The notes under the pieces were generated by a model. It ran no database searches and was not told where the DNA came from. It worked only from the letters and a program-made list of their open reading frames with translations. A DNA stretch of 47,000 bases from Chthoniobacteraceae bacterium (GTDB lineage: Bacteria; Verrucomicrobiota; Verrucomicrobiia; Chthoniobacterales; Chthoniobacteraceae). Below, in pieces: positions 1 to 47,000 of this stretch. Each line of letters begins with the position of its first letter. The stretch's first letter is position 1. The stretch spans positions 1 through 47,000 of the forward strand of contig CANJNZ010000030.1 in the NCBI GenBank assembly GCA_947476045.1. Direction: 5' to 3'. A program made the position numbers and the translations under genes.

Positions 1-168
1 AAGAATGTAGCGGCCGGAGTTCATGGGCCGGCATCGTCCACGGAGCCACTCCGAAATTCAAATGCGTGACATCCATTTTCATGCGCAACTCACGCAAACT
101 TCGCTGCTAACAAAACACCGACCGCGCATCAACCGGACACCCGTGATTTGCACCCTAATTTCGGGCGC

Positions 169-198
169 TTTACGCCTGTATTAAAAATACGCTATCGT
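169..198 (+). promoter_or_regulatory. possible sigma70-type promoter
   Basis: TTTACG (169-174) and TATCGT (193-198) are separated by 18 nt and lie about 50 nt upstream of the first gene. The match to the consensus is only moderate, so this is a weak prediction. I see no gene or other structure in bases 1-168. Confidence 0.3.
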
Positions 199-251
199 GC
201 GGAGTGGAGCTTGCTTCTCCTCGCTGACTGACTTCATTCCACTTATCTTTC

Positions 252-1004
252 ATGTTTCACCGCCTGGTCGCCACTTGTATCGTCGCCTTCTGGATAGCGA
301 TGACTACTTTACTCGTCATCCAGCAGATTTATCCCGAGAGCACGAATATCAACTCGGTTCCTATTTCATTTATTGGCGGCCAGTTTTTCCAGCACCAGCA
401 ATCCTCGGATTTGGAAATTTACGACTTAAACAAGCCTGTCGGCTATGTTCACCTCCAGCCTCGTGTGGATGCCGCGAACGACAAGCGCTTTCTCGAATTC
501 AGCGGCAATCTCACCTACGCTCCAGCTGGGCTTGGCAGCCAAAGGATTGCCTGGAGCGGAAATATTGAGTTCGGCCCTTCATTGGCCACGAAGCAAATAC
601 ATCTCAGCGTTACTATTCAGGGCTCTGCGCAGCAGTTCCTCATGGATATCGCCCCTCCGACCAAGAAAATGCATTGCATTGTGCGAGTGAACGGTGCTGC
701 CATTGATGAAAATACGATCAGCATTGATGAAAGCGGTCTCAACGCTTTGCTCACTCAGGCTGGCTTTAGCCCGGCGATATTTGCGGCGTTTTCCAGCGGC
801 TCCGCATCCCAATTCGCTCCTGAGTTTTCAGCCCAACAGTCCAGCGTGAACCTCAACGGCGAGATTGCTTCGACGTTTCTACTTACGATGAAAGTCGGCG
901 GGCAGTCGCTCATCGAAGCGCATTTGAGCCAGCTTGGTCAGGTGCTAAAAGCCTCGACCCCGCTCTTTGGATATCGTCTCGCGCCTCACAACATGGCCCC
1001 GTAA
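252..1004 (+). CDS. exported or membrane-anchored protein of unknown function
   Basis: I do not recognise the family. The 250-residue product begins with one hydrophobic segment (about residues 5-23, after MFHR), which looks like an uncleaved signal anchor or signal peptide. The rest is a soluble, beta-rich-looking domain with many polar residues and no obvious catalytic motif. It probably sits in the periplasm or faces it. The ATG at 252 has no clear Shine-Dalgarno, which is common in this window. The acyl carrier protein gene starts 56 nt downstream on the same strand, so the two could be co-transcribed. A role in handling lipid or acyl products would be guesswork. The partner genes, if any, lie left of the window. 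Confidence 0.6.
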   Translation: MFHRLVATCIVAFWIAMTTLLVIQQIYPESTNINSVPISFIGGQFFQHQQSSDLEIYDLNKPVGYVHLQPRVDAANDKRFLEFSGNLTYAPAGLGSQRIAWSGNIEFGPSLATKQIHLSVTIQGSAQQFLMDIAPPTKKMHCIVRVNGAAIDENTISIDESGLNALLTQAGFSPAIFAAFSSGSASQFAPEFSAQQSSVNLNGEIASTFLLTMKVGGQSLIEAHLSQLGQVLKASTPLFGYRLAPHNMAP

Positions 1005-1060
1005 TTCCCGCAAGCCTGCGCTTGCACTTACGGCGGCGATTGTCACACCTTGCGCCCCAC

Positions 1061-1321
1061 ATGTCCGAAGAAAATCTGCGAGAAGCAATCAAAGCAATGA
1101 TGGTGGAAAACCTCATGCTCAAAGTTACAAAAGACGATATCCGCGATGATATGCCCCTGTTTGGCCCTGAGGGCCTGGGGCTGGATTCCATTGATGCACT
1201 GGAACTGGTTGTGGGCCTGGAGAAGCATTTCGGCGTGACCGTTCCGAACTCGGAAACCGCACGCCAGGCACTGGCAACGGTCAACTCCCTCCACGACTAC
1301 ATCGTGGCGAATCGGAAGTAA
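1061..1321 (+). CDS. acyl carrier protein
   Basis: This 86-residue protein carries a growing acyl chain on a 4'-phosphopantetheine arm in the cytoplasm. The phosphopantetheine attachment motif is visible as G-L-D-S-I-D-A-L-E with Ser43 as the modified residue. The four-helix ACP length is normal. I take the ATG at 1061 (MSEENL) as the start; an upstream TTG at 1022 would add 13 basic residues not expected in an ACP. The gene is not beside fabD, fabG or fabF here, so it may serve a specialised pathway rather than bulk fatty acid synthesis. That is an inference from position only, since the left flank is not visible. It ends 2 nt before the convergent LOG gene, with no terminator between them. 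Confidence 0.9.
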   Translation: MSEENLREAIKAMMVENLMLKVTKDDIRDDMPLFGPEGLGLDSIDALELVVGLEKHFGVTVPNSETARQALATVNSLHDYIVANRK

Positions 1322-1323
1322 CC

Positions 1324-2385
1324 TTACACGTTCACGGCATCAATCACCTGCCGCAGCCTGCCAAAATTTCTGCGGCGAGGCTGGAACACGAGTCGCGGGA
1401 GATGCGCGATTTCGGGGTCGCTGTTTTCGCCGGAGACTGCGCTTGGCGCCTGCTCGAATTTCCCGCTCGCGAGGACATCCGCGAATTCGGTGTCCATTTG
1501 CTCGATGTGATTTTGCGTGAGCGGCTGCTGCAAGCGCATGACCAGCCGCGATCCAAGCCATCGGTAACTGTGAAAGTTTTTGTAAAACTGTGTAATGTGA
1601 GCGACTGCATCATCCACGCTTGTGGCTTGGTGAAGCAGATGAAAGTCCTCCGGCGAAATCAGGTGCAGCTTCAGCAAATGGTCGCGCAGAAAATCAATCC
1701 AAGTCTGCCAGTAGTTCCCTCCCGGTTTATCCACGAGCACGATGGGGAAAATGCGCGCCTTACCCGTCTGCATCAGCGTGAGCGCTTCAAAGCCTTCATC
1801 GAAAGTGCCGAAGCCACCGGGAAATAATGCGATGGCATGTGTCTCCTTCATAAAATTCAACTTTCGCGTAAAAAAATAGTTGAAGTTGATCAGCTTCGTA
1901 TCACCGAGGATTGTTTCATTCGCAGACTGTTCAAAGGGCAGTAGAATATTCAGTCCGAAACTCGCATCCCTCCCCGCCCCACGCTGCGCGGCTCCCATGA
2001 TTCCGTCGCCTCCGCCCGTCACCATCATGTAACCGTGGTCGCGCATTTTCCGGCCAAACTCTTCTGCGGAAATAGCCTCGGGCGCCTCCTCGGGGGTGCG
2101 TGCGCTGCCAAATACCGTCACCTTTCGCCGGTCACGATATGGCGAAAACACACGGCTCGCGTAGCGCATCTCCTTGAGTGCGCGGTTGAGCATTTTTAAA
2201 TCGGCCACACTGGTCTGGTCGCGCGCCATCTTCAGCGCTGTGACAATCATCTCCTCGATTAATTCATGTGGCTTGTCCGTGCCCATATCGTCCACAAGCT
2301 GGCGCACTCGTGCATCAATATCCGGGTCGCCGACCGTAATTTGTTTGCGGTATCGAGGGGTGGAGTCAGCAGTGATTGTTCTCAT
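1324..2385 (-). CDS. LOG-family (TIGR00730-like) nucleotide-binding protein
   Basis: This is a 353-residue Rossmann-fold protein of the lysine-decarboxylase-like/LOG superfamily. Two signatures are clear: a glycine-rich nucleotide/phosphate loop (VTGGGDGIMGAA) and the family motif PGGFGTFDE with its catalytic Glu. Known LOG proteins are cytokinin riboside 5'-monophosphate phosphoribohydrolases; related proteins cleave other nucleotides. The protein is longer than the ~190-residue classical LOG: about 90 residues of helical N-terminus precede the Rossmann core and a ~100-residue extension follows it. This matches the larger bacterial subgroup whose substrate is uncertain. It is transcribed divergently from nusA and convergent with the ACP gene. 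Confidence 0.85.
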   Translation of the reverse strand: MRTITADSTPRYRKQITVGDPDIDARVRQLVDDMGTDKPHELIEEMIVTALKMARDQTSVADLKMLNRALKEMRYASRVFSPYRDRRKVTVFGSARTPEEAPEAISAEEFGRKMRDHGYMMVTGGGDGIMGAAQRGAGRDASFGLNILLPFEQSANETILGDTKLINFNYFFTRKLNFMKETHAIALFPGGFGTFDEGFEALTLMQTGKARIFPIVLVDKPGGNYWQTWIDFLRDHLLKLHLISPEDFHLLHQATSVDDAVAHITQFYKNFHSYRWLGSRLVMRLQQPLTQNHIEQMDTEFADVLASGKFEQAPSAVSGENSDPEIAHLPRLVFQPRRRNFGRLRQVIDAVNV

Positions 2386-2502
2386 TCAAAAATTCAGTTC
2401 TTGTTTCAAAATGGGGCGGCACACTATCGAAGCCAGTCGTATCGGCAACGCCGGATGTGCGGCAGTTTTCAAATATGGTGAAGTAGATTGCGAAGGCACA
2501 TC

Positions 2503-2531
2503 TTGACGCGCATGAACCTTCACCCTAATTT
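2503..2531 (+). promoter_or_regulatory. predicted sigma70-type promoter of the nusA operon
   Basis: TTGACG (2503-2508) and TAATTT (2526-2531) are separated by an ideal 17-nt spacer. They lie in the gap between the divergent LOG gene and nusA. Transcription from here would start around 2538 and run through the hairpin at 2559-2590 before reaching nusA. Confidence 0.6.
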
Positions 2532-2558
2532 GCACGTCACAACTTCCGGCTGACGCTG

Positions 2559-2590
2559 AAAGTGGGTTTTTCCTAAAGCCCACTTTTTTT
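2559..2590 (+). terminator. terminator-like hairpin in the nusA leader (candidate attenuator)
   Basis: A 12-bp stem (2559-2570 with 2575-2586, one G-T pair) closes a 4-nt loop (TCCT) and is followed directly by a run of T that ends at 2590. This is the form of an intrinsic terminator. It lies between the predicted promoter and the nusA start at 2627, so it would have to be read through for the operon to be expressed. NusA enhances pausing and termination at such hairpins, so feedback control by NusA is plausible but not shown. Confidence 0.75.
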
Positions 2591-2626
2591 GTTCTCCGGG
2601 CAACAACGACATACAACTTATACGCC

Positions 2627-3880
2627 ATGAACGCTGAATTCATCGCCATGCTCGAATACCTCGAGAAGGAAAAAGGAATCAAACGGGAGGTTCTCATTGA
2701 GGCCGTCCAGAGTGCTCTTTTGAGTGCTGCAAAGAAGTCCGTAGAGGCCGGTCGCAATCTGGAACTCATCATGGACCCCAAGACCGGGGCTGTCGCTGCG
2801 CGCGCCCAGCTTATTGTCGTGGATCGGGTGAATAACAAACACGACGAAATCGCACTTTCTAAAGCCAAGCTGGTGAAAACTGACGCTCAACTGGGCGAAG
2901 AACTCTGGGTGGATGTGACGCCAAAAGACCTCGGTCGAATCGGCGCGCAGACCGCACGTCAGGCGATCATGCAGCGCATTCGCCAGGCCGAGAAACAGAT
3001 GATTTACGATGAATTCCGTGATCGAACCGGTGAAATCGTCGGTGGCGTCGTGCGCCGCTTTGAGCGCCAGGATGTGATCGTGGATCTCGGGAAATTCGAA
3101 GCTACCATGCCGAACCGCGAGCGCGTGCAGTCGGAAGACTACGCCATCGGTGACCGCATCCGTGCATACGTCGTGGCCGTGGACAACACCTCGCGCGGGC
3201 CGGAGATCGTGCTCTCGCGCAGTCATCCGAATTTCGTCCGCAGACTGTTTGAAACAGAAGTCGCAGAAATCGCGGATCGCACCGTGGAAATCAAAGCCAT
3301 CGCCCGTGAAGCAGGCTTCCGCACGAAGGTAGCCGTCTTTTCCGCCAACGACAAAGTGGACCCGGTAGGAGCCTGCGTCGGCATGAAGGGGGCGCGCGTA
3401 AAGAACATCGTGCGCGAACTCAACAACGAGAAGGTGGACATCATCCGCTGGAGCGACAACGTGCGCGAACTCGTTCAGGAAGCCCTGAAGCCCGCGAAGC
3501 TCAGGAGCGTGACGCCCAATGAATCGAAGAAGACCGTCGAAGTCCGCGTGGACAACGACCAGCTTTCGCTCGCCATCGGCAAGCGCGGTCAAAACGCCCG
3601 CCTCACCGCCCGCCTTTGCGGATGGGAAATCAACATCGAGGAAGACACTTCTGCCAAGGAAGCCTTCGATGCCAGCAAGTCCGGCGCGGCAGGTGCGCTG
3701 GAGAAAGCGTTTGGTATTTCCTCGAAATCAGCGAACGCGCTCGTCGAGGCAGGACTCAACACACCTGATATTTTTTCCGGCATGACCACAGAGGACATCG
3801 TCGGAGCAGCCAGCATTGATGCGGCGGAGGCGGCGAAGATCGCAGCCAAAGCAAACGAACAAGCCGTGGCCTCCCAATAA
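2627..3880 (+). CDS. nusA: transcription termination/antitermination factor NusA
   Basis: NusA binds RNA polymerase and nascent RNA and modulates pausing, termination and antitermination. The 417-residue product has the expected order: an N-terminal RNAP-binding domain (about 1-130), an S1 domain (about 135-200), KH1 (about 230-295, with VGACVGMKGARVKNI) and KH2 (about 300-345, with LAIGKRGQNARL). A short C-terminal helix-hairpin-like repeat follows (about 355-415). It carries a single short C-terminal domain rather than the two long acidic repeats of gamma-proteobacteria. It is the first gene of an operon running through infB and beyond. The usual rimP gene is missing from the upstream position. 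There is no evident Shine-Dalgarno before the ATG. Confidence 0.97.
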   Translation: MNAEFIAMLEYLEKEKGIKREVLIEAVQSALLSAAKKSVEAGRNLELIMDPKTGAVAARAQLIVVDRVNNKHDEIALSKAKLVKTDAQLGEELWVDVTPKDLGRIGAQTARQAIMQRIRQAEKQMIYDEFRDRTGEIVGGVVRRFERQDVIVDLGKFEATMPNRERVQSEDYAIGDRIRAYVVAVDNTSRGPEIVLSRSHPNFVRRLFETEVAEIADRTVEIKAIAREAGFRTKVAVFSANDKVDPVGACVGMKGARVKNIVRELNNEKVDIIRWSDNVRELVQEALKPAKLRSVTPNESKKTVEVRVDNDQLSLAIGKRGQNARLTARLCGWEINIEEDTSAKEAFDASKSGAAGALEKAFGISSKSANALVEAGLNTPDIFSGMTTEDIVGAASIDAAEAAKIAAKANEQAVASQ

Positions 3881-3889
3881 GGAGACGCC

Positions 3890-3982
3890 ATGAAACACAG
3901 CGCACATTTTCATGCCAACAAAGAGCAGCAAGAGCAGCAAAACCACCGAGAACGAGAAGCCGGCCCGCAAGTCGCTTCTTAA
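3890..3982 (+). CDS. possible 30-codon overlapping ORF at the nusA-infB junction
   Basis: An ATG at 3890 follows a good Shine-Dalgarno (AAGGAG, 3879-3884) at normal spacing, better than that of infB itself. It opens a 30-codon frame (starting [10 protein letters not shown], rich in Gln, Glu and His) that overlaps the first 70 nt of infB in a different frame and stops at 3982. It may be translated to load ribosomes for infB by coupling, or the Shine-Dalgarno may act at a distance for the ATG at 3912. There is no similarity evidence for a functional peptide. Confidence 0.25.
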   Translation: MKHSAHFHANKEQQEQQNHREREAGPQVAS

Positions 3983-6092
3983 GCCGATCACTGCCAAGCG
4001 CAGCACTGCCGCTGAGGCGGAGGATAAAGCCAGGAAAGTCGCTGCCGAAAAGGCCGCACCAAAAAAGGCTGTAAAAGAAAAAGCAAAGCCGGCGGAAACG
4101 GTTTCGCTGATTGACGGACCTGAAAAGCCGAAGAAGCCCCGCGAGCGAACACAGTCCACGCTAAACAACCGCATCGCGCTGCCAAAAATCATTGGCAGCA
4201 TGTCTCCCGCCGAGCCAGTAGCAGCGCCGGAGCCTGTGGCACCGCCGCTGCCTGCGAATACCACGACCGGAGTCAACGAGAGCGGCGAAAAGATTTTGCA
4301 CATCAAGTCGCCAATCATTGTCAAGGACCTGGCGACGGCGATGCAACTCAAGCCTTTCAACCTCATCAAGGATTTGATGAGCATGGGGATTTTCGCGAAC
4401 CAGAATCAGACCATCGAGCCCGATGTCGCTGCAAAGGTTTGTGAAAAGAACGGCTGGAAATTTGAAAAGGAGAAGCGCGAAAAAGGAGCGGGAGTCCACA
4501 AACCCGACCAGAAAGTAGAGGCCCCGCCACCACCAAAGAAAGAGCAGATCGCCTCGAAGCCTGACGAACTGAAGCACCGCGCACCAATCGTCGTTTTCAT
4601 GGGCCATGTGGACCACGGCAAGACGACGCTGATGGATACGATCCGCAAAACGCGTGTCGCCCACGGTGAAGCGGGCGGGATTACGCAGCACATCGGCGCC
4701 TACTCCGTCAAACACAAGAGTAAGGACGGCAAGGAGCACACGATCACATTCCTCGATACGCCGGGCCATGCCGCATTTACATCCATGCGCGCACGCGGGG
4801 CGAACGTCACAGACATCGTCGTGCTCGTCGTGGACAGCGGCGACGGCATCATGCCGCAGACTCTCGAAGCACTCAGCCATGCGAAGGCAGCGAATGTGAA
4901 AATCATCGTGGCGATCACAAAGATTGATATGCCGAACGCCAACGTGGATCGCGTCAAGGGCCAGCTTCAGGAGAAAGGTCTCACACCGGAGGACTGGGGA
5001 GGCGAAACCATCGTGTGCCCCGTTTCTGCAGTCAAAGGCACCGGCCTCGACGCACTACTCGAAAGCATCCTGCTCGAAACCGAGATGCTTGAATTGCGTG
5101 CCAGTGAGAGCGTGCCAGCGCGCTGCACCGTCATCGAAGCGCAAGTCGAACAAGGACGCGGCCCCACCGCAACTGTGATCGTTCGCATGGGCACTTTAAA
5201 AATCGGCGACCCATTCATCTGCGGCGACTACTCGGGCAAAGTGAAAGGCCTCGTGGATGAGTTCGGTAAAAACATGAAGCAAGCGGGCCCTGCGACACCG
5301 GCAAAAGTGATCGGGTTCAGCGGAATGCCCAATGCCGGCGACGAGCTCCTCGTCATGGAAAACGAGAAGACGGCACAGCAACTCAGTCAAGATCGTCTGG
5401 AGGAAAAACGCCTTGGCAAACTTACTCAGCCGAAGCGCGCCACGCTCGAAAATCTTTTTGCGACCATTGCCGATGGTAAGAAGCCCACGCTCAATCTTGT
5501 CGTCAAAGGCGACGTGCAGGGCTCAATGGAAGCCATCATCACTTCCGTCGGACAAATTGACAGCCGCAAGGTGGACTTGAATATCGTGCACTCTGCAGTG
5601 GGCGCCATTACAGAAAACGACGTCCTCCTCGCAGCGGCGAGCAACGCGGTGGTCATCGGCTTTAATACCAAAACAGAAAATAATGCAGCACATGCAGCGA
5701 AGCGTGAAGGCGTGCAGATTAAACTTTTCTCCATCATCTACGAGCTGATCGATCAGGTGAAGGAAGCAATGGCAGGATTGCTCGAACCCGAGAACCGCGA
5801 ACAGGTCATCGGCCACGCACAAGTGAAACAGGTTTTCGACCTCACCAAGGGAGTCGTCGCAGGTTGCTATGTGAACGACGGACGCATCGCGCGCACCGGT
5901 CGCGCCCGTTTACTTCGCAACCGCCAGCCAATTTACGATGGCGGGCTCGCAACACTGCGCCGTTTCCAGGACGATGTGAAAGAAGTCCGTAGCGGTCTCG
6001 AGTGCGGTATCAAACTCGGCGACTACAACGACTACGAAGTCGGCGACATCATCGAGTGCTACTTACTGGAAAAAGTGCCACAGACACTGTGA
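3912..6092 (+). CDS. infB: translation initiation factor IF-2
   Basis: IF-2 is the GTPase that brings initiator tRNA to the ribosome and promotes subunit joining. The 726-residue protein has a Lys/Pro/Ala-rich low-complexity N-terminus (about 1-125), an IF2-N domain (about 131-185), the G domain, the beta-barrel domain II, domain III and the C-terminal initiator-tRNA-binding domain. G1 is GHVDHGKT (231-238) and G3 is DTPGH. G5 is SAVKG. The G4 motif is TKID (336-339) instead of the usual NKID. The start at 3912 is fixed by an in-frame TGA at 3891. It lies 31 nt after nusA, and the nearby Shine-Dalgarno better fits an ATG at 3890 in another frame. Confidence 0.97.
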
Positions 6093-6189
6093 CGCACAGT
6101 TGATGTCCCGGCATGGTTGACTGAAGTCCCTCGGCTTCCCGTCCAACCGCCAGTCAACAAACAGCAATCATCCTTTCAAATCACTCGCC

Positions 6190-6561
6190 ATGAAAAACCG
6201 TCTCGACCGCGTTAATGAACTCATCAAACGCGAGCTTAGCGAACTCGTCCGTCGTGAGATCACTTTCACAGCCAAACTCGTCACAGTGCAGGAAGTGGAC
6301 ATCACCCCAGACCTCAAACATGCCCACGTTTACATTGGCGTTCTCGGCACGCTCGATGAAAAGAAGCAGGCGCTCGCAGCGTTGCACGATCACCGCCAGC
6401 GCTTTCAAAAAGAACTCGCAAAACGAGTCGTTATTAAGTGGACGCCTCAACTCCATTTCGCACTCGATACTGCAGGCGAACGCGGCGACCGCGTCCTCAA
6501 TTTGCTAGACCAACTGGACATCCCAAAGGAAGTGCCACTCGGGGAGGAAAAGCATGACTGA
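6190..6561 (+). CDS. rbfA: 30S ribosome-binding factor RbfA
   Basis: RbfA binds the immature 30S subunit near the 5' end of 16S rRNA and is needed for late maturation and cold adaptation. The 123-residue length and the start (NRLDRVNELIKRELSELV) are typical. So is the core pattern with TVQEVDITPDLKHAHVYIG, which belongs to the type II KH fold. Its position after infB matches the conserved nusA-infB-rbfA order. A 97-nt spacer separates it from infB and contains an 8-bp inverted repeat (6116-6123 with 6151-6158). It overlaps the next gene by 8 nt, which suggests translational coupling. Confidence 0.95.
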   Translation: MKNRLDRVNELIKRELSELVRREITFTAKLVTVQEVDITPDLKHAHVYIGVLGTLDEKKQALAALHDHRQRFQKELAKRVVIKWTPQLHFALDTAGERGDRVLNLLDQLDIPKEVPLGEEKHD

Positions 6562-7534
6562 AAATTGTTCGCTCGCGCAAATCGCTGATTTGCTCCGTGA
6601 AAAACATCGCTTTGTCGTAGTCTCCCACATTCGCCCCGATGGCGACGCACTCGGCTGCACACTGGCGATGGGACTTTGCCTGCGGCAACTCGGCAAGGAC
6701 GTTACACTCTGGAACGAAGACGGCTGTCTGGAGAAATTTGAATGGCTCCCCCACTCCTCGCTCGTTCAGCAACCACCGACGGAGCCGCAGAAATTCGATG
6801 TCGCGCTGGTGCTTGATACCGCCGTGAAAGATCGCGTCGGCAAGTGTCTCGATGCAATCGGCCACGCCGATGTTTGGGTGAACATTGACCACCACGTCTC
6901 CAATCCTCGTTTCGGCGACCTCAATTACATAGACGCCACCTCGCCTGCCACCGGACAAATTTTGTTCGAGCTATTCCGCCAGTGCGAGCTGCCGCTCACT
7001 TACGAAATGGCCGACAATCTTTACGTGGCCATCAGCACCGACACGGGAAGCTTTCAGTATCCGAGCACCACGGCGCGCACCTACGAAATCGGCGCGGAAC
7101 TTGTGAAACTCGGAGTCAACGTCGGCAACCTCTCGCAGCGTCTCTACGAGAGCTATCCCCGCCGCCGAATCGAACTGCTGAAATCCCTGCTCAACGCGCT
7201 ACAGTTTTCGAGCGGCGACCGCGTGGCCAGCTTTGCACTCACGCAAAAAACCAGCAAATCACTCGGAGTAAAGCCCGACGACAATGAGGGGCTCATCGAC
7301 ACCATTCGTGCTGTCGAAGGTGTCGTCGTCGCCGTGTTTTTTGAAGAGTTGGAGGACGGCAGAGTCCGAGTCTCGCTCCGCTCAAAAGATCCACGTGCCG
7401 ATGTTTGCAAAGTCGCACTGCAATTTGGAGGCGGCGGCCACACTCTGGCAGCGGGCATCCGCATGAAAGGCCCGCTCGCTGACGCACAGGCAAAAATTCT
7501 CCAAGCTATTGATGAACAACTTCCGCGAAATTGA
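6554..7534 (+). CDS. DHH-family phosphoesterase (NrnA-like oligoribonuclease / pAp phosphatase)
   Basis: This 326-residue cytoplasmic enzyme belongs to the DHH/DHHA1 superfamily. Metal-binding motifs are visible: HIRPDGDALGC (about 25-35), DTAV (about 89-92) and IDHHVSN carrying the DHH triad. The C-terminal DHHA1 substrate motif GGGGHTLAAG is present near residue 305. NrnA-type members degrade 2-5-nt RNAs and dephosphorylate 3'-phosphoadenosine 5'-phosphate. The position between rbfA and truB is the usual one for this family in many phyla and fits a role in RNA turnover. It overlaps rbfA by 8 nt and truB by 23 nt. Confidence 0.92.
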   Translation: MTENCSLAQIADLLREKHRFVVVSHIRPDGDALGCTLAMGLCLRQLGKDVTLWNEDGCLEKFEWLPHSSLVQQPPTEPQKFDVALVLDTAVKDRVGKCLDAIGHADVWVNIDHHVSNPRFGDLNYIDATSPATGQILFELFRQCELPLTYEMADNLYVAISTDTGSFQYPSTTARTYEIGAELVKLGVNVGNLSQRLYESYPRRRIELLKSLLNALQFSSGDRVASFALTQKTSKSLGVKPDDNEGLIDTIRAVEGVVVAVFFEELEDGRVRVSLRSKDPRADVCKVALQFGGGGHTLAAGIRMKGPLADAQAKILQAIDEQLPRN

Positions 7535-8234
7535 CGGTGTCCTGCTCATAGACAAGGCAACTGGCATGACGTCCCACGACGTCGTCGCCATTGCACGCCG
7601 GGCTCTTGGCACAAAAAAAATCGGCCACTGTGGCACGCTCGATCCACTCGCCACGGGATTGCTCATCCTCACGCTGGGCCGTGGCACCAAGATTCAGGAT
7701 TTGATCATGGCCGAGGACAAAGAATACGTCGGCACACTCAAACTCGGCGAAGTGACTGACAGTCAGGATGCCGATGGCGTAGTGACAGAAACCAAGCCTG
7801 TGCCCGAGTTGACCCGCGGGCAGATTGACGCGGCGTTTGCTAAATTTCAGGGCGACTTTTACCAGACGCCGCCGATGGTCAGCGCGATCAAAAAGGACGG
7901 AGTGCCCCTCTACAAACTCGCCCGCAAAGGACAGACAGTTGTGCGCGAGCCGCGCTTTGTTCACGTCTTCGCGCATCAGATCAATGAAGTGAATTTACCC
8001 GAAGTGAACTTTCGCGTTGTTTGCTCGAAGGGATTCTACGTCCGCACCTACGCACACGACATCGGACAGGAACTCGGCTGCGGTGCACATCTTCGCTCAC
8101 TCCGGCGCACGAAAAGCGGAAAGTTCAGCGTGGATTTGGCCGTGAGCACCGAGGCGCTGAAAAACGGAGACGTAAACGCCGTGCTATCCAAAGTGCTGAC
8201 GCTGCCACAAGTTTCCATCTTGCGCGGCGCATAG
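7512..8234 (+). CDS. truB: tRNA pseudouridine-55 synthase TruB
   Basis: TruB isomerises U55 in the T-loop of tRNAs to pseudouridine. The catalytic motif HCGTLDPLATG is visible, with Asp44 as the nucleophile counted from the ATG at 7512. A TTG directly before it (7509) is a possible but less likely start. Further family blocks are the segment near YKLARKG and the motif GFYVRTYAHD. The protein is short (240 residues), so it seems to lack most or all of the C-terminal PUA domain, as in many non-proteobacterial TruBs. It starts inside the 3' end of the DHH gene, implying coupled translation. Confidence 0.95.
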   Translation: MNNFREIDGVLLIDKATGMTSHDVVAIARRALGTKKIGHCGTLDPLATGLLILTLGRGTKIQDLIMAEDKEYVGTLKLGEVTDSQDADGVVTETKPVPELTRGQIDAAFAKFQGDFYQTPPMVSAIKKDGVPLYKLARKGQTVVREPRFVHVFAHQINEVNLPEVNFRVVCSKGFYVRTYAHDIGQELGCGAHLRSLRRTKSGKFSVDLAVSTEALKNGDVNAVLSKVLTLPQVSILRGA

Positions 8235-8243
8235 TGGCTGTTC

Positions 8244-9167
8244 GTGAAAATCCTCCATTCCATCGCAGAACTTTCCGAATTGCCGGGGCCGCTGCTGCTC
8301 GCAATCGGCGTGTTTGATGGCGTTCACCTTGGCCATCGCGCCGTCATCGAACGAACCCTATCGGATGCCAGAACTGTTGGTGGTAATGCCGTCGTCGTCA
8401 CATTCGATCCACATCCAGCCCGCGTGCTACGCCCCGATCAATCCCCTCTTCTGCTCACTTGTATTCAGCACAAGCAGCAACTCATCGCAGCGCTCGGAGT
8501 CGAGTATTTGCTCATCGTCCCATTCGACAACAAAGTAGCTGCGACCGAACCGTCTGAATTCATCCGCGAAATCGCCACTGCAGCTAAGCCGCTCAGACAA
8601 ATCTGTGTTGGTGAAAATTGGGCGTTTGGCAAAGGACGCGCAGGGAACATCCACCTGCTCAAAGCACTTGGCTCAAGCATGGAATTCGAGGCGATAGGCA
8701 TCCCTGATGTGCAAATGGACGACCTTCCGGTGAGCAGCACTGCGATTCGCAATGCCGTGCAAGTGGGCGACATCACAACAGCGGCAAAACTGCTGGGGCG
8801 TAGCTTCAGCATCCTCGGCACAGTCGTTGAGGGGCGAAAAATGGGGCGCACCATTGGATTTCCGACGGCAAATCTCGCAACGAACAACGAGCAACTCCCG
8901 CCAAACGGCGTCTATGCGGTGACAATGCTACTGAGAGGGAAAAAGCTGCCGGGTGTGGCGAATATAGGCGTCCGACCGACTTTCGAAGACTCAGGCGCTC
9001 GTGTCTGCGAGGTGCATCTCTTCGATTATACGGAGGATTTTTACGCTGAAGCAGTGGAAGTCAGCTTCACATGTTTTATACGTGAAGAGCGTAAATATCA
9101 ATCTCTTGAAGCTCTGCGCGAGCAGATTAAGCAGGATGTCTCTGTCGCAAAACTGACTACTTCGTAA
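8244..9167 (+). CDS. ribF: bifunctional riboflavin kinase / FAD synthetase
   Basis: RibF phosphorylates riboflavin to FMN and adenylates FMN to FAD. The N-terminal nucleotidyltransferase domain shows GVFDGVHLGH (about 22-31, HxGH type) and TFDPHPARVL. The C-terminal flavokinase domain (about 185-305) shows the segment GRKMGRTIGFPTANL, the PTAN binding motif and GVYAV. The length of 307 residues is normal. Translation appears to start at GTG 8244, 9 nt after truB, completing the nusA-to-ribF run. Its 3' end overlaps the convergent SLC13 gene by 11 nt. Confidence 0.95.
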   Translation: MKILHSIAELSELPGPLLLAIGVFDGVHLGHRAVIERTLSDARTVGGNAVVVTFDPHPARVLRPDQSPLLLTCIQHKQQLIAALGVEYLLIVPFDNKVAATEPSEFIREIATAAKPLRQICVGENWAFGKGRAGNIHLLKALGSSMEFEAIGIPDVQMDDLPVSSTAIRNAVQVGDITTAAKLLGRSFSILGTVVEGRKMGRTIGFPTANLATNNEQLPPNGVYAVTMLLRGKKLPGVANIGVRPTFEDSGARVCEVHLFDYTEDFYAEAVEVSFTCFIREERKYQSLEALREQIKQDVSVAKLTTS

Positions 9168-10989
9168 GGGGCCAGAAAAGCGGGATGAGAATGAGCATTA
9201 CCACGCCAACAACAAGCGTGAGGCCGCTGCCAGCTTTCACAAAATCGCGGAAGCGGTATTTGCCGGGCGCATAAACCAGCACACACGACGGCTCGAATGG
9301 CGTGATGAAGGAAAGACTGGCTGCAAGCATCACGGCGATGGCAAAGCTGTGACCATTCGCTCCCATGCGCTCGGCTGCTTTGAGAGCGATTGGCAGGACG
9401 ACGAGCGCAGATGCGGCATTCGACATCGGCTGAGTAAGCGCAATGGTGAGGACAAAAAAACCAACCATCACCCAGAACGGTCCTAACCCGCCCGTGAGTT
9501 GCAGCACGAGATCCGCAAGAAAGTCGGCGCTCTTGGTTGCAGTCATTGCCTGGCCAAAAGCTGTCATTCCGCCGATGAGGATAATCAGCCGCCAGTCCAC
9601 GAATTCGTATGCTTTTTCCGCGGTGATGCCGCGCACGAAGATCGTGCAGACCGCCGCGATGAGAAAGGCAACACTGAGCGGCACGGCATCAAACGAACTG
9701 GCGATGATCGCAGCCATAAAGATGCCAACGGTGTAGAGACCGCGCTTCGGGTGATAGAGCGTGGGCTTCACCTCATCGAGCATCGATAGGCCGTATTTTT
9801 CACGGGCATTCGCGATGTCCTCTGCGGCACCTTGCAGCAGGAGCACGTCGCCGACACGCAGAACCAGGTCGCCGATTCGCTCCACGACTGATTGTCCGTG
9901 ACGATAGATGGCCAGAACGGTGAGTCCGTATTTTGCGCGGAAATCTGCTTCCTTAAGCGTGCGGCCCGACACCTCACTTTGCAAAGTGACGAGCATCTCC
10001 GCGATGCGGATATTTGCGCCCTTGAGCACGACATCACCGAGTTGCACCTCGGCTTTTATCTCGATGCCCTCAATGCGCTTCACCTTCATCAGGTTCTCCA
10101 CTTTTCCCTCAACAAGCAGCACGTCTCCCTGCTCCAAAATCACACGCGAGTCCGGCAATAACTCCTCTTTGTTGCGGATGATTTTCAAAATGCGGAAATC
10201 TAAAATGCTCAGATCGCTTTCGTAGCTGCGCTGACCGATGAGCGGCGAGCCAGGCATCACGACAATCTCGCTGAGATACTCACGTATTCCGTAACCAGCC
10301 GTGAGGCTTTCATCGGCGCGTTCAGGAAGTTGGTGGCGGCCGATGAACATCATGTAGGTTATACCCACGATGCACGCGATGATGCCAATCGGCGTGATTT
10401 CAAACATCGTCAGCTGCACCATGCCGTGATCCTTGAGATAATTATTCACCGCGATATTGGTCGAGGTGCCGATGAGCGTTATCGTTCCGCCAAGGATGCT
10501 GGCGAATGCGAGCGGCATCAGAATCTTCGAGGGGTTCATTTTCACGCGACGCGCCAGAACAACCGTCGCAGGCGTGAACATCGCAGTCACCGTCGTGTTG
10601 TTCATGAACGCGGAGACAAACGCCGCGATGCTCATGAGCGCGAAGATGACGTGAGGCTGACTCCCGCCACCGATTTTCATGATGCGTGCACCAACGAGAT
10701 CCAATACACCCGTTGCCGTGAGCGCAGCACTGATGACGAATATCGCGGCTAGGGAAATGACGGCGTCGCTGCTAAATCCACGATAAGCCTGCTCCGGCGT
10801 CAGAATTCCTGAAAGAATGAGCGGAATCAGAACGAGAAAGGTAATGATGTCCACCGACAGCGTCTCCAATGAAAAGAGAACTACGGCGAGCACGAGCAAC
10901 CCAAGAACGAATGCGATCTTCCAGCCCACAGCCCCCTCAGGGACAGTGAATACGAGTGCGAGTGCGTTGGTGATGAAACCGCTGAACAT
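9157..10989 (-). CDS. SLC13-type anion permease with two RCK_C (TrkA-C) domains
   Basis: This 610-residue inner-membrane protein has the DASS/ArsB-like layout. A first block of helices (about 1-190) is followed by a cytoplasmic insert of about 180 residues holding two TrkA-C/RCK_C domains. These contain the repeated motif VGDVLLLQG / QGDVLLVEG. A second helical block follows (about 410-610). Motifs such as LIGTSTNIAVN and the second-half segment TQPMSNAASALVVLP fit the substrate/sodium-binding re-entrant loops. Members transport sulfate, citrate, dicarboxylates or other anions; the substrate cannot be read from sequence. It stands alone on the minus strand, converging on ribF. Confidence 0.9.
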   Translation of the reverse strand: MFSGFITNALALVFTVPEGAVGWKIAFVLGLLVLAVVLFSLETLSVDIITFLVLIPLILSGILTPEQAYRGFSSDAVISLAAIFVISAALTATGVLDLVGARIMKIGGGSQPHVIFALMSIAAFVSAFMNNTTVTAMFTPATVVLARRVKMNPSKILMPLAFASILGGTITLIGTSTNIAVNNYLKDHGMVQLTMFEITPIGIIACIVGITYMMFIGRHQLPERADESLTAGYGIREYLSEIVVMPGSPLIGQRSYESDLSILDFRILKIIRNKEELLPDSRVILEQGDVLLVEGKVENLMKVKRIEGIEIKAEVQLGDVVLKGANIRIAEMLVTLQSEVSGRTLKEADFRAKYGLTVLAIYRHGQSVVERIGDLVLRVGDVLLLQGAAEDIANAREKYGLSMLDEVKPTLYHPKRGLYTVGIFMAAIIASSFDAVPLSVAFLIAAVCTIFVRGITAEKAYEFVDWRLIILIGGMTAFGQAMTATKSADFLADLVLQLTGGLGPFWVMVGFFVLTIALTQPMSNAASALVVLPIALKAAERMGANGHSFAIAVMLAASLSFITPFEPSCVLVYAPGKYRFRDFVKAGSGLTLVVGVVMLILIPLFWPLTK

Positions 10990-11040
10990 TTCTGGCGGAT
11001 ATGAGCAAAGGAGTTTGTATGCGTCGCGAAGAAAATGCCG

Positions 11041-11277
11041 TTACGTCATTTCGACGACGGCTTTGATAACTCCTGTTTCAGGTTTCAACCATGCGGGGAA
11101 GTCTTCGATCATTTCCTCAAATTTTACTTTATGGGTAATCTGCGGGCACGTGTCAATTTCACCCGACTCGATGGCTCTCATTTACACGTGTGAGTTTAAC
11201 CGCGTGTGCACCGTTGGATTGGCAGCGGTCACATTCCGTCCGCAGAGGACGAGCGTGGCAGGAGGATAAGTTTTCAT
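11041..11277 (-). pseudogene. remnant of a zinc-type (MDR) dehydrogenase, C-terminal end only
   Basis: The minus strand holds a 46-codon frame (11181 to 11041) whose translation matches the end of medium-chain zinc-type dehydrogenases: a helix with AIESGEID, then ITHKVKFEEM, and the final block FPAWLKPETGVIKAVVEM. Just upstream, in the same frame and separated only by a TAA, a 31-codon segment (11277 to 11182, starting MKTYPPATLVLCG) could be the decayed preceding part. No Rossmann motif or catalytic domain is found, so the gene is truncated and interrupted. Most of this otherwise gene-free 420-bp gap between the permease and the P-type ATPase is explained by it. The rest (11278-11412) shows no clear feature. 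Confidence 0.5.
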
Positions 11278-11412
11278 AGAAACCACATAGAGAATGAATC
11301 CATCACTCATGGCGAGCAGATCGTTAGGCCGCAGAAAATGGGGTCTCGCTTACCGCGACGCGACACAGCACATTGATGGCATCATGCTACCGAGAAACAA
11401 CCGGGAGGGACG

Positions 11413-13692
11413 ATGAGCACCGAACACAAGTGTTGTTCATGTCATCACGGCGAAGTCGCGCCGACTGCCGCTGCAAAATATTTTTGCCCGATGTGCCCCG
11501 GCGTGGAATCCGACAAACCTGGCGACTGCCCGAAATGCGGCATGGCTCTAGAACGCAATCCCGCTTGGAAACCCGATGCGAAGACCATCTTCACCTGCCC
11601 GATGCACCCGGAAATCGAGCAGGACCATCCAGGCGATTGCCCGAAGTGTGGAATGGCATTGGAAGCAAAAGTAACCACTACCAATGAACCTGAGGATGAT
11701 GGTGAGTTGAGCGATATGACGCGCCGTCTGTGGCTGGGAGCACTCTGCGCGCTACCTGTTTTTGTGCTGGCGATGGGGCATCTCTTTCCCGGCGCGCCGC
11801 ATTGGTTCATGGGCGGGGTGTCACGCTGGACGCAATTTGCGCTCACCACACCGGTCGTGCTGTGGGCCGCCTGGCCATTTTTTGTGCGTGGAGCCCGTTC
11901 GTTGCGCACGGGGCATTTTAATATGTTCACCCTCATCGCGCTCGGAGTCGGCGCGGCTTACACATACAGCGTCGTGGCGATGCTCGCACCGGGCCTATTC
12001 CCGCAGACGATGCAGATGCACGGTGGCGTCGGTATCTACTTCGAGGCCGCCGCAGTAATCGTCGTGCTCGTGCTCCTCGGTCAGGTGCTTGAATTGCGCG
12101 CTCGCAGCAGAACCGGCAGCGCCATTCGCGCACTGCTGAATCTCGCGCCCGCTACTGCGCGAATCGTTGAAGGCAGCACCGAACGCGAAGTCTCGCTCGC
12201 CCAGATTGCCGTCGGAGCAACCCTGCGCGTGCGACCCGGGGAGAAAGTGCCCGTTGATGGTTCTGTGATGGAAGGACAGTCGAGCGTGGATGAATCCATG
12301 CTCACAGGCGAGCCGATGCCTGTGGCAAAAAGCGCGGGCGACACCGTCACCGGCGGAACTATCAATGGCACAGGGGCATTTCTCATGCGCGCTGAACGCG
12401 TCGGCAGCGAAACCATGCTCGCACGCATCGTGCAAATGGTCGCCGAGGCGCAACGCAGTCGCGCGCCCATTCAGGCCCTCGCCGACCGCGTAGCTGGATG
12501 GTTCGTGCCCGCAGTGCTCGGCATTGCCGTTCTTACGTTCTTGTTGTGGTTTTTTGCAGGTCCCGAGCCACGTCTCGCACACGCGCTCGTGAATGCTGTG
12601 GCTGTGCTCATCATCGCGTGCCCTTGCGCACTCGGCCTCGCCACACCCATGAGCATCATGGTCGGCGTCGGACGCGGCGCGCAAATTGGAGTGCTCGTAA
12701 AAAATGCCGAGGCACTGGAGCGACTGGAAAAAGTGAACACGCTCGTCGTGGACAAAACCGGCACGCTTACCGAAGGCAAACCACGCCTCATGTCCTGCCT
12801 CACCATCGGTGGAGTGGAGGAAAACGACCTGCTCGCCATCGCAGCCAGCGTCGAACATTCCAGTGAACATCCGCTCGCAGCAGCAATCGTCAGCGGAGCA
12901 AAAGCACGCGGCCTCACATTGCGTGCAGTCTCCGATTTCCAATCTATAACCGGAGGTGGAGTCAGCGCGCGTGTGGATGGGCGCAGCGTGCTCGTTGGAA
13001 AACCAGCATTTCTTAGCGAGCGCAGCGTGACCGGGCTCGACACGCTCGTTTCAACATCTGCACCACTGCAAGAGCAGGCACAGACCGTCATCTACGTCGC
13101 GCTCGATGGTGCCGCCGCCGGATTCATCGCCGTCGCCGACGCCATCAAGGAATCCACACCCGCCGCTATCCAATCGCTCCACGCGCTCGGTTTGAAAATC
13201 GTGATGCTCACGGGCGACAACAAAGCCACCGCCGCACACATCGCAAAGCAACTCGGCATTGATGAAGTCACCGCCGAAGTCAGCGCCGCCGACAAACAGC
13301 GCATCATTCAAGAGCTCCTTAGCAAGGGCGCGCGCGTGGCAATGGCTGGCGATGGAATCAATGACGCCCCCGCCCTCGCAGCAGCCGATGTCGGTATCGC
13401 GATGGGAACCGGCACTGACGTAGCGATGGAGAGCGCAGGCATCACACTACTCGGCGGCGACCTTCGTAATTTATCCCGCGCTGTGCTGCTCAGCCGCGCG
13501 CTCATGCGAAACATCCGCCAGAATCTCCTCTTCGCATTCCTCTACAACGCGCTCGGCATCCCCATCGCAGCCGGATTGCTGTATCCATTCTTCGGCATTC
13601 TGCTCAGCCCAATCCTCGCAGGCGCGGCGATGAGTCTCAGCTCCGTCTCCGTCATCACCAACGCACTCCGCCTCCGCTCGGTTCGCCTGTAA
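11413..13692 (+). CDS. copA: copper-translocating P1B-type ATPase
   Basis: This 759-residue inner-membrane pump exports monovalent copper or silver using ATP. All P1B landmarks are present: the membrane metal site CPC (403-405), the phosphorylation motif DKTGTLTEG with Asp447, the TGES-like actuator loop (MLTGEP), MLTGDN, and the hinge GDGINDAP (Asp647). The C-terminal helix [15 protein letters not shown] is characteristic of CopA. Instead of classic HMA domains, the N-terminus has a Cys/His-rich start (CCSCHHG) and two heavy-metal-binding modules built on [20 protein letters not shown]. The start has a good Shine-Dalgarno (GGGAGG). No copper regulator or chaperone lies beside it. It ends 1 nt before the convergent DUF1501 gene. 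Confidence 0.95.
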
Positions 13693-13693
13693 G

Positions 13694-15169
13694 CTACGCG
13701 AGCACGCCCTTCACAATTTTCCCGTGGATGTCGGTGAGGCGGAACTGCCGGCCTTGGAAACGGAACGTCAGCTTTTCATGGTCCACACCAAGTAAGTGCA
13801 TCACGGTCGCCTGAAAGTCATGCACGTGAACCGGGTCGCGCACGACGTTGAAACCGAAGTCGTCGGTCGCGCCGTGCGAAATACCGGGCTTGATGCCACC
13901 GCCAGCCATCCAGATGGTGAAACCATAGGGATGATGGTCGCGCCCCCATCGCTTCACATCCTTGATGTCGCCCTGGAGAAATGGCGTGCGACCGAATTCA
14001 CCACCCCAAATCACCAGCGTATCGTCGAGCAGACCGCGCTGTTTGAGATCCCTCACCAGCGCCGCGCTGGGTTGATCGGTATCGCGGCACTGGATCTTAA
14101 ATTGCGTCGAGAGATTACTGTGATGATCCCACCCTGCGTGGAAACACTGGATGAAACGCACACCACGTTCGGCAAGGCGGCGGGCCATGAGACAATTGTA
14201 GGCGAAGGATCCCTGTCGCATCACGTCCGGCCCATACATCTCCAACGTCTCGGGTTTTTCTTTTGAAAAGTCCGTCAACTCCGGCACCGACGCCTGCATC
14301 TTGTAAGCCATCTCATATTGCGCGATGCGCGTGGCGATTTCCGGGTCCGCATACTCCGCCGAGTGCTCCTCGTTCAGCTTCGCTAAATCATCGAGCAACC
14401 CGCGCCGCACCTCGCGCGACATACCGTCGGGATTTGAAAGATACAGCACCGGATCGCCACTCCCACGAAAGCGCACGCCTTGATATTTCGACGGCAAAAA
14501 TCCCGAGCCCCAATAGAAGTCGTAGAATATCTGACCGCACGAAGACTCCTTGTCGCGTGAAGTCATCACGACGAACCCCGGCAGATTCTGCGATTCCGTC
14601 CCGAGGCCATAAGTCGCCCACGCGCCCATGCTCGGCCTGCCCGGCTGCTCGCTGCCGCTGAGGAAAAAACTGATCGCAGGAGCATGGTTCACCGCCTCCG
14701 TGTGCATGGATTTTACAAAGCAAAGATCGTCCGCGATTCCCGCCATGTGCGGCAGATAGTCACTGACCCATGCGCCGCTTTTTCCGTATTGCTTGAAAGT
14801 CGTGATCGCGGGCAGCACGAGCTTCTGCTTCTGCCCCTGCGTCATGGTGGAAAAACGTTTTCCGCCCAGCACCGACGCAGGAATTTCCTGTCCGCGAAAC
14901 TTTTCCATCTCCGGCTTCCAATCAAATGTATCGAGGTGGGGCGGCGCGCCGTTTTGCAAAAGGTAGATCACTCGCTTCGCCTTCGGCGCGAAGTGCGGGA
15001 GCCCTTCCAATCCGCGAATTCCCGTAGGCAAACCGGAAGTCGCCGCCTGGATATCCTGCTCCAGCAAAGACGCGAGCGCCGCACCGCCAATGCCGACTGC
15101 GCTCTTCGAGAAAAACTGACGGCGCGTGAGATGTGCCGCGCGGGCTTGTTGCGGAGTCATGGCGATCAT
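13694..15169 (-). CDS. DUF1501 protein, Tat-exported, sulfatase-like fold
   Basis: A twin-arginine signal (T-R-R-Q-F-F at 15-20, then an Ala/Gly-rich hydrophobic run) suggests export of a folded protein to the periplasm. The 491-residue body is the DUF1501 family, related to the alkaline phosphatase/sulfatase fold. Typical family segments are HFAPKAKRVIYL near residue 62, WGGEFGRTP and the near-C-terminal HDFQATVMHLLG. The biochemical role is not established. Its start overlaps the stop of the upstream cytochrome/DUF1549/DUF1553 gene by ATGA, showing tight coupling of the pair. This pairing is a hallmark of Planctomycetota and Verrucomicrobiota, where many copies exist per genome. Confidence 0.92.
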   Translation of the reverse strand: MIAMTPQQARAAHLTRRQFFSKSAVGIGGAALASLLEQDIQAATSGLPTGIRGLEGLPHFAPKAKRVIYLLQNGAPPHLDTFDWKPEMEKFRGQEIPASVLGGKRFSTMTQGQKQKLVLPAITTFKQYGKSGAWVSDYLPHMAGIADDLCFVKSMHTEAVNHAPAISFFLSGSEQPGRPSMGAWATYGLGTESQNLPGFVVMTSRDKESSCGQIFYDFYWGSGFLPSKYQGVRFRGSGDPVLYLSNPDGMSREVRRGLLDDLAKLNEEHSAEYADPEIATRIAQYEMAYKMQASVPELTDFSKEKPETLEMYGPDVMRQGSFAYNCLMARRLAERGVRFIQCFHAGWDHHSNLSTQFKIQCRDTDQPSAALVRDLKQRGLLDDTLVIWGGEFGRTPFLQGDIKDVKRWGRDHHPYGFTIWMAGGGIKPGISHGATDDFGFNVVRDPVHVHDFQATVMHLLGVDHEKLTFRFQGRQFRLTDIHGKIVKGVLA

Positions 15170-18100
15170 TCCTTGGTGAGGGTTTCGTCTAGATTCAACA
15201 GCAGCAAAGCGAGGCTCGTGTGCGCGGCGAGTTCGGGAACGGGAAGCGTTGCATCAGGTTTCGATTCACCGGTGGCGATGAGCATGGCTCCCGCGTCCTT
15301 GTCGGCGCGGTATTGCTCGCGGAATCGTGCGAGCGATGCGGCAAGCGTCTGAGCCTCGTTTTGATTCGGCACACGTGCGGTGCAAAGTCGGAAGCCGTAT
15401 GCCAGCCGCGCCGCATCGTCTGTCGTGTTGAATTTCAGCATCCGCTCCGCGAGTGCACGGGCCGCCTCGACGTATGTCACATCGTTCAACGTCACAAGTG
15501 CGTGCAATGGTGTGTTGGTGCGTCCGGTTTTCACCACGCAGTTTTGCCGTGAAGCCACGTCGAAGAAGAGCGTCGGCCCGATGATGCGCCGCCAGAAAAT
15601 GTAGAGGCTCCTTCGATAAAGCGCCTCGCCGTGATCCTGCGAATACTTGATCTGCCCGAACGTGGCGTCCTCCCATACTCCCTTTGGCTGATAGACCTTC
15701 ACCGGCGCACCGCCCATTTTTTCTACAAACAACCCCGAAACCGCGAGCGCCTGATCGCGCAGCATCCAGCTCGGCAGACGGAAACGCGGGCCGCGTGCGA
15801 GCAGTTGATTTTCCGGATCACGCTCGGACATTCCCGGCGGCACTTTCGACTGCTGCCGATACGTCGCGCTCGTGACGATGAGACGATGGATGTGCTTCAC
15901 ATTCCACCTGCTCTCGATGAATTCACGCGCCAGCCAGTCGAGCAATTCCGGGTTCGACGGCTTGTCGCCCTGCACCCCGAAATCCTCCACCGTCTTCACC
16001 AGCCCGCGTCCGAAAAACATCTGCCAGTAGCGATTCACCGTCACTCGCGCAGTCAGCGGATTCTCCGGCGAAACAAGCCAGCGCGCCAGCGAGAGACGGT
16101 TCTTCGGTGCTTCCGGCGGCAGCGCGGGCAGGACAGCAGGCGTGCCATGTGTGACGCGGTCGCCAAATTTGTCGTATGCGCCTTTCACGAGGATGAAAGT
16201 GTCGCGCGGCGTCGCGCGGTCGCGCATCATCATCGTGCGCGCGGCACCGCTGTCTGCCGCTTTGCGCTCGCTCTTCGCAGCGGCGGTCAGTTTTTTGGCG
16301 AGGATGAGTCGCGGCTCGCTCGCGAGATAGTAGTCGGTCAGTTTCTTGCGCTGCTTGTCGTCACGCTTGTCCACAGGGACGGCGAGCACAGCATACACTT
16401 CCGGAGGAATCGGACGAAGCAGCGCTGCCGGCGAATCGGTCATTGAGATGCGGAATTTTCCAAAGACGCGCTGTTTTTCCTTGGACAGAAATTGCAACCG
16501 GAAGGAAACGAGTTTGTCGGCGCGATATCCGAAATCAGTCTGCAATTCGAAGACGGCCTCGTGCGGCTTTCCAAACTGCGGACCCACGCTCCAGCCCGTC
16601 TCGTTCCTTCCATCGAGCGCATTTTGCAATGTCGAGCCGGACTGCTCAAAATCCGCGCGCACCGGGGCAAGGTTGATGGGCTTGCTGTCGCCGAGCATCT
16701 GAATCTCGCTGAGAATCCATCCCCCATCCTGCGCCCGTCCTGATCCTTTGTCTGGCAGCGAATCATCCGGCAGCACCTCGATGCGAATCGCCGAGACTTT
16801 CGACATCTGTGTGATGGCGGTCACAACCAGTTCGTCGCTGTCCGGATTTTTCCCACTCAGCAAAATCGAACCATCAGCCTGCTTCGTAAGCGTCGCCCCG
16901 TTCTCGCTGATGGCGTCGTCCACCTTGATGATCTGCCATTCCGGCTCGCCGAGTTTGGCTGTGTTTTTGAGGAGCGCGGCCTCCCACTCCGGCTGTGCCT
17001 CGCGCAGTTTTTTCTCCAACGCATCACTCGCCGCCGCCGCTTTGTCCTCCTCGACTTTCAGCGCCTCGATTTTCTTGTGCTGCTCGGGAGCGACGAGATT
17101 GAGGATGGGATTCGCCAGACCGTTGCTGTCATTGCCACCGGTTTCATCGAGCGAATTAAAATAGGCGCTGAGGCTGTAGTATTCGCTTTGTTTAAAAGGG
17201 TCGTATTTGTGATCGTGGCAGCGGCAGCACGTAAATGTGAGGCCCAGCCAGACCGTCGCCGTCGTCTCCACGCGATCCTGCACATACTCGACACGCGACT
17301 CCTCGGGGATGCGCCCGCCCTCGCCGTTGATCATGTGGTTTCGATGAAAACCAGTCGCGACAAGCTGCTCTTGAGTCGGTTCCGGCAATAGGTCTCCGGC
17401 GATTTGCTCAATGGTAAATTGATCGAACCGCATGTTGTCGTTCAGCGCCTTGATCGCCCAGTCGCGCCAATACCACATCGCGCGCACCGGATCGCCCTGG
17501 TAGCCGTTCGTATCCGCGTAGCGCGCAGCTTCCAGCCACTCCCACACCATGCGCTCACCGTAGCGCGGGCTCGCGAGCAATTTATCCACAAGCGCCGTGA
17601 CTGCGGCGTCTTGTTTCGCAGCATCGCCAGTTCCGCACGCACGCAAAAACTCATCCACTTCCGCAGGCGTCGGCGGCAAACCGGTGAGGTCGAGATAAAG
17701 TCGGCGACAAAGTTTTTCCGGCGCAGCCTCCGGTGACGGCGCGAGCCCCTCGCCGAGCTGACGTGTGAGCACAAACGCATCAATCGCGTTCTTCGGCCAT
17801 TTGCCGAGCGCGGGCAATTTCCCCTCAAGCTCATCCGCCAGTTTCGCGTCACGTTTGCGCAATCCCGCAATTCGCAATTGGAAATCCGAAATTCCCGGCA
17901 CCGCCGGACGCTTCGGCGCAGTGAACGCCCAGTGCTGCCCCCACTTCGCACCCTCTTCGATCCATCGCTTGAGCGTTTCCTTTTGTGCCTGCGACAGCGT
18001 CCGTTTCGATTTCTTCGGCGGCATCACATCATCCTCATCCGTCGTGAAAACGCGCGTCACCAACTCACTTGCCTTGCTGTCTCCCGGCTTGATTGCCGTC

Positions 18101-18303
18101 ACCCCGTCCTCGGTGCGAAATGCCCCGTCTGCGCCCTCCTTTACATCGAGACGCAATTTCGCTTCCCGCTTCTGCGCATCCGGCCCGTGGCAATGGTAGC
18201 AGTATTCGGAAAGAATCGGCTGCACATCGCGATTAAAATCCACCTCAGCGCGTAAGAGCCCTGCGGCAGTCGCAAAAACAAAAGCAAGGAACAGTAAGCG
18301 CAT
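15166..18303 (-). CDS. planctomycete-type cytochrome c / DUF1549 / DUF1553 protein
   Basis: This large exported protein (1045 residues from the ATG at 18303) begins with a signal peptide ([19 protein letters not shown]). I chose this start because the upstream ATG at 18351 would bury the signal. A PSCyt1 heme domain follows, with the CxxCH motif at Cys35-Cys38-His39 and a probable axial ligand in VMPPK. DUF1549 comes next (about 165-370) and DUF1553 is C-terminal (about 740-1000). Between them, roughly residues 480-640 look like a discoidin/carbohydrate-binding-type beta domain ([10 protein letters not shown]). The protein is probably periplasmic and acts with the coupled DUF1501 protein, perhaps on polysaccharides. 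That function is inferred from families, not proven. Confidence 0.92.
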
Positions 18304-18387
18304 GAGTCCGAAAAAAGAATCACTGTCGGCACTCCTTCTTAGCGAGTGCAATCATGCGATAACAAATACGCGCTCTCGATTTCGCGA

Positions 18388-20511
18388 CTACTTCCGCGCT
18401 TTGACTTTTGCTTTTGGACGCTGGCGGCGGGTGGGTTTGCGGACGTAGCGGGCTTCGCCGAGGGCGAGGGCGATGAATTCGGACTGGCTGTCGCGCTTGG
18501 GCTGGCCTTCTGCGCAGGAGACGCGGGTGTAGCTGCCGTCGCTTTCGAGCTGCCATGCCTTGGTGTTGTCGGCGAGCTGCGCGGCGAGGATTTGATTTGC
18601 GATGCGGTCGCGTAGCGCGGCGTCCTCGACGGGGAAGACGATTTCGACGCGGCGGATCAAATTGCGCGACATCCAGTCCGCGCTGCCGAGATAGGTCTCT
18701 GGTTTTCCGCCGTTTTCAAATTGGAAGATGCGCGCGTGTTCGAGGAAGCGACCGACTATGCTGCGCACTGTGATGTTTTCGCTAACGCCGGGAATGCCGG
18801 GCCGCAGGCAGCAGATGCCACGGACGATGAGTTCGATTTTCACCCCGGCCTGCGAGGCGCGGTAGAGCGCACGGATGATGTCGGGATCGCTGAGCGAGTT
18901 CATCTTCGCCACGATGCGCGCGGGCTTTTTCTTTTCAGCGTGATCAGCTTCGCGCTCGATAAGTGCGATGAGGCGCTGCTGGAGATCGAATGGCGCGATG
19001 AGAAGTTTACGCGGTGTCTGGAAGCGGCTGATGCCGGTGAGGTGGTTGAAAAAGTTGGTGGCGTCCTCGCCGAAATCCTCGTGTGCGGTGAAGAGGCTGA
19101 GGTCGGTGTAGATGCGCGAGGTGGTGGGGTTGTAGTTGCCGGTGGCGATGTGAATGTAGCGGCGCAGGCGGTCGTCGTCGCGGCGGACGACGAGTGTGAT
19201 TTTGCCGTGCACTTTCAGTCCCACGAGGCCGAAGATGACGTGGACGCCGGCTTCCTCGAGACGGCGCGCCCACTCGATGTTGTTGGCTTCGTCGAAGCGC
19301 GCCTTCAGTTCGGTGACGGCGGTGACTTGCTTGCCGTTTTCCGCCGCGAGCATGAGCGCGCCGACGATCCGGGCGTCGCCGCCCGTGCGATAGAGGGTTT
19401 GCTTAATGGCGAGGACGTTTGGATCGCGCGCGGCCTGTTCGAGAAAATCCACGACGCTGTTAAAGCTCTCATATGGATGGTGAATGAGCACGTCGCGGCG
19501 GCGGATGGTGGAGAAGAGCGAGGCGCGGTCGCGCACGATGGCGGCGATGGGCGCGATGAACGGGGTGTCGCGCAATTCCGGCGAGTGGTCGCCTTCGTAA
19601 ATGGCCATGAGCCGCGTGGCGTTGATGGGACCGTCCACGATGTAGAGATCGTCCTCGGTGAGGCTGAGATTATCGAGCAGCACCTGCCAGACGGGCTGCG
19701 GGCAGTCGGCGTCCACTTCGAGACGAACGGCCTCTCCACGGCGGCGGTTTCGCAGTTCCTCCTCGACGGCTTGCAGGAGATTTTCCGCGTCGTCCTCGTC
19801 CACGTAAAGCTCGCTGTTTCGCGTGACACGAAATTTCCAGTGCCCGAGGATTTTCGTGCCGGGGAAAAGGTCGGCGAGATAGTGGCCGATGATGTTGCCG
19901 AGAAAGAGGAAGTCCATCGCATCATCTTCGCGCGGCAGTCGCACGAGACGCGGCAGCACACGCGGCACCTGCACGACGGCGAGGCGCGAGCGGTTGGTGC
20001 CGTCCTGTTCGAGATCGAGGCTGACGACGATGTTCAGCGACTTGTTTTGAATGTGTGGAAATGGATGCGCCGGGTCCACCGCGAGCGGTGTGAGGACGGG
20101 GCGGACTTGATGCTGATAGTATTGTTCCAGCCAGGTGCGGTCGCGCTCGTTGAGTTCAGCGAATTCGCGGAAGCGGATTCCCGCCTTGTCCAGCGCGGGG
20201 CGCAGTTCACCGCGCCACAGCCGGTTTTGATCCTCCACCATGCGACGCACCCGTTTGCTCACTGCACGCACAGTCTCCGTGGCCGTGCGCCCATCGAGAC
20301 TGCGCTCGACGATGTCGCTCTCGATCTGCTGCTTCAGGCCCGCGAATCGCACCTCGAAAAACTCATCGAGATTCGAACTGACGATGCAGAAAAACTTCAC
20401 CCTTTCGAGCAGCGGCGTGCCGGGATTCAGCGCCTCCTCGAAGACGCGTTGATTGAATTCCAACCAGCTCATCTCGCGGCTGAGAAAGTGTTCAGTTGTG
20501 AAGTTGCTCAT
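18388..20511 (-). CDS. ppk1: polyphosphate kinase 1
   Basis: PPK1 reversibly transfers the gamma phosphate of ATP to a growing polyphosphate chain. The sequence has the four-domain layout. The N domain begins with LSREMSWLEFNQRVFEEA, the H domain contains LVRLPRE, and the C1/C2 catalytic phospholipase-D-like domains carry the active-site segment HIATGNYNPTT with its autophosphorylated His and the later block VRGICCLRPG. From the ATG at 20511 it has 707 residues; an ATG at 20532 adds seven more. The C-terminus is an unusual basic tail (PTRRQRPKAKVKARK). It is divergent from ppk2, with 178 bp between the two starts, so both polyphosphate genes could share control. Confidence 0.96.
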   Translation of the reverse strand: MSNFTTEHFLSREMSWLEFNQRVFEEALNPGTPLLERVKFFCIVSSNLDEFFEVRFAGLKQQIESDIVERSLDGRTATETVRAVSKRVRRMVEDQNRLWRGELRPALDKAGIRFREFAELNERDRTWLEQYYQHQVRPVLTPLAVDPAHPFPHIQNKSLNIVVSLDLEQDGTNRSRLAVVQVPRVLPRLVRLPREDDAMDFLFLGNIIGHYLADLFPGTKILGHWKFRVTRNSELYVDEDDAENLLQAVEEELRNRRRGEAVRLEVDADCPQPVWQVLLDNLSLTEDDLYIVDGPINATRLMAIYEGDHSPELRDTPFIAPIAAIVRDRASLFSTIRRRDVLIHHPYESFNSVVDFLEQAARDPNVLAIKQTLYRTGGDARIVGALMLAAENGKQVTAVTELKARFDEANNIEWARRLEEAGVHVIFGLVGLKVHGKITLVVRRDDDRLRRYIHIATGNYNPTTSRIYTDLSLFTAHEDFGEDATNFFNHLTGISRFQTPRKLLIAPFDLQQRLIALIEREADHAEKKKPARIVAKMNSLSDPDIIRALYRASQAGVKIELIVRGICCLRPGIPGVSENITVRSIVGRFLEHARIFQFENGGKPETYLGSADWMSRNLIRRVEIVFPVEDAALRDRIANQILAAQLADNTKAWQLESDGSYTRVSCAEGQPKRDSQSEFIALALGEARYVRKPTRRQRPKAKVKARK

Positions 20512-20609
20512 GGTTTTCAGTATGCCACCCATGCGCCCACTTTAGCGGGAGTCATGGCGCTGGCACTCACAAATGCTGCCATTACTCGCGCCCGGCTGGG
20601 TGGCGTCGC

Positions 20610-20631
20610 CGTCACGCTTTGGTCACAGTTT
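20610..20631 (+). promoter_or_regulatory. candidate Pho-box-like direct repeat between ppk1 and ppk2
   Basis: Two adjacent 11-bp units, CGTCACGCTTT (20610-20620) and GGTCACAGTTT (20621-20631), agree at 8 of 11 positions. They have the GTCA core and the 11-bp period of PhoB boxes. They lie about 59 bp upstream of the ppk2 start and about 100 bp upstream of ppk1. No clear -10 box follows at the expected distance, so this is tentative. Confidence 0.3.
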
Positions 20632-20689
20632 CGCGGCGAAAATGCACGCGGCTTGCGGAAAACAGAGGATGCGTGGTAAAGCCTCCGCC

Positions 20690-21469
20690 ATGACTACACC
20701 TCGCGTCCTCTTCAAACTTCGCGAGCCCATTGGCTGGAAAAGCACCCGTCGTCTCGAAACGCTCGAACACAAGCAGCTCAAGTCCGACGATTACAAAAAG
20801 CGGCTCAAGGAAGCGCAGCTCCAGCTACTGAGCTGGCAGCGCCGTCTCGTCGAAACGAAGAGCAATGTCGTCATCGTCATCGAAGGCCCGGACGCCGCCG
20901 GCAAAGGCGGCGCCATCAAACGCATCGTGGAGAAACTCGACCCGCGTTTGCTGAAAGTTCACTCCATCGTGAAGCCCACAGCGGAGGAATTTGATCATCA
21001 CTATCTCTGGCGATTCTGGAACAAGCTTCCGCCAAAGGGCCAGATCGTCATCTATGATCGCTCGTGGTATGGGCGCGTCCTCGTCGAGCGCGTGGAGGGC
21101 TTTTGCAGCGAGGCCGCTTGGAAGCGCGCCTATCGCGAGATCAATGAATTCGAGCGCCAGCTCATGGACGACGGCACCATCGTGCTGAAATTTTTCCTCT
21201 TCATCACCAAGGACGAGCAACTCGCGCGGTTCAAAGCCCGCGAATCCGATCCCTACAAGCACTGGAAAATTTCCGACGAAGACTGGCGCAACCGCAGGCA
21301 TTGGAAGGAAAACGTCGTCGCCGCCGAGGAAATGCTGCGCCGCACCTCCACCGAACGCGCTCCATGGAATGTCATCGGCGCAAATTTCAAATGGCACACG
21401 CGCGTGAAAATGATCCGCACCATCGTGGATGCGCTCGACAGAGCCGAGCTGCGCGACTCCCAGCTATAA
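20690..21469 (+). CDS. ppk2: polyphosphate kinase 2 family protein
   Basis: PPK2 enzymes use polyphosphate to phosphorylate nucleoside mono- or diphosphates. The single-domain 259-residue protein has the Walker A loop GPDAAGKGG near residue 66. The Walker B/lid motif YDRSWYGRVLVERVEGF is also present. I place the start at ATG 20690 (MTTPRVLF), since the family N-terminus fits there; upstream starts at 20669 or 20573 would add unrelated residues. Whether AMP or ADP/GDP is the substrate (class I, II or III) cannot be settled by eye. It is transcribed away from ppk1 and ends 5 nt before the convergent MFS gene. Confidence 0.93.
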   Translation: MTTPRVLFKLREPIGWKSTRRLETLEHKQLKSDDYKKRLKEAQLQLLSWQRRLVETKSNVVIVIEGPDAAGKGGAIKRIVEKLDPRLLKVHSIVKPTAEEFDHHYLWRFWNKLPPKGQIVIYDRSWYGRVLVERVEGFCSEAAWKRAYREINEFERQLMDDGTIVLKFFLFITKDEQLARFKARESDPYKHWKISDEDWRNRRHWKENVVAAEEMLRRTSTERAPWNVIGANFKWHTRVKMIRTIVDALDRAELRDSQL

Positions 21470-21474
21470 AGCCG

Positions 21475-22710
21475 CTAGCTCTCCCCCGACCCTTCCGACG
21501 ACGGCCAGCGGCGCGAGAGCATCATCGCTGAAACCAGCGCGTAGCCGGCGGCGCAGACGAGCAGCGCATTGCGCATCCCCAGCCAGTGCTCCAGCCCGGA
21601 CACCGCAAAACCCGAGAACGGCATCACGCCCACAAAACTGAGCGCAGCCACCGCCGAGACGCGCCCGCGAATTTCATCCGGCGCACGCTCCTGCACGAGC
21701 TGATTGCCGATGCCGAAAAGAAAGTTCAGCCCCAGCGTCAGCAGTGAAACGCACAGCGCCGCCTGCCAGAAAAACTGCGCAGCCGACAAGCCGACCAATG
21801 CAATGACGCTGATCGCCGCCCCGCTCCGCAGAAAAAGCACGCGTCGGCGCGATGGAATCCCCAGCAGCACCAGCGACGCCAGCAGCGCACCGATGCCCGA
21901 GAGCGACATCAGCCAGCCCACCTGCCCCGGCGACAGCCCCAGCGTCCGCCGCCCATACCAAGTCAGCATCACCACAACAAACGGCGAGCAAAACAGCGCG
22001 CACGACGCCATGAGCAGCACCATCCTTCGCGTCGGCACATCCGAGCGCACGTGGCGCAGACCGTCGGCAAACCCCGTGCGCCGCGCCGCCTCCTGCTCCG
22101 CAGTCCCCACCTTCCTCGGAGCCAGCGTGCAAAGCACCACGAGCGGGCATAGATAGCTGAGCGCATTCGCATAAAATGCCGACTGCGTTCCCAGCCATCC
22201 CACGAGCCAGCCCGCCAGCGCAGGGCCGATGATGCGCGCCGAGTGAAACACCGAACGATCAATCGCCACCGCCGCCGCCAGTTTTTCCTTCGGCACCAAT
22301 TCCGGCACCAGCGCCGAATACGCGGGCATTTCAAAACCACCGCTCACGCCAAGCAACGCCGCTACCGGCAGCAGCAGCCAGAAAGACAGAATGCCGAGAT
22401 GCAGCCACCAACCCACGAGCAGGGCGAGCAGCGACTGAATCCCCAGCACCACAAAAAGAATCCGCCGCTTGTCCGAGCGATCCGCCAGCGCCCCGCCGAG
22501 CGGACTGAACAGCGGCACCAGCAGCATCGTCACTCCGCTAATCACCGCCTGCTCCCACGAACTGCTCGCGTGCTCCTCGATGACAAACTGCTGCGCCTGC
22601 GCCTGCATCCACGTCCCGACCATCGAAATAAACTCCGCCACCATGAAACGCGCGAAAACCCCTTCGCGAAACACACCCATCGAATTCCCAAATGTCGTCT
22701 CCTTTTCCAT
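21475..22710 (-). CDS. MFS transporter, EntS/MFS_3-like
   Basis: About 12 hydrophobic helices over 411 residues mark a major facilitator family inner-membrane protein. The A-motif between helices 2 and 3 is visible as GGALADRSDKRRIL. The MFS_3 (enterobactin-exporter-like) subgroup is suggested by the start FGNSMGVFREGVFARFMVAEFI and by the late block LVQERAPDEIRGRVSA. Such proteins export small molecules, but the substrate is unknown and no siderophore genes are nearby. I use the ATG at 22710 (MEKETT); a longer frame to 22839 would run into the neighbouring M23 gene and adds no conserved sequence. Confidence 0.88.
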   Translation of the reverse strand: MEKETTFGNSMGVFREGVFARFMVAEFISMVGTWMQAQAQQFVIEEHASSSWEQAVISGVTMLLVPLFSPLGGALADRSDKRRILFVVLGIQSLLALLVGWWLHLGILSFWLLLPVAALLGVSGGFEMPAYSALVPELVPKEKLAAAVAIDRSVFHSARIIGPALAGWLVGWLGTQSAFYANALSYLCPLVVLCTLAPRKVGTAEQEAARRTGFADGLRHVRSDVPTRRMVLLMASCALFCSPFVVVMLTWYGRRTLGLSPGQVGWLMSLSGIGALLASLVLLGIPSRRRVLFLRSGAAISVIALVGLSAAQFFWQAALCVSLLTLGLNFLFGIGNQLVQERAPDEIRGRVSAVAALSFVGVMPFSGFAVSGLEHWLGMRNALLVCAAGYALVSAMMLSRRWPSSEGSGES

Positions 22711-22771
22711 GAGCGGCGGAGAAAACTCAGCCACCCCGCAAAAGACAAACGCCAAATCCCCCCGGCGGTTC

Positions 22772-23494
22772 TTAGCGTCCGATATCGTCGTAGCGACGCG
22801 GCTTCCACTCCTGCTTCGCCGGGGGCTGCTTTGCAGCATTCGGGATCACAAAGCCGCCGCTGCCCGCCTCCACTTCCGCGATGGCATTCGCATCGAACGG
22901 CGCAAACGTATTAATCGGCACCATCGCCGTCGCCGCACTTGGAACGATCTTGCGGTGCGCCGCGATGAAAGTCGTCGGGTCCCAATACACCCGCTCATCG
23001 CGCGGAAAACGATGCCGCGCCATGCCCACGCGCAGCTCCTTCCTCATCTCAAAATGCAGGTGCGCTTCATAAAGTCCGCCACCAGTCCCGATGGTGCCCA
23101 CCTGCTGACCGCGCCGGACGTGCTGCCCCATCCGGCAAAGGATTCTGTCGAGATGCCCGTAGAGCGAATCCACAAATTTCCGCTGCCCGCGCTCTTCATA
23201 AACGTGCCGCACAATCACCACATTCCCCCAGCCGTGCCCGAAATTCTCCGCAAAAACCACCAGCCCATTCGCGCAAGCCCACACCGGGTCGCCGAGATCC
23301 GAGTCGCCACCGCGCTTGCCATTCCAGTCCTCGCCGAGATGCCCGTTCGGACGATAGCCGCGCGACTTGTAGTATTCCGACCCCTCCGGCTTCCCCACCG
23401 GGAAATCGAATCCGTCCGCCATCAGCGTCGCCGCCTCTTCCGCACGGGAAAGAGCAGCGGACACCAGCAAAGTCAGCAGCAGAAGGAAACGCAT
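22772..23494 (-). CDS. M23 family metallopeptidase (LytM/peptidoglycan endopeptidase fold)
   Basis: A signal peptide (MRFLLLLTLLVSAALSRA) from the ATG at 23494 precedes a lysostaphin-like domain, giving 240 residues. The zinc ligands of the family are visible as HLGED (H-x3-D) and, later, HLHFE (HxH). M23 enzymes cut peptide cross-links in peptidoglycan or activate amidases. With both ligand motifs kept it should be catalytically competent. It sits between an MFS exporter and uppP on the same strand; the uppP neighbourhood fits a cell-wall theme. It is exported to the periplasm. Confidence 0.9.
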   Translation of the reverse strand: MRFLLLLTLLVSAALSRAEEAATLMADGFDFPVGKPEGSEYYKSRGYRPNGHLGEDWNGKRGGDSDLGDPVWACANGLVVFAENFGHGWGNVVIVRHVYEERGQRKFVDSLYGHLDRILCRMGQHVRRGQQVGTIGTGGGLYEAHLHFEMRKELRVGMARHRFPRDERVYWDPTTFIAAHRKIVPSAATAMVPINTFAPFDANAIAEVEAGSGGFVIPNAAKQPPAKQEWKPRRYDDIGR

Positions 23495-23544
23495 CACCGC
23501 CCATCCTAGGAAACCCAAAGCGCCTTTGGCAAAGCCTCAAAATA

Positions 23545-24348
23545 CTATCGACACGCCAGCAGCAACACCACCCCCGCGACTATGCGATACAGGCCGAATC
23601 CCGTGAATGTGTGTGTGCTCACGTAACGAATCATCCAGCGCACGGCGAAGAACGACGCCACGCTCGCGACGGCGCTCGCCAACAGCATCGGTGCCCATTC
23701 GATGACCACGACGTGCTTGTGTGCGTCCCACAGCGTCTTCACCGCCGCAGCACCGAGCGTCGGCACGCCGAGCAAAAACGAAAACTCCGTCGCAGGCCCG
23801 CGACCCAGACCCAGCGCGAGAGCGATCAGGATGGTGGCCCCGGAGCGGGACGTTCCGGGAAATGCCACCGCCGCGACTTGTGCAAGACCGATGGCAATGG
23901 CGATGGCCCAAGTCACATCAGCGCTCGACTTTCTCCCGCGCAGCCAGCGCTCGATGAGCACAAAAAGGACGCCGCCCACGAGCAGCGCCATCGCCACGGG
24001 GAACATCGTCTTTGGCAGCAACTCATCGTGCCCCGTCACCTTTTTCATCACGCCTTTGAAAATGAGCGCGCCCGCCGCGGTGATGCAGAATGCCACGAAA
24101 AGCTTCGTCAGATATCCCCTGCCCTTCGGCTCGCGCAGCGTTGCCAGCCGGTCTTTGAAAAGCGGAAGCGCCGCGATCATCGCCCACACCTGGATGAACG
24201 AATTAAAAACTTCGCTGCTGAAAAAGTTCTCCGGGGCGATGTGAAGCAAACGCTCCGTAATCAGCAAATGCCCCGTGGATGATACCGGGATGAACTCGGT
24301 GATTCCCTCGACGAGGCCGAGGATAATTGCGATGAGCCAGACGGACAT
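23545..24348 (-). CDS. uppP: undecaprenyl-diphosphate phosphatase
   Basis: UppP (BacA) removes a phosphate from undecaprenyl pyrophosphate, recycling the lipid carrier for peptidoglycan and surface polysaccharides, and confers bacitracin tolerance. The 267-residue, multi-helix membrane protein has both signature loops: EGITEFIPVSSTGHLL near the N-terminus, and FPGTSRSGATI with the catalytic Arg/Ser. Length is normal. It lies 50 nt upstream of the M23 gene and 33 nt downstream of the P-II gene on the same strand, so a short transcript is possible. Confidence 0.96.
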   Translation of the reverse strand: MSVWLIAIILGLVEGITEFIPVSSTGHLLITERLLHIAPENFFSSEVFNSFIQVWAMIAALPLFKDRLATLREPKGRGYLTKLFVAFCITAAGALIFKGVMKKVTGHDELLPKTMFPVAMALLVGGVLFVLIERWLRGRKSSADVTWAIAIAIGLAQVAAVAFPGTSRSGATILIALALGLGRGPATEFSFLLGVPTLGAAAVKTLWDAHKHVVVIEWAPMLLASAVASVASFFAVRWMIRYVSTHTFTGFGLYRIVAGVVLLLACR

Positions 24349-24381
24349 GAAACCGGAAAGAAACGTGAAGGCGCAGCGCGC

Positions 24382-24732
<351 letters not shown>

Positions 24733-24802
24733 TTAGCGGCACTCGCGACAATGGCAAGCCCGCGCATTGCATTCGCGCCGACTTTCGGTCACACCACTCG
24801 TC

Positions 24803-25624
24803 ATGCAACCCGGCAGGCTCATCGCTTTCACGCTCGCGCTCATCGCGCCAGCCCTCGCCGTCGAGAAAAAGAAACCCTCAAAATCCGAACACGCCGCCGC
24901 CGAGTCGCACATCAAAGAAGAGCTGGGCGTGAATCAATTCACCACACCGAGCATCGAGACACTCCTCGCTGCGCTTCGTGAGCTTCGTCCCGTCTCCTTC
25001 GACGCCGTCACTCGCGAACTACCCACGCAAAACGCCACCGACCGCGCACGCCTCGCCATGAGCACCGGCGCGGTCATCGCCGATGGCTTCCTCGCCGTCA
25101 TCGCGGAAAAACAAAGCCGCATCGAACCCATTGGGCGCGTCCTACTGCGACAGGCCAGGGGCCTCGGAGTCGGTGAACACGTCACGCGCCACAGCCGTAG
25201 CATCCTCGAAAAAGCAGCGGGGAAAGATTGGGAAGGCGTCCGCACCGAACTCATCGGCACGCAGCGCGACGTCGAGCAGGGAATGCTCGCACTCAAGGAC
25301 GAGGAAATCGCTCATCTCGTTTCACTCGGCGGCTGGTGGCGCGGACTCGAAATCGCCGCCGGAATCGTCGCCGAGCATTACAGCGCCGAACGCGCCGCAC
25401 TTCTCATCCAGCCCACCGTCCTCGACTACTTCGCCGACCGCATAAGCACGCTGAACCCGAGTTTCAAAAAAACAAAACTCTGGGCCGTCCTCGACGCGAA
25501 CCTCCGCGAAGTCCGTCGTATGGCCATCAAAGAAGATCACAGCGCCCCGACAAAAGACGAGATCGCGAAGCTCCACACCCTGGCCAAGTCCACGAACGAC
25601 GCGCTCGCAACCACAGAAGAGTGA
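24803..25624 (+). CDS. exported protein of unknown function
   Basis: The 273-residue protein starts with a probable signal peptide (MQPGRLIAFTLALIAPALA) from ATG 24803, which I prefer over an upstream start at 24767 that would extend the signal. The mature part is highly charged and looks mostly helical, with Lys/Glu-rich stretches and no metal-binding or catalytic motif that I recognise. A periplasmic or surface location is likely. It is divergent from glnB (82 bp apart) and followed 41 nt later by a small unknown gene on the same strand. Confidence 0.65.
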   Translation: MQPGRLIAFTLALIAPALAVEKKKPSKSEHAAAESHIKEELGVNQFTTPSIETLLAALRELRPVSFDAVTRELPTQNATDRARLAMSTGAVIADGFLAVIAEKQSRIEPIGRVLLRQARGLGVGEHVTRHSRSILEKAAGKDWEGVRTELIGTQRDVEQGMLALKDEEIAHLVSLGGWWRGLEIAAGIVAEHYSAERAALLIQPTVLDYFADRISTLNPSFKKTKLWAVLDANLREVRRMAIKEDHSAPTKDEIAKLHTLAKSTNDALATTEE

Positions 25625-25665
25625 GCAACCGCGCACAGAACGAGCAAAAGTTCAGAAATACAGCC

Positions 25666-25926
25666 ATGCCAATCACCAAACAGACCGTTGCTGAAAAGCT
25701 CGCTGCGTATCTGCACCATAAGCTGACTCTCGCGGAACTCGTGGACTGGGCCGAAAGCGCGTTAATGGACGGCGAGCTGGATGAGAACCACATCGAGTCA
25801 CTCGCCGCCGTGCTCGCCCGCCTCGGCGTGGCTGATGTGCGAGCTTTTGGCCAAACGTGGGAAGACTGCGAAGACACGCTCCAACAACTCGGTTACGCCG
25901 CCCACGTTGAAGTGGCAGCCGCCTAA
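25666..25926 (+). CDS. small acidic protein of unknown function
   Basis: This 86-residue protein starts at ATG 25666 (MPITKQTVAEKLAAYLHHK). It is acidic and predicted helical, with the pattern LAELVDWAESALMDGELDENH, and has no transmembrane segment. The arrangement recalls short cytoplasmic regulatory or antitoxin-like proteins, but no partner toxin is adjacent, so I assign no function. The frame stays open upstream to 25228, but that part overlaps the preceding gene and has an unnatural Arg-rich composition. Confidence 0.6.
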   Translation: MPITKQTVAEKLAAYLHHKLTLAELVDWAESALMDGELDENHIESLAAVLARLGVADVRAFGQTWEDCEDTLQQLGYAAHVEVAAA

Positions 25927-26016
25927 GCTGGGCGCGCGACTTTTCGTAGGCAGTCGCAGTGCAGATCGCGCTCCGCGCTTGCATCGTCGGCCCGTCGCCG
26001 CTTCCGTCTCGCGCCC

Positions 26017-27063
26017 ATGCCTACTACCGACGACATTCGCGCCACGCTTGCCACAGTAAAATACCCGGGGTTCAGCCGGGATATTGTCAGCTTTGGAATA
26101 GTGAAGGATGTGCGCGTGGACGATGGCGAAGTCTTTGTGCAAATGGCGATGGCCACTACCGACGCTGCGGTGCCTGCGCAAATCAAAGCAAACGCCGAAG
26201 CAGCGATCTCGGCGATACCCGGCGTCTCGAGCGCAGTCGTCCGCATAGACATCACCGCACCCGCCCAACAACCGATTGGCGCGCAGACGATGCCACAGAC
26301 TTCCATCCCCGGCGTGAAGCACGTCATCGCCGTCGCCAGCGGAAAGGGCGGCGTGGGAAAAAGCACCGTCGCCGCGAATCTCGCGTGTGCTTTGCAGGCG
26401 CAAGGTGCTGCGGTCGGCCTGTGTGATTGCGACCTCTATGGCCCGAGCATCGGCCTGATGTTTGGAGCAAACGAACGACCCTTTGCCGACGAAGACAACC
26501 GCATCATCCCCGTCGAGCGATACGGATTAAAACTGATGAGCATGGGCTTCCTACTCGATGACGACGCGCCGGCGATTCTGCGCGGGCCGATGGTGACGAA
26601 ATACACGCAGCAATTTTTGCGTCAGGTAAATTGGGGTAACCTCGACTACCTCATCCTCGACCTTCCACCCGGCACCGGCGACATCCAACTCACCATCGTG
26701 CAGACCGTCGCGCTCGCAGGCGCAGTCATCGTCACTACGCCGCAGGAAGTCGCGCTCATTGATGCGCGCAAAGCCGTCACGATGTTCCAAAAAGTGAACG
26801 TCCCCGTGCTCGGGATCGTAGAAAATATGAGTTACTTCCTCTGCCCGAGCGACGGCGTGCGCTACGACATCTTCGGCAGCGGCGGCGGCCAGCGAGAAGC
26901 CGACCGCGTGCAAGTCCCGCTCCTCGGTCAGGTGCCCATTGACATCGCCACTCGCGAATCCGGCGACCGAGGCAAACCCATCACTGCCGCCGATCTCACC
27001 AGCCCCATCGCCCAATCCTTCCTCGCCATCGCGAAAAAACTCACAGACACGCTGTCGCGCTAG
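26017..27063 (+). CDS. mrp: Mrp/ApbC-type iron-sulfur cluster carrier ATPase
   Basis: This 348-residue protein has an N-terminal DUF59/MIP18-like domain (about 1-85) and a deviant-Walker P-loop ATPase domain (Mrp/NBP35/ApbC). The P-loop is GKGGVGKSTVAANLA, and the family block DYLILDLPPGTGDIQLT follows. These proteins deliver Fe-S clusters to apoproteins in the cytosol. The dimer-bridging CxxC that normally holds the cluster is altered. Where C-P-x-C is expected near MSYF, the sequence reads Cys276-Pro-Ser-Asp279. The change is in the middle of well-conserved sequence, so a frameshift is unlikely. It converges on a tiny membrane-protein gene, overlapping it by 4 nt. Confidence 0.93.
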   Translation: MPTTDDIRATLATVKYPGFSRDIVSFGIVKDVRVDDGEVFVQMAMATTDAAVPAQIKANAEAAISAIPGVSSAVVRIDITAPAQQPIGAQTMPQTSIPGVKHVIAVASGKGGVGKSTVAANLACALQAQGAAVGLCDCDLYGPSIGLMFGANERPFADEDNRIIPVERYGLKLMSMGFLLDDDAPAILRGPMVTKYTQQFLRQVNWGNLDYLILDLPPGTGDIQLTIVQTVALAGAVIVTTPQEVALIDARKAVTMFQKVNVPVLGIVENMSYFLCPSDGVRYDIFGSGGGQREADRVQVPLLGQVPIDIATRESGDRGKPITAADLTSPIAQSFLAIAKKLTDTLSR

Positions 27064-27239
27064 AATTTTCGCGCAGCGAAAACGCAGTAGCCGCCTGCCG
27101 CAAAGCCTCCAAGGCCGGCAAAGCAAAGCATCACACGCTTGGCGGCCCATTTCTTTTTGCCGATGGCCTTTTTCGTCATCCACAGTCCGAAGACGATGAA
27201 GAAAACGGCGAGAACGTAAGCGACGATTCTATTGTTCAT
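27060..27239 (-). CDS. 59-residue membrane protein of unknown function
   Basis: A frame of 59 codons begins with ATG at 27239 (MNNRIVAYVLAVFFIVFGLW) and ends with TAG at 27060. It has two hydrophobic segments (about 5-20 and 37-53) separated by a strongly basic loop (KKAIGKKKWAAKR), a helical hairpin that would sit in the inner membrane. The stop overlaps the mrp stop by 4 nt. It lies just upstream of the ATG-proximal... more precisely, downstream of the PgpH-like gene on the same strand (5 nt apart), so they probably share a transcript. Its clean membrane-protein pattern supports it as real despite its size. Confidence 0.6.
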   Translation of the reverse strand: MNNRIVAYVLAVFFIVFGLWMTKKAIGKKKWAAKRVMLCFAGLGGFAAGGYCVFAARKF

Positions 27240-27244
27240 GGGAG

Positions 27245-28924
27245 TCAGGCTGCGCTCGCACCGGGGCGCTGGCGGATGTTGCTTTGGGGGCCACCTTCAC
27301 CACGGGGCTGGCGCACTTTGGTCTCCTTGTCTTCGGGATATGCGACACGCGAGTGCAACATGCTACTGAGCGTGTGACGGAAGCTCTGGGCGATTTCTCC
27401 CAACTCGCGGAAAGTGAGATCGCAGTCGTCGAGTTGTCCGTCGGCGACGCGCTTGCGGATGATGTCCGTGATCAGTTGTTCGATTTTGTGAAGGGTGACG
27501 CGCTCCAGGCTACGCGCTGCGCTCTCGATGGAGTCGGCGAGCGAAATGATGGCGGATTCGCGCGTTTGCGGTTTCGGCCCGCTGTAGCGGAAGCTGCTTT
27601 CGCTCACATCAGGCAGCTCTTCTTCGTGGATGGCGGTGATTTTACCACCGCCCCCCGTGGCCAGGCGCTGGTCTATGGCGCGTTTGTAGAAATAGAAAAC
27701 AAGCGAGGTGCCATGGTGCTGCTGGATGACATCAATGATGTCCTGATTGAGGCGGTGTTCCAGCGCGAGGGAGATACCTTCTTTCACGTGCGCGATGATG
27801 ATGAGCGCGCTCATCGTCGGCGCGAGGTCGTCATGCGGGTTGCGGTCGTGCCGCATGTTTTCTGTGAAATATTCGGGCTTCACGAGCTTTCCGATGTCGT
27901 GAAAATACGCACACACGCGGGCCATCGTGGCATTCGCGCCGACGGATTCGCACGCGGCTTCGGCGAGATTGGCCACGGCGAGGCTGTGTTGAAAAGTGCC
28001 GGGCGCTTCGAGCGTCATGCGCTTGAGCAGCGGGTGGTTGAGATCGGCGAGTTCCAGCCAGCGCACACGCGTGGTGATGCGGAAGAGGCTCTCCACGCAC
28101 GGCAAGCCGCCCACGATGATCAGCGCCATCACAATCGGCCCGCCCACCGCTGCTGCGCTCTGCATCCACAGCGCGTGGTAATTCATCGCCGCGCCCTGCG
28201 CCCAAATGTGGAGCAGGTTGATCTCTTTAAAAGCCACCGCGAGCACCCACGTGGTAAGGCCAACGAAAAGGCCCGCACGCGGAAGGTCGCCCCGCTTGCG
28301 CACTTCGCCGGTGAGGAAGATGGCCACGAAACCGCATACGAGGCTCATCGTGACATTGGTGACGATGAATACGAGGTCGTCGTTCACACTGGCGAAAACC
28401 GGAATGCTCAGCAGCGTCACAAATACTGCGGAGAAAACACCAACTGTCCGCCCCATCAGAACGCTGGCTAGCACAGGTGCGAACGCGAAGGGGATCGCAA
28501 GCCGCCACAGGTCGCGCCGTTCAATCGAACTAAGCTGGCCCGGCAGCAACTCGCCGCTGTGTCGCACCGCATTATCCGCCATGAGCACGCAAAACTTCAG
28601 CGCGGCAAGATGTCCGAGCAGGATTAGAAAAAGCAGCAATAAGCGCGAGTTTCGCGACCAAACTTCACGGCGGTTCAGGCAGAGATGAGCGGTGGCGGTT
28701 CCGAAAATGAGCAGTGCCACCATCATCGTTTCCATCGGCAGTGAATGCGTGCCGAGCAGGAGCACCCACAGCAACGTCGCCGCAGCTGCAATAACGACGA
28801 TAATTTTCGCAACGATTCCGCGTTCGAGCGTCTCGACGAGTTCGCTTTCGGTTAGGCGACGCCTCGTTTTTTGGGGTGCGAGACCCTTCTTCACGAGGCG
28901 CTGGCGTTCAAAGAAACCAAGCAT
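27245..28924 (-). CDS. PgpH-like 7TM-HD phosphohydrolase
   Basis: The protein (559 residues from ATG 28924, MLGFFERQRL) has about eight membrane helices in its first 290 residues, matching 7TM-7TMR_HD, followed by a cytoplasmic HD/HDIG domain. The family junction ELADLNHPLLKRMTLEAPGT is clear. The HD metal site is visible in FQHSLAVANLAE, the YFHDIGK motif and later QQHHGTSL. PgpH proteins degrade cyclic di-AMP to pApA. Unlike standard PgpH it lacks the ~200-residue extracellular 7TMR-HDED domain after the first helix, so external sensing may be lost. The gene is monocistronic apart from the small membrane-protein gene downstream. Confidence 0.88.
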   Translation of the reverse strand: MLGFFERQRLVKKGLAPQKTRRRLTESELVETLERGIVAKIIVVIAAAATLLWVLLLGTHSLPMETMMVALLIFGTATAHLCLNRREVWSRNSRLLLLFLILLGHLAALKFCVLMADNAVRHSGELLPGQLSSIERRDLWRLAIPFAFAPVLASVLMGRTVGVFSAVFVTLLSIPVFASVNDDLVFIVTNVTMSLVCGFVAIFLTGEVRKRGDLPRAGLFVGLTTWVLAVAFKEINLLHIWAQGAAMNYHALWMQSAAAVGGPIVMALIIVGGLPCVESLFRITTRVRWLELADLNHPLLKRMTLEAPGTFQHSLAVANLAEAACESVGANATMARVCAYFHDIGKLVKPEYFTENMRHDRNPHDDLAPTMSALIIIAHVKEGISLALEHRLNQDIIDVIQQHHGTSLVFYFYKRAIDQRLATGGGGKITAIHEEELPDVSESSFRYSGPKPQTRESAIISLADSIESAARSLERVTLHKIEQLITDIIRKRVADGQLDDCDLTFRELGEIAQSFRHTLSSMLHSRVAYPEDKETKVRQPRGEGGPQSNIRQRPGASAA

Positions 28925-28984
28925 GTAGGTGAGGCGCAGTCTCCCCGCAGCGCGGGATGCTGGCAATTGGAAAAAACAGAGCCC

Positions 28985-30046
28985 CTAAACCGGCAGCACC
29001 ACGACATCGTCCGGCGCGACGCTCGCGAAGAGATCGCGGTCATCGCTCTCGAAGACGAACTTCGGATTCAGTTCGTAGATTTTCAGCCCCACATCTCCGG
29101 CGACAAAACGATACTGCGCCATCTCGCCGAGATACACCCGCTCACGGATTCGCCCGGACACGGCATTCGTCGCATTTACATCCGTGCCGAGCAACCACGC
29201 CTCCGGACGGATGCTCAAATTCACCCGCTGCCCCGCCTGCGGCGTCCATCCATGCGCAGTGGCGGTGAAAGTCCGCACCGGCGTCTCCACCTGCACCGTG
29301 CCTTCCACGGCAGTCACGGTTCCCTCGATGAAATTTGTCTCGCCCATGAAATCCGCCACAAAACGCGAAGCCGGTCGGCGATACACCTCCGCCGGAGCGC
29401 CCGCCTGCCGGATATGCCCCGCCTCCATCACTGCGATCCGGTCGCCCACGCTCAGCGCCTCCTTTTGATCGTGCGTCACATAGATCGCAGTCAGCCCCGC
29501 CTCCTTGCAAATCCGTCGGATTTCCCCGCGCATCTCTATGCGCAGCTTTGTATCGAGATTGGACAGCGGCTCATCGAGCAGCAGGCAGCGCGGACGAATC
29601 ACCATCGCCCGCGCCAGCGCCACCCGTTGCTGCTGACCGCCGGAAAGCTGATTAATCTTCCGCCCCGCAAACGCCCCCATCTTCACCGAATCCAGCGCGG
29701 CCCCCACCCGTTGCTCGATTTCCTTCGCTTCCACCTTCCGCTCTTCGAGGCCAAACGCCACATTCTGCGCCACTGTCATGTGCGGCCACAGCGCGTAGCT
29801 TTGAAACATCATCCCCGTATTGCGCTCATGCGGTGCGAGACGCGTCACATCCTCATCTCCAAATAAAATCCTCCCCTCCTCCGGCTCGTAAAAACCCGCG
29901 ATACTCCGCAGCAGCGTCGTTTTTCCACATCCGCTCGGCCCGAGCAAAAAGAAAATCTCCCCCGCCCCGATGGTCAGATTCAGCCCGTGCAACGCCACGG
30001 CGTCGCCGAATCGCTTGGTGAGATTTTCTATGCGGATAGTGATCAT
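28985..30046 (-). CDS. ABC transporter ATP-binding protein with TOBE domain (PotA/FbpC-like)
   Basis: The 353-residue protein is an importer-type nucleotide-binding subunit. Walker A is GPSGCGKTTLLR, the signature motif is LSGGQQQRVALARAM, Walker B is CLLLDEPLSNLD and the switch His lies in VTHDQKEAL. The C-terminal TOBE_2 region (about 275-353) is typical of the FbpC/PotA/phosphonate group, which energises uptake of ferric iron, polyamines, sulfate or phosphonates. No permease or binding protein lies beside it in this window, so it is an orphan ATPase or works with distant partners. It is divergent from rplA. Confidence 0.9.
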   Translation of the reverse strand: MITIRIENLTKRFGDAVALHGLNLTIGAGEIFFLLGPSGCGKTTLLRSIAGFYEPEEGRILFGDEDVTRLAPHERNTGMMFQSYALWPHMTVAQNVAFGLEERKVEAKEIEQRVGAALDSVKMGAFAGRKINQLSGGQQQRVALARAMVIRPRCLLLDEPLSNLDTKLRIEMRGEIRRICKEAGLTAIYVTHDQKEALSVGDRIAVMEAGHIRQAGAPAEVYRRPASRFVADFMGETNFIEGTVTAVEGTVQVETPVRTFTATAHGWTPQAGQRVNLSIRPEAWLLGTDVNATNAVSGRIRERVYLGEMAQYRFVAGDVGLKIYELNPKFVFESDDRDLFASVAPDDVVVLPV

Positions 30047-30130
30047 GCTGATATCCCCCTCTCTAAACAGACCGCCTCTCGCGAGGGAAGTAATCTATGG
30101 ACAGTCACCGTGGTTCAGGTGAAAACAAAG

Positions 30131-30158
30131 TTGACAAGGGGGAGTTGGCCGCTAGTTT
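30131..30158 (+). promoter_or_regulatory. predicted sigma70-type promoter of the rplA operon
   Basis: A perfect TTGACA (30131-30136) is followed after 16 nt by TAGTTT (30153-30158). It lies in the gap after the divergent ABC gene, and its transcript would carry the hairpin at 30173-30200 ahead of rplA (start 30263). Confidence 0.6.
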
Positions 30159-30172
30159 GCGCGCCCTTTCGC

Positions 30173-30204
30173 CACCCGTCCCGCATAAGCAGGCCGGGTG
30201 TTTT
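30173..30204 (+). promoter_or_regulatory. leader hairpin with T tract ahead of rplA
   Basis: CACCCG (30173-30178) pairs with CGGGTG (30195-30200). The inner arms CCxGC and GCxGG (30180-30184 with 30189-30193) continue the stem with two mismatches, and the loop is ATAA. TTTT follows (30201-30204). It sits on the rplA transcript before the start codon, so it may be an attenuator or a ribosomal-protein binding leader. A Shine-Dalgarno-like AGGAGG at 30226-30231 is too far (about 30 nt) from the ATG to serve it directly. Confidence 0.5.
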
Positions 30205-30262
30205 ACACTAAACTCAGCAACCGCAGGAGGGTCGCGAAAACCCGCCAGCACTGCAACAACAC

Positions 30263-30967
30263 ATGGCTCAATATCGTTCAAAACGTTACCGTGCCGCCGC
30301 GGAGAAGCGCGACGGCAATAAAGTATATCACCTCGCCGAGGCAATCGCCGCTCTGAAGGCGATGCCCGCTCCGAAGTTTGACCAGACGGTCACTCTCGCA
30401 TTCCGGCTCGGCGTGGATCCCAAGCAATCCGACCAAATGGTTCGCGGCACCTGCCCGCTGCCTCATGGCTCGGGCAAAAATGTCCGCGTTCTCGTTTTCG
30501 CCGAAGGACAGGCCGCAGAAGCAGCACGCGCTGCTGGCGCGGAGTTCGTCGGCTACAAGGACATGATCGAAAAATGCAACGGCGGCTTTCAGGATTTCGA
30601 CATCGCAGTGGCGACGCCCGCCGCGATGGCTGAAGTTCGCAAGCTCGGTAAAGTCCTCGGACCTCGTGGACTCATGCCGAACCCGAAGACCGGCACCGTC
30701 ACCGACGACACGGCGAAGGCGGTTCGCGAGGTGAAGGCGGGCCGCGTGGAATTCAAGCTCGATAAGAACGCGAACATCGCGGTTCCAGTCGGCAAGTTCA
30801 GCTTCGGCGCGGATCAGCTTCTCGATAACGGCAAGGCGGTTATTGACGCAGTCGTCAAAGCCCGCCCCTCGACGGCGAAGGGCCGCTTCGTGGACAACAT
30901 CACACTCAGTGCGACGATGACGCCCGGCGTCACCGTGGACGCTTCACCATTTTTGAAACTCGCCTAA
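30263..30967 (+). CDS. rplA: 50S ribosomal protein L1
   Basis: L1 binds 23S rRNA at the L1 stalk and usually represses its own operon. The 234-residue length and sequence are standard: start MAQYRSKRYRAAAEK, the domain II core with KMIEKCNGGFQDFDIAVATP, and the signature LGKVLGPRGLMPNPKTGTVT. The C-terminal block is TMTPGVTVD. It is directly followed by rplJ (15-nt gap). rplK, which normally precedes rplA, is not upstream; instead there is a promoter, a hairpin leader and a divergent ABC gene. Confidence 0.97.
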   Translation: MAQYRSKRYRAAAEKRDGNKVYHLAEAIAALKAMPAPKFDQTVTLAFRLGVDPKQSDQMVRGTCPLPHGSGKNVRVLVFAEGQAAEAARAAGAEFVGYKDMIEKCNGGFQDFDIAVATPAAMAEVRKLGKVLGPRGLMPNPKTGTVTDDTAKAVREVKAGRVEFKLDKNANIAVPVGKFSFGADQLLDNGKAVIDAVVKARPSTAKGRFVDNITLSATMTPGVTVDASPFLKLA

Positions 30968-30982
30968 CCGAGGACACCTACC

Positions 30983-31564
30983 ATGCATCCAGCAAAAGCA
31001 ACTCTAGTTACCGACCTGAACAGCAAGCTCAACGCTTCGCCGTTCCTATTCGTCACCGATTACGCAGGTCTCGACGTTCTTCAATTCAGCGAACTGCGCA
31101 ACCGCCTGCACAAGGCCGGTGCGCGCTGCATCGTTGTAAAAAACAGCTTCCTCCGCCTCGCGGTGAAGGAAGCGGGACTGCCGGATCTCGGCACGCTCTC
31201 CGGCCAGACTGCCGTCGTCGTTGGCGACAAGGACGCAGCAGCAGCCGCGAAGGTGCTGAAGACATTCACCGCCGAGTTCAAGAAACCCACGCTGAAGACC
31301 GGCGTGCTTGACCGCCTCATCGTCTCGTCCGAGCAAATCAACGCCATCGCCGATCTTCCTTCGCGCGACGTCCTGCTCTCTCAACTCCTCGGCGTGCTCA
31401 ACGCACCCGCCAGCAAACTCGTCCGCCTGCTCAACGAGCCGGCCAGCCAGCTTGCCCGCGTGCTCCAAGCCAAGGCCGATCAAGCACCCGCGGCTCCGGA
31501 AGCACCCGCAGCACCGGCTGCTCAGGAAGAAACACCAGCACCGCAGGAAACACCCGCAGCGTAA
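30983..31564 (+). CDS. rplJ: 50S ribosomal protein L10
   Basis: L10 is the stalk base protein that anchors L7/L12 dimers. The 193-residue protein begins MHPAKATLVTDLNSKL and shows the family block VKNSFLRLAVKEAGL. The C-terminal L7/L12-binding helix (QLARVLQAKA) is present. It ends in a Pro/Ala/Gln/Glu-rich tail of about 30 residues (PAAPEAPAAPAAQEE), longer than usual. A Shine-Dalgarno-like GAGG precedes the ATG. rplL is not downstream: the next gene is rpsO, 18 nt away. The stalk gene pair rplJ-rplL is therefore split in this genome. Confidence 0.96.
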   Translation: MHPAKATLVTDLNSKLNASPFLFVTDYAGLDVLQFSELRNRLHKAGARCIVVKNSFLRLAVKEAGLPDLGTLSGQTAVVVGDKDAAAAAKVLKTFTAEFKKPTLKTGVLDRLIVSSEQINAIADLPSRDVLLSQLLGVLNAPASKLVRLLNEPASQLARVLQAKADQAPAAPEAPAAPAAQEETPAPQETPAA

Positions 31565-31582
31565 CCAATTATTTTTTAAGAC

Positions 31583-31837
31583 ATGGCAACATCCGAATCC
31601 GTCAACACACTCCGCCTGCACGAAAAAGACACAGGCAGCTCCGACGTTCAAATCGCGCTCCTCACCGAGCGTATTAATTACCTCACCGACCATTTCAAGA
31701 TGCACACGAAGGATAACTCCTCGCGTCGCGGCCTTCTCCAGATGGTCGCACGCCGCCGCAGTCTGCTTGATTATCTCAAGCGCACCGCGCCGGATCGCTA
31801 CAAGGCGATCGTGGAAAAACTGAGCCTGCGTCGTTAA
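31583..31837 (+). CDS. rpsO: 30S ribosomal protein S15
   Basis: S15 binds the central domain of 16S rRNA early in 30S assembly. The 84-residue protein has the full signature: [21 protein letters not shown], then [21 protein letters not shown]. The four-helix fold would be complete. It follows rplJ after 18 nt with a T-rich spacer and no clear Shine-Dalgarno. It is separated from pnp by a terminator-like hairpin and a long structured leader. The rpsO-pnp order is conserved across many bacteria. Confidence 0.97.
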
Positions 31838-31847
31838 TTATTTCACG

Positions 31848-31880
31848 TCGCCCCGGTGATGAACCGGGGCGATTTGCTTT
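31848..31880 (+). terminator. terminator-like hairpin between rpsO and pnp
   Basis: A 9-bp GC-rich stem (TCGCCCCGG 31848-31856 with CCGGGGCGA 31864-31872) closes a 7-nt loop and is followed by an interrupted T tract (TTTGCTTT, ending at 31880). It lies 10 nt after the rpsO stop. Partial termination with readthrough into pnp would resemble the arrangement in enterobacteria. Confidence 0.65.
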
Positions 31881-31881
31881 A

Positions 31882-31925
31882 CCCGGTTCGTTAGTCAAAC
31901 GAGCTGCGCCACTGCCGAAACCGGG
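31882..31925 (+). promoter_or_regulatory. branched hairpin element in the rpsO-pnp spacer
   Basis: CCCGGTT (31882-31888) pairs with AACCGGG (31919-31925). Between them a 5-bp hairpin TCGTT/AACGA (31888-31892 with 31898-31902) can form, with the T at 31888 shared as an alternative. The element directly follows the terminator-like hairpin and precedes the long hairpin before pnp. Its role is unknown; a part of the pnp control leader is the simplest idea. Confidence 0.35.
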
Positions 31926-32000
31926 CGGTAGGAGGCGCGGCAAACAACAACAACACAAGCCAAAGGCACGCAGGCGACATCGGCTGTCTTCCGCGACTTC

Positions 32001-32060
32001 TCCTTTGTCCTTTGTCTTTTGCCCTTCCGTGTGGAGCGCAAAAGAGAAAGGCACAAGGAA
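32001..32060 (+). promoter_or_regulatory. long hairpin in the pnp leader (candidate RNase III site)
   Basis: The arms 32003-32022 and 32038-32058 pair over about 20 bp with one mismatch, one wobble and one bulge; a further four pairs (32024-32027 with 32033-32036) extend it to a 5-nt loop. The stem is far longer than needed for termination and no T run follows. It lies 53 nt before the pnp ATG. In E. coli a leader stem-loop is cut by RNase III and lets PNPase repress its own mRNA, and this looks like an equivalent. Confidence 0.55.
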
Positions 32061-32113
32061 GCAGGGGCGGGAGCAGAAGGATCGAACAGGCGCGCTGGTT
32101 GGCATTTTCAAAA

Positions 32114-34279
32114 ATGAGCAACATATACAACGCAACCGCGCAAATCGGCGCGACCTCCATCACCATCGAAACCGGCAAACTCGCCAAACTCGCCGACGGC
32201 GCAGTCACAGTCCGCTGTGGCGAAACCATCGTCCTCGTCACCGCAGTCTCCGCCACCAAAATCAAAGACGGGCAGGACTGGTTCCCGCTTTCCGTCGAAT
32301 ACCGCGAGAAGGCGGCAGCCGTGGGCAAATTCCCCGGCGGCTACTTCAAGCGCGAAGGACGCCCCTCCGAAAAGGAAGTCCTCACCGCACGCATGACGGA
32401 CCGCCCGCTGCGCCCGCTCTTCCCGAAGGGCTACCTCTACGACACGCAGATCGTCGGAACGCTCATGAGCGCGGACGGCCAGAATGATCCCGACATGCTC
32501 TCCATCAACGGAGCTAGCGCCGCACTCATGGTTTCCGACATTCCGTTCGCGGGTCCTGTCGGTGCCGTGCGCGTCGGTCGCATCAACGGCCAGTTCGTCG
32601 CCAACCCCACGTGGGCCGAGCGCGCACACAGCGACCTCGACCTCGTCTATGTCGGCACGGAAAACGACGTCATCATGATCGAAGGCGAAGGCAACCAAAT
32701 CCCCGAGGCTGACTTCATTAAGGCCATGGAATTCGGCCACGCCGAGGCGAAAAAAATCATCGCCGCGCAAAAGGAACTCGCTGCCAAGGTCAACAAGGCC
32801 AAGCGCGAGATGCCGCTCTTCGTCGTGAAGGACGAACTCATGGAAGTCGCCTACGAAGTCGCGGGCAGCCGCATCGAAGCCGCACTTTACCAAAAGAGCA
32901 AAGTCGCCCGAGGCAAGGCCGTCGGCGCACTCAAGGACGAAGTCGCAGCCGCGATCACCGCGAAATTCCCGACAGCCACGCCCTTCGAAATCAGTCAGGC
33001 ATTTGACTATCTGCAAAAGAAAGCCTTCCGCGTCGCCATTCTGGATCGCAAGCAACGCTGCGACGGACGCGGCTTCGGCGACATCCGTCCGCTCAGCGGC
33101 GAAATCGGCCTCCTGCCCCGCTCCCACGGCAGCGCGCTCTTCGCACGCGGCGAAACACAGGCACTCTGCCTCGCCACGCTCGCACCGAGCGACGAAGCAC
33201 AGGATCTCGACGGCTACACCGGCGGCGAGACCAGCAAACGCTTCATCCTGCACTACAACTTCCCGCCATTCAGCGTCGGCGAAACCGGCCGCATGGGCGG
33301 AATGAATCGCCGCGAAATCGGCCACGGCGCACTCGCCGAGCGCTCCATCGCGCCCGTCATCCCCGATGCCGCCGACTTCCCATACGCCATCCGTATCAGC
33401 AGCGAAGTCTGCGAATCCAACGGCTCCACCTCCATGGCCTCCGTCTGCGGCGGCGTTCTCGCCCTCATGGACGCGGGCGTGCCAATTAAGTCACCCGTCG
33501 CCGGCATCAGCGTCGGGCTCGTCACCGAGTTCGAGGGCGACGTCCTCAAGCGCTACACCACGCTCGCCGACATCATCGGCAGCGAGGATCATTTCGGCGA
33601 CATGGACTTCAAACTTTGCGGCACCCGCGAAGGCGTCACCGGATTCCAGTTGGATCTCAAGCTTCCTGGCGTCTCGCACAAGATTCTGTTCGAGTCCGTC
33701 CATCAGGCCCGCGAGCTGCGCATGAAAATCCTCGACGTGATGCACAGCATCATCGCCGCGCCGAAGACTGAAATGTCGCCCTACGCCCCGCGTATCGAGA
33801 CCCTCAAAATCAACCCCGACAAAATCGGTCTTCTCATCGGGCCCGGCGGCAAAACCATCAAAGGCATCGTCGCTGAAACGGGTTGCGAAATTAACATCGA
33901 GGACGACGGCAGCGTCCACATCTACTCGAACAACCCAGACGGCCTGCACCGCGCCAAGCAGATCATCAATGGCATGACCAAAGAGATCACCATCGGCGAG
34001 ATGTATGAAGGCACCGTCGTCACCATCAAGGAATTCGGCGCCTTCGTCGAATTCATGCCTGGAAAAGACGGTCTCGTTCACATCAGCGAACTCGCAGACC
34101 GCCGCGTGAACCGCACCGAGGACGTCGTCAAAGTCGGCGAACGTATCTGGGTGAAATGCATCGGCGTGGACGAGCGTGGAAAAGTGAAACTCTCCCGCAA
34201 AGCCGCAATGAAAGATCGCGACGAAGCCGCCCAGGCCGCCGCAGGCGGAGCCCCCGCCCCTGCCCCAGCGAGCAACTAA
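32114..34279 (+). CDS. pnp: polyribonucleotide nucleotidyltransferase (PNPase)
   Basis: PNPase degrades RNA 3'-to-5' by phosphorolysis and is a core of the degradosome. From ATG 32114 ([12 protein letters not shown]) it has 721 residues with two RNase PH domains (about 10-145 and 320-545). An all-helical linker separates them, followed by a KH domain (about 560-610, with [15 protein letters not shown]) and an S1 domain (about 630-700, with [15 protein letters not shown]). An upstream in-frame start at 32012 would place coding sequence across the leader hairpin and is rejected. The C-terminus is a short Ala/Pro-rich tail. Confidence 0.97.
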
Positions 34280-34301
34280 GCGACCGGCAACCATTCAAAC
34301 A

Positions 34302-34339
34302 AACCGCCGCACCTCAAAAGGGTGCGGCGGTTTTGTTTT
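34302..34339 (+). terminator. bidirectional intrinsic terminator between pnp and carA
   Basis: A perfect 12-bp stem (34302-34313 with 34321-34332) with a 7-nt loop is followed on the plus strand by TTGTTTTG. Read from the minus strand, the stem is followed by TTTGTTTG. It therefore can end transcription of both pnp (stop 34279) and the convergent carA (stop 34387). Confidence 0.85.
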
Positions 34340-34386
34340 GACGCCTAGTCATGCTGCGAATCTAGGTTTCTGAAAAGTGTTCCAGA

Positions 34387-35559
34387 TTATTTCCCCTTGG
34401 TCTTCTCGATCATCTCGGCGAACTGGCGGAAGAAGTAGGTCGCGTCGTTGGGGCCGGGGGCGGCTTCGGGGTGGTATTGCACGGAGAAAATCGGATCCGA
34501 CTTGTGTGCGAGGCCCTCGACGGTGTGGTCGTTGAGGTTGATGTGTGAGACTTCCACGTCGCTCGGCAATGAGTCGGCATCCACGGCGAAACCGTGATTT
34601 TGCGAAGTGATGGTGACTTTTCCCGTGCGGACATCCTGCACGGGCTGATTGCCACCGCGATGGCCGAACTTGAGTTTGAAAGTCTTTCCGCCGACGGCGT
34701 AGCCGAGCATCTGATGACCAAGGCAAATGCCGAAAATTGGCGTGCGGCCCATGAGCTTGCGGATGTTGGCGTGGACGTAGGTGAGCGCGGCGGGATCGCC
34801 GGGGCCGTTGGAGAGAAAGACACCGTCGGCTTTCATCGCGAGCACATCTTCGGCGGGGAAATTGGCGGGGACGACGCGCACGGCGAAGCCTTCCTGCCGG
34901 AGTCGGCGGAGGATGTTGCGCTTCATGCCGAAATCATACGCGACGATGCGGTGACGCACGGCTGGTAGCTTTTTGAAAACCTCGTTGCCCTCGCGCACCT
35001 CGACTTTGCTGCCGTCGCCTTTTACGAGCGTCCACTCGTGCGATTGCGTGCTGTCGGGGTCCCAGTCGAATGCGGCGGCGGGCGTGACTTCTTTCACGAA
35101 ATCGCTGCCTACCATCGGCGGCGCACTCTTTGCGCGGGCGACGGCTTCCTCGGGTGTGAGTTCGCTGCTGATGCACGCCTGCATGGCTCCGCGCGTGCGG
35201 AGGTGTTTGGTGAGTGCGCGAGTGTCGATGCCCTGAATTCCGGGCACGCCCCATTTTTTCAAATACTCGTCGAGTCCGCCGGTCGCGCGCCAGTTGCTGA
35301 CGACGGGCGAAAGTTCCTCAATGACGAAACCGCGCACGTGGACGGCGGTGCTTTCATCGTCGAGTGGGTTCACGCCGTAGTTGCCGACCTGCGGCACGGT
35401 CATCGCCACGATTTGCCCGCGATAGGAAGGGTCCGTGAGCACTTCCTGATACCCGGACATCGAGGTGTTGAAACACGCCTCGCCGACCTTGGTGCCAGTG
35501 GCACCAAAGGATTCACCGATGAAAAACCGACCATCTTCGAGAGCAAGAACAGCACGCAT
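34387..35559 (-). CDS. carA: carbamoyl-phosphate synthase small (glutaminase) subunit
   Basis: CarA hydrolyses glutamine and channels ammonia to CarB for carbamoyl phosphate used in pyrimidine and arginine synthesis. The 390-residue protein starts at ATG 35559 (MRAVLALEDGRFF). It has the N-terminal CPSase_sm_chain domain (SGYQEVLTDPSYRGQ) and a C-terminal class I GATase domain. The nucleophile is Cys279 in GICLGHQM, and the triad His is in QYHPEAAPGPND. A longer start at 35601 is possible but not conserved-looking. carB is not adjacent, so the two subunits are encoded apart in this genome. Confidence 0.95.
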   Translation of the reverse strand: MRAVLALEDGRFFIGESFGATGTKVGEACFNTSMSGYQEVLTDPSYRGQIVAMTVPQVGNYGVNPLDDESTAVHVRGFVIEELSPVVSNWRATGGLDEYLKKWGVPGIQGIDTRALTKHLRTRGAMQACISSELTPEEAVARAKSAPPMVGSDFVKEVTPAAAFDWDPDSTQSHEWTLVKGDGSKVEVREGNEVFKKLPAVRHRIVAYDFGMKRNILRRLRQEGFAVRVVPANFPAEDVLAMKADGVFLSNGPGDPAALTYVHANIRKLMGRTPIFGICLGHQMLGYAVGGKTFKLKFGHRGGNQPVQDVRTGKVTITSQNHGFAVDADSLPSDVEVSHINLNDHTVEGLAHKSDPIFSVQYHPEAAPGPNDATYFFRQFAEMIEKTKGK

Positions 35560-35619
35560 GAGCGCGCGGAAGATGCGCAACCTATCGAACACGTGAAGCA
35601 AAAAGTGCGAACTTTTGAA

Positions 35620-36669
35620 TTAATCCACGCAACCTGCGAGGACATCGTGGTCTTTTAGCGGCAGTGTGAAAGGCTCCAGCGGCATCGGTTCGTCGTGCGA
35701 AAGGAAGCGCGCGCAGACAGCGAAAAACTCTTCGCGAGTGCGCGCCCGCCGGATTGCGTGGAGGAAATCCCCGGTCGGCTCCACGCCAAGGCCGATGAAG
35801 TTCAGATACTTTTTCATCTTCTGCACTTGCGCCGCCTCGGGATACTCCGGTGACGAAACCGCTTCGTAGAGCGCCTCGATATAGCTGAGCACATCACGCC
35901 CTTGCGGGAGAAACAGTGGCTCGCCTGCGAGGTGTTCGCGGATTTGCCGGAAGATCCACGGATTGCGAATCGCCCCGCGCCCAATCATCAGCCCGCGTGC
36001 ACCCGTCTCGCGCAAAATGTGCGCAGCTTTCGCGGCGGAGCTGACATTTCCATTCGCCAGCACCGGGCATTTCATCGCGCCCGCCGCGCGTGCGATGGCC
36101 GTGTAGTCCACTTCGCTGCGATAGCCACCCGCGACCGTGCGTCCATGCACCGTCAGCAAATCGAGGGAGTGCTTTGCAAAAATCGCGAGCAGTTCGTCAA
36201 AGCCCTCCGCATCGCCGAAGCCGAGACGCGTCTTCACCGTGAACTTCACCTGCACCGCATCGCGCAGCGCGCCGAGGATCGCATCCACCCGCGCAGGCTC
36301 GCGCAGCAAACCGCCGCCCGCGCATTTGCGATATACGATGGGCGCGGGACAGCCGAGATTTAGATCCACCGCTGCGATGTCGTGCTTTTGCAGCTCCTTC
36401 GCCGTGCGAACGAGCGCGGGAATGTCGTTGCCGATCATCTGCGCGACGACCGGGCGGCCCGTTGGATTTTCGGTAATCGAGCGGAGGATCGGCTTGTCCA
36501 GCCGTGAGTCGCCGTGGACGCGGAAGTATTCCGTAAAATAAACATCCGCCCCGCCGTAGTCCTTCATCAGCCGCCAGAACGGCAAATCCGTCACCTCCTG
36601 CATCGGCGCAAGCGCGAGCACCGGCGCGGGCGCGGAGAAAAATTGATCGAATGTGGCGACAGGATTCAA
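35620..36669 (-). CDS. tRNA-dihydrouridine synthase
   Basis: Dus enzymes reduce uridine to dihydrouridine in tRNA using FMN and NADPH. The TIM-barrel motifs are visible: LALAPMQEVTDLPF for FMN binding, QMIGND, the catalytic segment LNLGCPAP with the active Cys, VKTRLG, and MIGRGAIRNPWIF for phosphate binding. The start is uncertain. An ATG at 36732 gives 370 residues, but its first ~20 codons lie in an intergenic repeat element; I prefer TTG 36669, giving 349 residues. DusA, B or C type cannot be fixed by eye. It is upstream of carA on the same strand with a 60-nt gap. Confidence 0.88.
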   Translation of the reverse strand: MNPVATFDQFFSAPAPVLALAPMQEVTDLPFWRLMKDYGGADVYFTEYFRVHGDSRLDKPILRSITENPTGRPVVAQMIGNDIPALVRTAKELQKHDIAAVDLNLGCPAPIVYRKCAGGGLLREPARVDAILGALRDAVQVKFTVKTRLGFGDAEGFDELLAIFAKHSLDLLTVHGRTVAGGYRSEVDYTAIARAAGAMKCPVLANGNVSSAAKAAHILRETGARGLMIGRGAIRNPWIFRQIREHLAGEPLFLPQGRDVLSYIEALYEAVSSPEYPEAAQVQKMKKYLNFIGLGVEPTGDFLHAIRRARTREEFFAVCARFLSHDEPMPLEPFTLPLKDHDVLAGCVD

Positions 36670-36684
36670 AGTGAGCGAAGACAG

Positions 36685-36881
36685 AAACCGCAGATATACG
36701 CAGATGCAAAGACAAGGGGATTTAAAAAACACACGAAGGAATGGGATGGCTTAGGAAAGCAGGAAGAGAGGAAAGCGGACCTGCCTTTCCTGCCTTCCTG
36801 CCTTCCTTAGCAAAAAATGAAAATCCCTTCGTGATTCATCCGCATCACCCATCTGCGCACATCCGCGTAAATCTGCGGTTT
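36685..36881. repeat. ~197-bp imperfect palindromic element between dus and rlmN
   Basis: The outer arms (36685-36706 and 36860-36881) are inverted repeats matching at 20 of 22 positions. Next inward, CACGAAGG near 36732 mirrors the block ending in CTTCGTG at 36828-36833. The core arms (36749-36777 and 36783-36811) are purine- and pyrimidine-rich mirror images around 36780 with a few mismatches. The outer arms contain phrases like ATCTGCG and ATCCGCG, which recur elsewhere in the window. No transposase or flanking target-site duplication is obvious. Confidence 0.7.
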
Positions 36882-36894
36882 AAAATGCGCCGTC

Positions 36895-38001
<1,107 letters not shown>

Positions 38002-38024
38002 CTTTCTTTTCAGCCGCCCCGCTA

Positions 38025-38429
38025 TTAAAACGGTAGTGACGGCGGTAGTGACACCATCGGGTCGAGCAGATGAAGTTGCTCCGGCGTGCTCGCCAGTATC
38101 GCAACAGAACTCTCCCGTAAGAATATTGCAAAGCCACCTTTGGGAAAGACCATGCCCCTTTGTCGAAACCAGTCCGCAACATCTGTTTGTTTTCCTTTCG
38201 CTTCGGGAAAGGCCTTCGGATTCATGGCATACACACGAGCAACGCATCCGCGCGGAACCGGTGGTAATTCAAAGTAAATCGGAGGGCCTATTTCGATTGA
38301 TTTCACAAGGCGCGTTTCTCTCAGCGCAGTTGGTTTGGATGTAACGCTACAGCTACATAGCGCAACCGTGAGACAGGCTGAAATGATGAAGCGTGCTGGC
38401 GTAAAAGGTCGAATGGCGGGAGAGAGCAT
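38025..38429 (-). CDS. putative lipoprotein of unknown function
   Basis: From ATG 38429 (MLSPAIRPFTPARFIISA) the protein has 134 residues, with a hydrophobic N-terminus ending in a lipobox-like VALCSC, so it is probably a lipid-anchored periplasmic or outer-membrane protein. The remainder (for example PIYFELPPVPRGCVARVY) has no recognised domain. An upstream ATG at 38504 is less likely because it displaces the signal peptide. It is convergent with rlmN and faces the DUF2442 cassette across a 205-bp repeat-rich gap. Confidence 0.6.
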   Translation of the reverse strand: MLSPAIRPFTPARFIISACLTVALCSCSVTSKPTALRETRLVKSIEIGPPIYFELPPVPRGCVARVYAMNPKAFPEAKGKQTDVADWFRQRGMVFPKGGFAIFLRESSVAILASTPEQLHLLDPMVSLPPSLPF

Positions 38430-38475
38430 CGGCGTGGTTTTTACGCGGACAGTAATAAGGGGCAACGCAATTATC

Positions 38476-38606
38476 GGGCAAGACGCGCTTTCCCAACTAT
38501 TCACCAGTCACGGGAGCGGAGCGACCCCTCACAGCCCCGCCGGATGCCGGAGGCTGTAGTGGCTGGCAGGGCGGCTTTTGGCAGTCAGCCCACTCGCGTC
38601 TTGCCC
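38476..38606. repeat. 12-bp perfect inverted repeat enclosing repeat copy 1
   Basis: GGGCAAGACGCG (38476-38487) and its exact reverse complement CGCGTCTTGCCC (38595-38606) bracket the first 54-bp direct repeat copy and its small hairpin. The second copy at 39156 does not show the same arms. Confidence 0.6.
38526..38579. repeat. 54-bp direct repeat, copy 1
   Basis: This copy matches bases 39156-39209 at 49 of 54 positions, and the offset is exactly 630 bp. It contains a hairpin ACAGCC/GGCTGT with an inner CCGG-ATG-CCGG stem. It lies 55 nt before the DUF2442 start. Confidence 0.85.
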
Positions 38607-38634
38607 TGAGAAGAAAACTGAGCATCCTTTCCGC

Positions 38635-38889
38635 ATGAAGAGGCCAGTCAGAATCGAAGCACTTTCAGGGTTTCGCTTTCGCGTCGCGTATCCCGACGGC
38701 GTTGAGGGTGTGATTGACCTTTCCGCCGACGTTGGGCGCGGTGTTTTTACGCCACTGGCGGACGAGGCCTTCTTCCGCACTGTCCACATCGGGCAGTTCG
38801 GCCAGATCGCGTGGTCCGAGGACATCGAAATTTGCCCCGACGCCGCTTATCAAGAGATCGTCCACTCAACGGTGCCAGCCCATGCCTGA
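38635..38889 (+). CDS. DUF2442 family protein
   Basis: The 84-residue protein starts at ATG 38635 (MKRPVRIEALSGFRFRVAY). It matches the DUF2442 pattern: a beta-strand start, YPDGVEGVIDLS, FTPLADEAFF, and the closing WSEDIEICPDAAY. The family has no proven activity but is widely found beside DUF4160 proteins in pairs resembling toxin-antitoxin operons. The next gene, DUF4160, overlaps its end by 8 nt. The pair is enclosed by direct repeats at 38526-38579 and 39156-39209, hinting at a mobile cassette. Confidence 0.85.
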   Translation: MKRPVRIEALSGFRFRVAYPDGVEGVIDLSADVGRGVFTPLADEAFFRTVHIGQFGQIAWSEDIEICPDAAYQEIVHSTVPAHA

Positions 38890-39142
38890 GGTCAGCCGCT
38901 TTTACGGCATCATCGTTCGCTTCTATTACCGCGATCACCCGCCCACTCACTTCCACGCCATTTACGGCGAGCACGAGGCACTCATCGAGATCGAGACTGG
39001 TGCGATTTACGAAGGCTACTTACCCGGAACTGCGTATGACCTCGTCAATCGCTGGCGAGCCATTCACATGGAAGAGCTACGGAACGACTGGAACCGCGCG
39101 AGGCAGCAAGAGCCACTTTTACCAATCGCGCCGCTTGAGTGA
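38882..39142 (+). CDS. DUF4160 family protein
   Basis: The 86-residue protein begins MPEVSRFYGIIVRFYYRD and carries the DUF4160 hallmark PTHFHAIYGEHEALIEI, followed by VNRWRAIHMEELRNDW. In this family the N-terminal part and the conserved HFHA segment suggest a small alpha/beta fold. It overlaps DUF2442 by 8 nt, so the two are probably translated together. Members of this pair are predicted, not proven, to be toxin-antitoxin-like. The gene ends 13 nt before the second direct repeat copy. Confidence 0.85.
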   Translation: MPEVSRFYGIIVRFYYRDHPPTHFHAIYGEHEALIEIETGAIYEGYLPGTAYDLVNRWRAIHMEELRNDWNRARQQEPLLPIAPLE

Positions 39143-39155
39143 AGCCCAGTGCCTA

Positions 39156-39209
39156 CCCTCACAGCCCCGAGGGATGCCGGATGCTGTAGCGGCTGGCGGG
39201 GCGGCTTTT
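39156..39209. repeat. 54-bp direct repeat, copy 2
   Basis: This is the partner of the copy at 38526-38579 (5 differences). On the minus strand it supplies the last roughly 16 codons and the stop (39159) of the NlpC/P60-like gene, a tail reading KSRPASRYSIRHPSGL. Copy 1 would encode a near-identical tail in the same orientation. Confidence 0.85.
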
Positions 39210-39662
39210 TGTTGTCCAGCGCGGGCCTTCATTCTGGTCGTGCCAGCCGGTGTCGAAGCGCAGTCCGGCGACGACGAGGAAGACGTGGCCGGATTTCGCA
39301 TACACGCTGATCCATTTCCCAAGCCCACGCGTTCCGTAGTGACGGAAACTCGTGGAAGTTTCGAAGCCGCGCAGCAATCCCGCTTCGCGCAAAACGTAGG
39401 ACGCCGCGCCGGAGCAATCGTAGCCCGAATCAATCCCATCGCATCGTCCCCCGCCGTAGCAGTAGGGCAGGCCGGCGATGCGATTCCCGGCGGCGATGGC
39501 CGCATGGACGACTGCGGGCGCGGATTCCGGCGCGCTGGCGTAACCGCCGCTGAGCGTCGCCGTCCTTCCCCGCACGTAGCGGTATTCGTAGCGGGTGGAC
39601 GAGCAGCCGCTGAGAAACAGCAGGGCACAAAACGCGAGCAGGGCGATGAATGGGCGAAGCAT
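39159..39662 (-). CDS. NlpC/P60-like lipoprotein, C-terminus formed by a repeat
   Basis: The 167-residue protein has a lipoprotein signal (lipobox LSGC, lipidated Cys20). The papain-like NlpC/P60 peptidase core has the nucleophile Cys83 in YDCSG and the catalytic His126 in SGHVFLVVAG. A Cys-rich loop (YCYGGGRCDG) precedes the nucleophile. It could be a peptidoglycan endopeptidase anchored in a membrane. The last ~16 residues are encoded by the direct repeat copy 2, so the original C-terminus seems to have been replaced or extended. It is divergent from the ABC-F gene. Confidence 0.85.
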   Translation of the reverse strand: MLRPFIALLAFCALLFLSGCSSTRYEYRYVRGRTATLSGGYASAPESAPAVVHAAIAAGNRIAGLPYCYGGGRCDGIDSGYDCSGAASYVLREAGLLRGFETSTSFRHYGTRGLGKWISVYAKSGHVFLVVAGLRFDTGWHDQNEGPRWTTKSRPASRYSIRHPSGL

Positions 39663-39758
39663 GGCGGGCCTTGGCTAAAACTTTCTGCGGCGGAGATGCA
39701 ATGATTCTCTCGCCCAAGGCGGACGGCTCGTCTAACACCTCGCCCCCGATTTTTTAAA

Positions 39759-41363
39759 ATGCTCACAATCCGCGATCTCAAAGTCTCCGCCGGTGGCCGC
39801 ATGCTCTTCGAGGGCGCGTCCATGACTGTCAACTACGGCGAACGCGTCGCACTCGTCGGCCCGAACGGCGCAGGCAAGTCCACGCTCTTCTCGATCATCC
39901 TGCGAGAAAACGATCCCGACTCCGGCGTGATGGAGCGCGATGCGTGGACGATGGTCGGCTACCTCCCGCAGGAGGGCGAAGTCGTCGGCGAAGAAACCGT
40001 GATGGACGTGGCGACCGGGCGCGCTGGCGAACTCCCCGCACTCGAAGCGCGGCTGCATGAGTTGGAAAAAACAGGCAGCGTGGATTCGCCCGAATACCTC
40101 GAAGCCCACGCCAAGCACGAAGCGCTGAGCAACCCGCAAGTGGAGGCGAAGGCGAAGAAAATCCTGCGCGGCCTCGGCTACCGCGATACGGATTACGATC
40201 GCAAGGCGAAGGAACTCAGCGGCGGCTGGGTGATGCGCGCACACCTTTCCCGCCTTCTCGTGATGGAGCCCGACCTCCTCCTGCTCGACGAGCCGACGAA
40301 CCACCTCGACCTGCTCTCGCTGCTCTGGCTCCAGCAGTATTTGAAAAACTATTCCGGTGCCGTCCTCCTCATCTCGCACGACCGGCAGTTCATGGATGAG
40401 ATCGTGCAGAGCGTGTATGAAATCGCCGAGAAAAAGCTGCACAGCTTCACCGGCAACTACACCGATTACCTCCGCCAGAAAGAAGAACGCTACGAGCAGC
40501 AAAACGCCTCCTACAAAAACCAGCAGAAGGAAATCGAAGCGTTGCAGGAATTCGCAGACCGCTTCCGCAGCGTCGCCTCGAAGGCCTCGCAGGCGATGAG
40601 CAAGCTCAAGCAAATCGAGCGCATGGAGCTGATCGAAAAACCCGTGCCGCCGAAGAAACCCTTCCGCTTCCAAATCCCGCAGCCGCCCCGCATCGGCCAG
40701 CGCGCCATGACCCTCGAAGGCATCCACATGGCCTACGGCGCGACACAGGTTTATCGCGGCCTCGATCTCACCGTCGAGCGCGACGAACGCACCGTGCTCG
40801 TCGGCCCCAACGGCGCAGGCAAATCCACCCTGCTCAAAATCCTCGCAGGCATCCTCGATTTCCAAAAAGGCACACGCACCCCCGGCCTCAACGCCAAGAT
40901 CGGATACTTCAGCCAGCACCGCTCCGCCACGCTCGACCCGAATAAAAACGTTCTCCAGGAAGTCATGGAAAGCGGCAAGGATCTCAGCGAAAACGAAGCG
41001 CGCGGCATCCTCGGCTCCTTCCTCTTCCGCAAAGACGATATCTACAAAAAGACCGACATCCTCAGCGGCGGCGAAAAGACACGCCTCAACCTCATCAAAT
41101 TCCTCGTGGACCCGCCGAACCTCCTCCTCATGGACGAGCCCACCACGCATCTCGACATCCACAGCGTCGAATCCCTCACCCTCGCACTCAGCTCCTACGG
41201 CGGCACCCTCGTCTTCATTTCGCACGACGTGCACTTCATCCGCAAACTCGCCACCAAAGTCCTCCACGTGAATAACGGCCAGGTCACCCCCTACCCCGGC
41301 GGCTACGACTACTTCCTCGAAAAAACCGCCGCCGGCGACGAACGCGCCGCCATCACCGCGTAA
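39759..41363 (+). CDS. ABC-F family ATPase
   Basis: The 534-residue cytoplasmic protein has two ATP-binding cassettes and no membrane segments. Both Walker A loops are GPNGAGKST. Both signatures are seen (LSGGWVMRAHLSRLL and LSGGEKTRLN), each followed by LDEPTNHLD or MDEPTTHLD. The interdomain linker (about 240-300, with SKASQAMSKLKQIERME) is the P-site tRNA interaction motif. ABC-F proteins act on the ribosome, rescuing or regulating translation; some give antibiotic resistance. The subfamily (Uup, EttA, YbiT or resistance) cannot be fixed by eye, though the linker resembles YbiT-type proteins. Confidence 0.93.
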   Translation: MLTIRDLKVSAGGRMLFEGASMTVNYGERVALVGPNGAGKSTLFSIILRENDPDSGVMERDAWTMVGYLPQEGEVVGEETVMDVATGRAGELPALEARLHELEKTGSVDSPEYLEAHAKHEALSNPQVEAKAKKILRGLGYRDTDYDRKAKELSGGWVMRAHLSRLLVMEPDLLLLDEPTNHLDLLSLLWLQQYLKNYSGAVLLISHDRQFMDEIVQSVYEIAEKKLHSFTGNYTDYLRQKEERYEQQNASYKNQQKEIEALQEFADRFRSVASKASQAMSKLKQIERMELIEKPVPPKKPFRFQIPQPPRIGQRAMTLEGIHMAYGATQVYRGLDLTVERDERTVLVGPNGAGKSTLLKILAGILDFQKGTRTPGLNAKIGYFSQHRSATLDPNKNVLQEVMESGKDLSENEARGILGSFLFRKDDIYKKTDILSGGEKTRLNLIKFLVDPPNLLLMDEPTTHLDIHSVESLTLALSSYGGTLVFISHDVHFIRKLATKVLHVNNGQVTPYPGGYDYFLEKTAAGDERAAITA

Positions 41364-41414
41364 GCAAAACCGAGCGCGCCCAGTTAAAGAGCGCACCCCG
41401 CTGCGCGGAAAAAA

Positions 41415-41464
41415 CATCCGTGGCCATCCGTGACATCCGTGGTCAACGATCCGCGTGCATCCGC
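41415..41464. repeat. short-period ATCCG-phrase repeat
   Basis: ATCCG occurs five times (41416, 41426, 41435, 41449, 41459) within 50 bp, as CATCCGTGG/CATCCGCG variants. The same style occurs in the outer arms of the palindromic element at 36685-36881. A related phrase with CTTCGTG and CTTCGCG lies at 42018-42046. No gene covers it. Confidence 0.5.
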
Positions 41465-41573
41465 AGGAGCCTGAACGCCCGCCGCCGACGGACTGACCAC
41501 CGCCCACTTCACGCCCATCCCCATCGCCTCATTGTATACGGCGGAGGCAAGCTGGGAGACATCCATGCACTTT

Positions 41574-41951
41574 GAAGGAACTCTCCCGCGCCTTCCAAGG
41601 ACTCATCTCCCCCCTCCAAGGACTCATCTCCCACCTCCATGGACTCATCTCCCGCCTCCATGGACTTATCTCCCGCCTCCAAGGACTCATCTCCCAGCTC
41701 CATGGGCTCATCTCCCGGCTCCATGGACTCATCTCCTGCCTCCAAGGACTCATCTCTCGGCTCCATGGACTCATCTCTCGGCTCCATGGACTCATCTCCC
41801 GCCTCCATGGACTCATCTCTCGCCTCCATGGACTCATCTCCCGCCTCCATGGACTCATCTCCCGCCTCCATGGACTCATCTCCCGCCTCCATGGACTCAT
41901 CTCCCGCCTCCAGTGACCTTATTCCCGTCTCCGGTAACGTTACTCCGGCTC
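41574..41951. repeat. 21-bp tandem minisatellite
   Basis: Fifteen well-matched 21-bp units (consensus CCATGGACTCATCTCCCGCCT, with CCAAGG variants) run from 41595 to 41909 in perfect register. One degenerate unit precedes (41574-41594) and two follow (to about 41951). Because 21 is a multiple of three and the unit has no stop in several frames, long frames stay open on both strands (heptapeptides such as MDSSPAS, GLISRLH, THLPPPW; on the minus strand MEAGDES and MSPWRRE). I do not call any of them as a gene. The gap 41364-42196 otherwise holds only short-period repeats. Confidence 0.9.
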
Positions 41952-42196
41952 CCAAACTCGCGCACCCCGCCAATCCGCAATCCGAAATCCACGATCCTCA
42001 TTCGAAGCGCCCCGCAACTTCGTGCCCTTCGCGTCCCCGTGGTTGACTGCCCCATTCAGCAATGGATGAAAATGACGCGCATCACACACCCCTCCCGTTG
42101 ACAGGGCTATTTCCATTCGTTAAATACGCGCGAACGATGCCGCACGATGACTCTCGTGCATATTCCGCCTCACCGATTCTCCTGCGCTCTTTCACC

Positions 42197-45100
42197 ATGA
42201 AATCCGACACATCTCCAGCGCGACACACGCTGGCGAGCCGTGCCTTTTTCATCCTCGCTGTGCTCGGCGGGCTCTTCCTCGCGGGCGTTTCGCACGCGGC
42301 AAATGTCACCGCCACCTTCAACAGCGCAGCCGACATCCCCGTCACCGCCAACGGCTACACCGCCACCGGCAACACGCTCGATGTCACGCTCAACTTCGCC
42401 CCCACCCCCGGCACCAATCTCACCGTCGTCCGCAACACCGCGCTCACTTTCATCAACGGCCAGTTCAGCAACGTCGCCAACGGCGCGACGCTCAACCTCA
42501 CCTACAACGGCACCACCTATCCCTTCGTCGCGTGGTATTACGGCGGCACTGGCAATGATCTCGTGCTTCTGTGGCCTTACACGGGGCTCGCTGCTTGGGG
42601 CTATAACGACAACGGTCGGCTTGGTGATAATACGACAATGACCCGTCGCTCTCCAGTTCCTGTAGTTCAGGCAGGAGTCTTAGCTGGCAAAACTATCGTT
42701 CAATTGGCGCGAGGCGGAGGGCACACATTAGCACTAACGAGCGAAGGCAAAGTCTACTCTTGGGGTTACAACCAATTCGGAGGACTCGGCGATAGCACAT
42801 CAATAGATCGCCTTGAACCCGTAGCCGTAAATACAGCCAACGGATCTAGCGCACTTTTTGGGAAAACGGTCATCGCCATTGCAGCCGGAAATGCTCATAG
42901 TCTGGCGTTATGCTCTGATGGTTCAATAGCAGCTTGGGGTTACAACGTTTACGGCCAGATTGGCGACGCCACGACGACTGATCGCCTTTCACCTGTAGCT
43001 GTAAACACGGCAAGCGGAACCAGTTTTCTTTTCGGTAAATCTGTCACAGCCATCGCTGTAGGCTCGATGCATAATCTCGCCTTGTGTTCGGACGGCACAG
43101 TGGCGGCTTGGGGCCTCAATTCAAACAACCATCTCGGGGACACCACATATATCAATCGTAGTTCACCGGTCGCAGTGAACACGGTCGCCGGGACGAGTAT
43201 ATTGTATGGAAAAACGGTTACAGCACTTGCTGCAGGCAACCAACACAGTCTCGCCTTATGCTCCGATGGCACAGTGGCGGCATGGGGTGCCAATAATAAC
43301 GGTCAACTTGGCGATAACTCTACTTTCCCTCACTCTGTGCCAGTAGCGGTCAACACAACCAGTGGAACCAGCGCAATTTTTGGAAGAGTTGTAACATCTC
43401 TCGCTGCTGGCGACTCACACAGCATCGCCCTCTGCTCAGACGGCACAGTTGTGGCTTGGGGTGCCAACAATTACGGCCAGCTGGGTGATAATTCGGGGAC
43501 GCAGCGAAATGCGCCGGTTAACGTCAACACTGCCAGTGGAGTCAGTGCGCTATTCGGTAAGTTTGTGACGGCCATAGCGACTGGTTACTTCAATAGTCTG
43601 GCCCTCTGTTCCGACGGCTCAGTGACAGCTTGGGGCGAGAACGGCAACGGCCAAGTCGGCGACAATACGAATATCTATCGCTCTGCACCAGCGGCAGTGA
43701 ACACAAACAGCGGAACCAGCGCCCTTGCTGGGAAGCATGTTTCTGGATTGGGAGCATCTGGTTCGTCTAGCAGCCACTTTGTGGCTGCTTACGGAACGAC
43801 AGCCCCAGAGATTGCAGTCGAGGTGCTAGAGCCTTCTGTCATGCCTTTGGTAGATAATGCGAATACTTTGGACTACGGCATAACACCCTACGGTGTTCGC
43901 ACATTCCGAATACGCAACGAGGGTGGCCTGCCACTCAACGGCGTGTCTGGAACTTTGTCGGACACTAATGTCGAAGCCTTTTCCATCAGCCAGCCTCCCT
44001 CGTCAATACCGCCGGGAGGAACAGCAATAATCCAAGTTGTTTTTGCATCGGAAACGGCAGGGGCCAAAAGTGCAAAACTCGAAATTTCAAGCAACGACAG
44101 CGATGAAAATCCTTTCCGAATCGCACTGACAGGCACAAGACCCTCGCTCTCCGACCTTACTGCAACTTTTAGCTCAGCCAGCGACATACCGCTCACTGCT
44201 TTTGGCTTCAACGCAAGCGGCATCGCTCTCAATACTACACTGAATTTCGCACCGAATCCCGGGACGAATCTGACAGTCATACGAAACACCGGCACAAACT
44301 TCATTCGTGGTCAATTCAGCAATGCGCCCAACGGGGCGACGTTAAATCTGACTTATAACGGCACAATTTATCCCTTCGTCGCGTGGTATTACGGCGGTGC
44401 GGGCAGAGACCTCGTGCTGCTATGGCCATACACGGGCCTCACCGCATGGGGTTCAAACAACCGCGGACAACTGGGTGATAATTCGCCGACGCAGCGCAAC
44501 GCACCGTCGTTTGTAGAGCAAAGCGGGGCACTGAACGGCAAGACCATCGTGCAAGTAGTATGTGGCGGCAGTCACACTTTGGCGCTTACCAGCGAAGGGA
44601 AAGTCTATGCGTGGGGGTATAATTTCTATGGCCAGCTTGGAATCAACTCGACAAGCGACAGCTACGCCCCAGTGGCAGTGAACGCAGATGCTGGTTCCAG
44701 TGCCCTCTTCGGTAAAACAGTCATAGCCATTGGAGCCGGCTCTATACACAGCCTTGCTATGTGCTCCGATGGCACAATTGTAGGATGGGGTGACAACTCA
44801 TACGGTCAACTCGGCGACAATACTACCACACAGCGCAATACTCCGGTGGCAGTGAACACAGCCAGTGGAACCAGTGCGCTCTTTGGGAAAACGGTCACTG
44901 CTGTCGCGGCAGGAGGTTTTCACAGCTTGGCTGTGTGTTCTGATGGCACTGTAGCAGCGTGGGGTAGCAACAATTACGGCCAACTCGGAGACAACACATC
45001 GATGCCTCACTACGCGCCAGTGGCAGTAAACACGACCAGCGGAACCAGTGCTCTCTTTGGAAAAACGGTCACTGCCGTCGCAGGAGGCGGTTCCCACAGC

Positions 45101-46885
45101 TTGGCCCTATGTTCGGACGGGGCCGTTGTGGCTTGGGGCGATAACAACGGCCAACTCGGCAATAACTCAGGAACGTGGAGTTTTGCACCGGTGGCAGTAA
45201 ACACCACAAGTGGAACCAGCGCACTTTTTTCAAAAGCAGTCACGGCCATCTCTGCGGGGGGGAAACACAGCGTCGCCCTGTGCTCCGACGGCACGGTGGC
45301 AGCCTGGGGTGAGAACTTTTACGGCCAGCTCGGTGATAACACGAATACCTATCCTAACACGCGAAATGTGCCGACAGCAGTAAACACAACCACAGGCATC
45401 AGCGCGCTGTATTCCAAAACGGCCATAGCCATCGCTGCTGGCAGTGCCCATAGCCTTACACTTTGTTCCGACGGCACATTGGCAACTTGGGGAGACAACT
45501 CTTACGGGCAGCTTGGTGATAACACCACAACACAGCGCAGAGCACCAGTCACAGTCAATACGGCCAACGGAATCAGTGTTCTGAGTGGACGAATTGTGAA
45601 GGCTATCAATTCCTCGGGAACGCAATCAGGTCATTCGACTGCGGTCTACGGACTCTTGCCACCCAAGATCGAAATCGAAGTTTTGGAGCCTGTCCTCACA
45701 GCGTTGGCGGATAATGCAAACACCCTAGACTACGGCGCAGTATTGAGTGGTGTGCGAACGATCCGAATCCGCAATACAGGTGAGGCTCCGCTTATAGGGA
45801 TAAGCGCTGCGCTGACTGGTGTGAATTCATCTGACTTCGCAATAGCCAGCCCCACTTCAATGACAATATCAGGGGGGAATTCTACTACATTCCAAGTGGC
45901 TTTTAGCCCAGGAAGTGACGGGCTTAAAAATGCCGCGCTTGTCATAGCCAGTAGCGACGCAAGCCAACCCTTATTTCATATCGCTCTGACAGGGATGAAG
46001 CAGTCGAGCACAAGCATTGCAGCGACATTAAACACACCCAACGATGTCCCCCTGGCTACGTCTGGACTCAATGCGTCCGGACTGACGCTCGATCTGACGC
46101 TCAATTTTACACCATCACCCGGCACTAATCTAACCATCGTGCGCAACACTGGACTTGGTTTTATTAATGGCGCATTCACTAACGCACCCAACGGTGCGAC
46201 AGTGAACCTCACCTATAACGGAAAAACGTATCCTTTTATTGCATGGTATTACGGAGGTGATGGAAATGACCTCGTTCTGCTCTGGCCTTACACGGGCATC
46301 GCTGCATGGGGACAAAATACCTACGGGCAACTCGGCGAGGATGCTACAGTTAATTATTTTACCCCAAAAGCTGTTGATCAAACTGGTGTGCTGGCGGGCA
46401 AAACGATCGTGCAATTAGTGTGCGGCGGAAGCCATTCGCTTGCATTGAGCAGCGAAGGAAAAGTTTATTCTTGGGGAGACAATGGCAGCGGTCAACTCGG
46501 TGATAATACAACAACGCGCCGTAATAAGCCAGTGGAGGTGAACACAGCAAATGGAACCAGCGCACTCTTTGGAAAAAATGTAATAGCCATCGCAGCGGGC
46601 GAAGCTCACAGCCTCGCACTGTGTTCTGACGGCACCGTTGCTGCCTGGGGCTTGAACTACCTAGGTCAAATCGGCGACAATACGACTACCAGCCGCAATA
46701 CCCCGGTGCTAGTGAACACCCTCGGCGGAACAAGCGCGCTCTTTGGAAAAACAGTCTTAGCCATAGCGGCAGGCTACTCACACAACCTTGCCCTCTGCTC
46801 CGATGGAACAATAGCCACCTGGGGAGGGAACGGCCTTGTGCCCGTGTCGGTTAAGGAAACGCTGATTAAAGAGGTGATCGTCTGA
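42197..46885 (+). CDS. giant secreted RCC1-propeller / choice-of-anchor-D protein, C-terminally truncated
   Basis: From ATG 42197 the 1562-residue product has a signal peptide (FFILAVLGGLFLAGVSHAA). It is built of a ~619-residue unit: a beta module ending WYYGG-x-G-x-DLVLLWPYTG, seven RCC1 blades (W-G-x-N, G-Q-L-G-D, L-C-S-D-G-T) and a choice-of-anchor-D/HYDIN-like Ig module (NTLDYG...). Unit 1 runs about 42301-44150, unit 2 about 44155-46010. Unit 3 starts at about 46015 and stops in blade 4 at 46885, so two full seven-blade propellers and part of a third are present. RCC1 folds bind proteins; the target is unknown. There is no C-terminal sorting domain. The frame is open upstream to 42062, but the signal peptide favours 42197. 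Confidence 0.9.
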   Translation: MKSDTSPARHTLASRAFFILAVLGGLFLAGVSHAANVTATFNSAADIPVTANGYTATGNTLDVTLNFAPTPGTNLTVVRNTALTFINGQFSNVANGATLNLTYNGTTYPFVAWYYGGTGNDLVLLWPYTGLAAWGYNDNGRLGDNTTMTRRSPVPVVQAGVLAGKTIVQLARGGGHTLALTSEGKVYSWGYNQFGGLGDSTSIDRLEPVAVNTANGSSALFGKTVIAIAAGNAHSLALCSDGSIAAWGYNVYGQIGDATTTDRLSPVAVNTASGTSFLFGKSVTAIAVGSMHNLALCSDGTVAAWGLNSNNHLGDTTYINRSSPVAVNTVAGTSILYGKTVTALAAGNQHSLALCSDGTVAAWGANNNGQLGDNSTFPHSVPVAVNTTSGTSAIFGRVVTSLAAGDSHSIALCSDGTVVAWGANNYGQLGDNSGTQRNAPVNVNTASGVSALFGKFVTAIATGYFNSLALCSDGSVTAWGENGNGQVGDNTNIYRSAPAAVNTNSGTSALAGKHVSGLGASGSSSSHFVAAYGTTAPEIAVEVLEPSVMPLVDNANTLDYGITPYGVRTFRIRNEGGLPLNGVSGTLSDTNVEAFSISQPPSSIPPGGTAIIQVVFASETAGAKSAKLEISSNDSDENPFRIALTGTRPSLSDLTATFSSASDIPLTAFGFNASGIALNTTLNFAPNPGTNLTVIRNTGTNFIRGQFSNAPNGATLNLTYNGTIYPFVAWYYGGAGRDLVLLWPYTGLTAWGSNNRGQLGDNSPTQRNAPSFVEQSGALNGKTIVQVVCGGSHTLALTSEGKVYAWGYNFYGQLGINSTSDSYAPVAVNADAGSSALFGKTVIAIGAGSIHSLAMCSDGTIVGWGDNSYGQLGDNTTTQRNTPVAVNTASGTSALFGKTVTAVAAGGFHSLAVCSDGTVAAWGSNNYGQLGDNTSMPHYAPVAVNTTSGTSALFGKTVTAVAGGGSHSLALCSDGAVVAWGDNNGQLGNNSGTWSFAPVAVNTTSGTSALFSKAVTAISAGGKHSVALCSDGTVAAWGENFYGQLGDNTNTYPNTRNVPTAVNTTTGISALYSKTAIAIAAGSAHSLTLCSDGTLATWGDNSYGQLGDNTTTQRRAPVTVNTANGISVLSGRIVKAINSSGTQSGHSTAVYGLLPPKIEIEVLEPVLTALADNANTLDYGAVLSGVRTIRIRNTGEAPLIGISAALTGVNSSDFAIASPTSMTISGGNSTTFQVAFSPGSDGLKNAALVIASSDASQPLFHIALTGMKQSSTSIAATLNTPNDVPLATSGLNASGLTLDLTLNFTPSPGTNLTIVRNTGLGFINGAFTNAPNGATVNLTYNGKTYPFIAWYYGGDGNDLVLLWPYTGIAAWGQNTYGQLGEDATVNYFTPKAVDQTGVLAGKTIVQLVCGGSHSLALSSEGKVYSWGDNGSGQLGDNTTTRRNKPVEVNTANGTSALFGKNVIAIAAGEAHSLALCSDGTVAAWGLNYLGQIGDNTTTSRNTPVLVNTLGGTSALFGKTVLAIAAGYSHNLALCSDGTIATWGGNGLVPVSVKETLIKEVIV

Positions 46886-47000
46886 AAGTTTTCTGGGCGG
46901 CTGTTTTTGTCAGACGAGCGAGGGCGGCGACTGGACTTTTGGATGCAAGAAGTGCGGCGATAGGGCAAATGGCTGTTTGTTTTTGGGCGAACATGATGAT
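46886..47000. other. short flank after the RCC1 protein
   Basis: An inverted repeat CGTCTGA/TCAGACG (46880-46886 with 46910-46916, 23-nt loop) follows the stop codon, without a clear T tract. I see no continuation of the RCC1 pattern in any frame and no gene start before the window ends. Confidence 0.4.

Follow-up and report, generated by a model that had tools for sequence, protein, structure and literature searches.

In the 47,000-nucleotide stretch of Chthoniobacteraceae DNA analysed here (hereafter the window), two small genes lie between a pair of direct repeats. The insert between the repeats (38580..39155, plus strand, 576 bp) consists of a toxin-antitoxin (TA) operon and little else: its GC content of 58% equals the window mean, and neither a transposase nor an integrase or recombinase is found in it, the two TA genes being all it has. 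The first gene (38635..38889, plus strand) encodes an 84-aa DUF2442 protein resembling the antitoxin DhiA (Pfam PF10387, E 6e-7, 30 bits against a cut-off of 23.9), and overlaps by 8 bp with a gene on the same strand (38882..39142, plus strand) for an 86-aa DUF4160 protein resembling the toxin DhiT (Pfam PF13711, E 9e-18, above the gathering score). The first-pass annotation of this DNA had described a TA-like unit, and the relationship of the two proteins to DhiT/DhiA bears this out. Measured against NCBIfam, the DUF4160 protein matches DhiT at E 2e-21 with 76 bits (equivalog cut-off 100) and the DUF2442 protein matches DhiA with 17 bits (equivalog cut-off 200); both scores lie below the cut-offs, and by sequence the window proteins count as relatives of the Dickeya pair rather than as its equivalogs.

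DUF4160 and DUF2442 make up the DhiT/DhiA TA family, for which growth inhibition by the toxin and its relief by the partner have been shown in Dickeya and E. coli (PMC8198452). A Thermus plasmid module with the same domains raises plasmid persistence, a plasmid without the second gene yields no transformants, and toxicity of DUF4160 with relief by DUF2442 has been suggested for Thermus as well (PMC12724237). The window pair shares with Dickeya dadantii dhiTA and with the Thermus module the small adjacent DUF4160 and DUF2442 genes and a conserved toxin motif, but it has the antitoxin first, whereas Dickeya and Thermus have the toxin first. Both orders are common, antitoxin-first accounting for 41 and toxin-first for 59 of 100 pairs. 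The motif H-x-P-x-HFHA-x-Y is invariant across 37 aligned proteins, the window toxin included. Both TA genes are intact in our genome and in its sister species, and both are held by purifying selection, with dN 0.005 and dS 0.093 between the two species for the toxin gene (dN/dS ~0.05) and dN 0.021 and dS 0.106 for the antitoxin gene (dN/dS ~0.2). By analogy with the characterised systems, the pair presumably works as toxin and antitoxin here too. The predicted model of the toxin is confident (pLDDT 95), but nothing in the PDB matches it convincingly (best Z 4.5), and the toxin sequence has no relative of solved structure; a search against an anti-phage library gave zero matches.

The right, or inner, repeat copy (39156..39209, minus strand) comprises the terminal 51 bases of an NlpC/P60-like gene, stop codon included, and 3 further bases; on the minus strand it reads ...KSRPASRYSIRHPSGL and the stop, the C-terminus of an NlpC/P60-like lipoprotein. 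The left, or outer, copy (38526..38579) is a non-coding duplicate of this 3′ end, which encodes the similar tail KSRPASHYSLRHPAGL and a stop without any gene attached. The copies are identical at 49 of 54 positions (91%) and spaced by 630 bp, exactly as the first-pass annotation had placed and measured them, and their alignment score of 41.5 compares with a maximum of 12.5 among 500 dinucleotide shuffles. As read from the sequence, the left copy departs from the gene at five bases, two in first, one in second and two in third codon positions, a spread that is expected of an unconstrained copy. Weaker similarity between the copies runs about a dozen bases past the stop codon (AGCGCAGCG.CC), which brings the total to as much as ~68 bp.

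Further copies of the repeat, for which the first-pass annotation had suggested a search, do not turn up: with a 71-bp query and a degenerate pattern, only the two copies are found in our own genome (4.37 Mb, 123 contigs), the next matches being chance ones of 14-29 bp. A match of the degenerate pattern on contig C50 is another, unrelated locus. With two copies only, the repeat also lacks the many copies per genome that define the REP type, and it is not the terminus of a mobile element. The hairpin that had been proposed as a recognition site fares no better, as both copies fold no more strongly than shuffled sequence (z -1.3 to +0.4, both strands, as DNA or RNA) and a terminator search gives no matches above expectation; a hairpin or terminator in the repeat is rejected on these results. 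Sites of the attC type (RYYYAAC...GTTRRRY) have zero matches at window positions 38300-39900. Elsewhere in the window, an intergenic segment at 36744-36815 (minus strand) gives weak Rfam matches to several microRNA families, all below gathering scores; it is probably just a strong hairpin, unrelated to the repeat.

The gene whose end is duplicated (39159..39662, minus strand) is intact and encodes a 167-aa NlpC/P60-like lipoprotein with a weak Pfam match to NLPC_P60 (E 0.015, below cut-off). It is present in most genomes of the family, with orthologues 94% identical in a third species of the genus and 41-71% identical in other genomes, and its C-terminal pattern, ...SRPA..RHPxGL and the stop (SRPA..xRHPxGL), recurs in orthologues across the family; no NlpC-like gene was found in viral contigs. 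To the left of the outer copy lies a short unit that we call U (TTCCCAAC..TCACCAGTCAC.GGAGCGCAGCGACC, 38492..38526), which is single in our genome and in the third species and doubled in the sister species. The left neighbour is a gene for a radical-SAM protein (36895..38001, plus strand; Pfam Radical_SAM), by our reading presumably RlmN-like, and it anchors the same site in both of these species, with DNA 96% identical. Farther to the right, a 21-bp unit is repeated in tandem about sixteen times inside an ORF at 41531-42013 (reading frames of the MSPWRRE / DESMEAG type), and the array adjoins a 1607-aa ORF (42062-46885) with many internal repeats, which to our reading look RCC1-like.

We compared the site in nine other genomes of the same genus, among them the sister species (G001) and the third species (G006), our own genome being G000. 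Among the nine, G001 has the pair at the same site with both repeat copies, presumably joined to the NlpC-like gene as here, its contig stopping inside the inner copy. The right, coding copy, of which G001 has 53 bases, is identical to ours over that length, whereas the left copy has lost 11 bases and has two changes in common with our left copy. Since both species have the pair and both copies, and the left copies share two changes, the arrangement is older than the split between them; and since the left copies differ by the 11-base loss while the right copies are identical, the non-coding copy is the decaying one. Beside the DhiT/DhiA pair, G001 has a second TA pair, a PemK-type toxin with a small partner gene, which is framed by the doubled U (L021:600-1450, contig C64) and adjoined by a 36-bp DUF4160 remnant. 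Because of this PemK-type pair, the doubled U and the remnant, small TA units seem to have entered the interval between the radical-SAM and NlpC-like genes on more than one occasion, which would make it an insertion hotspot.

In G006, whose assembly is a draft (76% complete, 410 contigs), the NlpC-like gene has a single copy of the repeat and no pair, and the next gene is one that from its translated sequence we take to be rpsL, instead of the radical-SAM gene. The latter is on another contig (C159), followed by U, a third, much decayed copy of the 54-mer (L104:5304-5350; 0 of 500 shuffles reach its score) and a trypsin-like protease gene. The breakpoints of this apparent rearrangement fall at the repeats. 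The state of G006 may be due to rearrangement, to loss or to an effect of draft assembly. No clean empty site was found among the same-genus genomes examined, the single-copy site of G006 not being collinear, and in seven other same-genus genomes that have the NlpC-like gene the pair was not seen adjoining it, the sequence that follows being different in each. The first-pass annotation had set a mobile cassette against a repeat absent elsewhere and a pair fixed at this site in all relatives: the first half of this is borne out, as the repeat is found nowhere else in our genome, while the second is not, since the pair stands at the site in G000 and G001 and was not found beside the gene in G006 and these seven.

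Do such scars recur elsewhere? Similar ones, at gene or tRNA ends, do flank other DhiT/DhiA and ParE pairs in distantly related bacteria. Our survey covered 110 DUF4160 loci, 100 of which have an adjacent DUF2442, and repeats were scored within 300 bp of the pair in 96. A strong direct repeat surrounds the DhiTA pair in 10/96 cases, versus 2/770 windows of the same geometry. Each locus has a repeat of its own, in several cases a gene end that has been duplicated so as to enclose a bare pair, and in seven cases the insert measures only 576-690 bp. In an Acidobacteria MAG (L127:3791-3817 and 4635-4709), a DhiT/DhiA pair lies between a tRNA-Glu gene and a perfect copy of the 3′ end of that gene (27/27 bp), in an 817-bp insert in which no integrase is seen. 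Single TA pairs are found with a duplicated 3′ end of an M23 peptidase gene (L166, 37 bp) and with a duplicated 5′ end of a gene that on reading we take to be aroC (L197, 89 bp). That flanking repeats are specific to DhiTA is ruled out by the control ParE toxin family, whose pairs in the phylum have them equally often (14/88); the scars are therefore not special to DhiT/DhiA. At ParE-type pairs of Verrucomicrobiota, the duplicated sequence is the 3′ end of an AAA ATPase gene (L316, 1405-1476/2099-2174), of an HhH-GPD glycosylase gene (L266, 1141-1216/1935-2010) and, in two related species, of a radical-SAM gene (L234 and L238); the ParE survey also contains, slightly below threshold, a duplicated 5′ end of a CoA-transferase gene (L273). 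Our own genome has, on contig C26, a 77-bp direct repeat around a cluster with ParE-type genes (L269:851-927 and 2018-2094).

How strong this excess appears depends on the comparison. When TA pairs are compared with the remaining small genes of these loci, which are mostly drafts, repeats are found at 25/185 versus 8/114 (nominal p = 0.06). For the gene-end class only, the counts are 12/185 versus 3/114 (nominal p = 0.11), in an automatic count that includes some doubtful ORFs and misses both the window and L127 because the gene caller picks the wrong ORF or calls no tRNAs. Seven of the eight control repeats come from three loci, L172, L184 and the cassette array L125, and among less strictly chosen small genes 3/263 have repeats, against the 10/96 of the DhiTA pairs (nominal p = 0.0002). 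The excess at TA pairs is strong against random windows and only marginal against other small genes. By eye, some of the counted repeats are REP-like (L175, L184, L239 and L247). Flanking repeats occur at 0/9 TA pairs of E. coli K-12, and on viral contigs 0/28 pairs have a repeat score >= 25 within 300 bp; E. coli has no DNA resembling the Photorhabdus pair. The cassette array (L125:1496-4330, Spartobacteria MAG CAIPWR010000154.1) is integron-like, with small cassettes and attC-like repeats of 58-92 bp (GYCTAACC...CGTTAGRC), and its last cassette holds the closest relative of the window toxin found outside the genus (88%). Integron TA cassettes use attC recombination sites, whereas the window repeat is a gene end, not a repeat of the attC type; an integron is a plausible vehicle for such pairs within the group, but not the source of the window repeat, since positions 38300-39900 are without attC-like sites.

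The first-pass annotation had suspected an insertion or duplication behind the repeats, which their appearance supports, and we lean towards an old insertion of a bare DhiT/DhiA-type operon that duplicated its target and is now vertically inherited. The bare operon, ~0.6 kb long and lacking its own recombinase, would have entered the NlpC/P60-like gene at its 3′ end and duplicated ~54 bp of its target, or up to ~68 bp if the weaker match past the stop codon is counted. One copy would still end the gene, which explains how the gene survived intact, and the other, non-coding copy would have stayed beyond the operon and decayed. The insertion would have taken place before G000 and G001 split, followed by vertical inheritance with the TA genes under purifying selection. 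As to the duplication itself, a recombinase supplied in trans may have used the gene end like an att site, a circle may have integrated by homology, or the operon may have come in by insertion with a long target duplication; a recombinase in trans would give an identical scar. Nor need the bias towards gene ends imply site recognition, because insertions in mid-gene would be removed by selection. The left copy could instead be what remains of an earlier segmental or tandem duplication that took in the end of the NlpC-like gene, chance or unequal crossing-over having brought the pair to its place between the repeats. This would fit the decayed third copy in G006, which lies beside the radical-SAM gene without the pair, as well as the DUF4160 remnant further out in G001, which implies that a second copy of the toxin gene was once there. 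However, the homology of the copies ends at 54 bp (at most ~68 bp), no gene body remains beside the outer copy, and a similar layout recurs at unrelated TA pairs and unrelated genes; we consider such a history unlikely and infer that the repeats were made by insertion rather than by segmental duplication.

Gene 3′ ends, including those of tRNAs, are typical att sites, at which the footprint is a duplication from the crossover to the gene end, and TA pairs are common island cargo. The intact gene with its duplicated 3′ end, and likewise the tRNA 3′ end at L127, would agree with the remnant of a site-specific integrative element, in which a recombinase put a larger island at the gene end, the repeats being attL and attR, and all but the pair was later deleted. 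Integrative elements, however, have a recombinase, whereas the window insert is a TA pair only, with no recombinase or other island gene between the repeats in either G000 or G001, and some of the surveyed cases lie at 5′ ends. A decayed island is made less likely still by the seven inserts of 576-690 bp, all pair-sized, a coincidence not to be expected if each had decayed separately, and we regard this origin as decidedly improbable. The first-pass annotation had favoured a cassette that still moves, the pair excising and re-inserting as the repeats recombine, with the hairpin serving for recognition. Direct repeats do frame the pair, and its closest relative outside the genus is part of the integron-like array in L125, but the repeat turns out to be a unique gene 3′ end plus one stray copy, it shows no excess folding, positions 38300-39900 have no attC signature, and the 11-base deletion that breaks the outer copy in G001 largely refutes this reading, to which we attach very little probability. 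Hardly credible at all is an ordinary dispersed intergenic repeat of the REP-like kind that overlaps the gene end by accident: repeats of this kind flank TA pairs at L184, L175, L239 and L247, but the genome has two copies of the 54-mer only, one of them protein-coding sequence conserved across the family. Insertion of a bare operon with target duplication is the most economical account.

Insertion with a long target duplication has been described for restriction-modification genes (Nobusato et al. 2000, as cited in PMC3874152 and PMC1643837). As far as these citing papers describe it, the likeness lies in a small operon within direct repeats that duplicate the target, are long and variable (of the order of 100 bp) and are linked to no known mobile element. 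In the window, too, direct repeats within the range of tens to ~100 bp duplicate the target, the inner copy being the gene 3′ end and the outer copy its duplicate. The present cases differ in that the operon is a TA operon, the duplications measure 27-89 bp and are mostly of gene ends, and there is as yet no pair of strains with a clean empty site. Among open-licence papers, to which our literature search was limited, there is no report of such insertion for TA operons.

Finally, how TA operons enter genomes was named as unsolved in a 2020 review. Taken alone, the window is a modest find, with a known TA family, an unusual scar and a hotspot beside a cell-wall-type gene, and its value lies in the recurrence of the scars. 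Target-duplication scars at bare TA operons, at unrelated gene ends and in several phyla, would make the question of TA entry testable by comparison of strains with and without the insert, and would connect TA operons with what is known of how restriction-modification genes behave. It is possible, if doubtful at present, that in several families the TA operon is itself a minimal mobile unit, which at 0.5-0.8 kb inserts bare and with a target duplication of 25-90 bp, usually keeping a gene or tRNA end intact, by the same process as restriction-modification genes. If true, this would answer how solitary TA pairs spread.
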